Shown here one piece after another: positions 1 through 64,000 of a DNA stretch of 64,000 nucleotides. This DNA is from Bacteroidia bacterium (lineage in GTDB: Bacteria; Bacteroidota; Bacteroidia; Cytophagales; Cyclobacteriaceae), in contig JAUHYU010000012.1 in the NCBI GenBank assembly GCA_030426345.1, positions 1 to 64,000 of the forward strand. The letters run 5' to 3'. Below the pieces are notes generated by a model that was given only the letters and a program-made list of their open reading frames with translations, had not been told where the DNA came from and did not search any database. The position numbers and the translations under genes were made by a program. The number at the start of each line of letters is the position of its first letter. The stretch's first letter is position 1.

Positions 1-65
1 TAATAATCAAATATCATTCATGCCTAGCTTAGTCAGGGCTGTTGTTTCAACATACCCTATGTCTT

Positions 66-1253
66 TTACAAATAAGATCTGTTGATTGGGAATTTGGACC
101 TGTTTCTCCATTTGAAATGGGACTTGCATTTTAATGGATTATTTGTGATCTTTTTGGTGCGAAATATCATTGTGATTTCATGGGCACCTGCAGCATTCGT
201 TTTTAGGGGGGATATTCCATAATCAAAACTATATACTATGGACATGGTATAATCGTATGATTTTCTGTTAGATTTATTTTTGCCATCGAATATGCCATCG
301 AATTCGATCCCCAATTGGGAAGTAATGGCATCCCAGCTGATTTCAGGTTTTTCCACTTTTGCAAATAATGGTACAGCCCTAAGGCCTGTGCCCAATATTA
401 GCGTCAGGTCGGCACCACTCGTGTAGCCCTTGACATCCTGCCTGTTGCCAGCTTTATTATCCTTTAATATTCCATGGGCATAGTTCAACCCAATAATAAA
501 CTGTTCATTATCTCCTTGTTTCATGTACATGCTTTCTATGCGTAAAGAACGGGGCTTATTGACAAAATTAGTTTCCCACCCACCATGAAATGTCCATTTC
601 GTGTACATCTTTTCAATTTCGTCGGTATAATCGGAAATGGTAATGGATTGATTGGGTCTTGTGAGGTGATGTGCCGCAATCCCAAACCAAAACTGACGCC
701 CACTTAGTACAGAGCCAACGGAGATGTCTGAAAATTGTACGGATTCCCCTAAAATATTTGCAAAATCCTCTCTTGTGCTACCCCCAGAAACCAACTGGTC
801 TTCAAACTCAAGAGTGCTGAATTCATCGCCGATTTTTCTCGTGAAGTACCCGTATTGCACCCCGCTGCGTATGAGCCACCTTGTCTCGTCTTTGCTATTG
901 GTGCTGTTTGCGCCTAGATGTATCTCGATAGACCCGGCAATATTGAAGTTGGTGGTTTTCAAAGGCAAATTTACCCCAGCATCGTCTTTAATGGCCAGTA
1001 CGCCCAATCCAAAAGCAGCATTGTAATTTTGGGTGGGAATAAAAAAATCACCGGAAATAAACTGGCTGGTCAAATTCGTGATGTTTGGCCATTGAGTGCG
1101 ATAGCCCATCATTACCCTGCTAGCCCTACTGGCTCCGGATAATGCTGGATTCAGATACACAGGATTGTTATAAAATTGCGTGAAATGTGGGTCCTGTGCT
1201 GAGGCAATCAGGGAAAAGAAAATACATAATATTGTTAAATAAAGATTTCTCAT
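66..1253 (-). CDS. PorP/SprF-family type IX secretion membrane protein
   Basis: About 395 residues. The start at 1253 is preferred over an in-frame ATG 45 bases upstream because it begins directly with a signal peptide (MRNLYLTILCIFFSLIASAQ) and leaves a 4-base gap to the preceding gene. The mature protein opens with QDPHFTQFYNNPVYLNPALSG, the hallmark of PorP/SprF proteins, followed by an outer-membrane beta-barrel-like sequence. Family members sit in the outer membrane and work with type IX secretion, usually beside one giant adhesin-like substrate. Here the partner is the PKD protein immediately upstream in the same operon, so it probably helps export or anchor that protein. A roughly 30-residue basic tail after the expected barrel end is unusual. 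Family call is secure; the specific partner is inferred from order. Confidence 0.9.
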   Translation of the reverse strand: MRNLYLTILCIFFSLIASAQDPHFTQFYNNPVYLNPALSGASRASRVMMGYRTQWPNITNLTSQFISGDFFIPTQNYNAAFGLGVLAIKDDAGVNLPLKTTNFNIAGSIEIHLGANSTNSKDETRWLIRSGVQYGYFTRKIGDEFSTLEFEDQLVSGGSTREDFANILGESVQFSDISVGSVLSGRQFWFGIAAHHLTRPNQSITISDYTDEIEKMYTKWTFHGGWETNFVNKPRSLRIESMYMKQGDNEQFIIGLNYAHGILKDNKAGNRQDVKGYTSGADLTLILGTGLRAVPLFAKVEKPEISWDAITSQLGIEFDGIFDGKNKSNRKSYDYTMSIVYSFDYGISPLKTNAAGAHEITMIFRTKKITNNPLKCKSHFKWRNRSKFPINRSYL

Positions 1254-1257
1254 AAGC

Positions 1258-4200
1258 CTAATGTTTGAGCAAGACCTCTTCCGGTGAAAATTTTCCACCT
1301 CCGTTAAATTTGCATTGGAATGAAACTACCACCAAATAAACATCTTCGGTATGGCCTTCCCCTTTCCAACCTTCTTCCACATTTTCGCTCCGGAATATCA
1401 ATTCCCCCCATCTGGAATAGACTTCCATTCTATAATCCACTAAAATGTCATTGGCAGTTGCTGGTCTGTAAACATCCAAATTCTGTCGGATGAGAGACCG
1501 CAGTTCATCGTTAAGCCCATCCCCATTTGGGGTAAAAACATTGGGTAGTTTTAGACGCTCATCGCAGGGAACAGGAGCTACATCTACAAACTGGTCAAAA
1601 GACGCTGTGCATCCATATTGCGTTGTTGCAGTCAAAGTGATTTTTTGTGATTGAATGATATCCGAATAGTTGAACAGGGTCAGGTTTCCCTGAATATCAT
1701 ATGCTTCAACTTGGCTGCCATCCGGTAAAGACCATTCAAAGATGCCATTTCCATATAAGGGGAATTGCGTAAGGTTGTCTACCGCTACTTCCAATGGGGT
1801 GTCATTTTCATTTGAACTAACCACCATCATTTCAAAATATGGATTTGCTGCTTGTTGTACATTGATTTGACGGGAAATAGAATCTGCACAGGCTAGTTCG
1901 TTTTGGGCTATCATGGTTATGGTATATATCCCAGGGCTCGTATAGACAGGAGCGGGTGATTCGTCCCCATACACAACTGCCCCTCCATCTTGAAACCGCC
2001 AATTGAAGTTGCTTGCATTTGATGAATTGTTATGGATTGCGACTTCTACATCAGGGCAAGCATGCTGATTTACTATAAAATCTGCTATGGGAAGTGGGAG
2101 TACCTCTATTGACTTGGTTTTAGAATTGCTACAGCCAGTGATTTGGTCCGTTACCACCAAAGCCACCTTGTAGTTGCCTCCTGAATTGTAGGATAGAGCA
2201 GGAGGTATTGCTCCTACAAACAATGAATCAGCCCCAACTCCTTCAAAGCTCCAAACGCTCCCAGTTGTTTGTGATGAGGTATTTGTAAATATTACTTCCT
2301 GATCTACACAAATCCGGCCATCGCCCATGAAATCCACTTCTGGGCTTGGGGAGACAGTAATCTGTTGGGTAAAGCTATCTTGATGGCATCCATTCTGAAC
2401 CATCAGTTTTACATCGTACGTTCCTGCATTCTCGTAAATATGACTTTGGGTAATTCCTTCAGAACTTGTATTGCCGCGCTGATCTCCCCAATCCCAGGTA
2501 ATTGCATTAAACCCGACCTGGTTGCTGGTGAAATTTACGTTTAGTGGAGCGCAGCCCTGATTTTTATCCATATTGAAAAATGCCTCTACATTGATGGAAG
2601 TAACTGTAACAGATCTGGTAAGTATATCTGACCCACATGCATTGATGGAAGTCAGGGTAACCAGATAGGTAGTATCACTAAATCCTGTATAAGGAAAAGC
2701 ATGATTGATGGTGCCATCTAGATTTGTTGTGATTGTAGGGGTGCCATCTCCAAAATCCCAAATAAAGGATTCTGGCTCGCCAAGACTATAGTTGTTGATT
2801 TGCAATGGGAAATCTGCGCATATTTCATCTTTTTCAAATATAAATTTAGAGGTGGGCAGGGGCTTCACCCACAACGTGTCTTGGAGTATTTGGCCCGCAC
2901 ATGTGCCTACGTCACTCATTACTTGTAATGCGACCACATACGAGGTATCCGAAAGAATCCCGGGCATAAAATTGATTTGTGAAGGATTTTCCAGCAAGCT
3001 CTGCTCCCCATTGCCAAAATCCCAATTGTAAGTCAGGTAGTTTCCTGTGCTTTGATTATCGAAATCCACGGATAGCGGTCCGCATTGATCACCTGGAGAA
3101 ATGGACATATCAAACTTGGCTTCGATTGGCTCGACAATCTCAATTTGTCGGATGACTTGAGAAGTACATAGATTGCTGTCTATGCTTGTGCTGAGGGTCA
3201 AATCAAAAATGCCGACTGTGTCGTAAATATGTATTTCATTGGTGCCAGATCCGGGATGTGAGCCATCGCCAAAGTCCCAGCTGTGGACCAAATTAGTTCC
3301 TGGTGGTACTGGGGTTGTATTGGTAAAATCAACTTCTACTCCTTTACATTGTTTTGGGGAGAAATCGAAGTTTGGAACGATCTCAGGGAGATATTTTACC
3401 TCCAGGGTATTCGATTTTACCTGACAAAGTGATTTTGTTGCCTCTACATGATATGCACCGACTTCGGTTGTGTAATAGGTGCTATCCATCTCTCCGAGAA
3501 TGGGATTTCCATCCTTAAACCATTGGTATAGAACATTCTCTTCAATATCAAATTTTATGTCTACATCAATTGGAACTCCGTGGCATAGCAAAATGTCATC
3601 ATTAGTTCTGATTGACGGGGTTGGGCCTTTTGTGAAGGATAAGAAAATCCCGTTGGATATTTTACTGCACCCATACTGGGTTACCTCAACTGTATATATT
3701 CCTAACTTTGTCGCCTCATAAGTGGAACTGTTTGAATCGGGAATTGTCATCGAGTCGAGTTGCCACTCATAGCTGAATGCAGTACCGGTATTGGCTGTTA
3801 TCAGCACAATGTCGCCCTGACAGGCCGACAAGGAATCCTTGTTCGAGATCACAGCATCAGGAAATCCATTGACTTTAATTGCTTTGGAATCTACGCTTTT
3901 ACCACAATCATTGAAAACTTCAATCGATACGTCATAGGTTCCTATGGGCAAGAAGAAGGGATTGGGCTCCAATATGGAAAGATCTTCTGCAATGGAAGGG
4001 TCCGCTGTGCCATTAATGCCTTTTACAATCCAGTTGAAATCATCAGCTGGCCCGCTTAGGGTTGCTTGCAATGCAATCATATCTCCCTCACAAAAATTCT
4101 CATCCATCTCAATTTTTGGTTGGGCAGGGGCACTACTGAGATTTACCCTGATGCAGCTACTAACACTTCCACATGCATTGGTCACTGTTTGTTGGATGAT

Positions 4201-5916
4201 ATAACTGCCGCCATTTGAAAAAGTAATGATTTCATTTGGATTGTCTGATGTGGCTTGTCCATTTTGAAAAACATATCCATCGTTTTCCGAAATTACTTTC
4301 CATGAATATTTCTCGTCACAAGTTTCCAAATTGTCATCGATATTCAGGGCAAGGGAAATTGGAGGGCAAATGCCGTCTGGCAAAATCAGCTCAACGGCAT
4401 TGTCACCACATTCTGGTGTGGAAGTCGCACTTGCTCCATCCACGTCCATTGTAAATAATGAAATCGGTTGTGCATCACATATTATTATGGTATTTGTGGT
4501 TGCTGAAGTACCACATGAATTGCTTGCTGTCAGCACGACATTATACTCCCCCGCATTGGTATATTGGTGCATTGCTGGGGAATTATTGAGCGTTTCTTGT
4601 GTGTTGCCATCACCAAAATCCCACTCATATTTGGTGTTGCTATTGCAGTTGCTGTTAAACCCTGCAACGGTTTTATTTATAAATGTTGCGTTTTGATTTA
4701 TACATAATGTGTCATTTTGCAATTCAAACTCGGCAACAGGAGGAGTATAAACTTCAATAGCTGAAGTGCTGAACGGGGTGGATTTACAGCCATTTGTAGC
4801 TATTATCTCAAAAGTGAAGGCATTTCCTGGCAGACCGCACGAAGTAGTATTGTAAACATGGGTAAAACTTGCGGGTGGTGGGTGGTTGACTGTTTGCAAA
4901 CCGGAACCGTCCCCGGGGTCAATTTGATAAATAGTGCTAGAATGATTGCTTTCAAATCCGGTAATTGGAAATGTCAGGGACAATGGACTACAACCAATGG
5001 AGTTTCCTGGATTTCCTCCACCAACTGAGGGATTTGAAATATTAACTACGTTATATTTCTTGCTGGCAATGCAACCATTCGGGCCAGTGGCATTATAAGT
5101 AATTTCAAATATCCCCAAATCGGTATATGTATGTGAAGATGGTGGCGCAGTACCATTATAATCTGTAGTTCCGTCACCCCAATTTACCTTGTAGTTCGTC
5201 ACAGCCGTACTGGTTTTGTCTAGGAAAGTAATGTCAAATCCGGGAGTATTGGATGTTGCATTTTCGCAGTTTTTAAACGCTTCAATAGGAAAACCAAAAT
5301 CATCATTGAGGGCTATAATCGGTCTCTCCTTCACTGATATCTGTTTTGTAATATTGCTCGTACAACTACCTTCTGTCGTAATGGTCAAGGTGACGTCGAG
5401 ATCGGCTGTGCCATCCCCAAAAGCGGGGAGTGAAGCTGTTGGGTTCTTATCTTTGGATGTATTTCCGTTGCCAAAATCCCACAAATAGCTCAGGTTATTA
5501 CCAGGAGTGGACTCATCGGTAAATTGGATCGGGTCATTCGAGCATGGCGGATTATTGTTATCAGATCCAAAGGAGAACTCTGCCATGGCAACTTCGGTTA
5601 TTTCGATGCTTTTTGAGAAATCATTGCTGCAACCGCTCGGATCGGTTCGCCGAAGCGTAATGTTTTTTGTGCCAGGGGTGCTAAACGTCAATGAATATGG
5701 AGCGGTAGTTAGTGTTTTACTATCAGCTGTAAATTGAAATGTACCCCCATCGGAGGAAGAAGATATATTTGTAAAAGTCACTGTTCCATCCACGCACAAA
5801 GATCCCGTTACTTCAAAATCCAGATTACTAGGACATTGGGCTATAGCTTGTACGCTGATAAACAATGACAAGAAAATCATTGAGATATAAATGCCATATC
5901 CAAATATTCTAATCAT
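1258..5916 (-). CDS. Giant PKD-repeat surface protein with type B T9SS sorting domain
   Basis: 1552 residues with an N-terminal signal segment (hydrophobic to about residue 27). The body is an array of PKD/Ig-like domains, shown by recurring W-D-F-G-D/N-G motifs (for example YLWDFGNGN, YEWDFGDGN, HSWDFGDGS, YNWDFGNGE, FIWDFGDGT, ITWDWGD) each followed by a Y-x-x-x-G-x-Y/F strand. The last 100 residues carry LPNVFTPNGDGLND and YSRWGELIFRS, the gliding-motility-associated C-terminal domain used as a type B sorting signal for type IX secretion. It is probably a secreted or cell-surface adhesin. The PorP-like gene follows 4 bases later on the same strand, the usual pairing. The ligand is unknown. 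Some central domains have degenerate PKD motifs (SVWSFEG, FNWRFQDGG). Confidence 0.92.
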   Translation of the reverse strand: MIRIFGYGIYISMIFLSLFISVQAIAQCPSNLDFEVTGSLCVDGTVTFTNISSSSDGGTFQFTADSKTLTTAPYSLTFSTPGTKNITLRRTDPSGCSNDFSKSIEITEVAMAEFSFGSDNNNPPCSNDPIQFTDESTPGNNLSYLWDFGNGNTSKDKNPTASLPAFGDGTADLDVTLTITTEGSCTSNITKQISVKERPIIALNDDFGFPIEAFKNCENATSNTPGFDITFLDKTSTAVTNYKVNWGDGTTDYNGTAPPSSHTYTDLGIFEITYNATGPNGCIASKKYNVVNISNPSVGGGNPGNSIGCSPLSLTFPITGFESNHSSTIYQIDPGDGSGLQTVNHPPPASFTHVYNTTSCGLPGNAFTFEIIATNGCKSTPFSTSAIEVYTPPVAEFELQNDTLCINQNATFINKTVAGFNSNCNSNTKYEWDFGDGNTQETLNNSPAMHQYTNAGEYNVVLTASNSCGTSATTNTIIICDAQPISLFTMDVDGASATSTPECGDNAVELILPDGICPPISLALNIDDNLETCDEKYSWKVISENDGYVFQNGQATSDNPNEIITFSNGGSYIIQQTVTNACGSVSSCIRVNLSSAPAQPKIEMDENFCEGDMIALQATLSGPADDFNWIVKGINGTADPSIAEDLSILEPNPFFLPIGTYDVSIEVFNDCGKSVDSKAIKVNGFPDAVISNKDSLSACQGDIVLITANTGTAFSYEWQLDSMTIPDSNSSTYEATKLGIYTVEVTQYGCSKISNGIFLSFTKGPTPSIRTNDDILLCHGVPIDVDIKFDIEENVLYQWFKDGNPILGEMDSTYYTTEVGAYHVEATKSLCQVKSNTLEVKYLPEIVPNFDFSPKQCKGVEVDFTNTTPVPPGTNLVHSWDFGDGSHPGSGTNEIHIYDTVGIFDLTLSTSIDSNLCTSQVIRQIEIVEPIEAKFDMSISPGDQCGPLSVDFDNQSTGNYLTYNWDFGNGEQSLLENPSQINFMPGILSDTSYVVALQVMSDVGTCAGQILQDTLWVKPLPTSKFIFEKDEICADFPLQINNYSLGEPESFIWDFGDGTPTITTNLDGTINHAFPYTGFSDTTYLVTLTSINACGSDILTRSVTVTSINVEAFFNMDKNQGCAPLNVNFTSNQVGFNAITWDWGDQRGNTSSEGITQSHIYENAGTYDVKLMVQNGCHQDSFTQQITVSPSPEVDFMGDGRICVDQEVIFTNTSSQTTGSVWSFEGVGADSLFVGAIPPALSYNSGGNYKVALVVTDQITGCSNSKTKSIEVLPLPIADFIVNQHACPDVEVAIHNNSSNASNFNWRFQDGGAVVYGDESPAPVYTSPGIYTITMIAQNELACADSISRQINVQQAANPYFEMMVVSSNENDTPLEVAVDNLTQFPLYGNGIFEWSLPDGSQVEAYDIQGNLTLFNYSDIIQSQKITLTATTQYGCTASFDQFVDVAPVPCDERLKLPNVFTPNGDGLNDELRSLIRQNLDVYRPATANDILVDYRMEVYSRWGELIFRSENVEEGWKGEGHTEDVYLVVVSFQCKFNGGGKFSPEEVLLKH

Positions 5917-6375
5917 TTCGATTTAGTCTTCTTAGGGTCTGAATGTTTTCCAGGAAACGCATTTAAGTTGCATCTTATAGTTGGCAATGGTTATTTCTTT
6001 TTTCGAGATATATGAGTAGTAGTATAATTTTTTACTTAGCTGCTTACATGATCCCGCCTTCAACAAAAATGCCACAACTTATTTGGGCTGTAGCCTGAGT
6101 GTTTGATAAGTCGAGCAATACACACGATTCGGAATACTACTGATATTTTGGAGAGGCAGATAAGAAGTTCTCCTGTTGTCTTTCCTAATGGGTGTCTCAT
6201 TTCTAATGTGATAATATACATAAATCCTTTCTAACCTGACAATGATGACATGGATTTCAAGCATAATCCTTAACCTAAAATGATATAACCCTTTAAAGAC
6301 TTTTTTTACGTGTTCCCTCCATGGAAAAACGATGCTTTTCTTCGGTTAATTCATTGGTTATGGTTGAAAAGGTTT
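5917..6375 (-). other. Intergenic region, no supported gene
   Basis: Roughly 460 bases between the PKD gene start and the Fe-S protein end. A 61-codon open frame at 6079-6264 has no recognisable domain, no hydrophobic pattern of a secreted peptide and no start context, so it is not called. One copy of the dispersed CATGGATTT 9-mer lies at 6249-6257. The promoter of the PKD/PorP operon must lie here but no clear TAnnTTTG element was identified. Confidence 0.5.
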
Positions 6376-6600
6376 TTAGGTGTTTTCATCTGCCTGAAAC
6401 GACAATGCGCCTGATGGGCATCTCTTTACCTGAGCAATAATTTCTTGTTTGTTGGCTCCATCCATGGAAATCCAAGGCTTTCTTCTTGGGTCAAAAACCA
6501 TTGGCAATCCATGAAAACAAATAGCAGAGTGGATGCATTTGTGTGGTTGCCATTTTACAATCAAGTCGTCTTTCTGATAGGTTTTGGTAACGTTTTTCAT
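6376..6600 (-). CDS. YjdI-type (4Fe-4S) mono-cluster protein
   Basis: 74 residues. Cysteines at about 22, 28 and 61 lie in HKCIHSAIC and RCPSGAL, the pattern of the divergent single-cluster ferredoxin family Fer4_19 (E. coli YjdI). The family motif CxHxxxC followed by CPSGAL is present, as is the usual FDPxxxPWI segment in the middle. The protein is cytosolic and probably binds one iron-sulfur cluster; its physiological partner is not known in general. It is preceded by the glycosylase gene on the same strand (43-base gap), which may only reflect co-transcription. Family call is good; the exact function is open. Confidence 0.85.
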   Translation of the reverse strand: MKNVTKTYQKDDLIVKWQPHKCIHSAICFHGLPMVFDPRRKPWISMDGANKQEIIAQVKRCPSGALSFQADENT

Positions 6601-6643
6601 GGCTTAGGAGTTTTAGGTAAATAACTGAACAATATACTAATTG

Positions 6644-7318
6644 TTATGCAGAGTCATGGACTGCCCGCACATATTCGTCGATAAATTCAGCCTTCCGCTT
6701 GAGCCGGTACTGCATCACCCATCGCGGATGTGGCAATGGCTTGATGTCATCGAACAGCTGATACTTTTTGTTGAGGTATTGGAGGTATTTTACGTTCTTG
6801 CCCTTTCCCATACTGAAAGCCACTTTTGGGATAGCCCCCATTTCAATCTGTTGTTTTAGCGACTTTACCATATAAGGTTCCAAAAAATCACGTACCTCGG
6901 GAATGTCGTAATAATTGAGGTTGACGCCGTCTTTCACAAAACCCAAAGGGGACACGCTGGTGAAAAACACATTGGCATAAAAGGCCTCTACGCCGCCAAA
7001 AGCTTCAATGACTTCATAGACAAATACAGAGGAAAGTTCCTGCCTTTTGTCCAGGGCATTGGGAATGCCGCATGGGTTTTCCAGCCTTATTGGGTCTGTA
7101 AAAGGGACTCCGGTGATACCGGCACCAAACCTTCCAGGGTTAATCCCAATCAGGAACAGTCTTGGATTTTGGTCGCTATAATATTTTTGATAAAAAGATC
7201 GAGCGAGGGAATAGGTTTGCTCAACTAGAAAAGGATTAAGTATCTCAACTCCATGAGGGATGGACTTTGGGAAGTCCAACTGATCTATGAAGTTGAAATA
7301 CTTTTCCTGAAAATTCAT
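6644..7318 (-). CDS. SMUG2-like uracil-DNA glycosylase (DUF4918 type)
   Basis: 224 residues. The active-site-like motif GINPGRFGAGITGVPFTDP (about residues 78-96) and the C-terminal PHPRWVMQYR (about residues 197-206, the H-P-x-R loop that inserts into DNA) match the SMUG2 branch of the uracil-DNA glycosylase superfamily, common in Bacteroidetes. It would remove uracil or related damaged bases from DNA as the first step of base excision repair. Its start codon directly abuts the stop of the DUF1015 gene with no spacer, so the two are probably translated from one mRNA with serC and serA. Substrate preference cannot be read from sequence. Confidence 0.82.
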   Translation of the reverse strand: MNFQEKYFNFIDQLDFPKSIPHGVEILNPFLVEQTYSLARSFYQKYYSDQNPRLFLIGINPGRFGAGITGVPFTDPIRLENPCGIPNALDKRQELSSVFVYEVIEAFGGVEAFYANVFFTSVSPLGFVKDGVNLNYYDIPEVRDFLEPYMVKSLKQQIEMGAIPKVAFSMGKGKNVKYLQYLNKKYQLFDDIKPLPHPRWVMQYRLKRKAEFIDEYVRAVHDSA

Positions 7319-8560
7319 TTACTTCAAACTATGCACTACAAGCCCACTTCTGAGTTTAGGCTCAAACCAAGTAGTTTTTGGAGGCATGATCTCGCCGCTA
7401 TCAGCGATATCGATCAGTTGCTTCATGGAAACCGGGTACAATGCAAAGGCAGCTTTCATCTCTCCGCTATCTACGCGTTTTTCCAGTTCGCCAAGACCAC
7501 GAATACCACCGACGAAATCAATCCGTTTATCTGTGCGCAAATCAACAATGCTTAGAATAGGCTCTAAGATTTGTTTAGACAGGATAGTCACATCCAACAC
7601 TCCAATCGGATCATTGTCATCATAAGTGCCTTCTTTGGCTGTTAGTGCATACCAAACTCCTTCCAGATACATACCAAATTCATGGAGTTTAGAGGGTTTT
7701 GCCTGTGTCTTACCCAACAATTTCAGATCAAAGCTTTTTCGCAATTGATCTACAAACTCTTCTTTGGTAAGGCCATTCAAATCTTTGACCACGCGATTGT
7801 AATCAATGATATTGAGTTGATTATCAGGAAAATGAACTGCCAAGAAATAATTGAATGCTTCCTTTCCGGTATAGTTGGGATTTTCTTTGCGCAAGTCCTG
7901 GCCGACTAAAGCTCCGGCGGCAGTTCGGTGATGTCCGTCTGCAACGTAAGTCGATGGCAACTTGGCAAATTCTATAATGATATTTTCAACATTATCTCCC
8001 TTTACCACCCAAAGTTCATGGCGAACACCGTCTTCAGCAGTGAAATCATATTCCGCTTCATTGGCTACGATTCCGTTCACGATTTGATCTAAAGCATCAG
8101 CCGCAGGATAAGCAAAAAACACAGGCTCAGCATTCATTTCTGAAACACGTACATGTTTTATTCTATCCGCTTCCTTGTCTGGTCTGGTCAGTTCATGTTT
8201 CTTGATCACATTGTTAAAATAATCATCAATCGCCGCAGCAGCTACGATCCCTGCCTGCGACTGGCCATTCATGGTCAATCGATAGATATAAAGACAGTCC
8301 TGATCATCTTGAAACATAACGCCACTTTGCACCAGCGCTTCAAAATTCTCTTTTCCTTTATTATATACTTCAGGAGCGTAAGGATTTTGATCAGCAGGAA
8401 AATCAATTTCCGGCTTTACCACATGCAAAAAAGATGATGGCTTTCCCTCCGCCTCAACTCTTGCTTCTGCAGTATTGATCACATCATACGGCCTGCTGGC
8501 AACTTCTTTCACTTTGTCTTTGGAGGGTCTCCACCCTCTAAATGCTTTGATTATAGCCAT
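7319..8560 (-). CDS. DUF1015 family protein
   Basis: 413 residues spanning the full DUF1015 family. It starts MAIIKAFRGWRPSKDKVKEVASRPYDVI, and contains the family block VADGHHRTAAG (about residues 208-218), in which the paired histidines look like a catalytic or metal site. Biochemical function is not established; the family is a frequent neighbour of serA and serC in Bacteroidetes and other bacteria, which suggests a role in serine or phospho-amino-acid metabolism. Here it lies 26 bases after serA in the serC-serA-DUF1015 order. The start ATG overlaps a copy of the dispersed motif CATGGATTTTT at 8558, on the opposite strand. Confidence 0.85.
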   Translation of the reverse strand: MAIIKAFRGWRPSKDKVKEVASRPYDVINTAEARVEAEGKPSSFLHVVKPEIDFPADQNPYAPEVYNKGKENFEALVQSGVMFQDDQDCLYIYRLTMNGQSQAGIVAAAAIDDYFNNVIKKHELTRPDKEADRIKHVRVSEMNAEPVFFAYPAADALDQIVNGIVANEAEYDFTAEDGVRHELWVVKGDNVENIIIEFAKLPSTYVADGHHRTAAGALVGQDLRKENPNYTGKEAFNYFLAVHFPDNQLNIIDYNRVVKDLNGLTKEEFVDQLRKSFDLKLLGKTQAKPSKLHEFGMYLEGVWYALTAKEGTYDDNDPIGVLDVTILSKQILEPILSIVDLRTDKRIDFVGGIRGLGELEKRVDSGEMKAAFALYPVSMKQLIDIADSGEIMPPKTTWFEPKLRSGLVVHSLK

Positions 8561-8586
8561 GGATTTTTATATCTTTTTTAAAGAAA

Positions 8587-9762
8587 TTATTTTATAGCGG
8601 GCAATACCCTTGCCATGATCACGCCTTCAATTCCTCTGATTTTTTGTATTTGCGCTTCAGAAATTTCACCATCAATATCTATGATGTTATAAGCAATATC
8701 TCCACGATGTTTGTTGATCATATCAGAAATGTTGATGTTTTCATCTGCCAATACCGAAGTGATGTGCCCTACCATTTTTGGGATGTTTTTATTGGCAATG
8801 ATCAACCTACTGCCACCATTTCTTGGTAAATCTGTATTTGGGAAATTTACGGAGTTTTTGATGTTTCCATTTTCCAAGTAGTCCTTTACCTGAGAAACTG
8901 CCATGAAAGCGCAATTAGATTCTGATTCTGGAGTTGAAGCTCCAAGATGAGGCACGCTAATTACCCCTGGGTGCTTCAGCATATCTTCATCAGGAAAATC
9001 AGTAATGAAAGCACCTACTTTTCCGCTGTCCAAAGCAGCAAACAAATCAGTTTTATTTTCCAGGCCACCACGAGCAAAGTTCATTATGCGCACACCGTCT
9101 TTCATCAAATCAAATTTGGATTTATCCATAAATCCTTTTGTAGAATCCAACAGAGGAATGTGCATGCTGATAAAATCGGCTTCAGTCACCAAACTGTCCA
9201 AGCTAATGGCCTTTTCAACGTTTTTAGAAAGTCCCCATGCAGAGTCAATTGAGATATATGGATCGTAGCCGATCACACGCATGCCAAGTGCTTCTGCAGC
9301 ATTAGACACCAACATACCAATAGCTCCCAAACCAATGACGCCTAAAGTTTTTCCTTGAATTTCCGGACCTACGTAATTGCTCTTTCCACCTTCTACCAAT
9401 TTTGGGACTTCGCTGCCTTTACCAACCAATGTTTTTGCCCATGTAACTCCCTCCACTAAATTTCTACTGGAGATGAGCATTGCTGCGATTACTAATTCTT
9501 TTACCGCATTTGCATTTGCTCCCGGGGTATTGAAAACAACAATTCCTTTATCGGTACATTTTTCTATTGGAATATTATTTACTCCAGCTCCGGCTCGGCC
9601 TATAGCTTTTAGATTTGAAGTAAATTCCATATCGTGCATTTTGGCACTGCGCACCAAAATAGCATCGGGAGAAGAAAATTCTGATGCAACCTCGTAGTCA
9701 TCCATCGGGAATTTTTTCAGTCCGTTGGAGTCAATTTTGTTTAGCGTTTGTATTTGAAACAT
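8587..9762 (-). CDS. serA: D-3-phosphoglycerate dehydrogenase
   Basis: 391 residues, the short class with a C-terminal ACT-type domain. The Rossmann motif GVIGLGAIGMLV lies near residue 147; the substrate/catalytic region includes NFARGG and the catalytic histidine in PHLGAST near residue 280. It oxidises 3-phosphoglycerate to 3-phosphohydroxypyruvate with NAD, the first step of serine synthesis. The last 75 residues (from about LIIANKNIPKMVGHITSVLAD) form a regulatory ACT fold, so serine feedback is likely. It lies 20 bases after serC in the same operon, as expected for consecutive pathway steps. Confidence 0.95.
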   Translation of the reverse strand: MFQIQTLNKIDSNGLKKFPMDDYEVASEFSSPDAILVRSAKMHDMEFTSNLKAIGRAGAGVNNIPIEKCTDKGIVVFNTPGANANAVKELVIAAMLISSRNLVEGVTWAKTLVGKGSEVPKLVEGGKSNYVGPEIQGKTLGVIGLGAIGMLVSNAAEALGMRVIGYDPYISIDSAWGLSKNVEKAISLDSLVTEADFISMHIPLLDSTKGFMDKSKFDLMKDGVRIMNFARGGLENKTDLFAALDSGKVGAFITDFPDEDMLKHPGVISVPHLGASTPESESNCAFMAVSQVKDYLENGNIKNSVNFPNTDLPRNGGSRLIIANKNIPKMVGHITSVLADENINISDMINKHRGDIAYNIIDIDGEISEAQIQKIRGIEGVIMARVLPAIK

Positions 9763-9782
9763 GATAAAATCAGGTCTATTAT

Positions 9783-10865
9783 TTATTTGTTGTTCAATTC
9801 AAATTCTTTCATAAAATCTACTAATGCTTTAACGCCTTCTACAGGCATAGCGTTGTAGATACTGGCTCTCATACCACCAACTGAGCGATGGCCTTTCAAG
9901 GTCTTCAATCCTTTGGCAGTTGCTTCTTTGATGAATTTTGCATCCAGATCATCACTTCCAGTAACGAACGGCACGTTCATCGTTGATCGGGAATTTACTT
10001 CTGCTGTTCCGTTGAACAAGCTGGAATTGTCCAAAAAGCCGTACAGCATTCCTGCCTTTTCTTCATTTATCTTCTGCATGGCGGCAACCCCACCACGCTC
10101 TAATAACCATTCAAACACCAAACCTGCTACATATACTGCATAGGAAGGAGGTGTATTGAACATAGATCCATTATCCGCATGAATTTTATAATTGAACATA
10201 GTTGGAGTAATGTCCAATGCATTTCCGATCAAGTCTTTTCGCACAATAACAATGGCGACTCCGGCAGGACCGATATTTTTCTGTGCACCGGCATAGATGA
10301 TTCCAAATTTAGAAACATCATAATCTTGTGACAGGATATTGGACGACATATCTCCTACCAATGGCACGTTGCCAACTTCCGGTAAGCTGGGGAAGGTCGT
10401 TCCATATATGGTATTGTTGGTTGTGATGTGTACATAGTCTGCATCAGCATCAAACATATCAGAGGTAGTTTTTGGAATGTAGTTGAACGTTTTGTCTTCT
10501 GATGACGCAACAACATTGACAGTTCCATATCTTTTGGCTTCAGCAATAGCTTTTTTGGACCATGCTCCTGTATTAATATAATCTGCTTTTTTCTTAGCTG
10601 AAAATAAATTTAAAGGCACCATCGCAAACTGGCTAGAAGCACCTCCATGCAAAAACAGAATTTCATAGTTGTCAGGTACAGACATAAGCTTGCGCAAATT
10701 TTCCTTAGCTCCTTCAAAAATAGCCATGTATTCTGAGGAGCGATGGCTCATTTCCATTACGGAAACTCCATTTCCCTGATAATCAACCAAATCTTTTTGT
10801 GCCTTTTCGAGCACTTCTACCGGTAGTGTGGCCGGCCCTGCAGAAAAATTATAAACTCTTGACAT
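9783..10865 (-). CDS. serC: Phosphoserine aminotransferase
   Basis: 360 residues, full length for class V aminotransferase SerC. N-terminal MSRVYNFSAGPATLP is diagnostic, GGASSQFAMVP is the cofactor phosphate region and YAGAQKNIGPAG carries the lysine that binds pyridoxal phosphate. C-terminal GHRSVGGMRASIYNA is also family-specific. It converts phosphohydroxypyruvate and glutamate to phosphoserine, the second step of serine synthesis, and may also act on phosphohydroxythreonine for vitamin B6. It is the first gene of the minus-strand operon serC-serA-DUF1015-glycosylase. Confidence 0.96.
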   Translation of the reverse strand: MSRVYNFSAGPATLPVEVLEKAQKDLVDYQGNGVSVMEMSHRSSEYMAIFEGAKENLRKLMSVPDNYEILFLHGGASSQFAMVPLNLFSAKKKADYINTGAWSKKAIAEAKRYGTVNVVASSEDKTFNYIPKTTSDMFDADADYVHITTNNTIYGTTFPSLPEVGNVPLVGDMSSNILSQDYDVSKFGIIYAGAQKNIGPAGVAIVIVRKDLIGNALDITPTMFNYKIHADNGSMFNTPPSYAVYVAGLVFEWLLERGGVAAMQKINEEKAGMLYGFLDNSSLFNGTAEVNSRSTMNVPFVTGSDDLDAKFIKEATAKGLKTLKGHRSVGGMRASIYNAMPVEGVKALVDFMKEFELNNK

Positions 10866-11252
10866 GTTTCTGTTTTTTAAAACTATTTAACAAGGTGGAT
10901 TTTGATATTTTAACTTTATTCAAATGCTATTCGAGGCTCACAAATTGGACAAACAAAGGAAGGAAAATTGCTCTTGACATACACAACCATTGTCACAATA
11001 TATTGGTAGATATACGACAAAATGGAGGGATTGTTGGTTTGAAACCGGGTGAAATCCATGACTTTTTTACTATCCTAATTTGCAATATGGAAGACCGTCC
11101 TTTTTTGAAGGTGCGAAGATGGGCGATTATCTTTAAATATTCAAGAATCAAGACGCATTAAAAAGATTTAATGAGCATTTAAATCTTGTTCAGCATTTTA
11201 CCTACAATTCCTCATAAATATACTGCTTTTGAAATTCAACTAAAGAGCTCTC

Positions 11253-11274
11253 TTGTTTAGTTATTGTTTAGTTT
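11253..11274 (+). promoter_or_regulatory. Two 11-bp direct repeats upstream of crtI (candidate CarH site)
   Basis: TTGTTTAGTT occurs at 11253-11262 and again at 11264-11273, exactly 11 bp apart. CarH-type photoreceptors are known to contact 11-bp direct repeats with a TGT/ACA core. A CarH-like gene lies 6 kb downstream. Function is inferred. Confidence 0.45.
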
Positions 11275-11300
11275 ATTTGCTAATAATAATGAACAAATAT

Positions 11301-11332
11301 TTTGTATTTTGATTATTTGTTTAATAGATTTG
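11301..11332 (+). promoter_or_regulatory. crt operon promoter, Bacteroidetes type
   Basis: TTTG at 11301-11304, a 20-base spacer and TAGATTTG at 11325-11332 match the Bacteroidetes sigma-A pattern TTTG-N-TAnnTTTG. Transcription would begin near 11340, leaving a very short leader before the ATG at 11350. The -7 element lies inside the inverted repeat at 11315-11351. Confidence 0.6.
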
Positions 11333-11351
11333 ACTATATAGTTAAACAAAT
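11315..11351. promoter_or_regulatory. Inverted repeat operator over crtI promoter and start codon
   Basis: ATTTGTTTAA (11315-11324) and its perfect complement TTAAACAAAT (11342-11351) are separated by 17 bases. The spacer contains the -7 element and the right arm overlaps the crtI start codon, so a bound protein would block transcription. The same half-site and 17-base spacing recur at 17382-17414. Confidence 0.55.
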
Positions 11352-12834
11352 GAAGAATATTGGCATCATAGGATCAGGGTTTTCATCACTTTCTGCGGCT
11401 TGCTATTTGGCACAAGCCGGTCATAAAGTCAGTGTGTATGAGAAGAATGATCAGATCGGAGGAAGAGCTAGGGTACTGGAGAAGAAGGGTTTTCGATTTG
11501 ACATGGGGCCGAGTTGGTACTGGATGCCTGATGTGTTCGAAAGTTTTTATGCTGATTTTGGCAAACAGGCATCTGATTATTACCAGCTCATTCGCCTTTC
11601 ACCAGCGTATAGGGTTTATTTTGAGGACTCATTTATGGATATTCCAAATGATCCCATGGCCATATATGAGCTATTTGAAAGCGAGGAAAAGGGTAGTGCT
11701 GGGCATCTTAGAGAATTTTTAAAAAAGGCAGCGTACAACTATGATGTCGCAATAAAGAACCTAGTTTATAAGCCTGGATTATCGCCATTGGAGCTCATTA
11801 CTCCTCAAACGATCACGCATCTCAATCAGTTTTTTACTACGATAAGTCATGAGGTCAGGAAGCGTTTCAAAAGTAAAAAACTAATTAAAATTCTGGAATT
11901 CCCAGTTTTGTTTTTGGGGGCAAAGCCACAAAACACGCCTTCATTTTACAGTTTTATGAACTATGCAGATTTTGTTTTGGGTACTTGGTATCCAAAAGGT
12001 GGTATGTACAAAATCGTAGAAGCACTTGAGAGCTTGGCAATTGAACTTGGTGTACATATACATATAAATTCACCTGTCGACAAAATTATAATCAATGATG
12101 ATGAAGTGGCGGGTTTGGTGATTCATGGAAAAAGGATGCTTTTTGATGTCGTCCTGAGTGGTGCGGATTATTACTACACAGAAACCTTGTTGCCTCAAGA
12201 GATGAGGGTTTACAGTGAGAGATATTGGAAGAAAAAGACGTTTGCACCATCCGCACTGATATTCTATGTGGGCCTTTCTAAAAAAATTAAGGGATTGCCT
12301 CATCATAATTTGTTTTTCGATGAGGACTTTGAGCTTCACGCCAAAGAGATATATGATGATCCTGTGTGGCCGGAAGCACCATTATTTTATGCCAGTTTTA
12401 CTAGCGTTACGGATGATTCTGTTGCTCCTGCTGGAAAAGAATGTGGCTTTTTTCTGATTCCTCTGGCTCCAGACCTGAGCGACGACAAAGAATTGCATGA
12501 ACAATATTTCAATGATATTATCAAACGTCTTGAAGATCACACTAAGCAATCGATCATGGACTTTGTCGAGTTTAAGGAATCGTACTGTGTAGATGATTTT
12601 AAATCAGACTATAATTCATACAAAGGAAATGCCTACGGCATGGCCAATACAATTATGCAAACTGCTTTTTTGCGTCCGGGAATAAAAAGCAAAAAACTGC
12701 GCAACCTGTATTTTACAGGGCAACTGACTGTACCCGGTCCCGGTGTGCCCCCGGCTCTAATTTCTGGGAAGATTGCAGCAGACCAAATCGTAAAAGACAT
12801 CACTAAAAATCAAAAGTATGAAGTCAATATTTGA
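11350..12834 (+). CDS. crtI: Phytoene desaturase
   Basis: 494 residues from the ATG at 11350; an in-frame ATG 48 bases upstream would add 16 residues and is rejected because it places the start within the promoter and ahead of the Rossmann fold. The N-terminus KNIGIIGSGFSSLSAACYL is an FAD-binding GxGxxS fold, followed by YEKNDQIGGRA; the C-terminus has GQLTVPGPGVPPALISGKIA, the FAD-contacting end typical of CrtI. It introduces double bonds into phytoene to give lycopene. It is the first gene of six in an overlapping operon; its end overlaps crtB by 17 bases. Expression is probably under a CarH-like repressor binding the repeats upstream. Confidence 0.93.
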   Translation: MKNIGIIGSGFSSLSAACYLAQAGHKVSVYEKNDQIGGRARVLEKKGFRFDMGPSWYWMPDVFESFYADFGKQASDYYQLIRLSPAYRVYFEDSFMDIPNDPMAIYELFESEEKGSAGHLREFLKKAAYNYDVAIKNLVYKPGLSPLELITPQTITHLNQFFTTISHEVRKRFKSKKLIKILEFPVLFLGAKPQNTPSFYSFMNYADFVLGTWYPKGGMYKIVEALESLAIELGVHIHINSPVDKIIINDDEVAGLVIHGKRMLFDVVLSGADYYYTETLLPQEMRVYSERYWKKKTFAPSALIFYVGLSKKIKGLPHHNLFFDEDFELHAKEIYDDPVWPEAPLFYASFTSVTDDSVAPAGKECGFFLIPLAPDLSDDKELHEQYFNDIIKRLEDHTKQSIMDFVEFKESYCVDDFKSDYNSYKGNAYGMANTIMQTAFLRPGIKSKKLRNLYFTGQLTVPGPGVPPALISGKIAADQIVKDITKNQKYEVNI

Positions 12835-13657
12835 TGAGGTTTCTATCAGTTGTTGCCGGAAGGTGACAGCTTCCTACAGTACTTCTTTTTCGTTGGCGGT
12901 CAATATGCTTTCGCCATCTATCCGGTCTGCGATTCATAGTATTTATGGATTTGTGAGGCTTGCTGATGAAATTGTTGATTCTTTTCATGGATGGGACAAG
13001 GAAGCCCTGTTGTTAAAATTTGAAAATGATTATTACGAAGCTCAGAAATTACAAATAAGTTTAAACCCAATTTTGAACGCATTTCAGCAAACGGTGAGGG
13101 AATATGATATAGACAGGTCTTTGATTGATTCTTTTTTGAAAAGTATGAGAATGGACTTGTTTAAGAATGAATATAAAACAAAGGCTGAATATGAATCTTA
13201 TATTTATGGGTCGGCTGATGTGGTTGGGTTGATGTGTCTGAAGGTTTTTGTAAATGGTGATGAAGCAAAATTTGAAAAGCTAAAGGCAAGTGCGATGCGA
13301 TTGGGATCTGCTTTCCAAAAAGTGAATTTTCTCCGTGATTTGAAAAACGATATGGAAATTCTCAATCGAAATTATTTTCCTCACATCGACGTGCGAAATC
13401 TAGATAAAAGTGCCAAACGAAGAATAATTAATGAAATAGAAGAGGATTTTGCAGAAGCCTACAAAGGGATTGTCCAACTACCGGCTTCATCTAAATTTGG
13501 GGTGTATACAGCGTATATTTATTATTCTAAGCTATTGCAGAAAATGAAAGAAACGCCATCGACGAGGATTTTGCAAATGAGAATTCAGATAAACAATTTT
13601 ATGAAAATTGGCCTATTGGTCAAATCGTATGTTAACATCAAATTCAACCTTCTCTGA
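12818..13657 (+). CDS. crtB: Phytoene synthase
   Basis: 279 residues. The first aspartate-rich motif is LADEIVD (residues 48-54) and the second is NFLRDLKND (residues 170-178), which together bind the Mg-diphosphate of two geranylgeranyl diphosphates in squalene/phytoene synthases. YSTSF near residue 20 and the early RSAIHSIYGFVRLADEI also fit. It makes phytoene, the committed carotenoid precursor. It begins within the last 17 bases of crtI, and its stop codon overlaps the next start by one base, so translation is coupled. No geranylgeranyl diphosphate synthase gene is in the window, so that enzyme is supplied elsewhere. Confidence 0.93.
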   Translation: MKSIFDEVSISCCRKVTASYSTSFSLAVNMLSPSIRSAIHSIYGFVRLADEIVDSFHGWDKEALLLKFENDYYEAQKLQISLNPILNAFQQTVREYDIDRSLIDSFLKSMRMDLFKNEYKTKAEYESYIYGSADVVGLMCLKVFVNGDEAKFEKLKASAMRLGSAFQKVNFLRDLKNDMEILNRNYFPHIDVRNLDKSAKRRIINEIEEDFAEAYKGIVQLPASSKFGVYTAYIYYSKLLQKMKETPSTRILQMRIQINNFMKIGLLVKSYVNIKFNLL

Positions 13658-14166
13658 TGCCGGTATCATTCATAAATATCATGATAGTTTATCTGCTTTT
13701 GAATGTGTCAATTCAGTCCAAGCCAGAAATATGGTCTGATTTCCATGAAAATGAATTGACTGAGGCTCAACTTGAAAATATCATTGAAAATGAAGATTAC
13801 GACCAGTCGCCCTTGACCAAGGCATATAAAGGGCTTTGCGAAACCATGATGGCAGAGCACGTGTTTCTGCCAACGTCCAAATTGAAGTACTTCAATAAGG
13901 GCAAAGCCAAGATTCAAGATGCTATACGCGAATGGATATCGAATAGTGAACTGAGATATATAAGGTTGATGGTGCAGCTTAACTGTCCGTCATTTCTAAA
14001 TTATAATGATGATATTGACGCAGACTTAGAATACTTCTTTGACAATTTTAAAGAGGAAAAAGCATTCAAAACCCATGGAAATTACATTTTAGACAACCTG
14101 CTGCAAAGTGATGGGTTAAATCCGAGACAGCGTGATCAATTGGAAGAATTAAAAAAGGAAATATGA
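13657..14166 (+). CDS. Uncharacterised protein within the carotenoid operon
   Basis: 169 residues, not recognised. The first 20 residues (MPVSFINIMIVYLLLNVSIQ) look like a membrane anchor or an uncleaved signal; the rest is hydrophilic and mostly acidic and helix-forming, with no cysteine-rich or enzyme motif. Its start overlaps the crtB stop by one base and its stop overlaps the idi start by four (ATGA), so it is co-translated with pathway enzymes and under selection to stay in this position. It could be an assembly or membrane-tethering factor for the pathway, or a diverged helper of phytoene synthase. No function should be assigned from sequence alone. Confidence 0.8.
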   Translation: MPVSFINIMIVYLLLNVSIQSKPEIWSDFHENELTEAQLENIIENEDYDQSPLTKAYKGLCETMMAEHVFLPTSKLKYFNKGKAKIQDAIREWISNSELRYIRLMVQLNCPSFLNYNDDIDADLEYFFDNFKEEKAFKTHGNYILDNLLQSDGLNPRQRDQLEELKKEI

Positions 14167-14669
14167 AAGAGTCGATGGTGATACGAGTGGATGAGATGGA
14201 TAACGAAATTGGGCTGATGCCGAAATTGGACGCGCACCGCTCCGGGGTTTTGCATCGGGCCATTTCTATTTTGGTCTTTGATAGTCATGGAAATTGGATG
14301 CTTCAGAAGCGTGCAAACGGGAAATACCATTCCGCAGGTTTGTGGTCCAATACCTGTTGTAGTCATCCTCTTCCCAATGAGGAGATTGAGGCGGCTGCCA
14401 AAAGAAGACTCTTTGAAGAAATGAAATTGTCATGCGAGTTGAAAAAACGATTCAGTTTTTTATATAAAGCTGAATTTGAAAATGGTTTGATCGAGCATGA
14501 ACTAGACCATGTTTTTTATGGGTTTAGCGACAATACTCCAGACCCTGACCCTGAAGAAGCTTCAGAATGGCGCATGATAAGCACGGAGAAATTGATGGAG
14601 GAATTGAACCGAAAACCGGAAGATTTTTCCGAATGGTTTAAATTGATCGTACCAAAAGTTGTAAATTGA
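14163..14669 (+). CDS. idi: Isopentenyl-diphosphate delta-isomerase, type I
   Basis: 168 residues with a Nudix fold. NTCCSHPLP (residues 63-71) holds the catalytic cysteine (Cys66 by alignment with the E. coli C-G-H-P motif), and EHELDHVFYG (residues 111-120) the catalytic glutamate region; AAAKRRLFEEM is the Nudix-type helix. It interconverts isopentenyl and dimethylallyl diphosphate, supplying C5 units for carotenoids. The DXP-pathway gene ispD lies elsewhere in this window, which fits because the type I isomerase balances the two isomers. The start overlaps the preceding stop by four bases. Confidence 0.93.
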   Translation: MKESMVIRVDEMDNEIGLMPKLDAHRSGVLHRAISILVFDSHGNWMLQKRANGKYHSAGLWSNTCCSHPLPNEEIEAAAKRRLFEEMKLSCELKKRFSFLYKAEFENGLIEHELDHVFYGFSDNTPDPDPEEASEWRMISTEKLMEELNRKPEDFSEWFKLIVPKVVN

Positions 14670-14691
14670 TTTCCCTAAAACTAGTAGCATT

Positions 14692-15150
14692 ATGAATGTG
14701 ATAATTTTCATATTGTCATTTTTATCCATGGAATTTGTGGCGTGGTTTGCCCACAAATATGTCATGCATGGATTTTTATGGTATTTGCATGAAGATCACC
14801 ATACTGGAAATCATTCCTTCGAACCTTTGGAGCGCAATGATTTCTTTTTTCTCATTTTCGCAACTCCAGGCATCGCGTGTTTGGCGTTGGGGTCTTTGTT
14901 TGATGTGCCTTATTGTCTGCCGATCGGGCTTGGTATAACTGCTTATGGTTTCTGTTATTTTTTAGTCCATGATATTTTTATTCACCAAAGAATCAAGTGG
15001 TTGCGCAATTCAGACAATGTTTATTTTAGATCTATCCGAAAAGCACATAAAGTCCATCACAAGCACTTGACTAAAGAAGACGGCGAGTGCTTTGGGATGT
15101 TGCTCGTTCCATTCAAATACTTCAAGGCAGAACTGAAAAAGCAGGCGTAA
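14692..15150 (+). CDS. crtZ: Beta-carotene hydroxylase
   Basis: 152 residues, a membrane fatty-acid-hydroxylase-superfamily protein. Histidine clusters H-K-Y-V-M-H (residues 21-26), HEDHH (33-37), HDIFIH and HKVHHKH provide the di-iron ligands of CrtZ-type hydroxylases. Hydrophobic segments occur at about 4-20, 52-70 and 78-98. It adds hydroxyl groups at C3 and C3' of beta-carotene, giving zeaxanthin. The stop codon overlaps the start of the cyclase gene (TAATG). No ketolase (crtW) is present here, so zeaxanthin is the expected end product of this cluster. Confidence 0.92.
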   Translation: MNVIIFILSFLSMEFVAWFAHKYVMHGFLWYLHEDHHTGNHSFEPLERNDFFFLIFATPGIACLALGSLFDVPYCLPIGLGITAYGFCYFLVHDIFIHQRIKWLRNSDNVYFRSIRKAHKVHHKHLTKEDGECFGMLLVPFKYFKAELKKQA

Positions 15151-15848
15151 TGCTGTATTTATTGTTAGATATGGGGAGTCTTTCCATTCCATTAATTTTT
15201 AGCTTCCATCCAAAAATCAGGTTTTACACTAAATTCAAGGCATTCTTTCCGGCTTTGATCATCTCAGCAGGAGTCTATATTGTCTGGGACGTGATCTTTA
15301 CCAATCATGGCATCTGGGGATTCAACGACCAATATCTTGTAGGGTGGAAGATTTTGAATTTACCAATTGAGGAATGGCTGTTTTTTATCTGCATTCCTTA
15401 TGCTTGTGTTTTTACGCATTACACGCTCATTTCGATTTATCCTAATATTCGTCTTAATGATCGTACTACCCGAATCATCAATTCGGTGTTGATTTTATTG
15501 TTGATTGTGGCCATTGTCCTTAATATAGATAAGGCATACACATTTTATAATGCACTTTGTACCCTGATCATTTTAATTTTATCACGTTGGAAAGCACCTC
15601 AAGTACTCAACACATTTTATTTGACTTTTTTAGTTATACTTTTGCCTTTTTTTATTGTTAATGGAATGCTGACAGGTAGCATGATTGCTGAGGAAGTGGT
15701 GTGGTACAATAATGCAGAAAATCTTGGCGAGAGGCTGATGACCATTCCTGTTGAAGATGTTTTTTATGCCTTTGGTTTGATCTTACTCAATATTTCTTTG
15801 ACAGAAATTTTTTCGAAAAGTATAAGTAATCTTAGTAAACCTGCTTAA
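15150..15848 (+). CDS. crtY: Fused CrtYc-CrtYd type lycopene beta-cyclase
   Basis: 232 residues from the ATG at 15150 that overlaps the crtZ stop; an upstream in-frame ATG at 15087 lies inside crtZ and is rejected. The protein has two copies of the lycopene cyclase domain: the first ends with LPIEEWLFF and the second with IPVEDVFYAF, the repeated P-x-E-E/D motif of the heterodimeric cyclases here joined in one chain, with six to seven membrane segments. It closes both ends of lycopene to beta-rings. It is the last gene of the operon; a copy of the dispersed CATGGATTTTAG repeat begins six bases after its stop. Confidence 0.9.
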   Translation: MLYLLLDMGSLSIPLIFSFHPKIRFYTKFKAFFPALIISAGVYIVWDVIFTNHGIWGFNDQYLVGWKILNLPIEEWLFFICIPYACVFTHYTLISIYPNIRLNDRTTRIINSVLILLLIVAIVLNIDKAYTFYNALCTLIILILSRWKAPQVLNTFYLTFLVILLPFFIVNGMLTGSMIAEEVVWYNNAENLGERLMTIPVEDVFYAFGLILLNISLTEIFSKSISNLSKPA

Positions 15849-15850
15849 TA

Positions 15851-15875
15851 TTTTCATGGATTTTAGATGGTTTTT
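15851..15875 (+). repeat. Dispersed CATGGATTTTAG repeat, copy downstream of crtY
   Basis: Full-length copy: CATGGATTTTAG followed by ATGGTTTTT, located two bases after the crtY stop codon. The same 21 bases occur at 62194-62214 on the other strand. Confidence 0.8.
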
Positions 15876-15910
15876 AATACAAAAATCCTCGTAACTCATA
15901 GGGCTGGTAT

Positions 15911-15949
15911 TAAAAAAGCCAATGATCTACTGAAAAGCAAATCATTGGC
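15911..15949 (-). terminator. Terminator of the fasciclin gene
   Basis: GCCAATGAT (15918-15926) pairs with ATCATTGGC (15941-15949); read on the minus strand the stem is followed by TTTTTTA. It lies 30 bases past the fasciclin stop. Confidence 0.7.
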
Positions 15950-15979
15950 ATAACACAAACTAACATAATTAAACTAAAA

Positions 15980-17314
15980 CTACGGTATAAGTACTTGGTC
16001 GATGACGTGAATAACTCCATTGGATGTATTCACATTGACTGAGGTGATATTGGTTGTTTCGTTAATGGTAAGATTTCCAAGGTCAAATTTCAATTTATTA
16101 CCTTGCACAGTGGCTATTTCACTATTAGTATCAACCGCTGCAGGTAGATCGACACTATATGCTCTGGCTCCAACAACGTGGTATTTCAATATGGCAACTA
16201 ATGTAGCCAATGGCACATCTGCTAAGGAACTCCAACCATTATTGCTGTCCAGTAAGGCTTGGAATGCAGCATTGGTCGGAGCAAAAACGGTAAATGGACC
16301 ATCTCCACTAAGTACGGTGATCAGATTTTCATCGCCTTCATTGGCAGTACGTTGCAATGCTGCAATTAATGAAGTGAACTCTCCGTCGCCTGATAATGCC
16401 ACAGCGGTTTCAACAATATTTCCGGTTGGTTGCATTAGTACATTGTCAATTACATGAATCACGCCATCACCCGCTTCTATATCTACGGCTGTGATTTCGG
16501 TATTCCCATTAATGAAGTTTCCATTGTCCGTTAAAGAAAAATAAATGTTTTTTCCATTGAGGGTCTCGGCCCAATTAGGAATACCGCTGCTCAAAACCTT
16601 AGCACCAACAACATGATAAGTCAGTACGGCAGCAAGAGTTTCTTTATCAGTATCCTCCACAACAATACCAGCTGAGGTAAATGCATCATTGGTCGGAGCA
16701 AAAATGGTAATAGGTCCGGCCCCTAGTAAAACGTCTACCAATTCCGCCTTAACAGCGGCTTCTACAAGTGATGTGAAATTAGCATTGAAATATGCTGGCT
16801 GTAAAATAGTACCTACGAATTGAGCAATGTCTGTAGGAACCAATACCTTATCTATGGTATGAATTATTCCATTTGTTGCTTCTACGTCATAAGGATTTAT
16901 AACCATTGCATCATTTACCATTATACCTCCACTCGTTGTGATAGCTAAATTAGATCCTTCAAGGGTAGGGACATTTCCTGCGGATATACCAGTTGAGGCT
17001 ACTTTTGAATCAACCACGTGATAAAGCAAAATGCTCTTTAACACATCTACAGGCACATCATCTATACTGCTTTGTCCAATGGTGCTTAATAAATCGTCAA
17101 ATGCCTGATTGGTCGGGGCAAATACGGTAAATAGGCCTGAGCCGTTCAGGTCATTAATTAAATCTGCTTTAGTGAGAGCTGCAGCCAATGATGTGTAACC
17201 GCTTTCTTGGGCCAATGCGACCAAATTCTTGGTTGGACTTTGTGATCCGTCATCTTCGCTACAGCTTGAAAATGTGAATAAAAGAGCAATGAGAAATAAT
17301 GATAAGTTTTTCAT
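15980..17314 (-). CDS. Lipoprotein with three fasciclin (FAS1) domains
   Basis: 444 residues. The N-terminus MKNLSLFLIALLFTFSSCSED has a lipobox with the lipidated cysteine at about residue 18. Three FAS1 domains follow (about 30-160, 165-295, 300-444), each with the conserved strand TVFAPTNQAF / TIFAPTNDAF / TVFAPTNAAF and the H2 element YHVV, and each closing with G-V/I-I-H-V/T-I-D. FAS1 proteins mediate adhesion or pigment and lipid binding in various bacteria. It is placed between the carotenoid operon and the light-sensor-like regulator and is transcribed divergently from the latter through an intergenic region with TTGTTTAA operators, so it may belong to the same regulon. Confidence 0.92.
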   Translation of the reverse strand: MKNLSLFLIALLFTFSSCSEDDGSQSPTKNLVALAQESGYTSLAAALTKADLINDLNGSGLFTVFAPTNQAFDDLLSTIGQSSIDDVPVDVLKSILLYHVVDSKVASTGISAGNVPTLEGSNLAITTSGGIMVNDAMVINPYDVEATNGIIHTIDKVLVPTDIAQFVGTILQPAYFNANFTSLVEAAVKAELVDVLLGAGPITIFAPTNDAFTSAGIVVEDTDKETLAAVLTYHVVGAKVLSSGIPNWAETLNGKNIYFSLTDNGNFINGNTEITAVDIEAGDGVIHVIDNVLMQPTGNIVETAVALSGDGEFTSLIAALQRTANEGDENLITVLSGDGPFTVFAPTNAAFQALLDSNNGWSSLADVPLATLVAILKYHVVGARAYSVDLPAAVDTNSEIATVQGNKLKFDLGNLTINETTNITSVNVNTSNGVIHVIDQVLIP

Positions 17315-17338
17315 GAGATGAAATTTTAAGTTTAATTT

Positions 17339-17360
17339 TTGTTTAACTATTGTATTGTAT
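17339..17360 (+). promoter_or_regulatory. TTGTTTAA half-site near the fasciclin transcription start
   Basis: TTGTTTAACTA (17339-17349) followed at 11-bp spacing by TTGTATTGTAT (17350-17360). A minus-strand TAnnTTTG-like element (TATTTTTG, complement at 17369-17376) would start transcription around 17362, so this site sits just at or after the start point. Confidence 0.4.
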
Positions 17361-17381
17361 TAATACGACAAAAATATATTA

Positions 17382-17414
17382 TTGTTTAATGTTGTTAATA
17401 TTAAAGTTAAACGA
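17382..17414. promoter_or_regulatory. Inverted repeat operator between fasciclin gene and carH-like gene
   Basis: TTGTTTAA (17382-17389) and TTAAACGA (17407-17414, one mismatch to the complement) are separated by 17 bases, the same half-site and spacing as over the crtI promoter. It covers the expected -33 area of the fasciclin promoter and lies 73 bases before the regulator start. Confidence 0.5.
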
Positions 17415-17487
17415 AAATGAAAATTGGTTGGGTGGTATTTGATTATGTGGTTAATTGCAATTAAGTTTTAGTTACCAATATTAAATC

Positions 17488-18369
17488 ATGAGCATATATT
17501 CAATTTCACAAGTGGAGACGCTGACAGGAATACAATCGCATACCCTTAGAATTTGGGAAAAGAGGTATGACTTTCTCAAACCAAACCGCACAGATACTAA
17601 TATTAGGTACTATTCGGATGAACAATTGCGGAAATTGCTTAACATAAGCAAACTGACTAAAAGTGGGTATCGGATTTCTAAGATCAACAAAATGACCGAC
17701 CAAGAAATCAATAAAATAATTTCTGAATTATCTGATCATTCCGGTTCAAAAATTGAAGATGAAATAAATTCACTTACTATTAGTATGTTGGATTTAAATG
17801 AGCAAATCTTCGACAAAGTGTACAACGGACATGTGTTTCGTCATGGATTTTCGAATACTTTTAGCAACTTGATAATACCATTTTTAAATCATGTGGGAGT
17901 GTTGTGGGGAACTAATAGAGCCATGCCAGCTCAAGAACACTTTATTTCAAACCTCATAAAGCAAAAATTGTATTATGCTATTTCGAGCATTCAGCCACCA
18001 GCTACAAGTTCTCGTAGGATAGTATTATTTTTACCGGAAGGTGAATTTCATGAATTGGGACTTTTGTATGGTAATTTTTTGGCAAAGGAACTCGGTTGGA
18101 CCACATATTATCTTGGCCCAAATGTCCCATTAGAAAATCTTAATAAAATCATTGAAATGGTAAACCCTGATATGTTGTTTACCATGTTTGTTACACCACG
18201 ACCAGAAGGAATCGACCGATATATTAAGACTTTAAAAACCAGTAGCAGAACCAAATTGGCTATATCTGGATCTTCTTCATATTTTGAAGAGCTTCAATTG
18301 CCAGATAATGTGCATTACCTTCCACAACCAAGTGGTCTGGCCTCTTTTTTACAACAAAACCTTTTGTGA
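17488..18369 (+). CDS. MerR-type regulator with B12-binding, CarH-like light sensor
   Basis: 293 residues. Residues 1-70 form a MerR winged helix (YSISQVETLTGIQSHTLRIW, then NIRYYSDEQLRKL). Residues 95-165 form the B12-binding helical bundle with W140-x9-E150-H151, the signature that separates adenosyl-B12 photoreceptors of the CarH group from ordinary MerR proteins. Residues 176-293 form the Rossmann B12 domain; EGEFHELGLLYG supplies an E-x-H-x-x-G motif whose H188 would be the lower cobalt ligand. In CarH, light breaks the cobalt-carbon bond, the tetramer falls apart and carotenoid genes are released. The gene neighbours the zeaxanthin operon and shared operator-like repeats. Cofactor and light response are inferred. 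Confidence 0.85.
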   Translation: MSIYSISQVETLTGIQSHTLRIWEKRYDFLKPNRTDTNIRYYSDEQLRKLLNISKLTKSGYRISKINKMTDQEINKIISELSDHSGSKIEDEINSLTISMLDLNEQIFDKVYNGHVFRHGFSNTFSNLIIPFLNHVGVLWGTNRAMPAQEHFISNLIKQKLYYAISSIQPPATSSRRIVLFLPEGEFHELGLLYGNFLAKELGWTTYYLGPNVPLENLNKIIEMVNPDMLFTMFVTPRPEGIDRYIKTLKTSSRTKLAISGSSSYFEELQLPDNVHYLPQPSGLASFLQQNLL

Positions 18370-18413
18370 TTTTCCATACCCCTTTTTGGTTGAGAAATGG
18401 CATTATATTATCG

Positions 18414-19322
18414 TCAGCTAAAAACATTAAATGGAACATCAAAGTGGTTTATTTTTGTTTTAAAGTCCTCAATCACATCGTCGTTATGAATATAGGGCAG
18501 TTTTCGGATCAACACCCCTTTGATACGTTGATGATATTTGGCAACAATAATGCTGTAAATTTCCATGTCTTTTTGGCCGTTGTCCCCTACGAGGATAAAT
18601 CGCTTTTTGGGAAAAAATTGCATTAGGAATTCGATACTATTCAGTTTATGGTTTTTGTGGTCTTTTCGGCTTTTCAGAAAATCCTTAAACCCATTTTTAT
18701 AATTCTGTAAAAAGAAAACCCCTTTGGGTAATTCATTGATTCGGAAAAAATCCTCCAAAAAATCGTACAAATTCCATTCGCTGTTTGACACATAAAAAAA
18801 ATCCCTGGGTTCAGCGGTATCATTCAAATTCTTGATATACTCATGCCAATTTCTGATAAAAGGGATCGTTTTGCGCGTATAGGCATTGCGAAATAACATC
18901 AAGGCTAATTTTCGGACCCATCGGGTGCTGTGAGAGACAAGCAGAGTATCATCAATATCAGAAATCACACCTGTTTCATGGCTGTCAGACAGATAAAATT
19001 CACTTTCGAATTGCAGGTGGTTCCTCTTCCATACCAATTCATAATTATACCAACCTGGTTCGCTCAGTCCATGAATTATTTCGCTTTGAAAAAAACCGTT
19101 TTTGTCTGTCCTTACCCGGGTTTCAATTCCATTTAATTTGATATCTATGGCTGTCCATTTAAGAGGTCGAGATCGAAAACGTCTGATAGCTTGCCTTAGA
19201 TTCCTTCTTTTTCCATGTAGCGGATTCAGTTCTTTTACTTTATGCTTTTGAAAAGCATGACCGGAAATTACTACGCTCTGTTTGTTGGCAATTCCTCTGT
19301 ACCCTATAATTTTTGACTCCAC
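18414..19322 (-). CDS. App1-family phosphatidate phosphatase-like protein
   Basis: 302 residues. The motif SDIDDTLLVS (D122-x-D124-x-T126) is the nucleophile motif of HAD-type phosphatases, and the later FILVGDNGQKDMEIY is the acidic motif of the App1 (DUF2183) catalytic domain; FYVSNSEWNLYDFLEDFF lies between. Residues 1-115 form a beta-rich N-terminal region with no predicted signal. Yeast App1 dephosphorylates phosphatidic acid; bacterial members are common but little studied. It converges with the regulator gene (44-base gap) and its own upstream region is the 330-base gap at 19323. The family call is firm and the substrate is inferred. Confidence 0.85.
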   Translation of the reverse strand: MESKIIGYRGIANKQSVVISGHAFQKHKVKELNPLHGKRRNLRQAIRRFRSRPLKWTAIDIKLNGIETRVRTDKNGFFQSEIIHGLSEPGWYNYELVWKRNHLQFESEFYLSDSHETGVISDIDDTLLVSHSTRWVRKLALMLFRNAYTRKTIPFIRNWHEYIKNLNDTAEPRDFFYVSNSEWNLYDFLEDFFRINELPKGVFFLQNYKNGFKDFLKSRKDHKNHKLNSIEFLMQFFPKKRFILVGDNGQKDMEIYSIIVAKYHQRIKGVLIRKLPYIHNDDVIEDFKTKINHFDVPFNVFS

Positions 19323-19651
19323 AAATTGAAATTATAAAAATGGAGATGGATTTGGAAATTTAATGCCCGAAATAGATTTATCCTGTCATTTCGTTATTCT
19401 ATATTGGCTGTCTTATCGTAAAACTTATGATGTGAAATAACTGTGTCACAATAGGTATAAGTGGCTTGATAGCTGTGATGCAGCCATAAAAGCCTCTAAA
19501 ATCCATGAATATGAAATAGGTGTCTTTTAGTCAAGCATATCAAAATAACTGCAAGTGAAAATATGATGCGAGGCTATTACGACTGATGTAAATATTAGAT
19601 TGAATTATATTTAAAAGTACATTCTCTATTTAACTAATGTATTTGTTGGCT
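19323..19651. other. Intergenic region with one dispersed repeat
   Basis: About 330 bases between two minus-strand genes. No open frame of note. It holds a full copy of the dispersed repeat (19486-19510, minus orientation) and otherwise AT-rich sequence with no clear hairpin or promoter motif. Confidence 0.5.
19486..19510 (-). repeat. Dispersed CATGGATTTTAG repeat, copy in tolC/App1 gap
   Basis: On the minus strand it reads ATTCATGGATTTTAG followed by AGGCTTTTATG. The core complement CTAAAATCCATG lies at 19496-19507. Confidence 0.75.
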
Positions 19652-20971
19652 CTAAAATTCAGCCATAAGCAAATCTCCACTCAGTTGAAGCAATGCCAAT
19701 TCAGCAGTTTTTGCAGAATATTTGGCCTGGTTGTAATTCACTTGCGCATTGAGCAAGTTTAACTGTGCCTGACGAAATTCGATCGAGGTGATTTGACCGA
19801 GTTTTTGCTGCTCCAGCGTCCGCTCGAAATTACGCTGGTTAGTTTGCAAGTTTTTATTTTGAGCCTGCAACACGAATAGGGCGTTTTGATAGATTCCCCA
19901 AGCGTTGTTCATATTTCGTTGTAATACTTGCTTGGTTTGTAGCAAACTTATCTCTTGATTATTTACCGCAATTTTAGAATTCTGTATCCTTGTTTTTGTG
20001 AAACCCCCATCAAAAATATTCCAGTTCAAGTTGGCACTAAGCACTGGTCCCAAACTTTTTGCACTTTCCACAGGCGATGTTTGGTCGTTGAACCTATTGT
20101 TGTAATTGTATGCAGCTCTTAGTCCCAATTGAGGAAGCAATCCTGATTGATTTATGCCAATGTCATATTGCGCATTTTGTAGTACTCTTTCATTTTGCAG
20201 AACTGCCACATTGTTTTTCATGGCATTTTCCATCAATTGTTCTTTAAATAAACCATCCATGTAATGGATGGTGGTGTCAACAGAATAGGCTGTGTTTACG
20301 TCTCTTCCCAAAATCACATTTAGGTCACGTTTCACATTTTCCAATTCTTGGCGTAAATTCAGAAAGGTAATGCTATCATTATTAAAATCCACCTCGGCGT
20401 TGAGCATATCGAGCTGTGTATTTTGCCCATATTCATATCCATATTTCATTCTCAGTAATCTTCTGCTCGATATATCTATAGTTTCCCTCTGGCTATTTAC
20501 GTTTTGAGTAAGCCGTGCCACATCATAGTAAAGGATGAATAAATTGAGTATAGAATTTTCGATCACCTGCCTCGATTGCAATTCTGTGAGGTTATAAGTT
20601 TCTTTCAACTGGGCATAATTGTATTTTCTCCCTAAGCCATCGAAGACAGTGTACCCGATCCCGACCGATGCATTGTATGCTTGGTTTTTCGCCCCATTTT
20701 CCTCAACGTGATCCCCACTATGATACTTGACATCATTGTTGTTGACTGTATAACTAGCCCCGCCGGTAGCCGATAGTGTTGGTAAATATCCGCTGTTGTA
20801 AATGCTGGCATTATTGGCGGCGCTTTCTACATTGCCTTCTGCTATCCTGATGTCATAATTATTTTCTAGAGCAATATCGACTGCATCTAATTTTGACAAC
20901 AGTGAATCCTGGGCATGAACCAGGCTTCCCGAAAAAATAAACAGGATATTTATATATTTATATAATTTCAT
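19652..20971 (-). CDS. TolC-family outer-membrane efflux protein
   Basis: 439 residues with a signal peptide (MKLYKYINILFIFSGSLVHAQ). Two repeated halves rich in long amphipathic helices, each beginning with A-x-x-NN-Y-D-I/Q-N motifs (for example ALENNYDIRIAEGNVESA), and the typical ARLTQNVNSQRETIDISSRR coiled-coil helix, match OEP proteins. It forms the outer-membrane channel of a tripartite pump. Its start lies inside the last 14 bases of the RND transporter gene, so it is the third pump part of the operon marR-MFP-RND-TolC. Substrate unknown. Confidence 0.92.
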   Translation of the reverse strand: MKLYKYINILFIFSGSLVHAQDSLLSKLDAVDIALENNYDIRIAEGNVESAANNASIYNSGYLPTLSATGGASYTVNNNDVKYHSGDHVEENGAKNQAYNASVGIGYTVFDGLGRKYNYAQLKETYNLTELQSRQVIENSILNLFILYYDVARLTQNVNSQRETIDISSRRLLRMKYGYEYGQNTQLDMLNAEVDFNNDSITFLNLRQELENVKRDLNVILGRDVNTAYSVDTTIHYMDGLFKEQLMENAMKNNVAVLQNERVLQNAQYDIGINQSGLLPQLGLRAAYNYNNRFNDQTSPVESAKSLGPVLSANLNWNIFDGGFTKTRIQNSKIAVNNQEISLLQTKQVLQRNMNNAWGIYQNALFVLQAQNKNLQTNQRNFERTLEQQKLGQITSIEFRQAQLNLLNAQVNYNQAKYSAKTAELALLQLSGDLLMAEF

Positions 20972-23900
20972 TTTGTTCTACTTTTTGTTCTATCACAGCC
21001 CTTTCTACTTCTTCTTTAGTTGGCTTGGTGCCAGTGAAATACCATTTCCAATAAACCTTTATAATATTTCCCAGAGAGAGCATTAATGGTAACATCACAA
21101 GGGTGAGTACAGTCGCCAAAGCAATTCCATAAGCAATTGCTATGGCCATTGGAATTAGAAATTGTGCCTGACGGCTTTTTTCAAAAATCAGTGGTGTCAA
21201 TCCTGCTACGGTGGTAAGCGAAGTAAGGAAGATGGCTCTAAATCGTGATTTTCCAGCTTCGTAGAGGGCATCATCAAATTTTATCCCTTTTTGCAAAAGC
21301 CCGTTGAATTTTCCAATCAGAACCAGTCCATCGTTTACCACAATACCCACGAGGGCTATTACTCCTAAATAAGACAACATATTGACCGGAAATCCATGAA
21401 CCCAGTGACCCCATACAACTCCAATCAAACTAAATGGGATCATTAGCAGTAGCATCAAAGGTTGGCTGAAGGATCGAAAGGTAAATGTGATAATTACAAA
21501 TATTAAAAAGATAATGATAGGTAATACTAATTTGGCAGATCCCGAAACTTTATTTGCTTCCCTGTTTTGCCCCTCAAACGAAGCTGTGACGGAAGGAAAT
21601 TGTGCCTGAATCACAGGAAGCAATTCTTGCTTTATGTTAGTCATAATTTCCGTGGCACTATTGGTAGGGTCTTTTAAATCTGCATCAACACGAATCTCTC
21701 GCCTGCCATCAAGGTGGTTAATGGAAATTTCACCCCTTTGGATAGTATAAGAAGCTATCTCACTCAAAGGAACCCGCTGTCCGGTGGAACTGACTATCCG
21801 CATGTCATCCAGATTTTTTATCGAACTCCGTGCCGCTCGATCATACCTGATCCAAACACGTATCTCATCTCTTCTTCGTTGAAATCGTTGGACTTGCAAT
21901 CCGAAAAAAGCACTTCTCACTTGAGTGATCACATCGGCAAGTGTAAAGCCCAAGGGATAGGCACTTTCTTTTAAGTTAATTTCAATTTCCTTGATTCCGG
22001 AAGGGTCATTATCTGAGACATCTTTGAGCAGTGCATTGCTGTTCAAAGATGATTTTAAGATGTCTCTTGCGCTTTTGAGTTCTTCTATATTATTCCCTAT
22101 TAAGGAAACTGATACCGGCTTCCCTCCAAAATTTCCACCCGAGCCAAACTCAACGCTTTCTACTCCGTACAGCGGCCCGACTTTGTCGTTTATCGCACTC
22201 GCAATGGCAAATGAAGGAAAATCGCGTTCTTCTCCCGGTAATAGGTTAATAAACAAAGAAGCATTGGAGGTACCGGGGCCAACTCGTTTTATAATGTTTT
22301 GAATTACCTGCTTATTTCCTACCTGTTTTTCAGTAAAATCCTTATTTACCTCCCAAGCGGCCAGCTCAATTTTTGTTATCAAGGAGTCTGTCAGGTCTTC
22401 ATTTGTCCCTTGTGGCATTTTTAAAGTAATACTTACTCGGTCGCTAGCGATGGATGGAAAAAACGTAAACCTTATAATCCCTGCACTCATGGATCCTATT
22501 GTAACTGCTAGGATCGCAATCGGTATTGCAAATCCCAGGAATTTATTCTTCAGAAAGAACTTAAGATATGGCCCATATAAAGTATCCCGCATCCATGAAA
22601 TAAAACGATCAGCGTATCGATTAAACCAATATGATTTTTGGTCTTTTGTCAATGCTTTGGAATGCGCAACGTGAGCAGGGAGTATTAATAATGCTTCTAG
22701 CAGAGAAATGCCCAAAGTAAGTATTACAACGATGGCCACCTCACTAAAAAATTCCCCAATTCTGCCATCCAAAAAGAAAAATGTGGAGAATGCAACCAGA
22801 GTCGTGATTATGGCCGAGGTAATCGGTGCTATAACCTCCATCGTTCCATCTATGGCTGCGCGAATTGGATTCTTTCCTTGTTCATGGTGGGAGTAGATAT
22901 TCTCAGCTATTACAATTCCGTCATCCACGAGGATACCGATCACGATAATCATCCCAAATAGAGAGAGAACATTTATTGTAACGCCTATGGCGCCTGCAAA
23001 GATGAACATTCCGAAAAATGAAATTGGAATACCAAAAGCCACCCAAAACGCCAATCTCGGTTTGAGAAACAATGCTAAAAATAACAATACCAAAAAGATG
23101 CCTTGTCCACCATTGGTTAGTAATAGTTTGGTACGTTGTATTATAGTTATGGAGGCATCTCGAGTAATATCAATCTGAACATTTGAATGGGTTTCGTCAA
23201 ATGCAGTGATGTATTCTTTAGTTAAATTTGCAACTGTGATTAGATCTTCAGAATTGGTTGTGCTTACCTCTATTGTTACAGAAGGTTTTCCGTTGAAATA
23301 GGATCTGTTTGGATTCTCTGACCATCTATCGCTCACAGCTGCGACATCGATTAGACGGATTTTATTGCCGGACTCATCAGATTTAACCACCAAATGATCC
23401 AAGTCAACCCCATAGTATGCGCGGTTGCTCACCCGAATCAGGAATTCTTCCGTTTCCGTTTTGATCGACCCCCCTGTCACTAAGATGTTGGTGCTGGAAA
23501 TGGCATTTGCTACATCTTGAAATGTGAGGTCATAGGCTCTGAGCCGATCTTCATCTACGGCAATCTCAATTTCCTCATCAGGATACCCGCTGACTTCTAC
23601 CTGAGAAATACCATCTATTGTCCGCAAATCAGTTTCTACATCTCTGGCAATTTGCTTTAATGATTTTAATGAAACATTTTCGCCAGACAAGGCCATGGAA
23701 ATAGCTTCCGTCCTAAATATTGCTTTCGAAATTACCGGAGGTTCCATTCCAACGGGGTAGGAAGGGACTTTGTCTACGGCATTTTTTATATCCTGCAAAA
23801 CGACATCTACATCATACCCTTTCAGAACTTCTATTTCTATTTGTGCTGAATTTTCTGATGAAGTGGAAGTAAATCGGTCGACTCCGATCAATCCCCTTAT

Positions 23901-24113
23901 ATTATCTTCTATTTTTAATACAATCCCTTCCTCCATCTCTTGAGGGGATGCTCCCGGATAAGAAACGCTGATGGTAATCATCCTTGATTCATTCAATGGA
24001 AAAAAGGAGGAATTAAGAGTTAATATTCCGGCAGTACCCAAGACCACCATGGCCAGAATGATCACATTGCCAGCGACTGGATACTTTATGAAGTGCTCAA
24101 TTATTTTTTTCAT
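20958..24113 (-). CDS. RND-family efflux transporter (AcrB-like)
   Basis: 1051 residues, full length. The first membrane helix (FIKYPVAGNVIILAMVVLGTAGIL) is followed by a large periplasmic loop, then helices with GIFLVLLFLALFLKPRLAFWVA and GMIIVIGILVDDGIVIAENIY, in which the paired aspartates on TM4 form the proton relay; the second half repeats the architecture (GVIALVGIVVNDGLVLIGKFN). It is an inner-membrane proton-driven pump. It closes on the MFP gene by two bases and overlaps tolC. The sequence resembles the branch that exports organic compounds rather than the heavy-metal CzcA branch, but the substrate cannot be read. Confidence 0.93.
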   Translation of the reverse strand: MKKIIEHFIKYPVAGNVIILAMVVLGTAGILTLNSSFFPLNESRMITISVSYPGASPQEMEEGIVLKIEDNIRGLIGVDRFTSTSSENSAQIEIEVLKGYDVDVVLQDIKNAVDKVPSYPVGMEPPVISKAIFRTEAISMALSGENVSLKSLKQIARDVETDLRTIDGISQVEVSGYPDEEIEIAVDEDRLRAYDLTFQDVANAISSTNILVTGGSIKTETEEFLIRVSNRAYYGVDLDHLVVKSDESGNKIRLIDVAAVSDRWSENPNRSYFNGKPSVTIEVSTTNSEDLITVANLTKEYITAFDETHSNVQIDITRDASITIIQRTKLLLTNGGQGIFLVLLFLALFLKPRLAFWVAFGIPISFFGMFIFAGAIGVTINVLSLFGMIIVIGILVDDGIVIAENIYSHHEQGKNPIRAAIDGTMEVIAPITSAIITTLVAFSTFFFLDGRIGEFFSEVAIVVILTLGISLLEALLILPAHVAHSKALTKDQKSYWFNRYADRFISWMRDTLYGPYLKFFLKNKFLGFAIPIAILAVTIGSMSAGIIRFTFFPSIASDRVSITLKMPQGTNEDLTDSLITKIELAAWEVNKDFTEKQVGNKQVIQNIIKRVGPGTSNASLFINLLPGEERDFPSFAIASAINDKVGPLYGVESVEFGSGGNFGGKPVSVSLIGNNIEELKSARDILKSSLNSNALLKDVSDNDPSGIKEIEINLKESAYPLGFTLADVITQVRSAFFGLQVQRFQRRRDEIRVWIRYDRAARSSIKNLDDMRIVSSTGQRVPLSEIASYTIQRGEISINHLDGRREIRVDADLKDPTNSATEIMTNIKQELLPVIQAQFPSVTASFEGQNREANKVSGSAKLVLPIIIFLIFVIITFTFRSFSQPLMLLLMIPFSLIGVVWGHWVHGFPVNMLSYLGVIALVGIVVNDGLVLIGKFNGLLQKGIKFDDALYEAGKSRFRAIFLTSLTTVAGLTPLIFEKSRQAQFLIPMAIAIAYGIALATVLTLVMLPLMLSLGNIIKVYWKWYFTGTKPTKEEVERAVIEQKVEQNEII

Positions 24114-24115
24114 AC

Positions 24116-25237
24116 TTAGTCTTGCTCTCCTTGGTAAAGTTTAACTTCCATACCAGAATATGCACCGGGTACATTTTTAGAGATAACTTTTTGCCCGTTT
24201 TCGAGGCCTCTTACGATCACAGTTTTTTCATTATAAAATACAGGGGTTATATCTACCAATTGCAAGGTGCTGTCTTGGACTACATATAGCATTCTCTCAT
24301 CGATTAGCAGACTCCGGGATATTTCCATGGCATCTTCGATAGATTCCCCATCCATGACCGCTTCTAAATACATGCCTTCTTTAAGTTCTCCGCTGCGTAA
24401 TTCTACAAACACTTTGACTGTCTGAGTAGTTCGATCTACTTTGCCATTGATCCTTATTATTTTACCATTCCATTTTTTGCTTTTGTTTTCTGTATCTCGT
24501 ACTACCACTTGTTTGTCGACTGCTAAAGCAGGAAGAATGGACTTATTTACCGATACTTCCATCTCGTATACAGAAGGATCAATAAATTCCCCAAGTTTTT
24601 GACCTGGTCGCACTAAAGATCCCGGCGTGACCAATGCTTCTGTCAATACACCAGAAAAGGGGGCTCTTAGGTTATATTTATCGAGTACGATTTCCATATT
24701 TTTTGTATTGTAAAAGGAGGTATAAATATTTCTGCCGGTGATAAAAAACTTTTCTTTGTCAGAAGTGGGTTTTGGAAGTTCGGGAATTGGCTTATCCATA
24801 TCAAAATTGCGTAGATATTCATCCCATTTTTTATATGCCTCCGGGTAGTCCAATCTGAGATCGGGAAGTATCGAAGTGATTAGGTTTTGTAAGTTGCTCT
24901 TTTGTGCCTGTAAATTAGCTTTGTAATCATCATTCCTAATGCTCACTACCGCTTCTCCTTTTCTATAATTTGCCCCGGGTTTGAATTCCTTTTTCGATGG
25001 TTCCATTACACCTTGAACCTCTGCAAAAAGTTCAATTCTATTCTTAGCCATAAGTCGCCCACTTTCCAGGACAGATACTGGGACGCTTGTATTGTGCGCT
25101 GTTTCTACGAAAACAGTAGGAGCGACCTTTTCATTTTTCGGACGTTGTTTCTTTTTTGTATTGGATAGATCATTTGCTATATATGCTGATGCCGCAATCA
25201 GCAATATTCCAATAATAATTGTGATGTACTTTCTCAT
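24116..25237 (-). CDS. RND periplasmic adaptor (membrane fusion protein)
   Basis: 373 residues with one N-terminal membrane segment (about 5-25, after MRKYITI). Residues 60-105 form the first lipoyl half (VQGVMEPSKKEFKPGANYRKGEAVVSI), a helical hairpin follows, and LRAPFSGVLTEALVTPGSLVRPGQKLGEF is the second lipoyl half at about 191-219, then a beta-barrel domain. It links the RND pump to the outer-membrane channel. It starts four bases after marR and ends two bases before the RND gene. Function as pump adaptor is secure by family and context. Confidence 0.92.
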   Translation of the reverse strand: MRKYITIIIGILLIAASAYIANDLSNTKKKQRPKNEKVAPTVFVETAHNTSVPVSVLESGRLMAKNRIELFAEVQGVMEPSKKEFKPGANYRKGEAVVSIRNDDYKANLQAQKSNLQNLITSILPDLRLDYPEAYKKWDEYLRNFDMDKPIPELPKPTSDKEKFFITGRNIYTSFYNTKNMEIVLDKYNLRAPFSGVLTEALVTPGSLVRPGQKLGEFIDPSVYEMEVSVNKSILPALAVDKQVVVRDTENKSKKWNGKIIRINGKVDRTTQTVKVFVELRSGELKEGMYLEAVMDGESIEDAMEISRSLLIDERMLYVVQDSTLQLVDITPVFYNEKTVIVRGLENGQKVISKNVPGAYSGMEVKLYQGEQD

Positions 25238-25241
25238 ATCC

Positions 25242-25700
25242 TTATTTGGTTTCTATTGCAACCAATTCTTCAGTTTTTATATTTTTTATTAATTTCTTCA
25301 ACACCTTAATCGTGAGCATGCGTTCTTCTTCAGTGATGTTATTTTGCATTTCCGAGATCATTTCCTTAACAATGGGAATGGTCTGTTTCAATACCTTTTC
25401 GCCGTATGCGGTAATGTAAATCCTATTGATGCGATGATCGGATTTGGAGGGGATACGTGCCACGAGGTTCTTTTTTTCCATGGTGGTAAGAAGCCTTGCT
25501 AGTGATGCTTTGTCCCGATTTGTAATAAAAGCAAGGTTGTGTTGAGACTCTCCGTTTGCCTCTTTCAACCGTTTTAAAAGCAACCATTGAGCCTTTGTTA
25601 GCTCGATGCTGTTTTCTGCAAAGCGATCCATAATAAAATAGTCTATCACTTTCATGGATTTACCAATCCAAGGCATCATCGTTTTATCAATATCTATCAT
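25242..25700 (-). CDS. MarR-family transcriptional regulator
   Basis: 152 residues, single winged-helix domain. The segment KAQWLLLKRLKEANGESQHNLAFITNRDKASLARLLTTMEKKNLVAR is the helix-turn-helix and RIPSKSDHRINRIYITAYGEKVL the wing, both typical of MarR. It is the first gene of the efflux operon and probably represses it until a toxic ligand binds. A perfect 12-bp palindrome TTGCATATGCAA at 25756-25767 lies 56 bases upstream and is the likely operator. Ligand unknown. Confidence 0.92.
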   Translation of the reverse strand: MIDIDKTMMPWIGKSMKVIDYFIMDRFAENSIELTKAQWLLLKRLKEANGESQHNLAFITNRDKASLARLLTTMEKKNLVARIPSKSDHRINRIYITAYGEKVLKQTIPIVKEMISEMQNNITEEERMLTIKVLKKLIKNIKTEELVAIETK

Positions 25701-25729
25701 TTTTGTTATCGCTGAATTTTTTCAAGGTG

Positions 25730-25737
25730 CAAAGGTA
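25730..25737 (-). promoter_or_regulatory. -7 element of the marR efflux operon
   Basis: On the minus strand this reads TACCTTTG, a perfect TAnnTTTG. The expected -33 position lies next to the TTGCATATGCAA palindrome. Confidence 0.55.
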
Positions 25738-25755
25738 ATGATATTTTTAATTTAA

Positions 25756-25767
25756 TTGCATATGCAA
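25756..25767. promoter_or_regulatory. Palindromic MarR operator candidate
   Basis: TTGCATATGCAA is a perfect 12-bp palindrome overlapping the region of the -33 element of the marR promoter. This form is typical of MarR-family sites and supports autorepression. Confidence 0.5.
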
Positions 25768-25875
25768 CATAATGATAATACCAATCTCGATGGTGTGTTT
25801 TTCCATGAGCGCACATACTTTAGGATATGCGGCAAAATGGCCTTATGCCTTTTTTTGGAAATTAAAAAGCTTGTA

Positions 25876-25889
25876 AAATCCATGGATTT
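25876..25889. repeat. Palindromic copy of the dispersed CATGGATTT motif
   Basis: AAATCCATGGATTT, a 14-bp perfect palindrome made of two overlapping copies of the dispersed 9-mer in opposite orientation. Confidence 0.65.
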
Positions 25890-26007
25890 CTTATGAAATA
25901 TACATTAATGGGATATTCCATACATACCCGTCTAAAAGGTAATTTCTATTTCATTTCATAGTTTTGAATAAAATATCATTATTTGAACAAAATAGGCCTT
26001 TCCGACT

Positions 26008-27510
26008 TTGGGAGTAATTAAGAAACAAGCATTTCAATCTTCTGTACTTATCTACGCCGGTACCATTATTGGGTTCATCACTACTGGACTGCTTGTGCCA
26101 AATTTATTGTCAAAAGGTGAAATTGGTACCATAAGGTTATTGATGTCATACTCAGCTATTTTTATGAGTTTGGGGGTTTTTGGGTTTGGCACGATAACAA
26201 TCCGCTTCATGCCCCGCTTTTTTGACCCAATTAAAAAAAACTATCATGGATTTTTGGGGCTTTCTATGCTCATGGGTTTTATAGGCTTTTTGATTACCTG
26301 TGGGGTAATATATGTCATTAGACCGACGATCATCCAAAATAATATTGATAAATCTCCGCAGTTTGCAGAGTTCTTTTTCCTGATCATACCGCTAACTTTC
26401 TTTCAGGTTTATTATGCGCTTTTTGATACATATAACAATGCACTTACCAGATCTTCATATGGAATATTTTTGCGCGATTTCGTGCAACGTATATTTCTTT
26501 TGGTTGGTATTTTGTTGCTAATGTTTCATTTTTTTGATTTTAGGCTTTACCTATATTATTATGTTTCTGCTATTTGCCTTCCCACTATATTGATTCTGAT
26601 TCACATTGTTAGGCATGATGCATTTGATGTGCGAATCAATTTTGATTTTCTAAAAAAACCAATGATTACCTCCATGGCAAGTGTAGGGTTGTTTGGGTTG
26701 CTCAATACTTTCAGTTTCATAGCTGTAATGCAGATAGACTCAATTATGCTAAATATATATTTAGATGCAGCAGCTGTGGGGATTTATACTATTACTTTCT
26801 ACTTTGGCACCTTAGTTTTGATCCCGGCAAAAGCGCTCAATAAGATTACTCCAACGTTAATTGCACGTGCATACAAGGAAAAGAACCTCGATAGGGTTAG
26901 GGACTTGTACTATAAGAGTACAGCAAATCTTTTTCTTATAGGGATATTGATATTGCTTGGCCTCTGTGTCAATCTTGAGAATATATTTAACATAATTCCA
27001 AAATCATTTGAAGAAGGAAAATATGTCATATTGTTAATTGGGGGATTGAATCTTGTAAAAATGGCTGGAGGTAGTAACGATTCGATCATTACTTTTTCCA
27101 GTCATTATAAAACCACTACTGTGTTGTTGGTTTTTCTCGTTCTACTGATAGTGATCTTTAACCTGATTTTCATTCCAATATATGGTATGGCCGGGGCAGC
27201 TCTCGCTTCTTTGTTAGCGGTTGGATGTCATAATCTTGCTAAATTTATTTTTATAAGGAATAAATTTGGATTCAACCCATACAATTATCAATACCTTTTG
27301 GTCTTGGTGTTTTCCGGATTGATATTCTTAGTCATATGGATCATGCCGGAAATAGAAAATTTTTTCTTGGAGATTATAGTGGACAGTACAATAACCACAC
27401 TTCTTTTTTATCTGGTAATAAGATATTTGCCTTTGGGTAAAGAGGCAAACACCTATATTCTTCACATATTTTCGCAAATTTCACAGGTAATACGCCCAAA
27501 AATTAAATAG
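26008..27510 (+). CDS. Wzx-like polysaccharide flippase
   Basis: 500 residues, about 12 to 14 membrane helices. It starts with TTG at 26008: an in-frame stop lies at 25993 and there is no in-frame ATG between, while MGVIKKQAFQSSVLIYAGTIIGF is the typical N-terminus of Bacteroidetes oligosaccharide flippases. The family (MOP/PST) moves lipid-linked sugar units across the inner membrane for capsule, O-antigen or exopolysaccharide. No glycosyltransferase genes lie next to it, so it is an orphan copy of this function. It carries an internal copy of the dispersed repeat (26245). Family call is good; substrate unknown. Confidence 0.85.
   Translation: MGVIKKQAFQSSVLIYAGTIIGFITTGLLVPNLLSKGEIGTIRLLMSYSAIFMSLGVFGFGTITIRFMPRFFDPIKKNYHGFLGLSMLMGFIGFLITCGVIYVIRPTIIQNNIDKSPQFAEFFFLIIPLTFFQVYYALFDTYNNALTRSSYGIFLRDFVQRIFLLVGILLLMFHFFDFRLYLYYYVSAICLPTILILIHIVRHDAFDVRINFDFLKKPMITSMASVGLFGLLNTFSFIAVMQIDSIMLNIYLDAAAVGIYTITFYFGTLVLIPAKALNKITPTLIARAYKEKNLDRVRDLYYKSTANLFLIGILILLGLCVNLENIFNIIPKSFEEGKYVILLIGGLNLVKMAGGSNDSIITFSSHYKTTTVLLVFLVLLIVIFNLIFIPIYGMAGAALASLLAVGCHNLAKFIFIRNKFGFNPYNYQYLLVLVFSGLIFLVIWIMPEIENFFLEIIVDSTITTLLFYLVIRYLPLGKEANTYILHIFSQISQVIRPKIK
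26245..26265 (+). repeat. Dispersed repeat copy inside the flippase gene
   Basis: CATGGATTTTTGGGGC followed by TTTCT, closely matching the intergenic consensus but in coding sequence (reading frame HGFLGLS). Confidence 0.5.
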
Positions 27511-27512
27511 GG

Positions 27513-27546
27513 TTTGTTTTAAAATTAAAATTTAATCCTACCTTTG
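27513..27546 (+). promoter_or_regulatory. Promoter of tRNA-Gln
   Basis: TTTG at 27513-27516 and TACCTTTG at 27539-27546, with 22 bases between, match the Bacteroidetes pattern; start of transcription about 27553, roughly 20 bases before the tRNA. Confidence 0.6.
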
Positions 27547-27573
27547 TACCTCCAAAAAAACGACGAGTAAAAT

Positions 27574-27646
27574 TGTCCCATGGTGTAACTGGCAACACGT
27601 CTGGTTTTGGTCCAGAAGAGTCTAGGTTCGAGCCCTAGTGGGACAA
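27574..27646 (+). tRNA. tRNA-Gln (anticodon TTG)
   Basis: Cloverleaf verified by eye: acceptor stem TGTCCCA (27574-27580) with TGGGACA (27639-27645), D-arm GTGTAACTGGCAACAC, anticodon stem TCTGG/CCAGA enclosing TTTTGGT with anticodon TTG, and T-arm CTAGG-TTCGAGC-CCTAG. No CCA is encoded. A terminator hairpin follows directly. Confidence 0.95.
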
Positions 27647-27653
27647 CAAAAAA

Positions 27654-27680
27654 TCCCGAATTTTATTCGGGAATTTTATT
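27654..27680 (+). terminator. Terminator after tRNA-Gln
   Basis: TCCCGAA (27654-27660) pairs with TTCGGGA (27666-27672) around a 5-base loop, followed by ATTTTATTTT. Confidence 0.75.
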
Positions 27681-27702
27681 TTAAAACTTTCAATATTTCC
27701 CA

Positions 27703-28632
27703 ATGTCCAAGGTCAAACTTTTCTCAGGTACCAATTCTGAATACTTAGCTAAAAAGATTGCCCTTGAATACGGTAAGCCTCTTGGGGAAATAGTGGTTCA
27801 AAAATTTAGTGATGGGGAAATGTCCCCTTTTTATAAGGAGTCTGTGAGGGGATGTGATGTATTCCTGATTAATTCTACCTTTTCACCCTCTGAAAACCTC
27901 ATGGAGTTGCTCCTTATGATCGATGCAGCCAAGAGGGCTAGTGCCAAATATGTGACGGTGGTAATCCCATATTTTGGATATGCCAGACAAGATAGAAAAG
28001 ACAGGCCTAGAGTTTCTATTGCAGCGAAGTTGGTGGCTAATTTGATTACTTCTGCCGGTGCAAATAGAATCATGACTTGTGACCTACATGCCGGACAGAT
28101 TCAAGGTTTTTTTGATATTCCGGTAGATCACCTTGATGGTTCATACATTTTTGTGCCGTATGTTAGAAGCCTTCAGCTTGAAAATCTTATGATTGCCTCT
28201 CCTGATGTTGGAGGTACTAAACGAGCCAGGACATTTGCAAAACATTTTGAGGTGGATATGGTAGTCATAGACAAATACCGCAAGCGTGCCAATGAAGTTG
28301 CAAGTATGCAAGTGATTGGAAATGTAGAAAATAAGGATATCGTATTGATAGATGACCTTATAGACACAGGCGGTACTCTTGCTAAGGCCAGTATCGTATT
28401 AAAAGAAGAAGGCGCAAGGTCAGTAAGGGCAATTTGCACCCATCCCATCTTATCGGGGAATGCATACGAAAATATTGAAAATTCTTCTTTGGAGGAATTG
28501 GTTGTTACAGACACCATTCCATTGGCTAAAGAGAGTAAAAAAATAAAAGTTTTGAGTGTGGCCAACCTATTCGCTAAAGGAATACGGAAGACGCACGCAA
28601 ACGAGTCAATCAGTTCATTATTTATTCATTAA
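27703..28632 (+). CDS. prs: Ribose-phosphate pyrophosphokinase
   Basis: 309 residues, full length. GEIVVQKFSDGEMSP near the N-terminus, CDLHAGQIQGFFDIPVDHL with the catalytic loop histidine, and VLIDDLIDTGGTLAKA as the PRPP-binding loop are all canonical. It makes phosphoribosyl pyrophosphate from ribose-5-phosphate and ATP for nucleotides, histidine and tryptophan. It is followed 15 bases later by rplY, then pth, a common Bacteroidetes order, suggesting one transcript with readthrough past the tRNA terminator or an unseen promoter between. Confidence 0.96.
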   Translation: MSKVKLFSGTNSEYLAKKIALEYGKPLGEIVVQKFSDGEMSPFYKESVRGCDVFLINSTFSPSENLMELLLMIDAAKRASAKYVTVVIPYFGYARQDRKDRPRVSIAAKLVANLITSAGANRIMTCDLHAGQIQGFFDIPVDHLDGSYIFVPYVRSLQLENLMIASPDVGGTKRARTFAKHFEVDMVVIDKYRKRANEVASMQVIGNVENKDIVLIDDLIDTGGTLAKASIVLKEEGARSVRAICTHPILSGNAYENIENSSLEELVVTDTIPLAKESKKIKVLSVANLFAKGIRKTHANESISSLFIH

Positions 28633-28647
28633 AATTTATTTAAAAAA

Positions 28648-29274
28648 ATGCGTACAGTTGAGATTATAGGGTATAAAAGAGCAAATCTCGGAAAGGCAGA
28701 AGCTAAAAGGTTGCGTTCCGAAAGTCAGGTTCCTTGTGTATTATATGGGGGAAATGAACAAGTACATTTCTCATCACCGATGATTTTGTTTAGGGACATC
28801 GTCTATACTCCGGAGGCTGCTTTTATAAAGTTAAATATAGAAGGGAAAGAGTATTCGGCAATCTTGCAAGATATTCAATTTCATCCCGTGAGTGAAGTTA
28901 TTCTTCATGCTGATTTTTTGGCTTTATCGGAAGATAAGTACATTAAAATGGATATTCCAGTTAAATTTTCAGGAACTTCTCCAGGTATAATCCTTGGCGG
29001 TAAATTGGTGGTTAAGCTCAGGAAAGTGCGCATCAAGGCACTTCCTGCAAATATGCCAGAAACCATTATAATGGATGTAAGTGATCTCAAGCTTGGGAAA
29101 TCTATGAAAGTTTCGAGCATCAAAACGGATGAATTTGAGATATTAAATAATCCTCGAGTGACACTAGCCTCAGTTCAAATCCCAAGAGCACTTAAAGGTG
29201 CGGAAGGAGAAGATGAAGAAGAAGGAGATGAAGAAGTAGAGGGCGAAGAAACTGCTACTGAAGCAGAAGCATAA
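28648..29274 (+). CDS. rplY: Ribosomal protein bL25 (long CTC form)
   Basis: 208 residues. Residues 1-90 are the bL25 RNA-binding domain (MRTVEIIGYKRANLGKAEAKRLRSES, VPCVLYGG), 95-180 the beta-rich TL5/CTC C-terminal domain (FSGTSPGIILGGKLVVKLRKVRIKALP), followed by a strongly acidic tail of about 25 residues rich in E and G. It binds 5S rRNA in the large subunit; the long form is also linked to general stress in other bacteria. A terminator follows. Confidence 0.95.
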   Translation: MRTVEIIGYKRANLGKAEAKRLRSESQVPCVLYGGNEQVHFSSPMILFRDIVYTPEAAFIKLNIEGKEYSAILQDIQFHPVSEVILHADFLALSEDKYIKMDIPVKFSGTSPGIILGGKLVVKLRKVRIKALPANMPETIIMDVSDLKLGKSMKVSSIKTDEFEILNNPRVTLASVQIPRALKGAEGEDEEEGDEEVEGEETATEAEA

Positions 29275-29291
29275 CATAGAAAGCAGTTAAC

Positions 29292-29329
29292 AAAAAAAAT
29301 CCTGCTTAGTAGTAAGCGGGATTTTTTTT
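29292..29329 (+). terminator. Terminator after rplY
   Basis: Imperfect stem AAATCCTGCTTA with TAAGCGGGATTT followed by a run of eight T residues (29322-29329), starting 18 bases after the rplY stop. Confidence 0.75.
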
Positions 29330-29339
29330 GCATATTATT

Positions 29340-29360
29340 TCATGGAATTTTAAGGCATTT
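29340..29360 (+). repeat. Degenerate dispersed repeat copy upstream of pth
   Basis: CATGGAATTTTAAGGCATTT: one inserted base relative to the consensus but the downstream GGC-TTT pattern is kept. It lies between the rplY terminator and the pth start. Confidence 0.35.
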
Positions 29361-29363
29361 AGG

Positions 29364-29924
29364 ATGAAGTTTTTGATCGTAGGCTTAGGAAATATAGGGC
29401 CTGAATATGAATTAACGAGGCATAACATTGGTTTTTTAGTTGCTGACTACCTAGCCGAGGAGGCAAGCGCGTCATTCCAGATATCCAAATTGGCCAGCAC
29501 AGCTCAGTTCAAACACAAGGGAAAAAATATTCATGTGATAAAACCTTCTACATACATGAATCTTAGTGGAAAGGCAGTTAACTATTGGATGCGGCAACTA
29601 AAGGTTCCGGTCACAAATACATTAATCATCACCGATGACATTGCCCTCCCTTTTGAAAAATTGCGTATGAGAGGAAAGGGTTCAAATGCCGGGCATAACG
29701 GATTGGGAAATATTGAGCAAACCCTCGGCACCAATCAATACCCAAGATTGCGCATTGGAATAGGAAGTGACTTTTCCAAAGGCAACCAGATAGACTATGT
29801 TTTGGGTAAGTTTAGCGAACAAGAAATTAGGCATCTGCCCTCAATAATCGAGACTGCGGGCAAGTCAGCTTTGTCATTTTGTGCCATCGGTATTGAAAGA
29901 ACGATGAATTTTTTCAACAACTAA
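29364..29924 (+). CDS. pth: Peptidyl-tRNA hydrolase
   Basis: 186 residues from ATG 29364; an in-frame ATG at 29328 lies within the T-run of the rplY terminator and is rejected. The start MKFLIVGLGNIGPEYELTRHNIGF includes the catalytic asparagine and histidine, and TYMNLSGKAVNYW, ITDDIALP and GSNAGHNGLGNIE are the other family blocks. It recycles tRNA from peptidyl-tRNA that drops off ribosomes and is essential in many bacteria. Its stop overlaps the convergent permease gene stop by four bases. Confidence 0.95.
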   Translation: MKFLIVGLGNIGPEYELTRHNIGFLVADYLAEEASASFQISKLASTAQFKHKGKNIHVIKPSTYMNLSGKAVNYWMRQLKVPVTNTLIITDDIALPFEKLRMRGKGSNAGHNGLGNIEQTLGTNQYPRLRIGIGSDFSKGNQIDYVLGKFSEQEIRHLPSIIETAGKSALSFCAIGIERTMNFFNN

Positions 29925-31171
29925 TTAGCCCTTATGGCTACTACAGGGTCTAACCTGGCAGCCATCAGCGCAGGAATAATCCCAGATCCTACACCAACAA
30001 AAGTGGAAATTCCCAAGCCAAGGATGATGTTTTTGGCCATGAGGGTAAGCACAAAAGTGCCCAAAGGAATAAAGGTACAGGCATAAACCAAAAGCAGACC
30101 AAATCCCCCGCCGATTAAGCTCAGAAAAACTGCCTCGAATAGGAATTGAAATAGAATAAAATAGTTTCGTGCTCCTAAAGATTTCTGAATCCCAATAATT
30201 CCGGTTCTCTCACTCACAGTCACAAACATAATATTTGCTATCCCAAAGGCACCGACTAAAATGGAGAAAATACCAATAAACCATCCTGCCATGGTCAAGA
30301 CGTCAAAAACACCTTGTAAAGAATTTGTAATTGCTTCGGGCCGATTGATAGCGAATGAATTCTTGTCTTTTGGTTTAAGTCCGCGAAAATTCCGCATTAG
30401 GCCTGTTACTTCATTTTCAAGCTGAATCAGGCCTACATCACTTTCTTTTCCTTTAATCGCAATGAGCGCATATCCTCCTCGCCACTTTCCTGTGTAAAAC
30501 AATTTTCTATAAGATCCAAATGGAATCATGACGCTTTCATCATTGCTCGGTGTGTTGAGTAAGGTTTCTCCAGCCTCTTTCATAACACCAATAACCGTGT
30601 ATTTCAGTCCTTTAATATTTATTTTTTTACCTAGGGGGTCTTCGTATGGAAATAAGGTGGCTTTTACTTCATGCCCTATCACCACGGCATTTGAGGCTAG
30701 GTCGATTTCCCTGTTCGAAAAATACCGACCATTTTCAATATCAAGGTCATATAAGTTAACATGATCTTCGGTCACGCCCATCAGGGTTATTCCCCCAATG
30801 CTGTTGTTTTTTCGTTTTACTACGCGACCCTCACTATTGACAAAAATGCACACACCGGCGGCATTGGTGAGGTTTTCTTTCAAATATTCATATTCATCAT
30901 ATACTACTTGTGGTCTTTTCATATACTCCCACCATGGATAATCGGGGGCAAAAGAATATGGCCATTTTTCTACGTAGATCATATCGGTTCCCAAAAAAGA
31001 AAGACTGTCCTCGATGTTGGCCTTTAAGGAATCTACGACTGTAAGGGCTGCAATAATGGCAAAAATTCCGATGGTGACACCTGTTAATGAGAGTATAGTC
31101 CTGAGAGGATTTTGCGCTAACGCATTCCATGCAAATCTAAAACTCTCATATGTCAATCGAACAATTATCAA
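29921..31171 (-). CDS. MacB/FtsX-type ABC transporter permease
   Basis: 416 residues. One membrane helix near the N-terminus (LSLTGVTIGIFAIIAALTVVDSL), a periplasmic MacB_PCD domain (about 45-260, including ITLMGVTEDHVNLYDLDIENGRYFS), then three helices of the FtsX domain (GWFIGIFSILVGAFGIANIMFVTVSERTGIIGIQKSLGARNYFIL). Such permeases pair with an ATPase to move lipoproteins, toxins or peptides by mechanotransmission across the periplasm. No ATPase gene is adjacent, which is usual for Bacteroidetes copies. Family is certain; substrate unknown. Confidence 0.9.
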   Translation of the reverse strand: MIIVRLTYESFRFAWNALAQNPLRTILSLTGVTIGIFAIIAALTVVDSLKANIEDSLSFLGTDMIYVEKWPYSFAPDYPWWEYMKRPQVVYDEYEYLKENLTNAAGVCIFVNSEGRVVKRKNNSIGGITLMGVTEDHVNLYDLDIENGRYFSNREIDLASNAVVIGHEVKATLFPYEDPLGKKINIKGLKYTVIGVMKEAGETLLNTPSNDESVMIPFGSYRKLFYTGKWRGGYALIAIKGKESDVGLIQLENEVTGLMRNFRGLKPKDKNSFAINRPEAITNSLQGVFDVLTMAGWFIGIFSILVGAFGIANIMFVTVSERTGIIGIQKSLGARNYFILFQFLFEAVFLSLIGGGFGLLLVYACTFIPLGTFVLTLMAKNIILGLGISTFVGVGSGIIPALMAARLDPVVAIRAN

Positions 31172-31230
31172 AGCGTTTCATTTAATATAAAAGACTTCGG
31201 TAAATAACAACCATTATCCAAACAATTCAT

Positions 31231-31238
31231 TACCTTTG
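31231..31238 (+). promoter_or_regulatory. -7 element of queA
   Basis: TACCTTTG is a perfect TAnnTTTG, 53 bases before the queA start; no convincing -33 element. Confidence 0.4.
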
Positions 31239-31290
31239 CAGCCGTTTAAATTTAACATAATTTATACTATTTAATACCGTAATATTAAAT

Positions 31291-32337
31291 ATGAAACTAT
31301 CTGAATTCAAGTTTGATTTGCCGGCTGGCTCCATAGCTTTATATCCGGCTGAAAACAGGGATGAGTCCCGATTAATGGTAATCCACAAAGATTCCGGAAA
31401 AATAGAACACAAAGCCTTTAAGGATATTATAAACTATTTTGAGGATGGTGATGCTTTGGTTATCAATGACACAAAAGTATTTCCTGCAAGGTTGTATGGA
31501 AATAAGGAAAAAACTGGGGCTAAGATCGAGGTATTCCTACTTCGTGAGCTCAACAAGGAAATGCGGCTTTGGGATGTTTTAGTTGATCCTGCAAGAAAAA
31601 TAAGAGTTGGTAACAAACTCTATTTTGGTGAAGGTGATCTAGTCGCTGAAGTTATTGACAACACAACATCTCGCGGGCGAACCATCCGATTTTTGTATGA
31701 CGGAACCGACGAAGAATTCAGAAGTCTGATTGACTCTCTTGGTGAAACTCCTTTGCCAAAATATATAAAACGACAAACTGAGCCAGAAGATAGGGAGCGT
31801 TTTCAAACTATCTTTGCGGATAAGGTTGGAGCTGTTGCAGCCCCAACGGCGGGTATGCATTTCACCAAACAATTGATTAAACGCATGGAGATCATCGGTG
31901 CTGATATCACACCGATTACCTTACATATTGGGTTGGGTTCATTTCGCCCGGTAGATGTTGAGGATCTTACCAAGCACAAGATGGATTCTGAAAATTTCAA
32001 TGTAGGACCTGGGACGGTGGACATTGTCAATCGTACACTAGATGATAAAAAAAGAGTTTGCGCCATAGGAACCACCTCCATGCGGGCTCTGGAATCTTCA
32101 GTATCTGCCAATGGCCGGTTGAAAGAACGATCTGGTTGGACGGATAAATTCATCTTTCCTCCATATGAATTCAAAATCTGCAATGCACTAATCACCAATT
32201 TTCACATGCCAGAGAGTACCCTGCTCATGATGGCTTGTGCCTTTGGAGGATATGATCTTATGATGGATGCCTATCAATTGGCAATAAAAGAAAAGTATCG
32301 GTTTTTCAGTTATGGCGATGCCATGCTGATTATTTAA
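31291..32337 (+). CDS. queA: S-adenosylmethionine:tRNA ribosyltransferase-isomerase
   Basis: 348 residues, full length. [30 protein letters not shown] is the canonical start and [18 protein letters not shown] and [13 protein letters not shown] are the family blocks. It converts the 7-aminomethyl-7-deazaguanine in tRNA to epoxyqueuosine using the ribosyl part of SAM, in queuosine synthesis. It shares a transcript direction with ispD, separated by a hairpin terminator. Co-location with ispD has no pathway meaning known to me. Confidence 0.95.
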
Positions 32338-32345
32338 GTAAATTT

Positions 32346-32372
32346 AAAGCTTCGAATCACGGAGCTTTTTTT
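32346..32372 (+). terminator. Terminator-like hairpin abutting the ispD start codon
   Basis: AAAGCTTCG (32346-32354) pairs with CGGAGCTTT (32360-32368) with one G-U pair, followed by T residues to 32372; the ispD ATG begins at 32373. Confidence 0.7.
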
Positions 32373-33053
32373 ATGAAAGAATACGCGATAATAGTTGCCG
32401 GAGGTAGTGGCACTCGCATGCAAAGCAAAACCCCAAAGCAGTTTTTGCTTTTGGCAGGCCGACCTATAATTATGCATACAATTGATGCCTTCAAACTTTA
32501 TTCGGAAAGCATTTCTATTATATTAGTATTGCCCCAGCAGGCTATCAAGATTTGGGAGTCACTTTGTGAAACTTATGGAATTGATGATGATAATATAAAA
32601 GTCATTGCAGGTGGGGATACACGGTTCCAGTCTGTAAAAAATGGTTTAGATTCCATAGATGATGAAAATAGTCTTGTGGCAATACATGATGGGGTAAGGC
32701 CATTGGTTAGGCCGGAGATCATAGATGCATCGTTCAAACTATCCAAAATCCATGGATCTGCGGTCGCTTCTACCAGATTGAAGGAAAGTTTAAGGCAGGT
32801 GGATAAAGACCAAACAAAATCCATTGACAGGTCACAATATCGTTCTATCCAAACACCTCAGACGTTTAGAACGGAATTGATAAAGGCAGCTTATGTCAAT
32901 GCCAATGAAAATTTAGGATTCACGGATGATGCTAGCGTTGCGGAAAGGTATGGAGTGAAAATTTCTTTGTTTGAAGGGAGTTATGAAAACATCAAAATTA
33001 CTACACCGGAGGATCTCCTTTTTGCTGAATCTGTAATCCAAGCTAAAAAATAA
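32373..33053 (+). CDS. ispD: 2-C-methyl-D-erythritol 4-phosphate cytidylyltransferase
   Basis: 226 residues. IIVAGGSGTRMQSKTPKQFLLLAGRP is the nucleotide-binding loop, VAIHDGVRPLVRPE the metal-binding aspartate block, and RSIQTPQTFRTELIKAAY the C-terminal family block. It adds CMP to methylerythritol phosphate in the DXP route to isoprenoids, which feeds the carotenoid operon in this window. The start is fixed by the conserved MKEYAIIVAGG; there is no Shine-Dalgarno, since the ATG follows directly on a hairpin and T-run. Confidence 0.95.
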   Translation: MKEYAIIVAGGSGTRMQSKTPKQFLLLAGRPIIMHTIDAFKLYSESISIILVLPQQAIKIWESLCETYGIDDDNIKVIAGGDTRFQSVKNGLDSIDDENSLVAIHDGVRPLVRPEIIDASFKLSKIHGSAVASTRLKESLRQVDKDQTKSIDRSQYRSIQTPQTFRTELIKAAYVNANENLGFTDDASVAERYGVKISLFEGSYENIKITTPEDLLFAESVIQAKK

Positions 33054-33086
33054 GGCGATATACCTTCGCATATCGCCTTATTTTTT
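33046..33086. terminator. Bidirectional terminator ispD / DUF2795 gene
   Basis: TAAGGCGATAT (33051-33061) pairs perfectly with ATATCGCCTTA (33070-33080) around an 8-base loop with TTCG, flanked by A-run on the left and T-run on the right; works for both convergent genes. Confidence 0.85.
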
Positions 33087-33102
33087 AATAAAGTTGAGAT
33101 AC

Positions 33103-33324
33103 TCAATACTCATCCTCGTTAAAGAAGAAGTCTTCTTTGGTAGGATAATCCGGCCAAATTTCTTCGATATTTTCATAAGGCTGTCCATCATCCTCCAGCT
33201 CTTGCAAATTTTCCACAACTTCCATTGGTGCCCCTGATCGGATTGAAAAATCTATCAATTCATCTTTTGTGGCAGGCCACGGAGCATCTTCCAAATATGA
33301 AGCAAGTTCTAATGTCCAGTACAT
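33103..33324 (-). CDS. DUF2795 family protein
   Basis: 73 residues, acidic. MYWTLELASYLEDAPWPATKDELIDFSIRSGAPMEVVENLQEL matches the DUF2795 family of small helical proteins conserved in Bacteroidetes. The C-terminal tail (EEIWPDYPTKEDFFFNEDEY) is acidic and aromatic, as is common in the group. The function is unknown. The gene stands alone, converging with ispD across a shared terminator. Confidence 0.85.
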   Translation of the reverse strand: MYWTLELASYLEDAPWPATKDELIDFSIRSGAPMEVVENLQELEDDGQPYENIEEIWPDYPTKEDFFFNEDEY

Positions 33325-33633
33325 TTTAAAATGGTTTCTTAATAATCGTGCAAAAATAGAAGTTTATTTTTAAAAACAAACAGACGTTGTAATAAAAGAA
33401 AATGTTTCGTTTTATTTATTAAATCGAATATTATGAATTATTTACTTAGCAGGTAAATTAGGTGCCTTTTAAATAATAGAAACCCTAAATAGAAGGGCTA
33501 GTTTCTAGATTATTTCTAAAAACCATGTTTATTATATTTTTGTTGAAAATAATGCATGTTTACAATTAATATGTTATATTTTTGATATATTTGGGCGCAC
33601 ATGTTTAAAAAAAACATAATCCGTTATCTGTAG
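33325..33633. other. Intergenic region before the Lrp gene
   Basis: About 310 AT-rich bases. It contains the likely promoters of the DUF2795 gene (leftward, no clear motif) and the Lrp regulator (TATATTTG at 33586-33593). No gene, hairpin or repeat of note. Confidence 0.45.
33586..33593 (+). promoter_or_regulatory. -7 element of the Lrp-family gene
   Basis: TATATTTG matches TAnnTTTG; no clear -33 element. It lies 40 bases before the ATG. Confidence 0.35.
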
Positions 33634-34104
33634 ATGAATAAGAATTATGACATTGACAATGTGGATTTGAAAATCCTTGCATTGTTGACCGAAGACGCAA
33701 AAATGCCTTATACTGAAGTTGCAAAAAAAGTTTTTGTTTCGGGAGGTACGGTTCATGTCCGTATGAGAAAGATGGAAGAAATTGGTATAGTCAAAGGCAC
33801 CACCTTGAAGATGGATTATTCAAAAATGGGTTATGACATCACAGCTTTTCTCGGCATTTACCTTGAGAAAAGCTCCCTCTACGATGCGGTAATCAAACGA
33901 CTAAATCTGATTCCAGAAGTAGTTAAAATCCATTATACAACGGGTAACTACAATATTTTTATTAAGCTACATTGCAAGGACACCAATCACCTGAAAGATG
34001 TGTTGCATGATAAAATACAGCAAATTGAAGGGATAGAGCGCACAGAAACCATTATTTCATTAGAAGAAAGCCTGAATAGACACATTCAGTTTTCAGATGA
34101 TTAA
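33634..34104 (+). CDS. Lrp/AsnC-family transcriptional regulator
   Basis: 156 residues. Residues 8-60 are the helix-turn-helix (NVDLKILALLTEDAKMPYTEVAKKVFVSGGTVHVRMRKMEEIGIV), and 75-150 the RAM ligand-binding fold (TAFLGIYLEKSSLYDAVIKRL, TGNYNIFIKLHCKDTNHLKDVLHDKIQQIEGIERTETIISLE). The domain binds an amino acid or similar effector and assembles an octamer. In Bacteroidetes this form is a highly conserved core regulator. No target is evident nearby; an effect on the adjacent utilisation locus is possible but not supported. Confidence 0.92.
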   Translation: MNKNYDIDNVDLKILALLTEDAKMPYTEVAKKVFVSGGTVHVRMRKMEEIGIVKGTTLKMDYSKMGYDITAFLGIYLEKSSLYDAVIKRLNLIPEVVKIHYTTGNYNIFIKLHCKDTNHLKDVLHDKIQQIEGIERTETIISLEESLNRHIQFSDD

Positions 34105-34416
34105 AATATCTAAGGGGTAATGTATTTTTCATCGGTGCATTTTTGATTGAACTTGTTCGATATTTAAGTGTTTTTATCAGGTGGAGTATGCTTAATTTCA
34201 TGGATTTTTGATAGATTTTAGTATCATTTAGGTTGGTGGAAATAATAACCTAAAGTAGATATTCTTTGCATCGAATAAATTTCGAGGGGCTATGTAGGTA
34301 TCTATTGGCTAAAATCAATATTCAACATTGATGTCCATTTTTATAATGGAGACTTTGGTCTTTAGATTTTCGTGAAAATAAAAGTACATTTATATTCTTT
34401 TCATTGACCAACGCAG
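34105..34416. other. Intergenic region with dispersed repeat, before the sigma factor
   Basis: 312 bases. It includes one dispersed repeat copy (34195-34217) about 95 bases after the Lrp stop. No gene and no perfect TAnnTTTG were found; TATTCTTTG near 34259 is a one-base-off variant that could drive the sigma gene. Confidence 0.4.
34195..34217 (+). repeat. Dispersed CATGGATTT repeat, copy downstream of the Lrp gene
   Basis: ATTTCATGGATTTTTG followed by ATAGATT; the core starts at 34199. Confidence 0.65.
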
Positions 34417-35016
34417 ATGAAGGATGACAAAATGACTACCTATGAAATGCTGATTCGTATTGGCGATGGTGATAAAAATTCGTTTAATATTTTTTTTAGG
34501 AGATATTATGAAAAGCTAATCAAGATAGCACTTTTGTATGTCAGGGGATACAGTAATGCTGAAGATGTCGTGTCTGACGTATTTGTGAAAATACTGAAAA
34601 GGAAACACCAATTACACAAGATTGAGAGATTTGATGGGTATTTGTTTCTAATGGTAAAAAACCAATGCCTCGACTTTTTAAAAAAGAATGTCAATCAATC
34701 ACATTTTCAACAACTTGATGAAAATGAAGACCACTATTTTTATGGAGATGCGGATTTGAGAAATGAAGTGGAGGGAAAAGAGTTGAAAGATATCATCAAT
34801 CAGTGTGTTGAAAAATTTCCGCCCAGGAGAAAAATGGTGTACAAGCTAATCAAAGAAGACGGATTGAAATATAAGGAGGTAGCAGAGATATTAAGTATTT
34901 CTCCCAAGACTGTAGAAAATCATCTTGATTTTGCTTTGAAGACACTGCGTGCTATAATTGGTCATTACCTGAGTGACGATGCATGTGATACCCCCATCAG
35001 GTCAATTTCAAAATAG
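34417..35016 (+). CDS. ECF sigma factor of a SusC/D locus
   Basis: 199 residues. Region 2 (NSFNIFFRRYYEKLIKIALLYVRGYSNAEDVVSDVFVKIL, with the E-D-V-V-x-D-V-F motif) and region 4 (QCVEKFPPRRKMVYKLIKEDGLKYKEVAEILSISPKTVENHLDFAL) are both complete. It belongs to the Bacteroidetes RNA polymerase sigma-70 ECF group paired with FecR proteins. It would be released by a signal passed from the TonB-dependent transporter through FecR, then transcribe susC/susD. Order sigma-FecR-SusC-SusD is the textbook arrangement. Confidence 0.93.
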   Translation: MKDDKMTTYEMLIRIGDGDKNSFNIFFRRYYEKLIKIALLYVRGYSNAEDVVSDVFVKILKRKHQLHKIERFDGYLFLMVKNQCLDFLKKNVNQSHFQQLDENEDHYFYGDADLRNEVEGKELKDIINQCVEKFPPRRKMVYKLIKEDGLKYKEVAEILSISPKTVENHLDFALKTLRAIIGHYLSDDACDTPIRSISK

Positions 35017-35053
35017 CTAGAGCGAGCTTCGATATACCCGTCCTATTTACCTT

Positions 35054-35096
35054 ACCCCTATGTTAATTTATTTTTATAGCTATTGGGGGTTTTTTG
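35054..35096 (+). terminator. Possible attenuator between sigma and fecR
   Basis: ACCCCTA (35054-35060) can pair with TTGGGGT (35084-35090, one G-U pair) around a 23-base loop, followed by six T residues. The long loop makes it weak, but it would uncouple fecR from the sigma gene. Confidence 0.4.
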
Positions 35097-35132
35097 TGTA
35101 ACAATCGTTTTAATCATTGTTAGACAAAAATT

Positions 35133-36131
35133 ATGGAAATTACTGATATTGATATAGTCATCAGGAAAGTCTTGTTGGACCTCGCGGACGATGAAGAACA
35201 TCGGCAATTAGAGGTTTGGATGAGCAAATCTGATTTAAATAGGCAAATTTTTGACCAGATGAAGAACATCTGGGGGGAAAAAGAGAGTCCTAAAAAAGCT
35301 ATAAATGAGGAAGAGATCATTGATGAGATTTGGAATCAAAGTCAACAGGTAGAGGTGAAACTGAATTCGACCAGGAAAAAAAAATTGGGAATACAAATTA
35401 CAAAAATCGCTGCTGCAATTGGCTTTATTGTAGCTTTCTATTTTTTGTTCAATGTTGAATTCACTCCCAAACAAAAGGTTGAGCTTCAATTTCAGAAGAT
35501 AGAAAAAAAGAATATTTCTGGCCAGAAATCCAGAATTCACTTAACAGATGGCACTGTGGTGTGGCTAAATGCAGAAAGTACACTTTCATATATAAAACCT
35601 TTTGACAAAGGACAGAGAGAGGTGAGTTTAGAAGGAGAGGCCTATTTTGAAGTTGCCAAAGACAAGGATAGACCATTTATTGTTAAAATGGGTGATACTG
35701 AAGTGAGGGTACTGGGAACGAAATTTAATATTTCATCTTTCGCCGAGGATGAAAAGGAGATAATCGCTTTGGCCGAAGGAAAAATACAGATAAGCCATGG
35801 AGTTATGAGCCAGATACTCACCCCAGGGTGGATTGTGGAAATCAATAATTCGACAAGCCACATGGAAAGCTACGAAGGGAACGTAAAGGATGTGACGGCA
35901 TGGACAAAGGATATTTTATTGTTCAAAAACGCTTCTTATCAGGAAATTTTCGAGAGGTTGGAAAGGTGGTATGGCGTTCATATTAAAACTGAAGGAATAC
36001 CTGACGACAAATTGAAGTTCAATGGTTCGTTTCAAGACGAATATCTAAGCAATGTTCTTGAAAATTTAATGATTGAGCATAAAATGTCGTATGAACTTGA
36101 AGGTGAAAATGTGATTATCAAATTTAACTAA
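35133..36131 (+). CDS. FecR-family anti-sigma factor
   Basis: 332 residues. The cytosolic N-terminus (1-85) holds short helices including EHRQLEVWMSKSDLNRQIFDQMKNIW; one membrane helix lies at about 88-107; the periplasmic FecR domain starts near KIEKKNISGQKSRIHLTDGTVVWLNAESTLSY and EVSLEGEAYFEVAKDKDRPFIV, and the last 70 residues form the DUF4974/STN-like domain (FKNASYQEIFERLERWYGVHI). It holds the preceding sigma factor inactive until the adjacent TonB receptor signals through its own N-terminal STN domain. Confidence 0.93.
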   Translation: MEITDIDIVIRKVLLDLADDEEHRQLEVWMSKSDLNRQIFDQMKNIWGEKESPKKAINEEEIIDEIWNQSQQVEVKLNSTRKKKLGIQITKIAAAIGFIVAFYFLFNVEFTPKQKVELQFQKIEKKNISGQKSRIHLTDGTVVWLNAESTLSYIKPFDKGQREVSLEGEAYFEVAKDKDRPFIVKMGDTEVRVLGTKFNISSFAEDEKEIIALAEGKIQISHGVMSQILTPGWIVEINNSTSHMESYEGNVKDVTAWTKDILLFKNASYQEIFERLERWYGVHIKTEGIPDDKLKFNGSFQDEYLSNVLENLMIEHKMSYELEGENVIIKFN

Positions 36132-36171
36132 ACATACCCAACGAATATGAGATGGAAATTTAAATAAGAAC

Positions 36172-36205
36172 AAAAAGAAACCGGCGACTTGTCCAGAATC
36201 GCCGG
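36172..36205 (-). terminator. Minus-strand terminator-like hairpin in the susC leader
   Basis: CCGGCGA (36181-36187) pairs with TCGCCGG (36199-36205) around 11 bases. Read leftward the stem is followed by TTTCTTTTTG; read rightward there is no T-run. This fits the 3' end of an antisense transcript, or a structured susC leader. Confidence 0.45.
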
Positions 36206-36262
36206 CAATATTCAAAGTTTTGTACAATTTTATTCAGCGTAGTACAAAACTCAAATATTTAT
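36172..36262 (-). ncRNA. Candidate cis-antisense small RNA opposite the susC leader
   Basis: A minus-strand TAnnTTTG element (TATGTTTG; complement CAAACATA at 36268-36275) would start transcription near 36262; the hairpin and T-run at 36205-36172 would end it, giving an RNA of about 90 bases wholly antisense to the susC leader. Bacteroides species are known to have such antisense RNAs (DonS type) near susC homologues. No proper -33 element is visible, so this is tentative. Confidence 0.25.
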
Positions 36263-36282
36263 TCATGCAAACATATAAAACT

Positions 36283-39200
36283 ATGAAAAAAAATTTGTTA
36301 CAACAATTTGTATTCATGTCAAAAATTCTACTATACGGCACATTGTTACAATGCCTGCTTTTGAGTTTTTTGATGGCATCTCCTTCAGGAGCACAGGAGA
36401 TCAAGACTGTCAGGGAAGTGAAGGTGAAACTTGATGTCAAGGAAACTTCTGTAAGTGAGGTTTTTTCGGCAATTGAATCTAACACAGATTTTAAGTTCAC
36501 ATATTATAATGGTGTGTTTAATCCTGATGAAAAAATCAGGCCGGATAAATCCAATAAGACTGTAAGTGATATTCTATTGCAGATATCTAAAGAAACAGGA
36601 CTTTCTTTCAAGCAGATAAATAACAATATAAGGATCGAGAAAAAGCGCGCCAATTCATATCCAAAGCAAGCTATTGAGATTATAATAGACGGAATCGAAG
36701 TCACTGGAAGGGTGACATCTTCAGAAGATAATGAAGGATTACCTGGGGTAAACGTAATTGTAAAGGGAACGAGTAATGGTACGATTACGGATTTAGATGG
36801 CAATTATCGCCTTGAGGTGGCTGATGTAAATTCTATTCTTGTTTTTAGTTCTGTCGGATATGGAAAGCAAGAAGCTGTGGTGGGATCTCAAACAACGATC
36901 AACATGATGCTAAAACCTGACGTGACTGCCTTGGAAGAGTTGGTTGTTATTGGCTACGGTTATCAAAAGAAAGGTGATTTAACTGGAGCTATAGCCTCAG
37001 TTACCAACGAAGAAATGAATTTGGGTGGTACAATTAGCAATGCAGCTCAAGCACTGCAAGGACGAACTGCTGGAGTATTAGTAACTCAAAATTCAAAAGC
37101 ACCAGGAGGTAGTGTATCTGTAAGAGTGAGAGGTTCTAATTCAATTAGCAGTACCAATGAACCATTATATGTTGTTGATGGATTTCCATCATCAACTGGA
37201 GCAGATATCAACCCCAATGATATAGAATCTATGCAAATATTGAAGGATGCTTCAGCAACTGCAATCTATGGAGCAAGAGGTGCCAATGGAGTAATACTAA
37301 TTACTACCAAACGCGGAAGTGAGGGAGAATATAGCATATCATATAATGGCTATATGGGATCCCAAAATGTGGTCAATCCATTTGACATGCTCAATGGAAA
37401 GGAGTATATGTTGTTGGCAAATGATTTGTATCGGGAAATAGATGGGCAGGAAAACCAAGAATATGCTGTTTACACACAATCGCAATTACAATCAGATGTA
37501 AATACTGATTGGATTGAAGAAACAACTCGCAGAGGTATTGTACAAGATCACAATATTCAATTCAAAGGAGGTAGTGATAAATCCAGGATATTTTCGAGCA
37601 TTGATTTATTTGATCAAAAGGGAGTAATGCAAAATACGGATTTTTCACGCATTTCGGGGCGAATCAATGTAGATCAGACCATCAATCAATATGTAAAAGC
37701 AGGTGCTACAGTTTTTGCTCAAAGGGAAAAATCGAATTTTCAACTATATGATGGAAACATTTTGAATTCAAATGTTTTGCTTGGGATATTAAATTATGAT
37801 CCTACGGTTCCTGTTTATAATTCGGATGGCTCTTTTGGACGACCTCCTGGAGGCAGAGGGGACAATCCATTGGCAAACTTGCTAAGCCGAACTAACGATA
37901 TGGCTAAAGATAAGTTTAACGGAAATTTTTATTTGGAAGTTGAACCAATTGAAGGTCTTACCGGTAGAGTTAATGGAGGAATTGAAATAGTTCACCAATT
38001 TGATGGTAAATATTTGCCAAGATCAACTTATCAGGGTAGTGTTGACAATGGCGTGGCAAACAGGACAGAGTTTTCTTCCACACATCAACTTTTCGATGCT
38101 GTTGTCAACTATAGAAAAATATTGGCAGATAAGCATTCACTCAATATTATGGGAGGCTATTCCCATGAAAAGTATACTTCAGGTGGTGAATCTATCGGTG
38201 TTAAGGGGTTTTCTACGGATCTGTTCTCATATTACAATGTTGGTGCAGCCTCAACAATTACAGGTGTTTCCTCCTATCAAAGTGAAAGGTTGTTAACATC
38301 TTTCTTCGGCAGACTCAACTATTCATTTGATGATAAATATTTATTGACATTTACATTGAGAACTGATGGTTCTTCCAGGTTTGGGGCAGAAAATCGCTGG
38401 GGGACATTCCCATCAGGGTCTTTTGCTTGGCGTTTGGATGAAGAGCAATTTATCAAGGATATGGGGCTGTTTTCCAACCTTAAGTTTAGAGCAGGTTACG
38501 GAGTGACAGGAAATGATCAAGTGGGGAACTATGCTTCATTTGCTTTAATGAGCAATACACACTTGACGTTTGATGCTATATCAAATACAGCAGGAACACA
38601 TTTAAACCCAAATACACCCGAAAATCCATCACTGAAATGGGAAACAACTTCTCAGTTTAATTCTGGGTTGGATATGGGATTCTTTAATTCTCGATTACAA
38701 ATCACTATTGATGGGTACTACAAAAAGACGTCTGATTTATTGGTTAGGAAAAACCTGCCAACATATTCAGGGTTTTTTGTTGTTCAATCCAATGTAGGTT
38801 CTGTTGAAAACAAAGGATTCGAATTTGAAGCGAGTTCAAATAATACAGTTGGAGAGTTTAAATGGGATACCCGCCTTAATTTTGCTATCAACAGAAACAA
38901 GGTTGTGAGCCTTGGGGGAGAAGGGGAGATTTACATTACCTCATCGAAACCTGTTGGAAATGTCTCAGAAGAACAATATGCTGTTATTCGAGAAGGAGAA
39001 CCGCTTGGTTCTTTATTTGGTTATGTATATGATGGCGTATTGCAACAAGGTGAAACTTATGCTCCTCAGCCTGATGCTAAACCAGGTGACCCGAAGTATG
39101 TTGATATCTCTGGTCCAGACGGAATACCTGATGGTGAAATCACTTCAGAAGACCGTACCATTATCGGCTCTGCTCAGCCTGATTTTATCTTTGGATTTAC

Positions 39201-39684
39201 AAACGACTTTTACTACAAGGGATTTGATTTATCAGTATTTATCCATGGGTCGGTTGGAAATGATTTGCTGAATATGAATAGAATGAACTTGGAATGGAAT
39301 CGTACCACAGATGCGTTGAACCGTTGGACACCGGACAATACCGATACCGACTTACCACGAAACGGATTTTACTACGCAAAATATGGTGGGTTTACCAACA
39401 GCCATTTCATAGAAGATGCGTCTTTTGTCCGTTTGAAATTTGTTACACTGGGATATACCATTCCTAAAAGTGTAAAATTCATTAGTTCGTTAAGAGTTTA
39501 TTTTACTGCTGAAAATCTTTTAACACTTACAGGCTATTCCGGTTGGGATCCAGAGGTTGACACAAAGGGATATGAAGTTTCAACACGTGGAAATGTTCAG
39601 AATGCAAATGCAGGAGCTGGGTTAGATTTTAATTCTTACCCAAGTATGAGGTCCTTTACTGTAGGATTGAATTTGACATTTTGA
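36283..39684 (+). CDS. SusC/RagA TonB-dependent transporter with STN domain
   Basis: 1133 residues from ATG 36283 (MKKNLLQQFVFMSKILLYGTLLQCLLLSFLMASPSGAQ is a long signal peptide); ATG starts at 36220 and 36265 are also in frame but less likely. Domains: STN signalling domain at about 40-110 (VKETSVSEVFSAIESNTDFKFTYY), a carboxypeptidase-like beta domain at about 125-210 (GRVTSSEDNEGLPGVNVIVKGT), plug domain with ALQGRTAGVLVTQNSKAPGGSVSVRVRG, then a 22-strand barrel. It imports glycan fragments as the SusC/SusD pair, and its STN domain signals to FecR. Glycan unknown; downstream sulfur-group enzymes suggest a sulfated polysaccharide. Confidence 0.95.
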   Translation: MKKNLLQQFVFMSKILLYGTLLQCLLLSFLMASPSGAQEIKTVREVKVKLDVKETSVSEVFSAIESNTDFKFTYYNGVFNPDEKIRPDKSNKTVSDILLQISKETGLSFKQINNNIRIEKKRANSYPKQAIEIIIDGIEVTGRVTSSEDNEGLPGVNVIVKGTSNGTITDLDGNYRLEVADVNSILVFSSVGYGKQEAVVGSQTTINMMLKPDVTALEELVVIGYGYQKKGDLTGAIASVTNEEMNLGGTISNAAQALQGRTAGVLVTQNSKAPGGSVSVRVRGSNSISSTNEPLYVVDGFPSSTGADINPNDIESMQILKDASATAIYGARGANGVILITTKRGSEGEYSISYNGYMGSQNVVNPFDMLNGKEYMLLANDLYREIDGQENQEYAVYTQSQLQSDVNTDWIEETTRRGIVQDHNIQFKGGSDKSRIFSSIDLFDQKGVMQNTDFSRISGRINVDQTINQYVKAGATVFAQREKSNFQLYDGNILNSNVLLGILNYDPTVPVYNSDGSFGRPPGGRGDNPLANLLSRTNDMAKDKFNGNFYLEVEPIEGLTGRVNGGIEIVHQFDGKYLPRSTYQGSVDNGVANRTEFSSTHQLFDAVVNYRKILADKHSLNIMGGYSHEKYTSGGESIGVKGFSTDLFSYYNVGAASTITGVSSYQSERLLTSFFGRLNYSFDDKYLLTFTLRTDGSSRFGAENRWGTFPSGSFAWRLDEEQFIKDMGLFSNLKFRAGYGVTGNDQVGNYASFALMSNTHLTFDAISNTAGTHLNPNTPENPSLKWETTSQFNSGLDMGFFNSRLQITIDGYYKKTSDLLVRKNLPTYSGFFVVQSNVGSVENKGFEFEASSNNTVGEFKWDTRLNFAINRNKVVSLGGEGEIYITSSKPVGNVSEEQYAVIREGEPLGSLFGYVYDGVLQQGETYAPQPDAKPGDPKYVDISGPDGIPDGEITSEDRTIIGSAQPDFIFGFTNDFYYKGFDLSVFIHGSVGNDLLNMNRMNLEWNRTTDALNRWTPDNTDTDLPRNGFYYAKYGGFTNSHFIEDASFVRLKFVTLGYTIPKSVKFISSLRVYFTAENLLTLTGYSGWDPEVDTKGYEVSTRGNVQNANAGAGLDFNSYPSMRSFTVGLNLTF

Positions 39685-39704
39685 GTAGGCAAATGATTAG
39701 TAAC

Positions 39705-41246
39705 ATGAAAAACTTAAAAAAAATGAAATATCTATATATAATAGTAGGGCTGGTTTATTTATCGAGTTGTACAGATTTGGATCCTGAGATGTACAGCGAC
39801 TTGACTACTTCTAACGCATACTCCACGGAAAGCGACATTAATGCCGCACTGGTGGGCGTGTATGCCGATTTGGCCCCTTTCCCAGGAGATGGCTGGATGT
39901 ATTATAATGGCTACTTTGTAATGACCACCGATTATACAACAGACATAGGGTTTTCAACCGCAGCTGGTGATCCAACAAAGCTTAGCAATTTCACCTATGA
40001 TGCTAACAATAGGTACTTCAGATATAACTGGAGATATATGTTTGAGGTAATAAGCAATGCCAATGTACTTATTTCTAAAGTCGAAGGTGTTGAGATGGAT
40101 GAAACAAAGAAAAAGCAGGTAATTGCTCAAGCACGCTTCTTAAGGGCATTGGCATATAGAGATGCAACAGATGCTTGGGGCCCTGTCCCTTTAATTGTAG
40201 ATGAAATCGATCCAACGGATACTTATGATATGCCGCTTTCTTCCGTTGGAGAAGTGGATATGCAGATCATTGATGATCTTAAATATGCCATTCAAAATTT
40301 ACCAGAAGATTGGAGTATTACTGATGGTTTATCAAGAGCCACAAAAGGAGCCGCAGCCATGTTATTGGGTAAGGTTTATATGAGAGCACATGATTATACC
40401 AATGCTAAAACCTATATTGATATGGTCTTACAGTTGAGAGATCAGGGGGTTTATACTTTAAATCCAGATTTTAAAAATGTATGGTCAGAAAGCAATAAGA
40501 AGGATGCAGGAATGATTTTCTGCATTTTACATGAAGCATCTCAAAATGGTGGTGAAATTACTAACCACTTTGGGCCCGCAGATCATCCCGATATGGCCAA
40601 GTGGCAATACTATGCTGTATCATTGTATTTCTGGAGAAAGTATGATGATAATGACCCACGTAAGCAATTCTTCTATTACAATTATGAAGGGCGCTCTCCT
40701 AGAGATGGAACTACCGAGAATGGTTTTTACTACATGATGCCAGCTGAGGGACAAACCTCTCCACCAAGTGATACGGTTAAATTATTGCAAAATGTGGCAA
40801 CGAAGAAGTATTCCTATGAGATGGTCAATCCATCTTACTATGATGGCAGAACAATCCCAGTATTGCGATTGTCAGATGCTATTTTGTGCAAGGCAGAAAT
40901 TGAGAATGAGTTAAGTGGTCCAGCGGCGGCATTGCCTTATTTGAATGAAGTGAGAGATAGGGCTGAAGCTCCATTGTTTGGTGATGCAGGTTATCCGGAG
41001 CCAACTACAAAGGAAGAAATGGCAGATAAGATTCTTGATGAGCGTGGATTTGAATTGGTTTTTGAATATAAGCGTCGTCCTGATCTGATCCGTTTCGGTA
41101 AATATGAAGAGGTTTGCAATGCATATCTTCAAAATAGAGGATTGGCTCCTGTAGTTTCTTCAAATATGCGTCTTTTTCCATATCCGCTTGAGGATGCTCA
41201 GTTGAATAGCCATATGGAAGCCGAAAATCCAAACAGGTTGCCTTAA
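39705..41246 (+). CDS. SusD/RagB nutrient-binding lipoprotein
   Basis: 513 residues from ATG 39705; in-frame upstream starts (TTG 39681, ATG 39693) are less likely because the lipoprotein signal MKNLKKMKYLYIIVGLVYLSSC begins at 39705, with the lipidated cysteine at residue 22. DLDPEMYSDLTTSNAYSTESDINAALVGVYADL and RFLRALAYRDATDAWGPVPLI are typical SusD helices, and DERGFELVFEYKRRPDLIRFGKYE is the C-terminal RagB block. It caps the SusC barrel on the cell surface and binds the polysaccharide. A strong terminator follows, separating the SusCD core from the genes downstream. Confidence 0.94.
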   Translation: MKNLKKMKYLYIIVGLVYLSSCTDLDPEMYSDLTTSNAYSTESDINAALVGVYADLAPFPGDGWMYYNGYFVMTTDYTTDIGFSTAAGDPTKLSNFTYDANNRYFRYNWRYMFEVISNANVLISKVEGVEMDETKKKQVIAQARFLRALAYRDATDAWGPVPLIVDEIDPTDTYDMPLSSVGEVDMQIIDDLKYAIQNLPEDWSITDGLSRATKGAAAMLLGKVYMRAHDYTNAKTYIDMVLQLRDQGVYTLNPDFKNVWSESNKKDAGMIFCILHEASQNGGEITNHFGPADHPDMAKWQYYAVSLYFWRKYDDNDPRKQFFYYNYEGRSPRDGTTENGFYYMMPAEGQTSPPSDTVKLLQNVATKKYSYEMVNPSYYDGRTIPVLRLSDAILCKAEIENELSGPAAALPYLNEVRDRAEAPLFGDAGYPEPTTKEEMADKILDERGFELVFEYKRRPDLIRFGKYEEVCNAYLQNRGLAPVVSSNMRLFPYPLEDAQLNSHMEAENPNRLP

Positions 41247-41303
41247 ATTTTTCAAGTGGATTGATACTATCATTGAAGTATAAAAGAAGGAATCCATAAT
41301 ATT

Positions 41304-41336
41304 AAACCGCCGGGAAAAGAATACCCGGCGGTTTTT
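41304..41336 (+). terminator. Strong terminator after susD
   Basis: AAACCGCCGGG (41304-41314) pairs perfectly with CCCGGCGGTTT (41324-41334) around a 9-base loop, ending in five T residues. Confidence 0.9.
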
Positions 41337-41369
41337 CATCATTTAAGAATGAAATATTCTGTTTTATAA

Positions 41370-42860
41370 ATGAGTCGGAAATCAATAGCTATTGTAAGTG
41401 TTTTAGTCATATGCCTCGCAGTTGGCTCCATCGGAGGTATTTGGGTTTATACAAAGGATATTTCTATTAAATCGATAGAACTGAGTTCTCCTAATAATTA
41501 CGCTTTTCAGGAACAAGTAAACATTGAGTTGGATAAACCAGCCTCGATATATATCCGATATTGGAAAGAAGGGACCCCGGGTAAATTTCGCACATTGTCT
41601 ACACCTGAGGGATTAAAGCACACTGCACAACTGTTATTATTAGAAACAAATGCTACTTATCAGTACCAGATTGTAATAGAACGGTGGATTAATTCTACCT
41701 CAAAAATTCTTTCTTTCAACACCCGAAAGCAATCACCTTGGCTGGATATGAATTGGGTCAAGGAAAGCAGGCCACATGATGCCAAGGCTTTCGGTGATGG
41801 ATTGCTAATGATTTGCTATGCTCGTACACCCGGATATATCGCTTTGGTCAATAGTAAAGGAGAAATAGTATGGTATTGGCAGGTGGATGATATCGGAGTA
41901 AGGGCAGCAACTATTACCCCTCAAGGAACGATCTTGGCGATGTTGCGACCTCCCAAAAAAGATGTAATAGATGACAAACCCAAGGAGCACAGGAAAATAT
42001 TGGAGGAAATCCAAAAACCGATGCGCCGGGGGAAAGTAGGATTTGCCGGAGGCACTGCATTGGTAGAAGTTGATCTTACGGGCAAAACACTCTGGAGGCT
42101 TGATCTGGACAAGAAGAAGGATTATAAAATTATTCATCATGACATTCGGATGGACAAAGACCGCAATATCCACACTTTATATAGGGCAACATTGCCATAT
42201 GATATGACCAATATAAACGGAACAGGGCTGGATACCCTTGGTGGAGATGGCATCTTGGTGATGGATACGACTGGTAAGGAATTATGGAAATGGTTGGCAT
42301 GGGATGCATGGGATATTGAGAATGATCCATTTATTGATGAGTTTGCGTATGACCGATTTCACATGAACGCGTTGAATTTCGATAAAGATGGGAACTATTT
42401 GGTTTCTGTGGCCATCGAAGATCAGATCTGGAAGGTCAATTCTAAAACTGGTAAATTGATGTGGAAATTTGGCAGAGGAGGGGATTTTAAAATGGACACA
42501 TCTTCGTATTTCTCATTTCAGCATGCAATCAATGTAAACTCTGAAGGCGACTATATGCTATTTGATAATAATCTGTTTAGGGAAGAATCGCGGGCATTAT
42601 CCTTCACCTTGGATACCGTCAGCATGACTGCCACTACTAAGATCAATGCCCCATTACCAACAGAAAAATATACTTCTAGAATGGGCAATGCCTACCTTTT
42701 GGCAAATGGAAACTTGCTACAAACAAGTTCTAAAACAGGGTCAGTACTGATTACAGATCAAAAAGGGGAAATTTTATGGGAGATGGTTTCACACTATGTT
42801 CCGTATCGTGCCGAGTATGTTCCCGCTGATCTTTGGAATAATTATTTTACAAAGGAGTGA
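41370..42860 (+). CDS. Arylsulfate sulfotransferase family protein (ASST)
   Basis: 496 residues. One N-terminal membrane helix (residues 5-27) would place it in the periplasm as an anchored protein. Residues 30-115 form a beta domain; the rest is a six-bladed propeller with KGEIVWYWQV, GKTLWRLDL, GKELWKWLAWD, GKLMWKFG repeats. Candidate catalytic histidines: H256-H257 in HHDIR, H331 in DRFHMN and H385 in FSFQHAIN, corresponding to the triad in E. coli AssT. The enzyme moves a sulfate group from a phenolic sulfate to another phenol without PAPS. The start lies 33 bases after the susD terminator; the next gene begins nine bases after its stop. True donor and acceptor unknown. Confidence 0.85.
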   Translation: MSRKSIAIVSVLVICLAVGSIGGIWVYTKDISIKSIELSSPNNYAFQEQVNIELDKPASIYIRYWKEGTPGKFRTLSTPEGLKHTAQLLLLETNATYQYQIVIERWINSTSKILSFNTRKQSPWLDMNWVKESRPHDAKAFGDGLLMICYARTPGYIALVNSKGEIVWYWQVDDIGVRAATITPQGTILAMLRPPKKDVIDDKPKEHRKILEEIQKPMRRGKVGFAGGTALVEVDLTGKTLWRLDLDKKKDYKIIHHDIRMDKDRNIHTLYRATLPYDMTNINGTGLDTLGGDGILVMDTTGKELWKWLAWDAWDIENDPFIDEFAYDRFHMNALNFDKDGNYLVSVAIEDQIWKVNSKTGKLMWKFGRGGDFKMDTSSYFSFQHAINVNSEGDYMLFDNNLFREESRALSFTLDTVSMTATTKINAPLPTEKYTSRMGNAYLLANGNLLQTSSKTGSVLITDQKGEILWEMVSHYVPYRAEYVPADLWNNYFTKE

Positions 42861-42868
42861 TTTTTGCC

Positions 42869-43885
42869 ATGGAAAACCGTCAACCGATACAGATTATAGG
42901 AACACAGAGGTCAGGTTCTAACCTACTGAGGTTGATGCTGAATCAGTTCGGCGAAATATCGGCACCACATCCACCACACATCCTTAAGCAGTTTATGCCG
43001 CTGTTGCCAATTTATGGAAATTTGGAAGATTCTGAGAACATGGACAGGCTAATAGATGATGTTTGTTCGCTGATAGAATATAATCCTGTTTTATGGACTG
43101 GAATGGTTTTCGACAGGAAAGAAGTACGCGCACATTGCAAGTCCAATTCGTTGATTGAAATATTTAGGGTTGTTTACAATCTCAAGGCCAAACAAGATCG
43201 AGCCTATTTTTGGGTTTGCAAAAGCATGGGAAATATGCACTTTTCAGACCAACTGGAGAGCGCAGGGGTCAGGCCATTGTATATTCATTTGTATCGCGAT
43301 GGCAGGGATGTGGCCTGTTCCTTTAGAAATGCTATTGTTGGGGAGAAGCATGTATACCATCTCGCCAATCAATGGAGGGAGAATCAAGAGGCATGTTTTA
43401 GACTCCATAATAAAATAGGGAGTGATCGTTTTTTGGCCGTGAGTTATGAAGACCTAATTCATTTCCCCGAAATTGAAATGAAAAAAATCAGCTCATTTTT
43501 ACAAGTCAAATTTGATTCCACGGTTTTTGATTATTATAAATCCAGCGAATCTGAAAATACTGCGACGGTTGGGAAAATGTGGGAAAATGTATCAAGGCCA
43601 ATTTTGAAAAACAATACGATGAAATACAAAACCGGCCTTACTAGGACAGAATTGGATATTTTTGAAAACCAAGCCGGAGAAGTTTTGAAAATATTGGGCT
43701 ATACATTAGATGCGCCAGAAACATCAAAGATTGATTTTTCAAAAGATCAAATTGAATCGTTCGATAAAGAAAATGAGCTATTAAAGGAAAGAGCTCGAAA
43801 GACGGCAGATCCAAAAGGGATGAAACTCAGAGCACGTCAGGAAAAATTGATAAGCGAAATAAAAGCTCAGGTTCTAGTGGATTGA
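42869..43885 (+). CDS. PAPS-dependent sulfotransferase family protein
   Basis: 338 residues from ATG 42869, chosen because AAGGAG at 42852-42857 is a good ribosome site 11 bases upstream; a GTG at 42857 overlapping the ASST stop is an alternative. QIIGTQRSGSNLLRLML (residues 8-24) is the 5'-phosphosulfate loop and YIHLYRDGRDVACSF the 3'-phosphate loop of sulfotransferases (Sulfotransfer_3 type). It would transfer sulfate from PAPS in the cytosol to a hydroxyl group of a sugar, lipid or small molecule. It is translationally close-coupled to the ASST gene, so the two probably act in one pathway. A C-terminal helical, charged tail (about 285-338) is extra. Confidence 0.88.
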   Translation: MENRQPIQIIGTQRSGSNLLRLMLNQFGEISAPHPPHILKQFMPLLPIYGNLEDSENMDRLIDDVCSLIEYNPVLWTGMVFDRKEVRAHCKSNSLIEIFRVVYNLKAKQDRAYFWVCKSMGNMHFSDQLESAGVRPLYIHLYRDGRDVACSFRNAIVGEKHVYHLANQWRENQEACFRLHNKIGSDRFLAVSYEDLIHFPEIEMKKISSFLQVKFDSTVFDYYKSSESENTATVGKMWENVSRPILKNNTMKYKTGLTRTELDIFENQAGEVLKILGYTLDAPETSKIDFSKDQIESFDKENELLKERARKTADPKGMKLRARQEKLISEIKAQVLVD

Positions 43886-43952
43886 TCAGTATCCCGAAAG
43901 AACCCATGTCATTTTAAACTTATAAAGACCACGACATTTTAAAACCATACTT

Positions 43953-46952
43953 ATGAAAATATTAGGCTTTTTGTCCTTTATCTTATTTTCCATTACCCAA
44001 GGGTTTGCACAGGAAAATTCAATATTAAACCCGAATCTCTACGGCACGGGAAGTTGGGATGAAGATTCACTAGGAAATCATCGTGTTGTCATACAAGTGG
44101 AGAAAAAGGCTGATGTCGTTCTTGCTCATATTCCATGGCGCAGGAGGGATTTGAATCCGGAGAAAAAGGGAGTGATTATCACAAATGCTTCTTCGGGGGT
44201 GATCGTGAAAAATATGCTTTCAGTAAACATAAATCGTGAATTTGGCGATATGCTGTTTCAGCCAACTGAGCCCGGAGAGTATTACGTTTATTATCAAAAA
44301 TATGTCATGGGAGGAAGGCGAAATTATCCAACGGTCACCTATCCGGTGTTCAAGCCCAAAGCAGATCAGGACTGGTTATCGAAGGCTACTTCTAAGGCTA
44401 AAAAATCACACAAACTTCATAAGGCAAAACTAGTGCAATTCCAATCAATTGATGAGTTCAATTCATTCTATCCAATGGAAGTCATTGCCACTGAAGAGGA
44501 AACAAAGAGTATAATCCATGACAATCAAAATGTGGACTATTTGCTTTTTCCAGAAAAGCGTGAAAATTCCATAAGAATGACCACCGACCTTCCATTGAAA
44601 TGGATTCAAGATGGTGTAACCAATGCATTTTCCGGGCAGGCAATGAAGGGGGAATATTACTCATTTCAAATTGGCCTTTTTGCGGCCAATAAAAATATTG
44701 AAGATATAAAGGTAGATTTTTCCGGGCTTCAAAGTCATGGAAAAATGGGCATTTATGCAGATGCATTTACCTGTTTTAATACCGAAGGGACTGATTGGGA
44801 AGGCAACCCGATGGAGAAGGCAATCAATGTCGATCAGGGGAAAGTGCAGGCATTTTGGATTGGTGTGCAGGTTCCTGAAAATATTGAAGCTGGAAAATAT
44901 GAAGGTGTCGTAACGGTAAAAGCCGCAAATTCAGCAGAGACAAAAGTGAATGTTATCTTGGAAGTGACACAGGAAATGATAGCTGCACATGGTGACAATG
45001 AGCCAGAGAGGCTTTCGCGATTGCGCTGGCTCAATTCCACGCTGGCAGAAGACGATGGGATTGTCGCACCGTATGTTCCGCTACAGGTAGATGGCAACTC
45101 TGTGCGGTGCCTTGGACGGGAAGTTGTATTTGGTTCGGAGGGTTTCCCTGTTAGTATTAAAAGTTTTTTTAATGAAAGTGTTACTAAAATCCATGATGAA
45201 TCTAGGGAGATATTGGCAGCTCCGATTCGGTTTGTGGTAGAAACAGACAGCGGTATAGAACCATGGAAAAATGAGGGTTTTAGACCCGTTAAAAAGGGCG
45301 AAGGTGCTGTGGCTTGGGAAGTCCTGAATGAAATTCCGGGTTTGAAAATGGAAGGATTGGCACAGATGGAATTTGAAGGAAATATTGATTATAAAGTGAT
45401 GCTGACCGCTACCGAAGATATGGATATAAAAGATATCCGTTTGGAAATCCCCATGAAATCCGAAGCCAGTAAGTACATGATGGGACTTGGCGAAAAGGGC
45501 GGATTTAGACCGGAAACGGTAAATTGGAAATGGGCGGTAGAGAAAAACCAGGATGGCCCATGGGTTGGGGATGTAAATGCCGGGATTCAGGCGAGGTTTA
45601 GGGATGATAACTATTCTAGGCCGCTTAATACCAATTTTTACCAACAGAAACCGTTGAACATGCCAGTGTCTTGGGCGAACGATGGAAAGGGTGGAATTTC
45701 CATAACATCAAAGGATGAAGGCACGACCATGATAACGTCCTTTTCAGGAAGCAGGAAAATTAAAAAAGGGGAGCAACTGCATTTTTACTTCAATCTCCTG
45801 ATCACGCCTTTCCACCCAATTGATGCCAAAAACCACTGGCGCAATAGATACTATCACAGCTACCAGCCAATAGATAGTGCGATAGCTTACGGGGCAAATA
45901 CGATCAATGTGCATCATGCCAACGAGATAAACCCATTCATTAATTATCCATTTTTGCGCCCCGACAAAATGAAGGCTTATATCGACAACGCGCATGATCA
46001 CGACCTGAAAGTGAAAATTTACTATACCGTTCGCGAGCTTACCAACCATGCCCCGGAATTGTCGATGCTGCGCAGTCTTGGTGAGGAGGTTTTTTCTTAT
46101 GGCGGTGGAGGCGGGTTTTCATGGTTACAGGAGCATTTGGATCCCAATTATATCGCTGCATGGTTTGTTCCTTCGCTCAAAGATGCCGCGATTGTCAACC
46201 GTGGAATATCACGATGGCATAACTTTTATATTGAAGGCTTACATTGGTTGGTGGAGAATATTGGAATTGATGGGCTATATATTGATGATCTAGCCTTTGA
46301 CAGAACATCGATGAAAAGAATTCGAAAAGTCTTGAAGCGGGGAAATCCAAATTCGCTGATAGACCTGCATTCTGCTAATCAATTTAACCCACGTGATGGT
46401 TTCGCCAATAGCGCTAATTTATATTTAGAACATTTTCCGTTTATCGACAGGCTGTGGTTTGGGGAGTATTTTGACTATGATTTTCCACCGGAATTTTGGT
46501 TAATCGAGACCTCAGGCATTCCTTATGGGTTGATGGGAGAAATGCTTCAAGATGGTGGTAATCCATGGCGCGGGATGGTTTACGGGATGACCAGCCGTGC
46601 CCCTTGGTCGGGAGACCCAACCGCGATTTGGAAAGTGTGGGATGATTTTGGGATTGAAGAATCTGAAATGATCGGTTATTGGGATTCGTCATGCCCGGTG
46701 GCGACGGACAACGAGAAAGTAAAAGCAACCGCGTATGTCAAAGATGATCAGGTTTTGATCGCTATGGGAAACTGGCAGCCCACCGATGCAGAGATAAATC
46801 TAGAAATAGATTGGGATAAACTTGGCGTTAAGAAAGAATCTGCAAAGCTTTATGCGCCAGAGATTCAAGCATTTCAAAACGAGAATATTTTTTCGATTGA
46901 TCAGGGTATCACTGTCCCCGGAGGGAAAGGATATTTGCTTATTCTGAAATAA
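43953..46952 (+). CDS. Large secreted GH123-like glycoside hydrolase (DUF6067 type)
   Basis: 999 residues with a signal peptide (MKILGFLSFILFSITQGFAQ). The N-terminal 330 residues are beta-rich (PTEPGEYYVYYQKYVMGG, then LKWIQDGVTNAFSGQAMKGEYYSFQIGLFA, the GH123 N-domain type), and residues 640-930 form a TIM barrel whose GLYIDDLAFDR near residue 776 carries the paired acidic residues typical of the active site. Members of this family were annotated DUF6067 and are found in polysaccharide utilisation loci; related GH123 enzymes are N-acetylgalactosaminidases. The gene follows the sulfotransferases by 67 bases and is followed by chrA within 17. Substrate inferred only broadly. Confidence 0.75.
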   Translation: MKILGFLSFILFSITQGFAQENSILNPNLYGTGSWDEDSLGNHRVVIQVEKKADVVLAHIPWRRRDLNPEKKGVIITNASSGVIVKNMLSVNINREFGDMLFQPTEPGEYYVYYQKYVMGGRRNYPTVTYPVFKPKADQDWLSKATSKAKKSHKLHKAKLVQFQSIDEFNSFYPMEVIATEEETKSIIHDNQNVDYLLFPEKRENSIRMTTDLPLKWIQDGVTNAFSGQAMKGEYYSFQIGLFAANKNIEDIKVDFSGLQSHGKMGIYADAFTCFNTEGTDWEGNPMEKAINVDQGKVQAFWIGVQVPENIEAGKYEGVVTVKAANSAETKVNVILEVTQEMIAAHGDNEPERLSRLRWLNSTLAEDDGIVAPYVPLQVDGNSVRCLGREVVFGSEGFPVSIKSFFNESVTKIHDESREILAAPIRFVVETDSGIEPWKNEGFRPVKKGEGAVAWEVLNEIPGLKMEGLAQMEFEGNIDYKVMLTATEDMDIKDIRLEIPMKSEASKYMMGLGEKGGFRPETVNWKWAVEKNQDGPWVGDVNAGIQARFRDDNYSRPLNTNFYQQKPLNMPVSWANDGKGGISITSKDEGTTMITSFSGSRKIKKGEQLHFYFNLLITPFHPIDAKNHWRNRYYHSYQPIDSAIAYGANTINVHHANEINPFINYPFLRPDKMKAYIDNAHDHDLKVKIYYTVRELTNHAPELSMLRSLGEEVFSYGGGGGFSWLQEHLDPNYIAAWFVPSLKDAAIVNRGISRWHNFYIEGLHWLVENIGIDGLYIDDLAFDRTSMKRIRKVLKRGNPNSLIDLHSANQFNPRDGFANSANLYLEHFPFIDRLWFGEYFDYDFPPEFWLIETSGIPYGLMGEMLQDGGNPWRGMVYGMTSRAPWSGDPTAIWKVWDDFGIEESEMIGYWDSSCPVATDNEKVKATAYVKDDQVLIAMGNWQPTDAEINLEIDWDKLGVKKESAKLYAPEIQAFQNENIFSIDQGITVPGGKGYLLILK

Positions 46953-46969
46953 AAGCAATACTTGCATGC

Positions 46970-48181
46970 ATGAATCCGAATAAAAAGGAAAGCAGCCTTT
47001 TTCAGTTATTTGTAATCTTTTTGAAAGTAGGATCAACTTCCTTCGGGGGCTTCATGGCTCTGGTTTCTGTCGTTCAGGATGAAATGGTCAAAAATAGGAA
47101 GATCATTTCTGAAGAGGTGATCCTCGACGGCATAAGCCTGGCCTCCATCATGCCGGGGCCTCTAGCTGTTAATGTCGTTACCTATATTGGATACTATCTA
47201 AAAGGCATGAAAGGGGCATTGGTTAGTATGCTCGCTGTGATATTGCCTTCTTTTATATTGGTTCTGGTTCTGTCCTCATTGTATTTTAAATATGGAGACC
47301 TGCCATTAACGACTAAGTTTTTTGAAGGAGTTATGCCAGGGGTAGTTGCCGTAATCATCGCTGTGGCCATAAAAATGGCTCAAAAATCCATCAAAGATTC
47401 AAAGCAAATTATTTTGTGTCTGCTTTCCGGAGTGCTGCTGTTTTGGATAGGGGGATTTATCATGACGATCGGTATCATCGTGTTTGGCGGCTTGGCAGGC
47501 TGGTTTTTTTATTTTACCAAAGAAGTTCAAATCCCAGAAGATATTACAGTTGTTGAAAAAAAGGAAGGGAAAAGTGCCGTATGGTTTTTGGGTGCATTGG
47601 CATTGATAGTATTGGTGATCATCACTATTCCATACTTTTCTTGGTTAGACTTGCCGACGGAAATCCTAACCCTCAGGAAACTGGTGTTGATTTTTGGAGG
47701 TATGAGTTTTTCGCTTTTTGGTGGAGGATATGTTTTTATACCAGCGATTCAGCAAGTTGTGGTTGATCAATTGCAATGGCTTTCGGTCAAGGAATTTACT
47801 GATGGCATTGCGATGGGGCAAATCACTCCCGGTCCAATATTGATCAGTGCTGCATTTATTGGTTATAAAATCGCAAATATATTTGGTGCCTTAGTCGCAA
47901 CAATTGCGATTTTTCTTCCTTCGGGTTTGCTCATGATTCTAGGTAGTTTTTTTCTTGATTACTTAAAAAGCTCAGCCCTTTTCAAAGCTGTGTTCAAAGG
48001 AGTTCGTCCAGCAGTGATAGGAATGATCTTTTGCGCGGCAGTTAATATTGGATTGAGCCTTAATTTTGAATGGCAAACCGCTTTTTTGTTGCTGTTGATC
48101 CTGGTGCTGAACATACGCTTTAAAATAAACGCTACAATATTGATCCCGCTGTCGGGCGTTTTGGGGGTGCTGCTATTCTAA
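46970..48181 (+). CDS. ChrA-family anion transporter (chromate/sulfate type)
   Basis: 403 residues, about 10 to 12 membrane helices. Two homologous halves each open with the family signature: LKVGSTSFGGFMALVSVVQ with SIMPGPLAVNVVTYIGY (first half) and FGGMSFSLFGGGYVFIPAIQQ with GQITPGPILISAAFIGY (second half), so it is a two-domain CHR protein. ChrA proteins export chromate as an analogue of sulfate. Here it follows the GH123-like gene by 17 bases in an operon with two sulfotransferases, which suggests sulfate or a related anion as the natural cargo. Chromate resistance cannot be excluded. Confidence 0.9.
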   Translation: MNPNKKESSLFQLFVIFLKVGSTSFGGFMALVSVVQDEMVKNRKIISEEVILDGISLASIMPGPLAVNVVTYIGYYLKGMKGALVSMLAVILPSFILVLVLSSLYFKYGDLPLTTKFFEGVMPGVVAVIIAVAIKMAQKSIKDSKQIILCLLSGVLLFWIGGFIMTIGIIVFGGLAGWFFYFTKEVQIPEDITVVEKKEGKSAVWFLGALALIVLVIITIPYFSWLDLPTEILTLRKLVLIFGGMSFSLFGGGYVFIPAIQQVVVDQLQWLSVKEFTDGIAMGQITPGPILISAAFIGYKIANIFGALVATIAIFLPSGLLMILGSFFLDYLKSSALFKAVFKGVRPAVIGMIFCAAVNIGLSLNFEWQTAFLLLLILVLNIRFKINATILIPLSGVLGVLLF

Positions 48182-48218
48182 AAGGGCTGTTGTTGATTAG
48201 CTATTAAATCACCTAACA

Positions 48219-49052
48219 TCATTGCAAAGGAATTTTGATATCAAAAATTTCATCCTGAATGGCTTGGTCGATATTGTAAATGATCTTGTTGTCCAAGAAT
48301 AATTTTAAGTTTTTGACCGTGCCTGGGGGATAGGGCAAGGTGGACTTGTATTTTCCATTGGCATCGATCGGTACATTTATTCCTGCCCATTCCAGTGTCA
48401 ATACTCCTTTCGGTACCAGTCCTTGACCATCATAGATGTACCCATAGATATCCGTGGTGTAGCTTTTTTTGGTGACAATTACATCCAAGGTGTCACTGTC
48501 CTCCGGTATGGTAGCAGCAATTTGATTTTTTTGATAACTATCAATATTTGGATCAATGTTGATTTTCCTACCCCGAGCATCTGCAGGGTAAGAAATGGAA
48601 ACATGTCCTTCGTTATCAATCGCTTTAATGATGGGGCTTCCATTGGTGATGAACTGTACCTCACCACCTGTTAGCTTAGTGGCTTTTGCTTGATCTCCAT
48701 AAAAATAAATATACAGGCTAAAAGTGCCGTGTTCTGTAAAATTATTTTGAAAATAAATACCGCTATACATAAGCAACACGAAGATCATTGCGGGCCCACC
48801 AAACTCCAGGGTGCCATGGATATTTTTGCCGTTGGCCCTGGCGTAAGACTTGAGTGCACCAAATAAAAATCCGGCAGCGACCAATCCAAACGGAATAATA
48901 ATAATATAAAAAAGAACACCACTGAACATGCCTAATGTATCTGAAGTCACTAAGGATAAAATGAGAAACAAACCTATAGTGGAAGCAATAAAACCGAAGA
49001 AGGAAAAAATTGCCCATCGATAATTAGTCAGTCTTTTGGAGGTCGGCGTCAT
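48219..49052 (-). CDS. Membrane protein with C-terminal carboxypeptidase-regulatory-like domains
   Basis: 277 residues, not assigned to a known family. Three membrane helices lie at about 13-32, 42-63 and 88-102, followed by a periplasmic beta-rich part of about 170 residues. Residues 120-190 (TKLTGGEVQFITNGSPIIKAIDNEGHVSISYPADARGRKINI) and 195-277 (DVIVTKKSYTTDIYGYIYDGQGLVPKGVLTLEWAGINVPIDANGKYKSTLPY) look like small all-beta domains, the second resembling a carboxypeptidase regulatory fold. It converges with chrA (38-base gap). Function unknown; the periplasmic parts may bind protein or peptidoglycan. Confidence 0.75.
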   Translation of the reverse strand: MTPTSKRLTNYRWAIFSFFGFIASTIGLFLILSLVTSDTLGMFSGVLFYIIIIPFGLVAAGFLFGALKSYARANGKNIHGTLEFGGPAMIFVLLMYSGIYFQNNFTEHGTFSLYIYFYGDQAKATKLTGGEVQFITNGSPIIKAIDNEGHVSISYPADARGRKINIDPNIDSYQKNQIAATIPEDSDTLDVIVTKKSYTTDIYGYIYDGQGLVPKGVLTLEWAGINVPIDANGKYKSTLPYPPGTVKNLKLFLDNKIIYNIDQAIQDEIFDIKIPLQ

Positions 49053-49080
49053 CTTGATTAAAATTATTCAGGCCAAGCCT

Positions 49081-49102
49081 GTTTCATGGATTTTAGATGC
49101 CT
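49081..49102 (+). repeat. Dispersed CATGGATTTTAG repeat between divergent genes
   Basis: GTTTCATGGATTTTAG followed by ATGCCTT, core at 49085-49096, 33 bases before the start of the minus-strand membrane protein gene. Confidence 0.75.
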
Positions 49103-49222
49103 TATGAGTTCTGAAGTTTAGGTAGTATCCTAATTTGCAATTTAGTTGATATTTTACAGAAGGTTCTGAATGAAAAATAATCATTGCTTATTCTGAGATG
49201 TTCAAATTATCCAATAAGGTTT

Positions 49223-49230
49223 TATATTTG
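49223..49230 (+). promoter_or_regulatory. -7 element of the FmdB-type gene
   Basis: TATATTTG matches TAnnTTTG, 30 bases before the ATG at 49260; -33 element unclear. Confidence 0.4.
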
Positions 49231-49259
49231 CAGCAATTTTACAATAAATAAATTGAGTT

Positions 49260-49520
49260 ATGCCTTTATATGATTACGGATGTTCATCATGTGGGAACAA
49301 AAAAGAAGTCCAGCACTCGATGAGTGAAATCGGGAAGATTGAGGTTATCTGCGATAGTTGTGGACAAAAGATGAAAAAATTACTGTCTGCACCTACTTTG
49401 ATTGGTTTTGACGATGTTGGAAGAAGTGTCAGTAAAAAAGATAAAGCCGATAGTCCCAAAAAGGAAAGCCCGAAAGACACATCAGCAGCAAAACCCTCTA
49501 CTAAAAAAGATGCTGCATAG
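49260..49520 (+). CDS. FmdB-type zinc ribbon protein
   Basis: 86 residues. MPLYDYGCSSCGNKKEVQHSMSEIGKIEVICDSCGQKMKKLLSAP has CxxC at residues 8-11 and 31-34, a zinc ribbon of the FmdB/CxxC_CXXC_SSSS family, present in most bacteria. The remaining 40 residues are lysine- and serine-rich and disordered. The original FmdB was proposed to regulate formamidase genes, but the general role is unknown; a binding or adaptor role is likely. It converges with feoB. Confidence 0.9.
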   Translation: MPLYDYGCSSCGNKKEVQHSMSEIGKIEVICDSCGQKMKKLLSAPTLIGFDDVGRSVSKKDKADSPKKESPKDTSAAKPSTKKDAA

Positions 49521-49523
49521 TAG

Positions 49524-49553
49524 GGTTAGCATCTGATATTTAAGATGCTAATC
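49524..49553. terminator. Hairpin between converging fmdB-like gene and feoB
   Basis: TTAGCATCT (49526-49534) pairs with AGATGCTAA (49543-49551), 8-base loop. It overlaps the feoB stop and has no long T-run, so termination is plausible but not strong. Confidence 0.45.
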
Positions 49554-51774
49554 TCCAAATTAGTGCTATAGATGCAGTTACGATGATGCCCAAAGCAATT
49601 GGCATAAAAGTGGATACCAGCGTCCACTTCACACTTTTAGTTTCTTTGAAAATGGTATAAATCGTGGTGCTACACGGATTGTGAATCAATGAGAATAGCA
49701 TTAGGTTGACTGCAGTTAGTAGGGTAAACCCTCCATTTTTTAGTATACCTTCTAGCGAATCAATTGAGGTTGCATCAAATATAACCCCTGCTCCGGCATT
49801 GTGTCCTTGTGCTCCGGTCATCAAAACAATCAGCATCAAAATGGTAGGAATCACAATTTCATTGGCTGGAATGGCCACAATATATGCCACAAGGATGATC
49901 CCATTCAGTCCCAAAAACCACCCCATAGGATCTAGAAAATGGATCATGTGAGCAGCAATTGGCTCCCCAGAGATATTAATATTGGAAATTAGCCAGATAA
50001 TTGCTCCGGCAGGAAGTGCAAAAACAACAGCTCGCCACAACACAAACATAGTTCTATCTATCAACGAAGTATAAAGTGTTTGCCAAAACTTAGGCACACG
50101 ATATGGTGGCAACTCCAAGCTAAACACAGAAGGTTGCCCCTTCAGTACGGTTTTTGACAATCCGTAAGAAACGAGAAATGTCAATAATACACCTAAAAGC
50201 GCTACGCCCACGACCGCCATGGCAGAGACAAATCCCGCAAGATGTGCAGGTACCAATGCCCCAATAAAAATGGTGGCAAGCAATATTTGGGTGGGCCAGC
50301 GCCCATTACAGATCGCAAAATTATTTGTAATGATTGCAATTAACCTTTCCCTTGGAGAATCAATGATGCGGGTAGCTACTACACCTGCGGCATTGCATCC
50401 AAATCCCATCATCATAGTCATGACTTGTTTGCCATGTGCCCCTGCTTTTTTGAATAAATTATCCATGTTAAATGCTACTCTAGGCAAATAACCAAAATCT
50501 TCCAGCAAGGTAAACATGGGAAAAAATATAGCCATGGGAGGGAGCATAACGCTAATCACCCAAGCGGTAGAGAGGTACATCCCATCAATCAAAAAACCAC
50601 TCAGCCACCATGGGAAATTCATGGATTCTGCACCGCTTTTTAGAAGAGGGTGGATCGTGCCGACAAGCAGGTCAAACAGCATGGCTGATGGCACATTGGC
50701 TCCCGCTATGGTGAGCCAAAACATCAATGCAAACAGCAAAAACATCACTGGGTAGCCGAACAACGGACTTATAAATACTTTATCAAGAAAAAGGTCTAGG
50801 TTGAATCTTCGCTTTTCGCCTTTCCTAACTACTGCTTTTTCTGCGATTTTTCCAGCTTCATGAAAAGTTCTTTCGACTAATCGGTCATGGAAATTAGCAG
50901 GTAATTTTTTTCTGAATTTATCTGCCGATTCTAAAATAGAAGCAGCTTTAGTTTCATGGATTTCAGAGGCATTTTCAATAGATTTTCCAGAGATCAACTG
51001 CTCAAGGTCGCCATTCTTCAATGCTTCGATCAGGCTTGAGTCGCCATCTAATAATCGGGAGGCAAGCCACTTTAGGTTTGGTAAATCTGGGTATGCTTCC
51101 GCAAGAATTTTGCGCAAGCTTTCTACTGATTTATCAATTTCTGTTGGAAGATCCAAAATAGACCTTGCCTTCAATGGATCAGAAGAATTGGCAATGGTTT
51201 CTATCTGAGTCAATAGTTCATAAATACCGGTTTCATCTCGCGCAGCGGTCAAAACTACGGGCACCCCCAAATCCCTGGAAAGGACTTTGGCATCTATGTA
51301 TATCCCGTTCTTTTTCGCCTCGTCGATCAGGTTGACGCAGACAATAGCTCTAGATGATATTTCGAGCATTTGCAATACCAAATTCAAATTGCGTTCTAAT
51401 CGGGTGGCATCAACAACAATAACAGTGACATCTGGTTTGCCAAACAAAACAAAATTCCGCGCGATTTCCTCTTCCAAACTGGAGGAGATCAGCGAATATG
51501 TGCCCGGCAAATCAATTACTTTGTATTTATAATCGTGGTAAGAATAACTTCCCTCAGATCTAGCTACCGTCTTTCCCGTCCAGTTGCCAGTATGCTGTCG
51601 CAAACCTGTCAGAGCATTAAAAATGGTGCTTTTTCCTGTGTTAGGGTTGCCAGCTAAAGCGATGATATAATCTGCATTTTCTGCATTTACGCCAAGCCTT
51701 TGAAGGTTTAGCTTGTCATGGATCGGGCAGCTTTCACAATTTTTGTGAGCCGGATCGATTTTTAATGAAGCCAC
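49540..51774 (-). CDS. feoB: Ferrous iron transporter B
   Basis: 744 residues. A short cysteine-bearing N-terminal extension (KNCESCPIHD, residues 11-20) precedes the GTPase: G1 GNPNTGKST (42-50), G3 DLPGTYSL, G4 CVNLIDEA. The membrane half starts near 345 with two gate repeats and conserved cysteines (GFGCNAAGV, HNPCSTTIYTI). It imports Fe(II) across the inner membrane using GTP. feoA ends three bases before it. The C-terminal half includes a dispersed-motif copy at 50955 (CATGGATTTCAGAGGC). Confidence 0.96.
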   Translation of the reverse strand: MASLKIDPAHKNCESCPIHDKLNLQRLGVNAENADYIIALAGNPNTGKSTIFNALTGLRQHTGNWTGKTVARSEGSYSYHDYKYKVIDLPGTYSLISSSLEEEIARNFVLFGKPDVTVIVVDATRLERNLNLVLQMLEISSRAIVCVNLIDEAKKNGIYIDAKVLSRDLGVPVVLTAARDETGIYELLTQIETIANSSDPLKARSILDLPTEIDKSVESLRKILAEAYPDLPNLKWLASRLLDGDSSLIEALKNGDLEQLISGKSIENASEIHETKAASILESADKFRKKLPANFHDRLVERTFHEAGKIAEKAVVRKGEKRRFNLDLFLDKVFISPLFGYPVMFLLFALMFWLTIAGANVPSAMLFDLLVGTIHPLLKSGAESMNFPWWLSGFLIDGMYLSTAWVISVMLPPMAIFFPMFTLLEDFGYLPRVAFNMDNLFKKAGAHGKQVMTMMMGFGCNAAGVVATRIIDSPRERLIAIITNNFAICNGRWPTQILLATIFIGALVPAHLAGFVSAMAVVGVALLGVLLTFLVSYGLSKTVLKGQPSVFSLELPPYRVPKFWQTLYTSLIDRTMFVLWRAVVFALPAGAIIWLISNINISGEPIAAHMIHFLDPMGWFLGLNGIILVAYIVAIPANEIVIPTILMLIVLMTGAQGHNAGAGVIFDATSIDSLEGILKNGGFTLLTAVNLMLFSLIHNPCSTTIYTIFKETKSVKWTLVSTFMPIALGIIVTASIALIWRLAS

Positions 51775-51777
51775 AGC

Positions 51778-52059
51778 TTACGCAGGAGATATGTTGATTT
51801 TGCTGGCCTGAATTTTTCTAAGAGCTATCAAGCCGCCTTTGATGCGGTAAGCTGTAGGGTCGTGGAATGGACTGCTGACCTCTACCTCTACCAGTGACCC
51901 AGGAACAAAACCCATGTCCATCAATCGCTGTCTTTCCACTCCTTGACAATCCTCAGATAGATTTCTGATGAATGCTTTCTGCCCCGGAATTAGATCAGAT
52001 AAAATGGTACTGGTTTTATGGATAACTTCTTTCCCTTTCTTTTTGAATATATTAAACAT
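51778..52059 (-). CDS. feoA: Ferrous iron transport protein A
   Basis: 93 residues; an SH3-like FeoA domain occupies residues 18-90: LIPGQKAFIRNLSEDCQGVERQRLMDMGFVPGSLVEVEVSSPF, then YRIKGGLIALRKIQASKINI. FeoA binds or modulates FeoB at the cytosolic face. The first 15 residues (MFNIFKKKGKEVIHK) are basic and extra to the domain. It is the first gene of feoAB, with a canonical promoter and two palindromes upstream. Confidence 0.95.
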   Translation of the reverse strand: MFNIFKKKGKEVIHKTSTILSDLIPGQKAFIRNLSEDCQGVERQRLMDMGFVPGSLVEVEVSSPFHDPTAYRIKGGLIALRKIQASKINISPA

Positions 52060-52096
52060 TGTTTCGTATCATTTAAAATGAATAAACTATGTGCTA

Positions 52097-52127
52097 CAAA
52101 TTTAATATTTGATTAATCAAATTCAAA
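52097..52127 (-). promoter_or_regulatory. feoAB promoter, Bacteroidetes type
   Basis: On the minus strand TTTG (52127-52124), a 19-base spacer, then TAAATTTG (52104-52097): an exact match to the Bacteroidetes promoter pattern. Transcription would start near 52090, about 30 bases before the feoA ATG. Confidence 0.65.
52107..52122. promoter_or_regulatory. 16-bp palindrome inside the feoAB promoter spacer
   Basis: ATTTGATTAATCAAAT is a perfect palindrome lying between the -33 and -7 elements, an ideal repressor position. AATATTTGA/TCAAATATT arms (52104-52112, 52123-52131) extend the symmetry. Confidence 0.45.
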
Positions 52128-52150
52128 TATTTAGTAAATAAAAAAATAAA

Positions 52151-52166
52151 TTTAGACACATCTAAA
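52151..52166. promoter_or_regulatory. DtxR/MntR-like box upstream of feoAB
   Basis: TTTAGA-CACA-TCTAAA inverted repeat resembles metal-dependent DtxR/MntR boxes (TTTAGG...CCTAAA form). It lies about 25 bases upstream of the -33 element. Confidence 0.4.
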
Positions 52167-52269
52167 AATAAATACGATTGAATTTCATCAAGGTTTCACT
52201 TTAATAGGGTTTATTAGCAAGAGCCTTGAGTACTAATTTTTAGAAAGCAGGGGTGATTTCCATGAAAAT

Positions 52270-52313
52270 GATATTATAAAAAAATCCATGTACTCTTGAG
52301 TACATGGATTTTT
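52270..52313 (-). terminator. Terminator of the DUF1080 gene, built from the dispersed motif
   Basis: AAAAATCCATGTACTC (52280-52295) pairs perfectly with GAGTACATGGATTTTT (52298-52313): a 16-bp complementary stem with two bases between (in practice a 4-6 base loop). Read leftward it is followed by TT and AT-rich sequence. Both arms contain the CATGGATTT motif. Confidence 0.75.
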
Positions 52314-52323
52314 GATGGTTTTT
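52303..52323 (+). repeat. Dispersed repeat, right arm of the DUF1080 terminator
   Basis: CATGGATTTTTGATGG followed by TTTTTT, matching the copies at 15855 and 62214 with one substitution. Confidence 0.6.
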
Positions 52324-52335
52324 TGCTCTCGAAGC

Positions 52336-53766
52336 TTAGTCGATCTTTCTAACTTTAATGCTACGATAATGGACCTCATCTCCATGCTCCTGTAGCAGGA
52401 TATGTCCCGATTGCCAGTTGCCAAATCCTTCCCAGTCCTTGTATTTACTCCGGGAAACAAGCGCATTGAAAGCTTGTGTACCACGCTCATAAGTCAATAC
52501 TTTGCGATGGTTCAACCAGTGCTCTACATGTGCACCCTTATATTCAGTTCTTGTCAGGTTATTGCCTTTGAGCCATTCATCAACTCTAGTTCCAGTTACG
52601 ATTAATCTGGCATGATTCCAGTTTCCAGGTTTTTTGACAATTTTATTTTCGTGTGCAGGTATCAAGTCGTAAAGCGAGGCCACAGTTCGGTTTCCATCAG
52701 TTCCCATTTTAGCATCAGGGTGTTTTTCATCATCCAAAACCTGATATTCCAAACCGATCGCAGATTTTCCTGGGCTATATTGCTCTGTAATAAAATATTT
52801 GATTCCGCTATTGGCTCCTTCGGTAAGCATGAAATCCGCCTGAAATTCAAAGGTAGAATACTCATCTAATGTCACTATATCTCCTCCTCCCTGAGATTCG
52901 GCACCACCTTGTGAAAGTACAATTAGTTCCCCATTATCTACTTTCCAGCCACTTTTTGGGAATGCATCTTTATGTGCTCCTCTCCAACCATCAGTAGTTT
53001 TGCCATCAAACAGCAATCTCCAACCTTGGGCTCTTTCCTGAGGTGATAGATAATTTGGGATCAAATTAACTACAGTCACATCAGTCCAAGGGCTAGGTAC
53101 TAAGTCTTTGGTTTTGATCCGGATATTCTTCCATTTTATTTGCTTGCCCACCTGACTTTCATTGCCAATTCCATGGACTTGGAAGGCAATAAAGCCTTCA
53201 GCGGTCATGTCATCAATCAGGTCAGAGCATGGAATGCCATTTACCCAAGTACGGATAGAATTTCCAATTGCTTCGATGCGGTAGTGGTTCCACTCCCCAT
53301 TTTTAAATGCAGTTCTTCCTTTCTGGTTTAAATCCAGAGGATACAGCCAGCCTCTTCTGCCTTCATCATAGATTCCGCCTGACCATGCCCGGGCAGCAGG
53401 ATCAATTTCTACCTGATAACCATGCACCCTGCCATCTTTGTAATCTGCGGTGCTCAAGCTACGAATCTGAATGCCGCTATTCATACTTGGATCTACCAGG
53501 AGGTCCACCTCAAGGATAAAATCTCCATAAGTTTTTTCTGTGGCCATAAAGCTGTTGGGCGTATTGAGCTTGGTAGTGCCCACCATCATGCCGTCTTCTA
53601 CGGTGTATTTGGCTTCGCCGTTCAGCTGTTTAAAACCGGTAAAATCTTTTTCGTTGAAAAGCATTTCCCAGCCATCGTCCCCCGCTACACTCATCGAAGG
53701 ACTCATGAGAAGTATAGCTAACAAAGCCATACAAACGTTTGCAGTAGTTTTCATTTTTGATTTCAT
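52336..53766 (-). CDS. Secreted protein with two DUF1080 (3-keto-disaccharide hydrolase) domains
   Basis: 476 residues. An N-terminal signal (MKTTANVCMALLAILLMSPSMSVAG) follows a four-residue lead, so ATG 53754 is an alternative start. Two DUF1080 beta-jelly-roll domains: about 30-215 (WEMLFNEKDFTGFKQLN, then NSGIQIRSL and HGYQVEIDP) and about 240-475 (WRLLFDGKTTDGWRGAH, NSGIKYFITEQ and GLEYQVLDDEKHPDA). The domain is a glycan hydrolase or lectin-like fold; some members cleave 3-keto sugars. The gene is close to a sulfatase and sialidase-fold protein on the same strand, suggesting a secreted glycan-degrading group. Catalytic residues not assigned. Confidence 0.88.
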   Translation of the reverse strand: MKSKMKTTANVCMALLAILLMSPSMSVAGDDGWEMLFNEKDFTGFKQLNGEAKYTVEDGMMVGTTKLNTPNSFMATEKTYGDFILEVDLLVDPSMNSGIQIRSLSTADYKDGRVHGYQVEIDPAARAWSGGIYDEGRRGWLYPLDLNQKGRTAFKNGEWNHYRIEAIGNSIRTWVNGIPCSDLIDDMTAEGFIAFQVHGIGNESQVGKQIKWKNIRIKTKDLVPSPWTDVTVVNLIPNYLSPQERAQGWRLLFDGKTTDGWRGAHKDAFPKSGWKVDNGELIVLSQGGAESQGGGDIVTLDEYSTFEFQADFMLTEGANSGIKYFITEQYSPGKSAIGLEYQVLDDEKHPDAKMGTDGNRTVASLYDLIPAHENKIVKKPGNWNHARLIVTGTRVDEWLKGNNLTRTEYKGAHVEHWLNHRKVLTYERGTQAFNALVSRSKYKDWEGFGNWQSGHILLQEHGDEVHYRSIKVRKID

Positions 53767-53995
53767 TATGTGTTTATTTATTTGGATACGAAACCATTGA
53801 TTAGCCCTTTATGCGAAATTATTAAAGGGGGCTTCAAATTTGGGATATTTTTTTTAGAAAAGGGAGGGATTTTGGGAATTTATGGGTTCCTCTCTTATTG
53901 GGGAATAATTATTTCAGGAACATTTTTCATAAAACCAGATAAAAACAGCATATATTATTTTTCTGACGGCTGTTTTTATCTGGTTAAGAATAGGG
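53767..53995. other. Intergenic region with sulfatase terminator
   Basis: 229 bases. A plus-strand open frame across it has no recognisable domain and runs through the sulfatase stop, so it is not called. The large perfect hairpin at 53933-53985 is the likely sulfatase terminator. No clear promoter motif for the DUF1080 gene was identified. Confidence 0.5.
53933..53985 (-). terminator. Long perfect hairpin after the sulfatase gene
   Basis: AACCAGATAAAAACAGC (53933-53949) pairs with its exact complement GCTGTTTTTATCTGGTT (53969-53985), a 17-bp stem with 19-base loop, beginning 10 bases after the sulfatase stop; leftward the stem ends in TTTTAT. Confidence 0.7.
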
Positions 53996-56383
53996 TTAGT
54001 TGTCTTTAGGGTACCAAATTTTTGAAGTACCCAAAGTCCCATTAAAATCGAATGGTGCTTTATCATAATAATCAACAGATACGGGTGAACCCAGATCACT
54101 GCCAAAATCGAGGCAGTCATTTGCGGTAAATGCAAATGGTACGGTAATAGGCACCTGCCCTTCGGCCACGATTTTTCCATTCACTTTAAGTGTAATGTCC
54201 ATTGGTGAACCTGGCTTAGGCGAAGTCAATCTAGACACAACTTCTATGTTGACTTTCCCAGTTGGTAATTTTGTTTTAGCCTTAATGTGGGTACGTTTGA
54301 TTTCAAACATATTATACTCATAGGATAAATAACCATCTTTTACATAGCAGGAAAGGCCGCCTGAAAAGCCACCAAGGGCATAAAGTACACCATTTGCCTT
54401 TTTTGGCACGGTTACTTCCATGCTGACATTGTTATCAAACTTGCCCAATTTTGGCGCAGTAAATTCGGGCATTCGCTCAATTCGACCGCTAAAAGTCCAA
54501 TCGGTATAAGGTGTCGCCGGGGCATCTTCAGGGTGGTAAATAATCGACCACAGACCCCCACCGATTGGAAGGTTTTTGTTTTTGGCAGATTCCACTAAGA
54601 ACATATTTTTCATTTCTGCCAGCTTCTCTGGCATTTTTTTGGATAAATCGTTTGCCTGACTCCAATCTTCGTCAATATTATATAACTCCCATGTGTCCTC
54701 TTCAGGATTCCAGGTAGCCGCACCTTCTGGAAGTCCAGGAACCCAAGGATTACGAAGACCAAAAGCTGAAGCAAACCAACCATCATAGTATAGGCCTCGG
54801 CTTCCCATGATATCAAAAAACTGTATTTTTCGAGTGCCTTCTGCTTTCGAATCTGCAAAGGTGTAATCCATACTGACTCCGTTGATTGGATCTTGTGTAA
54901 AACCATTGACCTCCAATGGAGCCTCGATTTTTACAGCTTCATATATCGTCGGCACAATATCGATAACATGATGAAACTGTGGTCTTGGTGTGTTATCATG
55001 CTTGATACTTTTTGGCCACGATATAGCCAATGGTTGACGGGTACCACCAAAGTGTGCTGCCACTAATTTTGTCGATCTGTATGGAGTGGAGCCGGCCCAT
55101 GCCCAACCGGCATTGTACATATTGTCCGTTTTGGGTGACCCTAAAACATCCAAACCCCCTAGATCCTCTAAGGCGTCAATATGCTGTTGGATGGTAGTAG
55201 GGATGCTGTTTTGAGCAAGTAATTCACTGATAGTTCCGTTTTGTCCTTCGGCTGATGAACCATTATCACCCCAGATATAGAATATAAGGGTATTGTCCAG
55301 CTTGCCTTGATTTTCAATTTCATCGATCAGCAACCCAACATTGTGATCCGTATGTTCAGCAAAACCGGCATAAACTTCCATTAATCTACTCTGGAACGCT
55401 CTTTCAGATTCGGGAATCTCTTCCCATCCAGTCATGGTTTCATTGCGCTCGGTCAGCTGCGCATCCTGTGGAATCCATCCAAGTTCCTTTTGTCTTTTAA
55501 ATGCTCTCTTTCGGTATTCGTCCCAACCATCATCAAATTTACCTTTGTATTTATCAGCCCATTCTTTGGCTACATGGTGAGGTCCATGAACAGCACCTGG
55601 CGCCCAATACATGAGGAAAGGTTTGTCTGGAGAAAAAGCTTGTTGTTCCCTTAGCCAATGGATTGCATCTTCGGTGATGTCTTCAGTAAGGTGATAGTAG
55701 TCATGTCCTTGTGTGGTTTCAGGGTGATCTACAACGGTCGTATTACGCACCATGTGGGGTTCGTATTGTGATGCTTCGCCAGCTAGGAATCCGTAAAAAT
55801 ATTCGAAACCATAGCCTGTAGGCCAGTAATCAAATGGTCCTTTAGATGTGGTTAATTCAGCCGGAGTATTGTGCCATTTCCCAAAAGCACTGGTGTTGTA
55901 ACCATAAGCTTTTAGCACCTCGGCAACGGTGGCAGAAGTTTTTGGAATTGTTCCACTAAAACCATCCCAATCATTGGCGATTTCGGCGATCTGGCCATTA
56001 CCAACGACTGTATGATTTCTTCCAGTAAGTATGGAGGCTCGCGTTGGGGAGCACATGGCTGTTGAGTGAAATCGATTATAGGAAATCCCCAAGTCAGCAA
56101 CTCGACTTAAATTTGGTGTATTTATTTCACCCCCATAAGTAGAAGGCGTTGCCGGACCGGCATCATCAATAAGGATGATAAGAATATTAGGGGCATCCTT
56201 AGCAAGTCGTTGAGGATCTACTCTTTTTTGATAGGTAGAGGTCTGCATGGTAAGTCCTGCTTTACTGGCCGAGGGTGTGGGAGGGAAAGGCAAGACATCC
56301 TGAGCTGATACTATACTAGCTGTACAGACAAAAAAACAGACCAGAAATCTTCTGGTCTGTTTTAAGATTTTAGTTTTTCTCAT
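53996..56383 (-). CDS. Secreted arylsulfatase (S1 family)
   Basis: 795 residues with a signal peptide ending near SIVSAQ (residue 28). C111-S-P-T-R-A is the Cys-type sulfatase motif that is converted to formylglycine (CSPTRASILTGRN, residues 111-123); D73-D74 in LIDDAG and the later IWGDNGSSAEGQ provide calcium ligands. The 200-residue C-terminal extension beyond the usual sulfatase fold is beta-rich (EVTVPKKANGVLYALGGFSGG). It removes sulfate esters from a sugar or phenol in the periplasm or outside. A formylglycine-generating or anSME enzyme is not in this window. It faces the same strand as the DUF1080 and sialidase-like genes. Confidence 0.92.
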   Translation of the reverse strand: MRKTKILKQTRRFLVCFFVCTASIVSAQDVLPFPPTPSASKAGLTMQTSTYQKRVDPQRLAKDAPNILIILIDDAGPATPSTYGGEINTPNLSRVADLGISYNRFHSTAMCSPTRASILTGRNHTVVGNGQIAEIANDWDGFSGTIPKTSATVAEVLKAYGYNTSAFGKWHNTPAELTTSKGPFDYWPTGYGFEYFYGFLAGEASQYEPHMVRNTTVVDHPETTQGHDYYHLTEDITEDAIHWLREQQAFSPDKPFLMYWAPGAVHGPHHVAKEWADKYKGKFDDGWDEYRKRAFKRQKELGWIPQDAQLTERNETMTGWEEIPESERAFQSRLMEVYAGFAEHTDHNVGLLIDEIENQGKLDNTLIFYIWGDNGSSAEGQNGTISELLAQNSIPTTIQQHIDALEDLGGLDVLGSPKTDNMYNAGWAWAGSTPYRSTKLVAAHFGGTRQPLAISWPKSIKHDNTPRPQFHHVIDIVPTIYEAVKIEAPLEVNGFTQDPINGVSMDYTFADSKAEGTRKIQFFDIMGSRGLYYDGWFASAFGLRNPWVPGLPEGAATWNPEEDTWELYNIDEDWSQANDLSKKMPEKLAEMKNMFLVESAKNKNLPIGGGLWSIIYHPEDAPATPYTDWTFSGRIERMPEFTAPKLGKFDNNVSMEVTVPKKANGVLYALGGFSGGLSCYVKDGYLSYEYNMFEIKRTHIKAKTKLPTGKVNIEVVSRLTSPKPGSPMDITLKVNGKIVAEGQVPITVPFAFTANDCLDFGSDLGSPVSVDYYDKAPFDFNGTLGTSKIWYPKDN
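56337..56360 (-). other. Hairpin within the sulfatase signal-peptide codons
   Basis: CAGACCAGAA (56337-56346) and its exact complement TTCTGGTCTG (56351-56360) with a 4-base loop lie at codons 8-16 of the sulfatase, where a strong structure would slow early translation. Confidence 0.45.
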
Positions 56384-56437
56384 TTTGTGTAGTGTTTAAG
56401 TTCTGTTAAGCCAATGTGAGCTTTTATTTTTAGAAAC

Positions 56438-56450
56438 CCATGGATTTTAC
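56438..56450 (+). repeat. Dispersed CATGGATTT motif between sulfatase and sialidase-like genes
   Basis: CCATGGATTTTAC, core at 56439; the downstream consensus part is not conserved. Confidence 0.4.
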
Positions 56451-57524
56451 CTACATTTTAGGCCAGTTTCCGTTGACAATGGGCTTAGACTTTATCTTGG
56501 ACGGATCGACCACTACATGCTTTACACGATCGCGTTTCCAGGTATAGACGATATGTACCAGTCCGTTTTCAGCTTGGATCACAGAGGGGTAGGAATATTC
56601 GCCGTCCTTATCTTCCAATACCAAAGCTGCTTCCCAAACTTTACCATCTCTTGAAACCGCTACATTGAGTGGAGATCGCTTGCCTCCCCATTTGTTCGGG
56701 TTTTTACCTACATGGTTATATACGATCAATTGCCTGCCGTCTTGCAGAGTAACTGCATCTGTACCGGAGTTTGGATTTGGCAAATCAGTTGGCTCTAAAT
56801 AAGACCATGTTTTTCCAAAATCCGTAGACCAAGAAGATAAGACAACGCTTTCCTTGCTTCGTGCTAAGATCTGCAATTTGTTGCCAGGGTAGATCAGCAC
56901 ACTTGGCTGGATGGCATTGTATTCTTTTCCGTCATTGATTGGATTGCTTTTGGTCCAGGTTTTACCCATATCTTTAGAATATTCAAAATGTACCTGCCAT
57001 CCATTATGTTCTGTACTAGTAGGACTTATCAATGTGCCATTGCTCAGCAAGACAGGCTTGTTTTTGATAGGTCCCAATATGCCTTCCGGCAATTTTCTAG
57101 GCGTTCCCCAAGTTGCACCGTTGTCATTCGATTCGATCAGCATTCCCCACCAATCAACCGGGTCTGGGCCGACTTTGTAATAGTTTTGTAGTGGGCCGTT
57201 TGGTACTTGATAGAGTACCGGATTCCAAGTCGGATAACGCAGGTTTGCGTTTTCAATGCCATTGGCGATGGATACAGGTTCCGACCATTTACCATTCAGC
57301 TTGCGGCTGATCCAAATTTCCACGTCCTTGTTTTTTTCCTTTGTCCCTCCAAACCAAGACGCCACAAGACCTTCCGGAGTTGCTGCGATTGTAGAAGCAT
57401 GGCACTCTTTGAATGGTGCTTTTTCAAATATGAATTCATCGATTATAATTCCCTTCCTTTGGGCGAGGGAAATAGTAGAGACAAATAATAGAATGAAGAG
57501 AAATGTTTGTTTCAAATAATGCAT
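56451..57524 (-). CDS. Secreted sialidase-fold (BNR-repeat) protein
   Basis: 357 residues with signal peptide MHYLKQTFLFILLFVSTISLAQ. A six-bladed propeller is indicated by Asp-box repeats SNDNGATW, SKDMGKTW, STDFGKTW and SRDGKVW, plus NPVLYQVPNG and NKPVLLSNGTLISPTS. The family includes exo-sialidases, but the catalytic arginine triad cannot be confirmed, and similar propellers act as other glycoside hydrolases or lyases (for example on rhamnose or sulfated polymers). It lies 67 bases upstream of the sulfatase in the same direction, so both probably act on one glycan. Fold sure, substrate open. Confidence 0.82.
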   Translation of the reverse strand: MHYLKQTFLFILLFVSTISLAQRKGIIIDEFIFEKAPFKECHASTIAATPEGLVASWFGGTKEKNKDVEIWISRKLNGKWSEPVSIANGIENANLRYPTWNPVLYQVPNGPLQNYYKVGPDPVDWWGMLIESNDNGATWGTPRKLPEGILGPIKNKPVLLSNGTLISPTSTEHNGWQVHFEYSKDMGKTWTKSNPINDGKEYNAIQPSVLIYPGNKLQILARSKESVVLSSWSTDFGKTWSYLEPTDLPNPNSGTDAVTLQDGRQLIVYNHVGKNPNKWGGKRSPLNVAVSRDGKVWEAALVLEDKDGEYSYPSVIQAENGLVHIVYTWKRDRVKHVVVDPSKIKSKPIVNGNWPKM

Positions 57525-57682
57525 AGTAGTTTTAGTTAATTTTCAAACAATATACTTTTGTCAATTGAAATACTACCCCTTTGGTTTCAACTTTTTGTTT
57601 CTATGCAAAAAAATCAAAACAAGGCATACTTGATGGAATTCCTGCATAATCAATGTATTTTTAAACCTTTAAAAATGATACC

Positions 57683-59371
57683 ATGAGAAAGAAATTGATG
57701 TTTTTTTTATTGGGGCTAATGGTAGTAGGCCATGCTGAGGCGCAATTGGGAATGGATCTCTTTACTTTTTCCAAAAAGGATTCGCTGCGCGGCACGCTGA
57801 CTCTACCGAGAACCTGCTATGACGTACACTATTATCATTTGGATATCCAGGTAAACCCTAAAACAAAAAAGATAGGCGGGTCAAATACCATATATTTTGA
57901 AGTAATTGAAGATACTGATTTGCTCCAAGTGGACTTGTTTGAAAACATGGATATAAAACAAATTGTGTTGGATGGAAAAGAAAAGCTGAAATTCCGTCGG
58001 GAGTTCAATGCTGTATTTATCTCTTTGCCGAAGGAGTTAAAAAGAGGAGAAAAGCATCAAATTTCCATAGAATACGGTGGAAAGCCAATAGTGGCTAAGT
58101 TACCCCCTTGGGATGGAGGGTTTATTTGGGCAACAGATAGTGTCGGAAATCCATGGGTGGCAGTGGCTTGCCAGGGTACGGGAGCAAGTCTGTGGTGGCC
58201 CAACAAAGACCACCAATCTGACGAGCCGGACAGTATGCTGATCAGCGTGACGATACCGGAAGAATTGGAAAATATATCCAACGGCAGATTGCGGAGCATT
58301 ACACAACGCAAGAAAGGATGGAAGACTTATGATTGGTTTGTTAGCTATCCGATCAACAATTATAACGTAACGGTCAATATTGGGAATTTCGCGCATTTTG
58401 ACGATGTCTTTATCGAGCCCGATGGTGACAGCCTGACATTGGATTATTATGTGCTTCCACAGGAGTTGGACAAGGCGAAGTGGCAGTTTGCTCAAGTTCA
58501 GCCGATGATGGATTTTTTCTATACATATTTTGGGCCATACCCATTTGCTCGCGATGGCTACAAACTCATTCAAAGTCCACATCTTGGTATGGAGCACCAG
58601 ACGGCCGTGGCTTATGGAAATCAGTACCTAAATGGGTACAAAGGAACTGCCAGTTCAGAAGTGGGGCTGACGTTTGATTTTATCATCTTGCATGAAACCG
58701 CCCACGAATGGTGGGGCAACAATATCACAACCAACGATGTGGCGGATATGTGGGTACACGAAAGTTTTGGGTCATATAGCGAGGCGCTGTATGTGGAGTA
58801 TGCACACGGGTATGAGGCATCAATGAAATATCTCAATGGCAAAAAGCAAAACGTAAAAAATGATCTACCGATTATCGGGCCTTTTGGCGTGAACAAAGAG
58901 GGATCCACGGATATGTATGACAAAGGGCAACTGGTGCTAAATACCCTCCGACATGTCATTGATGATAAGGATTTGTGGCTATCCATTTTGCGAGGACTGA
59001 ATGAAGAGTTTCGGTACAAGACCATAGATGGACAGGAGGTTTTTGATTATATCAACAAACGCACTTCCATGGATTTACGAGGCTTTTTCGACCAATATTT
59101 TAGGTATAAGGACTTGCCAACTTTAGCCGTCAGCTTGGTGAAAAAGGGGGAGGAGGTAAAGGCAACATATCGCTGGGAAGCCAATGTAGATAATTTTGAT
59201 ATGCCGATAAAAGTAACAACCTCACCCGGGAAGTATGAAATGATTTACCCAACAAACACCTCAAAATCCATGGATTTGCAAGGGCTTGACCCCGATGATT
59301 TTAAGGTTGCGGAAGATCAGTTTTATGTGAATTTAGACTTGAGAAAAACATATATTGATCCAAGAAAATAG
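57683..59371 (+). CDS. Secreted M1-family zinc metallopeptidase
   Basis: 562 residues with a signal peptide (MRKKLMFFLLGLMVVGHAEAQ). The zinc motif HETAH at residues 337-341, followed after 18 residues by E360 (MWVHESFGSYSEALY), is the gluzincin HExxH-x18-E pattern. LGMEHQTAVAYG, before the zinc site, is the exopeptidase-type GxMEN-like block (here G-M-E-H). The length is that of short bacterial M1 forms lacking the large C-terminal domain. It is an aminopeptidase acting in the periplasm or outside. The dispersed repeat occurs twice in this gene (59068, 59269) and once right at its stop. Confidence 0.93.
   Translation: MRKKLMFFLLGLMVVGHAEAQLGMDLFTFSKKDSLRGTLTLPRTCYDVHYYHLDIQVNPKTKKIGGSNTIYFEVIEDTDLLQVDLFENMDIKQIVLDGKEKLKFRREFNAVFISLPKELKRGEKHQISIEYGGKPIVAKLPPWDGGFIWATDSVGNPWVAVACQGTGASLWWPNKDHQSDEPDSMLISVTIPEELENISNGRLRSITQRKKGWKTYDWFVSYPINNYNVTVNIGNFAHFDDVFIEPDGDSLTLDYYVLPQELDKAKWQFAQVQPMMDFFYTYFGPYPFARDGYKLIQSPHLGMEHQTAVAYGNQYLNGYKGTASSEVGLTFDFIILHETAHEWWGNNITTNDVADMWVHESFGSYSEALYVEYAHGYEASMKYLNGKKQNVKNDLPIIGPFGVNKEGSTDMYDKGQLVLNTLRHVIDDKDLWLSILRGLNEEFRYKTIDGQEVFDYINKRTSMDLRGFFDQYFRYKDLPTLAVSLVKKGEEVKATYRWEANVDNFDMPIKVTTSPGKYEMIYPTNTSKSMDLQGLDPDDFKVAEDQFYVNLDLRKTYIDPRK
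59068..59089 (+). repeat. Dispersed repeat copy inside the M1 peptidase gene
   Basis: CATGGATTTACGAGGC followed by TTTTTC, matching the consensus at most positions but in coding sequence (reading S-M-D-L-R-G-F-F-D). Confidence 0.5.
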
Positions 59372-59393
59372 TCATGGATTTTAGGGGCTTTTT
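59371..59393 (+). repeat. Dispersed CATGGATTTTAG repeat at the M1 peptidase stop
   Basis: GTCATGGATTTTAGGGGC followed by TTTTT; the repeat starts within two bases of the stop codon, like the copy after crtY, and lies between convergent genes. Confidence 0.8.
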
Positions 59394-59413
59394 GAGCGTG
59401 TTTTTGACTGAAA

Positions 59414-61960
59414 CTATAGATTAACCTGAAAGCTCATTTTGACGGCAAATTTATTTGCATCTGGTTTGCCTCGATAGGTGAGCCTATGAAAGACATCTAT
59501 CCGAAGCACTTTGAAAATGTTTTCCATTCCATAGCCCAATTCTACGTATGGCATTCCTTTGTCCAAATGATTAAATGGTGCAGTAGGTTCTCCTTCGGGA
59601 TCAACTGGCGAAATGATGTCCATATTTTCCTGCCGTAGAGATCCGTACAATACATTTGCCGATGCGATAAGTCGCCATTTTAAGGAGCGGATCAATGGGA
59701 TTTTGTTCATGATCAAACCTTGAAAATGATGATCGTATTTAAGCGATGCATACTCATCTGATACGAATTCAAAGTAATTCATCGTGTTGAAAGCGCCACT
59801 GGTATAAAAGGCCGATTCATTGCCAATGTGGTTTTCAAGCAACAAATATGGTACCTGCCCAATAACATATCCTCCGGTCAATTGATATCGTGCTTCGCCC
59901 AGCCCGCCCAATCTCAATTTCTGCTTTAACTCCAACTGAAGCTTGTGAAATTCAAAATCGCCATCAAGAAAGTTTTTGAATCCATAAGTGTAATCGAACT
60001 GAATGATCGGCGATCTTTTAGTGCCAAGACTTATCCTTTCATTTCCATTTTGCAAAAACATTTCATCCCTTGCCCATCTGGTTGAGAATTTAATTGTTGG
60101 CGAAGAAATATCACTTTTTAATTCCACGTCCGACGACCCCGGGTTTTTATAATAGTAAAAAGAATATTGAGGGTCATAATATTCATGTTTCAGTGTAAGC
60201 TGGTGGGTCAATCCTTTTGCCGGTTCACTCTTAATGCTGATGCTGTTTTCTGATAGATAGTAAGGCCTCAGAAAAGTTTGCCACCTTGTAGCAGCGTAAA
60301 AAAGGTAGTTGTCTTCCCTGAGATCATCAGAGCGGAGGCCTACTTGCTCCAAGTCCTTAGAACTATGGATGCTTATCTCGGTCCATGGTTTGCGTTTTAC
60401 GATGTAGTTTGCCGTCAATCCATATTTCCATTGTTTGTCTGTGGTGCCATAGCCCAAATATCCTCTTAGCGTGATTTTTCTATCAAAATATTCATTGGTT
60501 TTCAACCCCAGTCGAAATGCATGACCCTCATAATTATTGTGGGCATAAGCATATAAGTATGGGCCGAAATCAACCTTTCCTCGGCGCCAATATCCGGTTG
60601 TTGCCAGTTTTATAAATTCTACATAACTCTTTACCTGCGGGATTTCCACCAAAGTATTGATGTTTTGATAAGTTTGAAGTTGCTGTTCAGTGAGTGTTTT
60701 AGGTCTATTATCCTCCCAATAATCAGGTGCATAAGTATTGAAATCTTCAGCTATGAAAACCTCATTGGCATAAAACTTCTTGTCCTTCAAATCATTTACT
60801 TTCCACTCAGAACTTGTATTGTGGGCTTTTACGAGCACGCTAGCAGCGTTTTTTCCAAGATTACTCACGTCGATTGTTAGGCTGGTGCTGGTAGGCAGCC
60901 ATGGCCCATCAGCTGTTGCATCCAGTTCCTGCTCTAAATCTATACGTTCTATAAAATTGAGGTTTGTGGATTTGTCGATGTATAGGTCGAGTTTTTTAAG
61001 CGCATAGTTATCTGTAGTTATCCAGATAATACCGTTGAAAGCCGGATCTTGTTTTCGGTTAGGGAAAACGGATAATTGATAGCATTCATTTCCATCAACC
61101 ATGGTAGTGTCCATAATTTCATAATCGTAGAATGTTTTCCAACTATCAGCAATGGGAGATATAAATTCCTTTTCTAAAAATCGCAACCAATTTTGATAAA
61201 AATTGTAGTCCTGATATGCCGTGCCAACCAGTTGCGAGATCATGCTTCCATCTTCTACAGCAACCCCGGATACTTTTGATTTTTGCACTTCTTCACGTCG
61301 GGCAAAAGGCTCATTTTTCACATAATACTTGGAAACCGTCTCTGATAGAAAAATAGGTAAAATAGCATTTCCTTGAGCATTTTTTTCCAAAGCGGCAGAA
61401 TCCATCTCAGCCCAGATCTTGCGCACAATCTTGCGCTTGCTCATTTTGGTAGAAATATTATCAATGTCAAATTCTATCCGATTGTAGGCTTGGTATTCAT
61501 AAGCTTTCAGCGATCTTTTGTCGTGCAGCTTTTTGTTCTTCACCACTTGGCGGATAATCTCCCATGCAGGGTTTTCCCCACTTAGCACCACAACTTCATT
61601 AAGGTTGACCAATTCGTTTTTTAAGCGGATGGTAATATTTTGTTTTTGGCCTTTCTGCACCGCAATCACTTGAGGGAAATATCCAACGTAAGAAATCGCT
61701 AGCGAATCATGCGCATTATCGGTAGTAATGGAAAAATGACCGTTTTCATCAGTGATCGTTCCATCGACAGTGCCTTTGAAATAGACATTGACAAATTGCA
61801 CGGGGCTGTCGTCAGTTGCATCTAAGACCTGACCCTCGATTGCTGTTACCGACTGCCCAAAACCGTTGTGGCATATAAAATTGGCCATCAGGGCCAATCC
61901 TATTAAAAGACGATATGTGCTACCCGGCTGAATGATAGATTCGATATTTATGGACAACAA
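59414..61960 (-). CDS. DUF5686 outer-membrane protein with carboxypeptidase-like N-domain
   Basis: 848 residues. After a signal segment (hydrophobic to about residue 35) there is a carboxypeptidase regulatory-like beta domain at about 40-125 (AIEGQVLDATDDSPVQFVNVYFKGTVDGTITDENGHFSI), then the DUF5686 region with the family block NPAWEIIRQVVKNKKLHD, and the C-terminus is beta-barrel-like ending with F-Q-V-N-L. The family is unique to Bacteroidetes and is thought to be a large outer-membrane protein; function unknown. The gene is alone, with the M1 peptidase convergent. Confidence 0.88.
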   Translation of the reverse strand: MLSINIESIIQPGSTYRLLIGLALMANFICHNGFGQSVTAIEGQVLDATDDSPVQFVNVYFKGTVDGTITDENGHFSITTDNAHDSLAISYVGYFPQVIAVQKGQKQNITIRLKNELVNLNEVVVLSGENPAWEIIRQVVKNKKLHDKRSLKAYEYQAYNRIEFDIDNISTKMSKRKIVRKIWAEMDSAALEKNAQGNAILPIFLSETVSKYYVKNEPFARREEVQKSKVSGVAVEDGSMISQLVGTAYQDYNFYQNWLRFLEKEFISPIADSWKTFYDYEIMDTTMVDGNECYQLSVFPNRKQDPAFNGIIWITTDNYALKKLDLYIDKSTNLNFIERIDLEQELDATADGPWLPTSTSLTIDVSNLGKNAASVLVKAHNTSSEWKVNDLKDKKFYANEVFIAEDFNTYAPDYWEDNRPKTLTEQQLQTYQNINTLVEIPQVKSYVEFIKLATTGYWRRGKVDFGPYLYAYAHNNYEGHAFRLGLKTNEYFDRKITLRGYLGYGTTDKQWKYGLTANYIVKRKPWTEISIHSSKDLEQVGLRSDDLREDNYLFYAATRWQTFLRPYYLSENSISIKSEPAKGLTHQLTLKHEYYDPQYSFYYYKNPGSSDVELKSDISSPTIKFSTRWARDEMFLQNGNERISLGTKRSPIIQFDYTYGFKNFLDGDFEFHKLQLELKQKLRLGGLGEARYQLTGGYVIGQVPYLLLENHIGNESAFYTSGAFNTMNYFEFVSDEYASLKYDHHFQGLIMNKIPLIRSLKWRLIASANVLYGSLRQENMDIISPVDPEGEPTAPFNHLDKGMPYVELGYGMENIFKVLRIDVFHRLTYRGKPDANKFAVKMSFQVNL

Positions 61961-61994
61961 TTAGAAATGAATATTTCATTGAGAAATTTCTGTA

Positions 61995-62026
61995 CAAAAT
62001 TAAGAGGATTAACGGATATACAGCAA
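61995..62026 (-). promoter_or_regulatory. Promoter of the DUF5686 gene
   Basis: On the minus strand TTG (62026-62024), 21 bases, TAATTTTG (62002-61995). Confidence 0.45.
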
Positions 62027-62193
62027 TTATTTGAAGCTGTACGCCCGCTATGTAATAAATTCCGATATTATCATAGAATGCCATTCTAATTCGTGAGGCC
62101 TTCCATGGAAATATCATGGCTTTTATATACCCTTCAAGGGAAGTTGCTGCAAGGCATCATGACTTTAGATAGGATATGCTCAATTGAGCCAAC

Positions 62194-62218
62194 AAAAACC
62201 ATCTAAAATCCATGAATT
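62194..62218 (-). repeat. Dispersed CATGGATTTTAG repeat upstream of SGNH gene
   Basis: Full copy on the minus strand, identical over 21 bases to the copy at 15855-15875. Confidence 0.8.
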
Positions 62219-62381
62219 TTCGCAAGTATATTCTGAATATTTTATAAGCAATATATCACACGATTTTTAGGTGCTAATAAAATGTGAAAATTAATGAGTG
62301 AATTGCTTTTTAATACTATTGAAAAGCTTCATAGTATATTTATAATCATAGTTTTAGGTCAATTAACTCAGAAATATGAGT

Positions 62382-62389
62382 TATATTTG
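62382..62389 (+). promoter_or_regulatory. -7 element of the SGNH-domain gene
   Basis: TATATTTG matches TAnnTTTG, about 38 bases before the ATG at 62428; the -33 element is weak. Confidence 0.4.
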
Positions 62390-62427
62390 GAAAGAATTAA
62401 TTGTTCCCTAACTGCATAATTTAACAC

Positions 62428-64000
62428 ATGAAATTTCTTATTCATTCGTTGAATATGTTCATTTTAATCAATGTTTGCTCTCAGAGCATATCTTGGGGCA
62501 AACAAATGCTGCAAGGTGATAATAATCCTCCTATAATAATGGGCGTTGGGAATCAGCAGGTGGATGAAGATGGAACGCTTATTGTCCCCATTTCTGCCTA
62601 TGACATTGACGACCTTCCCCAAGATAATTTTACCGTTGTGGTTTTGGGGTCTTCAACTTCTGCAGGGTTTGGTGCCTCTGTCCCGGATAGTGCTTGGGTC
62701 AATCGGTTGATTGCCTGGCTTGGTGAACACACAAACTCACATACAGTGGAAAACCTTGCTGTAGGAGGATTTAGTACCGAAGACATTCGCCCCAACGGCA
62801 GCACGCCGTCACCTAATTCCCAAAAGAATATAACAAAAGCACTTACATACAATCCTGATCTGATCATTGTCAATCTCCCATCGAATAATGTTAGTGAAGG
62901 CATTCCTATTTCTACGACCATAGAACACTATTATGAGATCAAATCTATCGCAGATGCTGAAGGAATCCCATTATTGTTGACAACAACTCAGCCAAGAAAT
63001 TTTGACAATTTACCTGGTTCTAATCCCACGACGAAAAGACACTTGCTGGAAGAAGAAGCTAATGCTGTCAGAGCAGAGTTTGGAGAGTTGGTCATTGACA
63101 TTTATGATGAGCTGACGGATTTTGAAAATGACAATAGAATTAAGTCCATCTATAACAGTGGAGATGGCATTCATGTCAAAGACAATGGGCATCGATATAT
63201 TTTCAATACGGCAAAAGCGAAAGTTCCCCAGCCATTTAGCAGCAACAACATCACCTTGTCAGTCCAAAATTTACCCCCATTTGCGACTTTAAATGATAAT
63301 GGCAATGGTACCGGAAACATCACTTTTAATCCGGTCTACGGGGATGATGGAGTTTATAATAATATCATTGTCACGGCCACTGATGCGGAAAATGATTTTG
63401 ATAATACAGCATTTCAGTTGACTGTGAATGCGGGTTCTGGGATCAATGTTTTTACGCAAATAGCCACGGATGCAAGTTTGCCAAGTAACTGGCAAGACGA
63501 ATCTAGTACGCCTCTGACAGATTTTAATACACCAGGGGCGACATATTTTATTGGTCAAAATGTTTTACTTTCTTCAGGGTGGAATGTATCAGCTCCGGGG
63601 GCAAAATTGCAAGTAGCAAGTGGAGAGCAGTTTGATATGGATTTGAATGGTTTTAATCTTCAATTTACATCATTGAATTTGATGGATGGAGCAATCTTGA
63701 ATTTGACAAATAGCAACCCTGTAAAATCAACCATAGAAATTGAAGGGGACATAAACCTTAGAGATAACTCACTGCTTAATTTTGGAAAAGAACATTTGAT
63801 TATGAATGGTGGGGCTATTAATCCGGGCAATACAAACGGGCAACTATCTACATCTTCCGGAATACTGGAATTTCAAGGGGCAAATGAAAACCAGCATTAT
63901 TTGAACTTTGAACCTATCAATAATAGCCTGGAATCCATGATCATAAACACAAATTCGGGAACAGACGTGAACTTGAATTCTGATTGCAAAATCGAAAAAT
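62428..64000 (+). CDS. Surface protein with SGNH hydrolase inside an Ig-like domain (partial, 3' end outside)
   Basis: At least 524 residues, open to the window edge. The start ATG 62428 is followed by a hydrophobic segment (about 5-25) that may be a signal peptide. Residues 33-67 (NPPIIMGVGNQQVDEDGT, then LIVPISAYDIDDLP) are the first half of a cadherin/Ig-like repeat. Residues 68-270 are a complete SGNH/GDSL-type hydrolase: block I GSSTSAGFG with Ser76, block II NLAVGG, Asn153/154 in LPSNN, and D246-G-I-H249. Residues 272-334 (ITLSVQNLPPFATLNDNG, then GNGTGNITFNP, IIVTATDAENDFDN, FQLTVN) are the second half of the same Ig-like repeat. From 335 the sequence is rich in Asn, Leu and Ser and looks beta-helical. 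It is probably exported; the sorting domain, if any, lies outside. Confidence 0.85.
   Translation, partial: MKFLIHSLNMFILINVCSQSISWGKQMLQGDNNPPIIMGVGNQQVDEDGTLIVPISAYDIDDLPQDNFTVVVLGSSTSAGFGASVPDSAWVNRLIAWLGEHTNSHTVENLAVGGFSTEDIRPNGSTPSPNSQKNITKALTYNPDLIIVNLPSNNVSEGIPISTTIEHYYEIKSIADAEGIPLLLTTTQPRNFDNLPGSNPTTKRHLLEEEANAVRAEFGELVIDIYDELTDFENDNRIKSIYNSGDGIHVKDNGHRYIFNTAKAKVPQPFSSNNITLSVQNLPPFATLNDNGNGTGNITFNPVYGDDGVYNNIIVTATDAENDFDNTAFQLTVNAGSGINVFTQIATDASLPSNWQDESSTPLTDFNTPGATYFIGQNVLLSSGWNVSAPGAKLQVASGEQFDMDLNGFNLQFTSLNLMDGAILNLTNSNPVKSTIEIEGDINLRDNSLLNFGKEHLIMNGGAINPGNTNGQLSTSSGILEFQGANENQHYLNFEPINNSLESMIINTNSGTDVNLNSDCKIEK

Follow-up and report, generated by a model that had tools for sequence, protein, structure and literature searches.

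The window (the whole stretch of 64 000 nucleotides from a Cyclobacteriaceae bacterium that was analysed) ends inside a gene for a predicted secreted protein of 1007 amino acids, which lies on the forward strand from position 62428 to 64000 and continues beyond the window to contig position 65451. The open frame has no internal stop (it runs to L003:8452 on contig C155) and the N-terminus of its product, judged by eye, resembles a signal sequence. Residues 33–63 (62524 to 62616) are assigned to strands A and B of a He_PIG/cadherin-like Ig repeat, and residues 272–334 (63241 to 63429) to its strands C to G. Between these two parts, called here the N-half and the C-half of the host, stands the guest, an SGNH/GDSL_2 hydrolase, at residues ~66–267 (62623 to 63228). 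The guest matches the Pfam family Lipase_GDSL_2 (PF13472) at residues 72–256, over positions 1–177 of the 178 of the profile, with 48.8 bits, where the cutoff is 32.9 (E=1.6e-12). A preliminary description, made from the letters alone, had read complete SGNH blocks in this interval, and they are indeed present with their catalytic residues: block I, GSST (62647 to 62658), with Gly74 and the nucleophile Ser76 (62653–62655); block III, LPSNN (62875 to 62889), whose Asn153 forms the oxyanion hole; and block V, DGIH (63163 to 63174), with Asp246 and His249. Gly74, Ser76, Asn153 and His249 are invariant in all 64 SGNH sequences compared, and Asp246 is found in 63 of them.

From residue 335 onward (63430 to 64000 within the window) there is no Pfam match; this C-terminal region is common to a paralogue of the same genome, L004. 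A search of the whole protein against Pfam revealed a single Ig repeat and none further. Downstream of the nested domain come about 590 amino acids without a Pfam match, and then, at residues 925–980, a weak T9SS type A tail, which stays below the cutoffs of both PF18962 (24.7 versus 27 bits) and TIGR04183 (21.6 versus 23 bits); in the relatives L025, L026, L078 and L091 the T9SS sorting domain exceeds the cutoff. The preliminary description had pointed to the part of the gene beyond position 64000 for more repeats and a T9SS signal: there are no more repeats, and the signal is there, though weak. The surface stalk that it had proposed is unsupported, because one Ig repeat, a long region without Pfam match and a weak sorting tail are all that the complete gene offers.

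Evidence for an interrupted Ig repeat

In the native protein, Pfam places He_PIG (PF05345) at residues 252–334 with 21.9 bits, below its cutoff of 24, as is expected if the domain is interrupted. When residues 33–63 are joined in silico to residues 272–334, the match extends over positions 2–96 of the 96 of the model and rises to 26.9 bits; the C-half alone gives 21.7 bits and the N-half alone no match. An HMM was also made from nine uninterrupted repeats, which had been picked by their likeness to the window repeat, the latter being left out. Against this model the N-half alone scores 16.6 bits (positions 1–30), the C-half alone 70.9 bits (positions 32–92) and the two joined 95.7 bits, a score matched by none of 200 joins with a shuffled N-half (mean 71.8, maximum 81.3). 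The preliminary description had given residues 33–67 as the first strands and 272–334 as the rest. Searching with the joined repeat by phmmer again found the N-half and gave end-to-end matches to uninterrupted repeats of other genomes, where the two parts are contiguous to within 1–2 residues; in the preliminary description, ordinary repeats run on directly from D-x-D to ITLSV. With the single window repeat as query, no He_PIG repeat was found in viral contigs.

The same split recurs in the He_PIG-hosted relatives L074/L027, L078/L033, L091/L010 and L087/L043 (0 of 200 shuffles in each) and also in L123, L125 and the frame-broken L090. The SGNH copy of L090 (G141:C17:32136-32751) extends over two frames, either because the gene carries a frameshift or because it was misread in sequencing. 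A more general test joined fixed-length flanks of SGNH domains automatically, nested and non-nested classes having been assigned by eye beforehand: one host domain spanned the junction in 27 of 29 nested cases and in none of the 22 controls, i.e. non-nested proteins with enough flank. The two failures were L123, which passed once its ends were set by hand, and L135, which did not and was dropped as a fibronectin type III (FnIII) host. L047/L089 (G263) was rejected as an FnIII host as well, its joined flanks being without match; L089 (G263:C1:11702-12298) is a very divergent SGNH whose flanking domain, present on both sides, fits neither the He_PIG, the FnIII nor the PKD models. An assembly chimera could be ruled out since independent genomes carry the same arrangement, and intein-like splicing since no such domain is among the Pfam matches.

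Structure prediction by AlphaFold was carried out with four-row alignments. For the window protein the SGNH core was modelled, with a mean pLDDT of 55.8 overall and values of 27–34 in the host N-half; for L025 the core was mostly at 60–88 and the host N-half below 40. Uninterrupted He_PIG repeats from viral contigs, tried as extra alignment rows, were discarded because MAFFT scattered them across the SGNH region. It is exceedingly improbable that a complete SGNH enzyme and a complete small Ig-like domain just lie side by side, residues 33–63 being a linker or a piece of the SGNH core: although the C-half scores well against the repeat model by itself (70.9 bits) and the N-half is unfolded in both structure models, in all He_PIG hosts the N-half matches precisely those ~30 initial positions that the rest lacks, N-halves match positions 2–26 of FnIII in the FnIII hosts, no shuffle out of 200 equals the joined score in most nested cases, no free SGNH protein out of 22 shows a host domain across the junction, and free SGNH enzymes start at the VVLGSST strand, without a segment like the N-half. 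On sequence grounds, a He_PIG-type Ig domain is almost certainly split here by a complete SGNH hydrolase nested within it, as the preliminary description had claimed, a reading that draws on the joined halves, the shuffles, the non-nested controls, the other genomes and the FnIII relatives with an empty site described below. The two halves of the host would pair in three dimensions. In the host profile the guest sits between strands B and C, i.e. at a loop, where the esterase had been placed from the start.

Compared to the typical He_PIG (PF05345) and bacterial cadherin-like repeats, whose whole model the joined halves match above cutoff, the host differs in that ~205 residues intervene between strands B and C and in being a single copy rather than one of a tandem. 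The guest is like other Lipase_GDSL_2/SGNH (PF13472), TesA-like enzymes in its profile, in its catalytic Ser, Asn, Asp and His and in a TesA-like fold (from the model of L025), but usual SGNH hydrolases are stand-alone or terminal, whereas this one sits inside another domain. The L025 model, which is a relative's and not that of the window protein, has a TM score of 0.69–0.71 to TesA, normalized by target length, and its fold matches include CE2 and CE3 carbohydrate esterases and the mannan esterase 6hfz. TesA/lysophospholipase L1 and a putative polyesterase (9otv) are among the nearest solved relatives by sequence or fold; phmmer with the window region gave no match in the PDB.

The guest is very probably an active esterase. 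The window protein has S76, G113, N153, D246 and H249, and the catalytic Ser, Asn, Asp and His are unchanged in 29 of 29 nested sequences that have otherwise widely diverged. If the guest were no more than an inactive spacer or a module for binding, the replacement of the block II Gly in several nested relatives would fit, but that constancy of the catalytic residues, together with the retention of Gly113 in the window protein, makes this very unlikely. As a separate observation, two SGNH-like domains, L112 and L113 (in G015 and G133), seem to have lost the catalytic Ser, because their GSST motif reads GADA.

Other hosts of the same enzyme

Profile searches covered draws from the family, the order and the phylum of the window genome, draws that overlap one another. 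The SGNH clade turned up here and there among Bacteroidota, and in a few further genomes of the phylum as the search tool delimits it. Besides the window protein, He_PIG is the host in L074, L078, L091, L087, L123 and L125; FnIII is the host in L025, L026, L075, L076, L079-L083, L085 and L115-L121, and a PKD-like domain in L108, L109 and L111. In FnIII-hosted relatives of the family of the window genome, the SGNH lies between strand B (IDLSW) and strand C (YEVYRS), usually directly after a PA14 domain. The N-halves of FnIII hosts cover FnIII positions 2–26 and their C-halves positions 31–92, which places the guest in the B-C loop, as in He_PIG. Thus, L026 of Fulvivirga aurantia and L025 of a Cyclobacteriaceae genome share with the window protein both the SGNH clade and the loop, but they have an FnIII host after PA14, an N-terminal alpha/beta hydrolase and a longer chain. 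The PKD-like (K319L) domains are from one genome of the same class as the window genome, G661, whose paralogues L108, L109 (two copies) and L111 hold four SGNH copies between positions 40 and 42, in a loop other than that used in FnIII and He_PIG; for one of the four, 3 of 200 shuffles scored as high. This apparently was a separate nesting event. An SGNH of the same enzyme family also occurs, non-nested and after PKD, in a long, probably tail-related protein of a viral contig (IMGVR_UViG_3300005077_000007, L114:963-6410).

Empty sites are at hand for both main hosts. The paralogue L004 (contig C137, its 5′ end cut by the contig end) carries PA14 and, after it, an FnIII without interruption. 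Its residues 5–478, and in some cases 487–546, align to FnIII-hosted relatives on either side of the SGNH, the alignment ending at the insertion point and resuming just after it. Many genomes contain such uninterrupted PA14-FnIII units, which are frequent within the family, and the empty counterpart of the He_PIG host is provided by the free He_PIG repeats of other genomes. Residues 311–1007 of the window protein align to residues 499–1235 of L004 (33% identity, E=2e-102); on this alignment, the C-terminal part is what the two proteins have in common, while the Ig-type host and the guest set them apart.

In a tree of 64 SGNH domains, with host groups named from the flanks independently of the tree, one branch (89/91) has the He_PIG- and FnIII-hosted domains together on the same side, except for the long and doubtful L135, and PKD-hosted domains form a separate group (100/96). 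The window SGNH falls inside a clade that is otherwise FnIII-hosted (100/97). The AU test rejects a single He_PIG clade (p=0.0009) and, with L135 left out, a single FnIII clade (p=0.008). As single-host clades are thus rejected, it was the host that changed, in all likelihood more than once, with the enzyme being retained; a single insertion followed by host exchange and several insertions both fit. It could be argued that nesting arose once and that the differences between hosts are just divergence of one ancestral Ig domain, with no exchange, given that the well-placed He_PIG and FnIII cases are all on one side of the branch and that both hosts have the Ig fold and carry the guest at the B-C loop. 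This we consider improbable: neither host forms a single clade, and the window host is closer to several of the free repeats found in other proteins (39–41% identity, these repeats having been picked by likeness to it) than to other nested He_PIG hosts (22–35%). A single insertion plus later exchange of the host is still compatible with these data.

Neighbouring genes and probable function

The window gene is followed by genes for a GMC oxidoreductase, a protein of ~150 amino acids and an acyltransferase, in the same order as at the FnIII-hosted L076 and L081, which also speaks for a change of host. Genes around nested SGNHs include those for an O-acyltransferase (Acyl_transf_3), a PorP/SprF protein and phosphoribosyltransferase-, DprE1- and DprE2-like proteins. 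The DprE1-, DprE2- and decaprenyl-phosphate phosphoribosyltransferase-like genes lie beside nested-SGNH genes at L081:1652-5170, L077:15662-17761, L082 and L083, and at L003:11554-12456; of this set, the phosphoribosyltransferase-like gene only is near the window, and the DprE1/DprE2-like genes are near relatives. A set of this type has been tied to the addition of pentofuranose to surface glycans (PMC11127046), and its presence suggests arabinofuranose decoration of a surface glycan. Further along contig C155, beyond the window, L003:13193-15889 encodes a large protein whose N-terminal part is an alpha/beta hydrolase and which has seven or more PKD repeats; it is conserved near SGNH-nested genes and adjoins a PorP/SprF-like gene in several relatives.

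The likeliest function of the guest is O-deacylation of a surface glycan, a prediction with about an even chance of being right. It is favoured by the enzyme family, by the PA14 and second-esterase domains of relatives (several of which carry an alpha/beta-hydrolase esterase-like domain together with PA14) and by the O-acyltransferase and pentofuranose-transfer neighbours. The main alternative, an extracellular lipase or polyesterase acting on lipid or polyester, is possible but rather unlikely. TesA/lysophospholipase L1 and 9otv are among the closest solved relatives, and the protein with an alpha/beta hydrolase that is encoded nearby is similar to PHB depolymerases (short-chain PHA) as well as to carbohydrate esterases; however, CE2 and CE3 esterases and 6hfz fit the fold too, FnIII-hosted relatives contain PA14, which is often glycan-binding, and the O-acyltransferase and pentofuranose-transfer neighbours speak for a glycan.

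The best overall explanation is probably that of a secreted, Ig-nested SGNH enzyme, which has changed hosts and may deacylate a surface glycan. The chain would leave the Ig domain after strand B, fold into a whole SGNH and re-enter for strands C to G, so that the Ig domain would fold around its guest. Two short connections should fix the enzyme in place with less play than a single flexible linker would. An SGNH fold has the start of its first strand and the end of its last helix on the face opposite the active site. With both chain ends away from the active site the fold is suited to insertion, and the active site should point away from the host. After export by T9SS, the enzyme would strip a glycan, located on the cell surface or close to it, of O-acyl groups, probably acetyl.

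Precedents and implications

A 2026 survey of 48 551 domain insertions found insertion across superfamilies to be common (PMC13114784), with inserted domains usually smaller than their hosts (median of 115 versus 199 residues); the window protein departs from this trend, with a guest of ~200 residues in a host of ~95. The words ‘SGNH’, ‘fibronectin’ and ‘immunoglobulin’ are absent from the main text of that survey. The CE6-CE1 multicatalytic esterases of Bacteroidetes, with an N-terminal CE6 followed in sequence by a C-terminal CE1 (PMC7110780), are like the relatives L025, L026, L074, L078 and L091 in having two esterase-type domains in one Bacteroidota protein; passages of that paper on these enzymes make no mention of nesting. 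Thus SGNH, He_PIG, FnIII and domain insertion are individually known, and in the open-licence literature we found no description of an SGNH in an Ig or FnIII loop.

Domain insertion is mostly met case by case, and here one guest enzyme is seen in three types of host. The origin of nesting, the choice of loop and the effect of nesting are directly comparable, because empty hosts, non-nested relatives and an apparent exchange of hosts occur in related bacteria. The B-C loop of FnIII is much used in protein engineering, and the relatives described here are a natural example of an enzyme in this loop. The guest is roughly double its host in size, contrary to the common trend. Annotation pipelines will miss such hosts or label them as truncated; Pfam itself puts the He_PIG of the window protein below cutoff. 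It may be, and to our judgement the case is evenly balanced, that the SGNH is a portable intradomain module, which has on repeated occasions become lodged in loops of Ig-fold domains (He_PIG, FnIII and PKD-like) of secreted Bacteroidota proteins and has been exchanged between He_PIG and FnIII at the same loop. If so, Ig-fold loops would serve these bacteria as docking sites for a whole enzyme bigger than its host.
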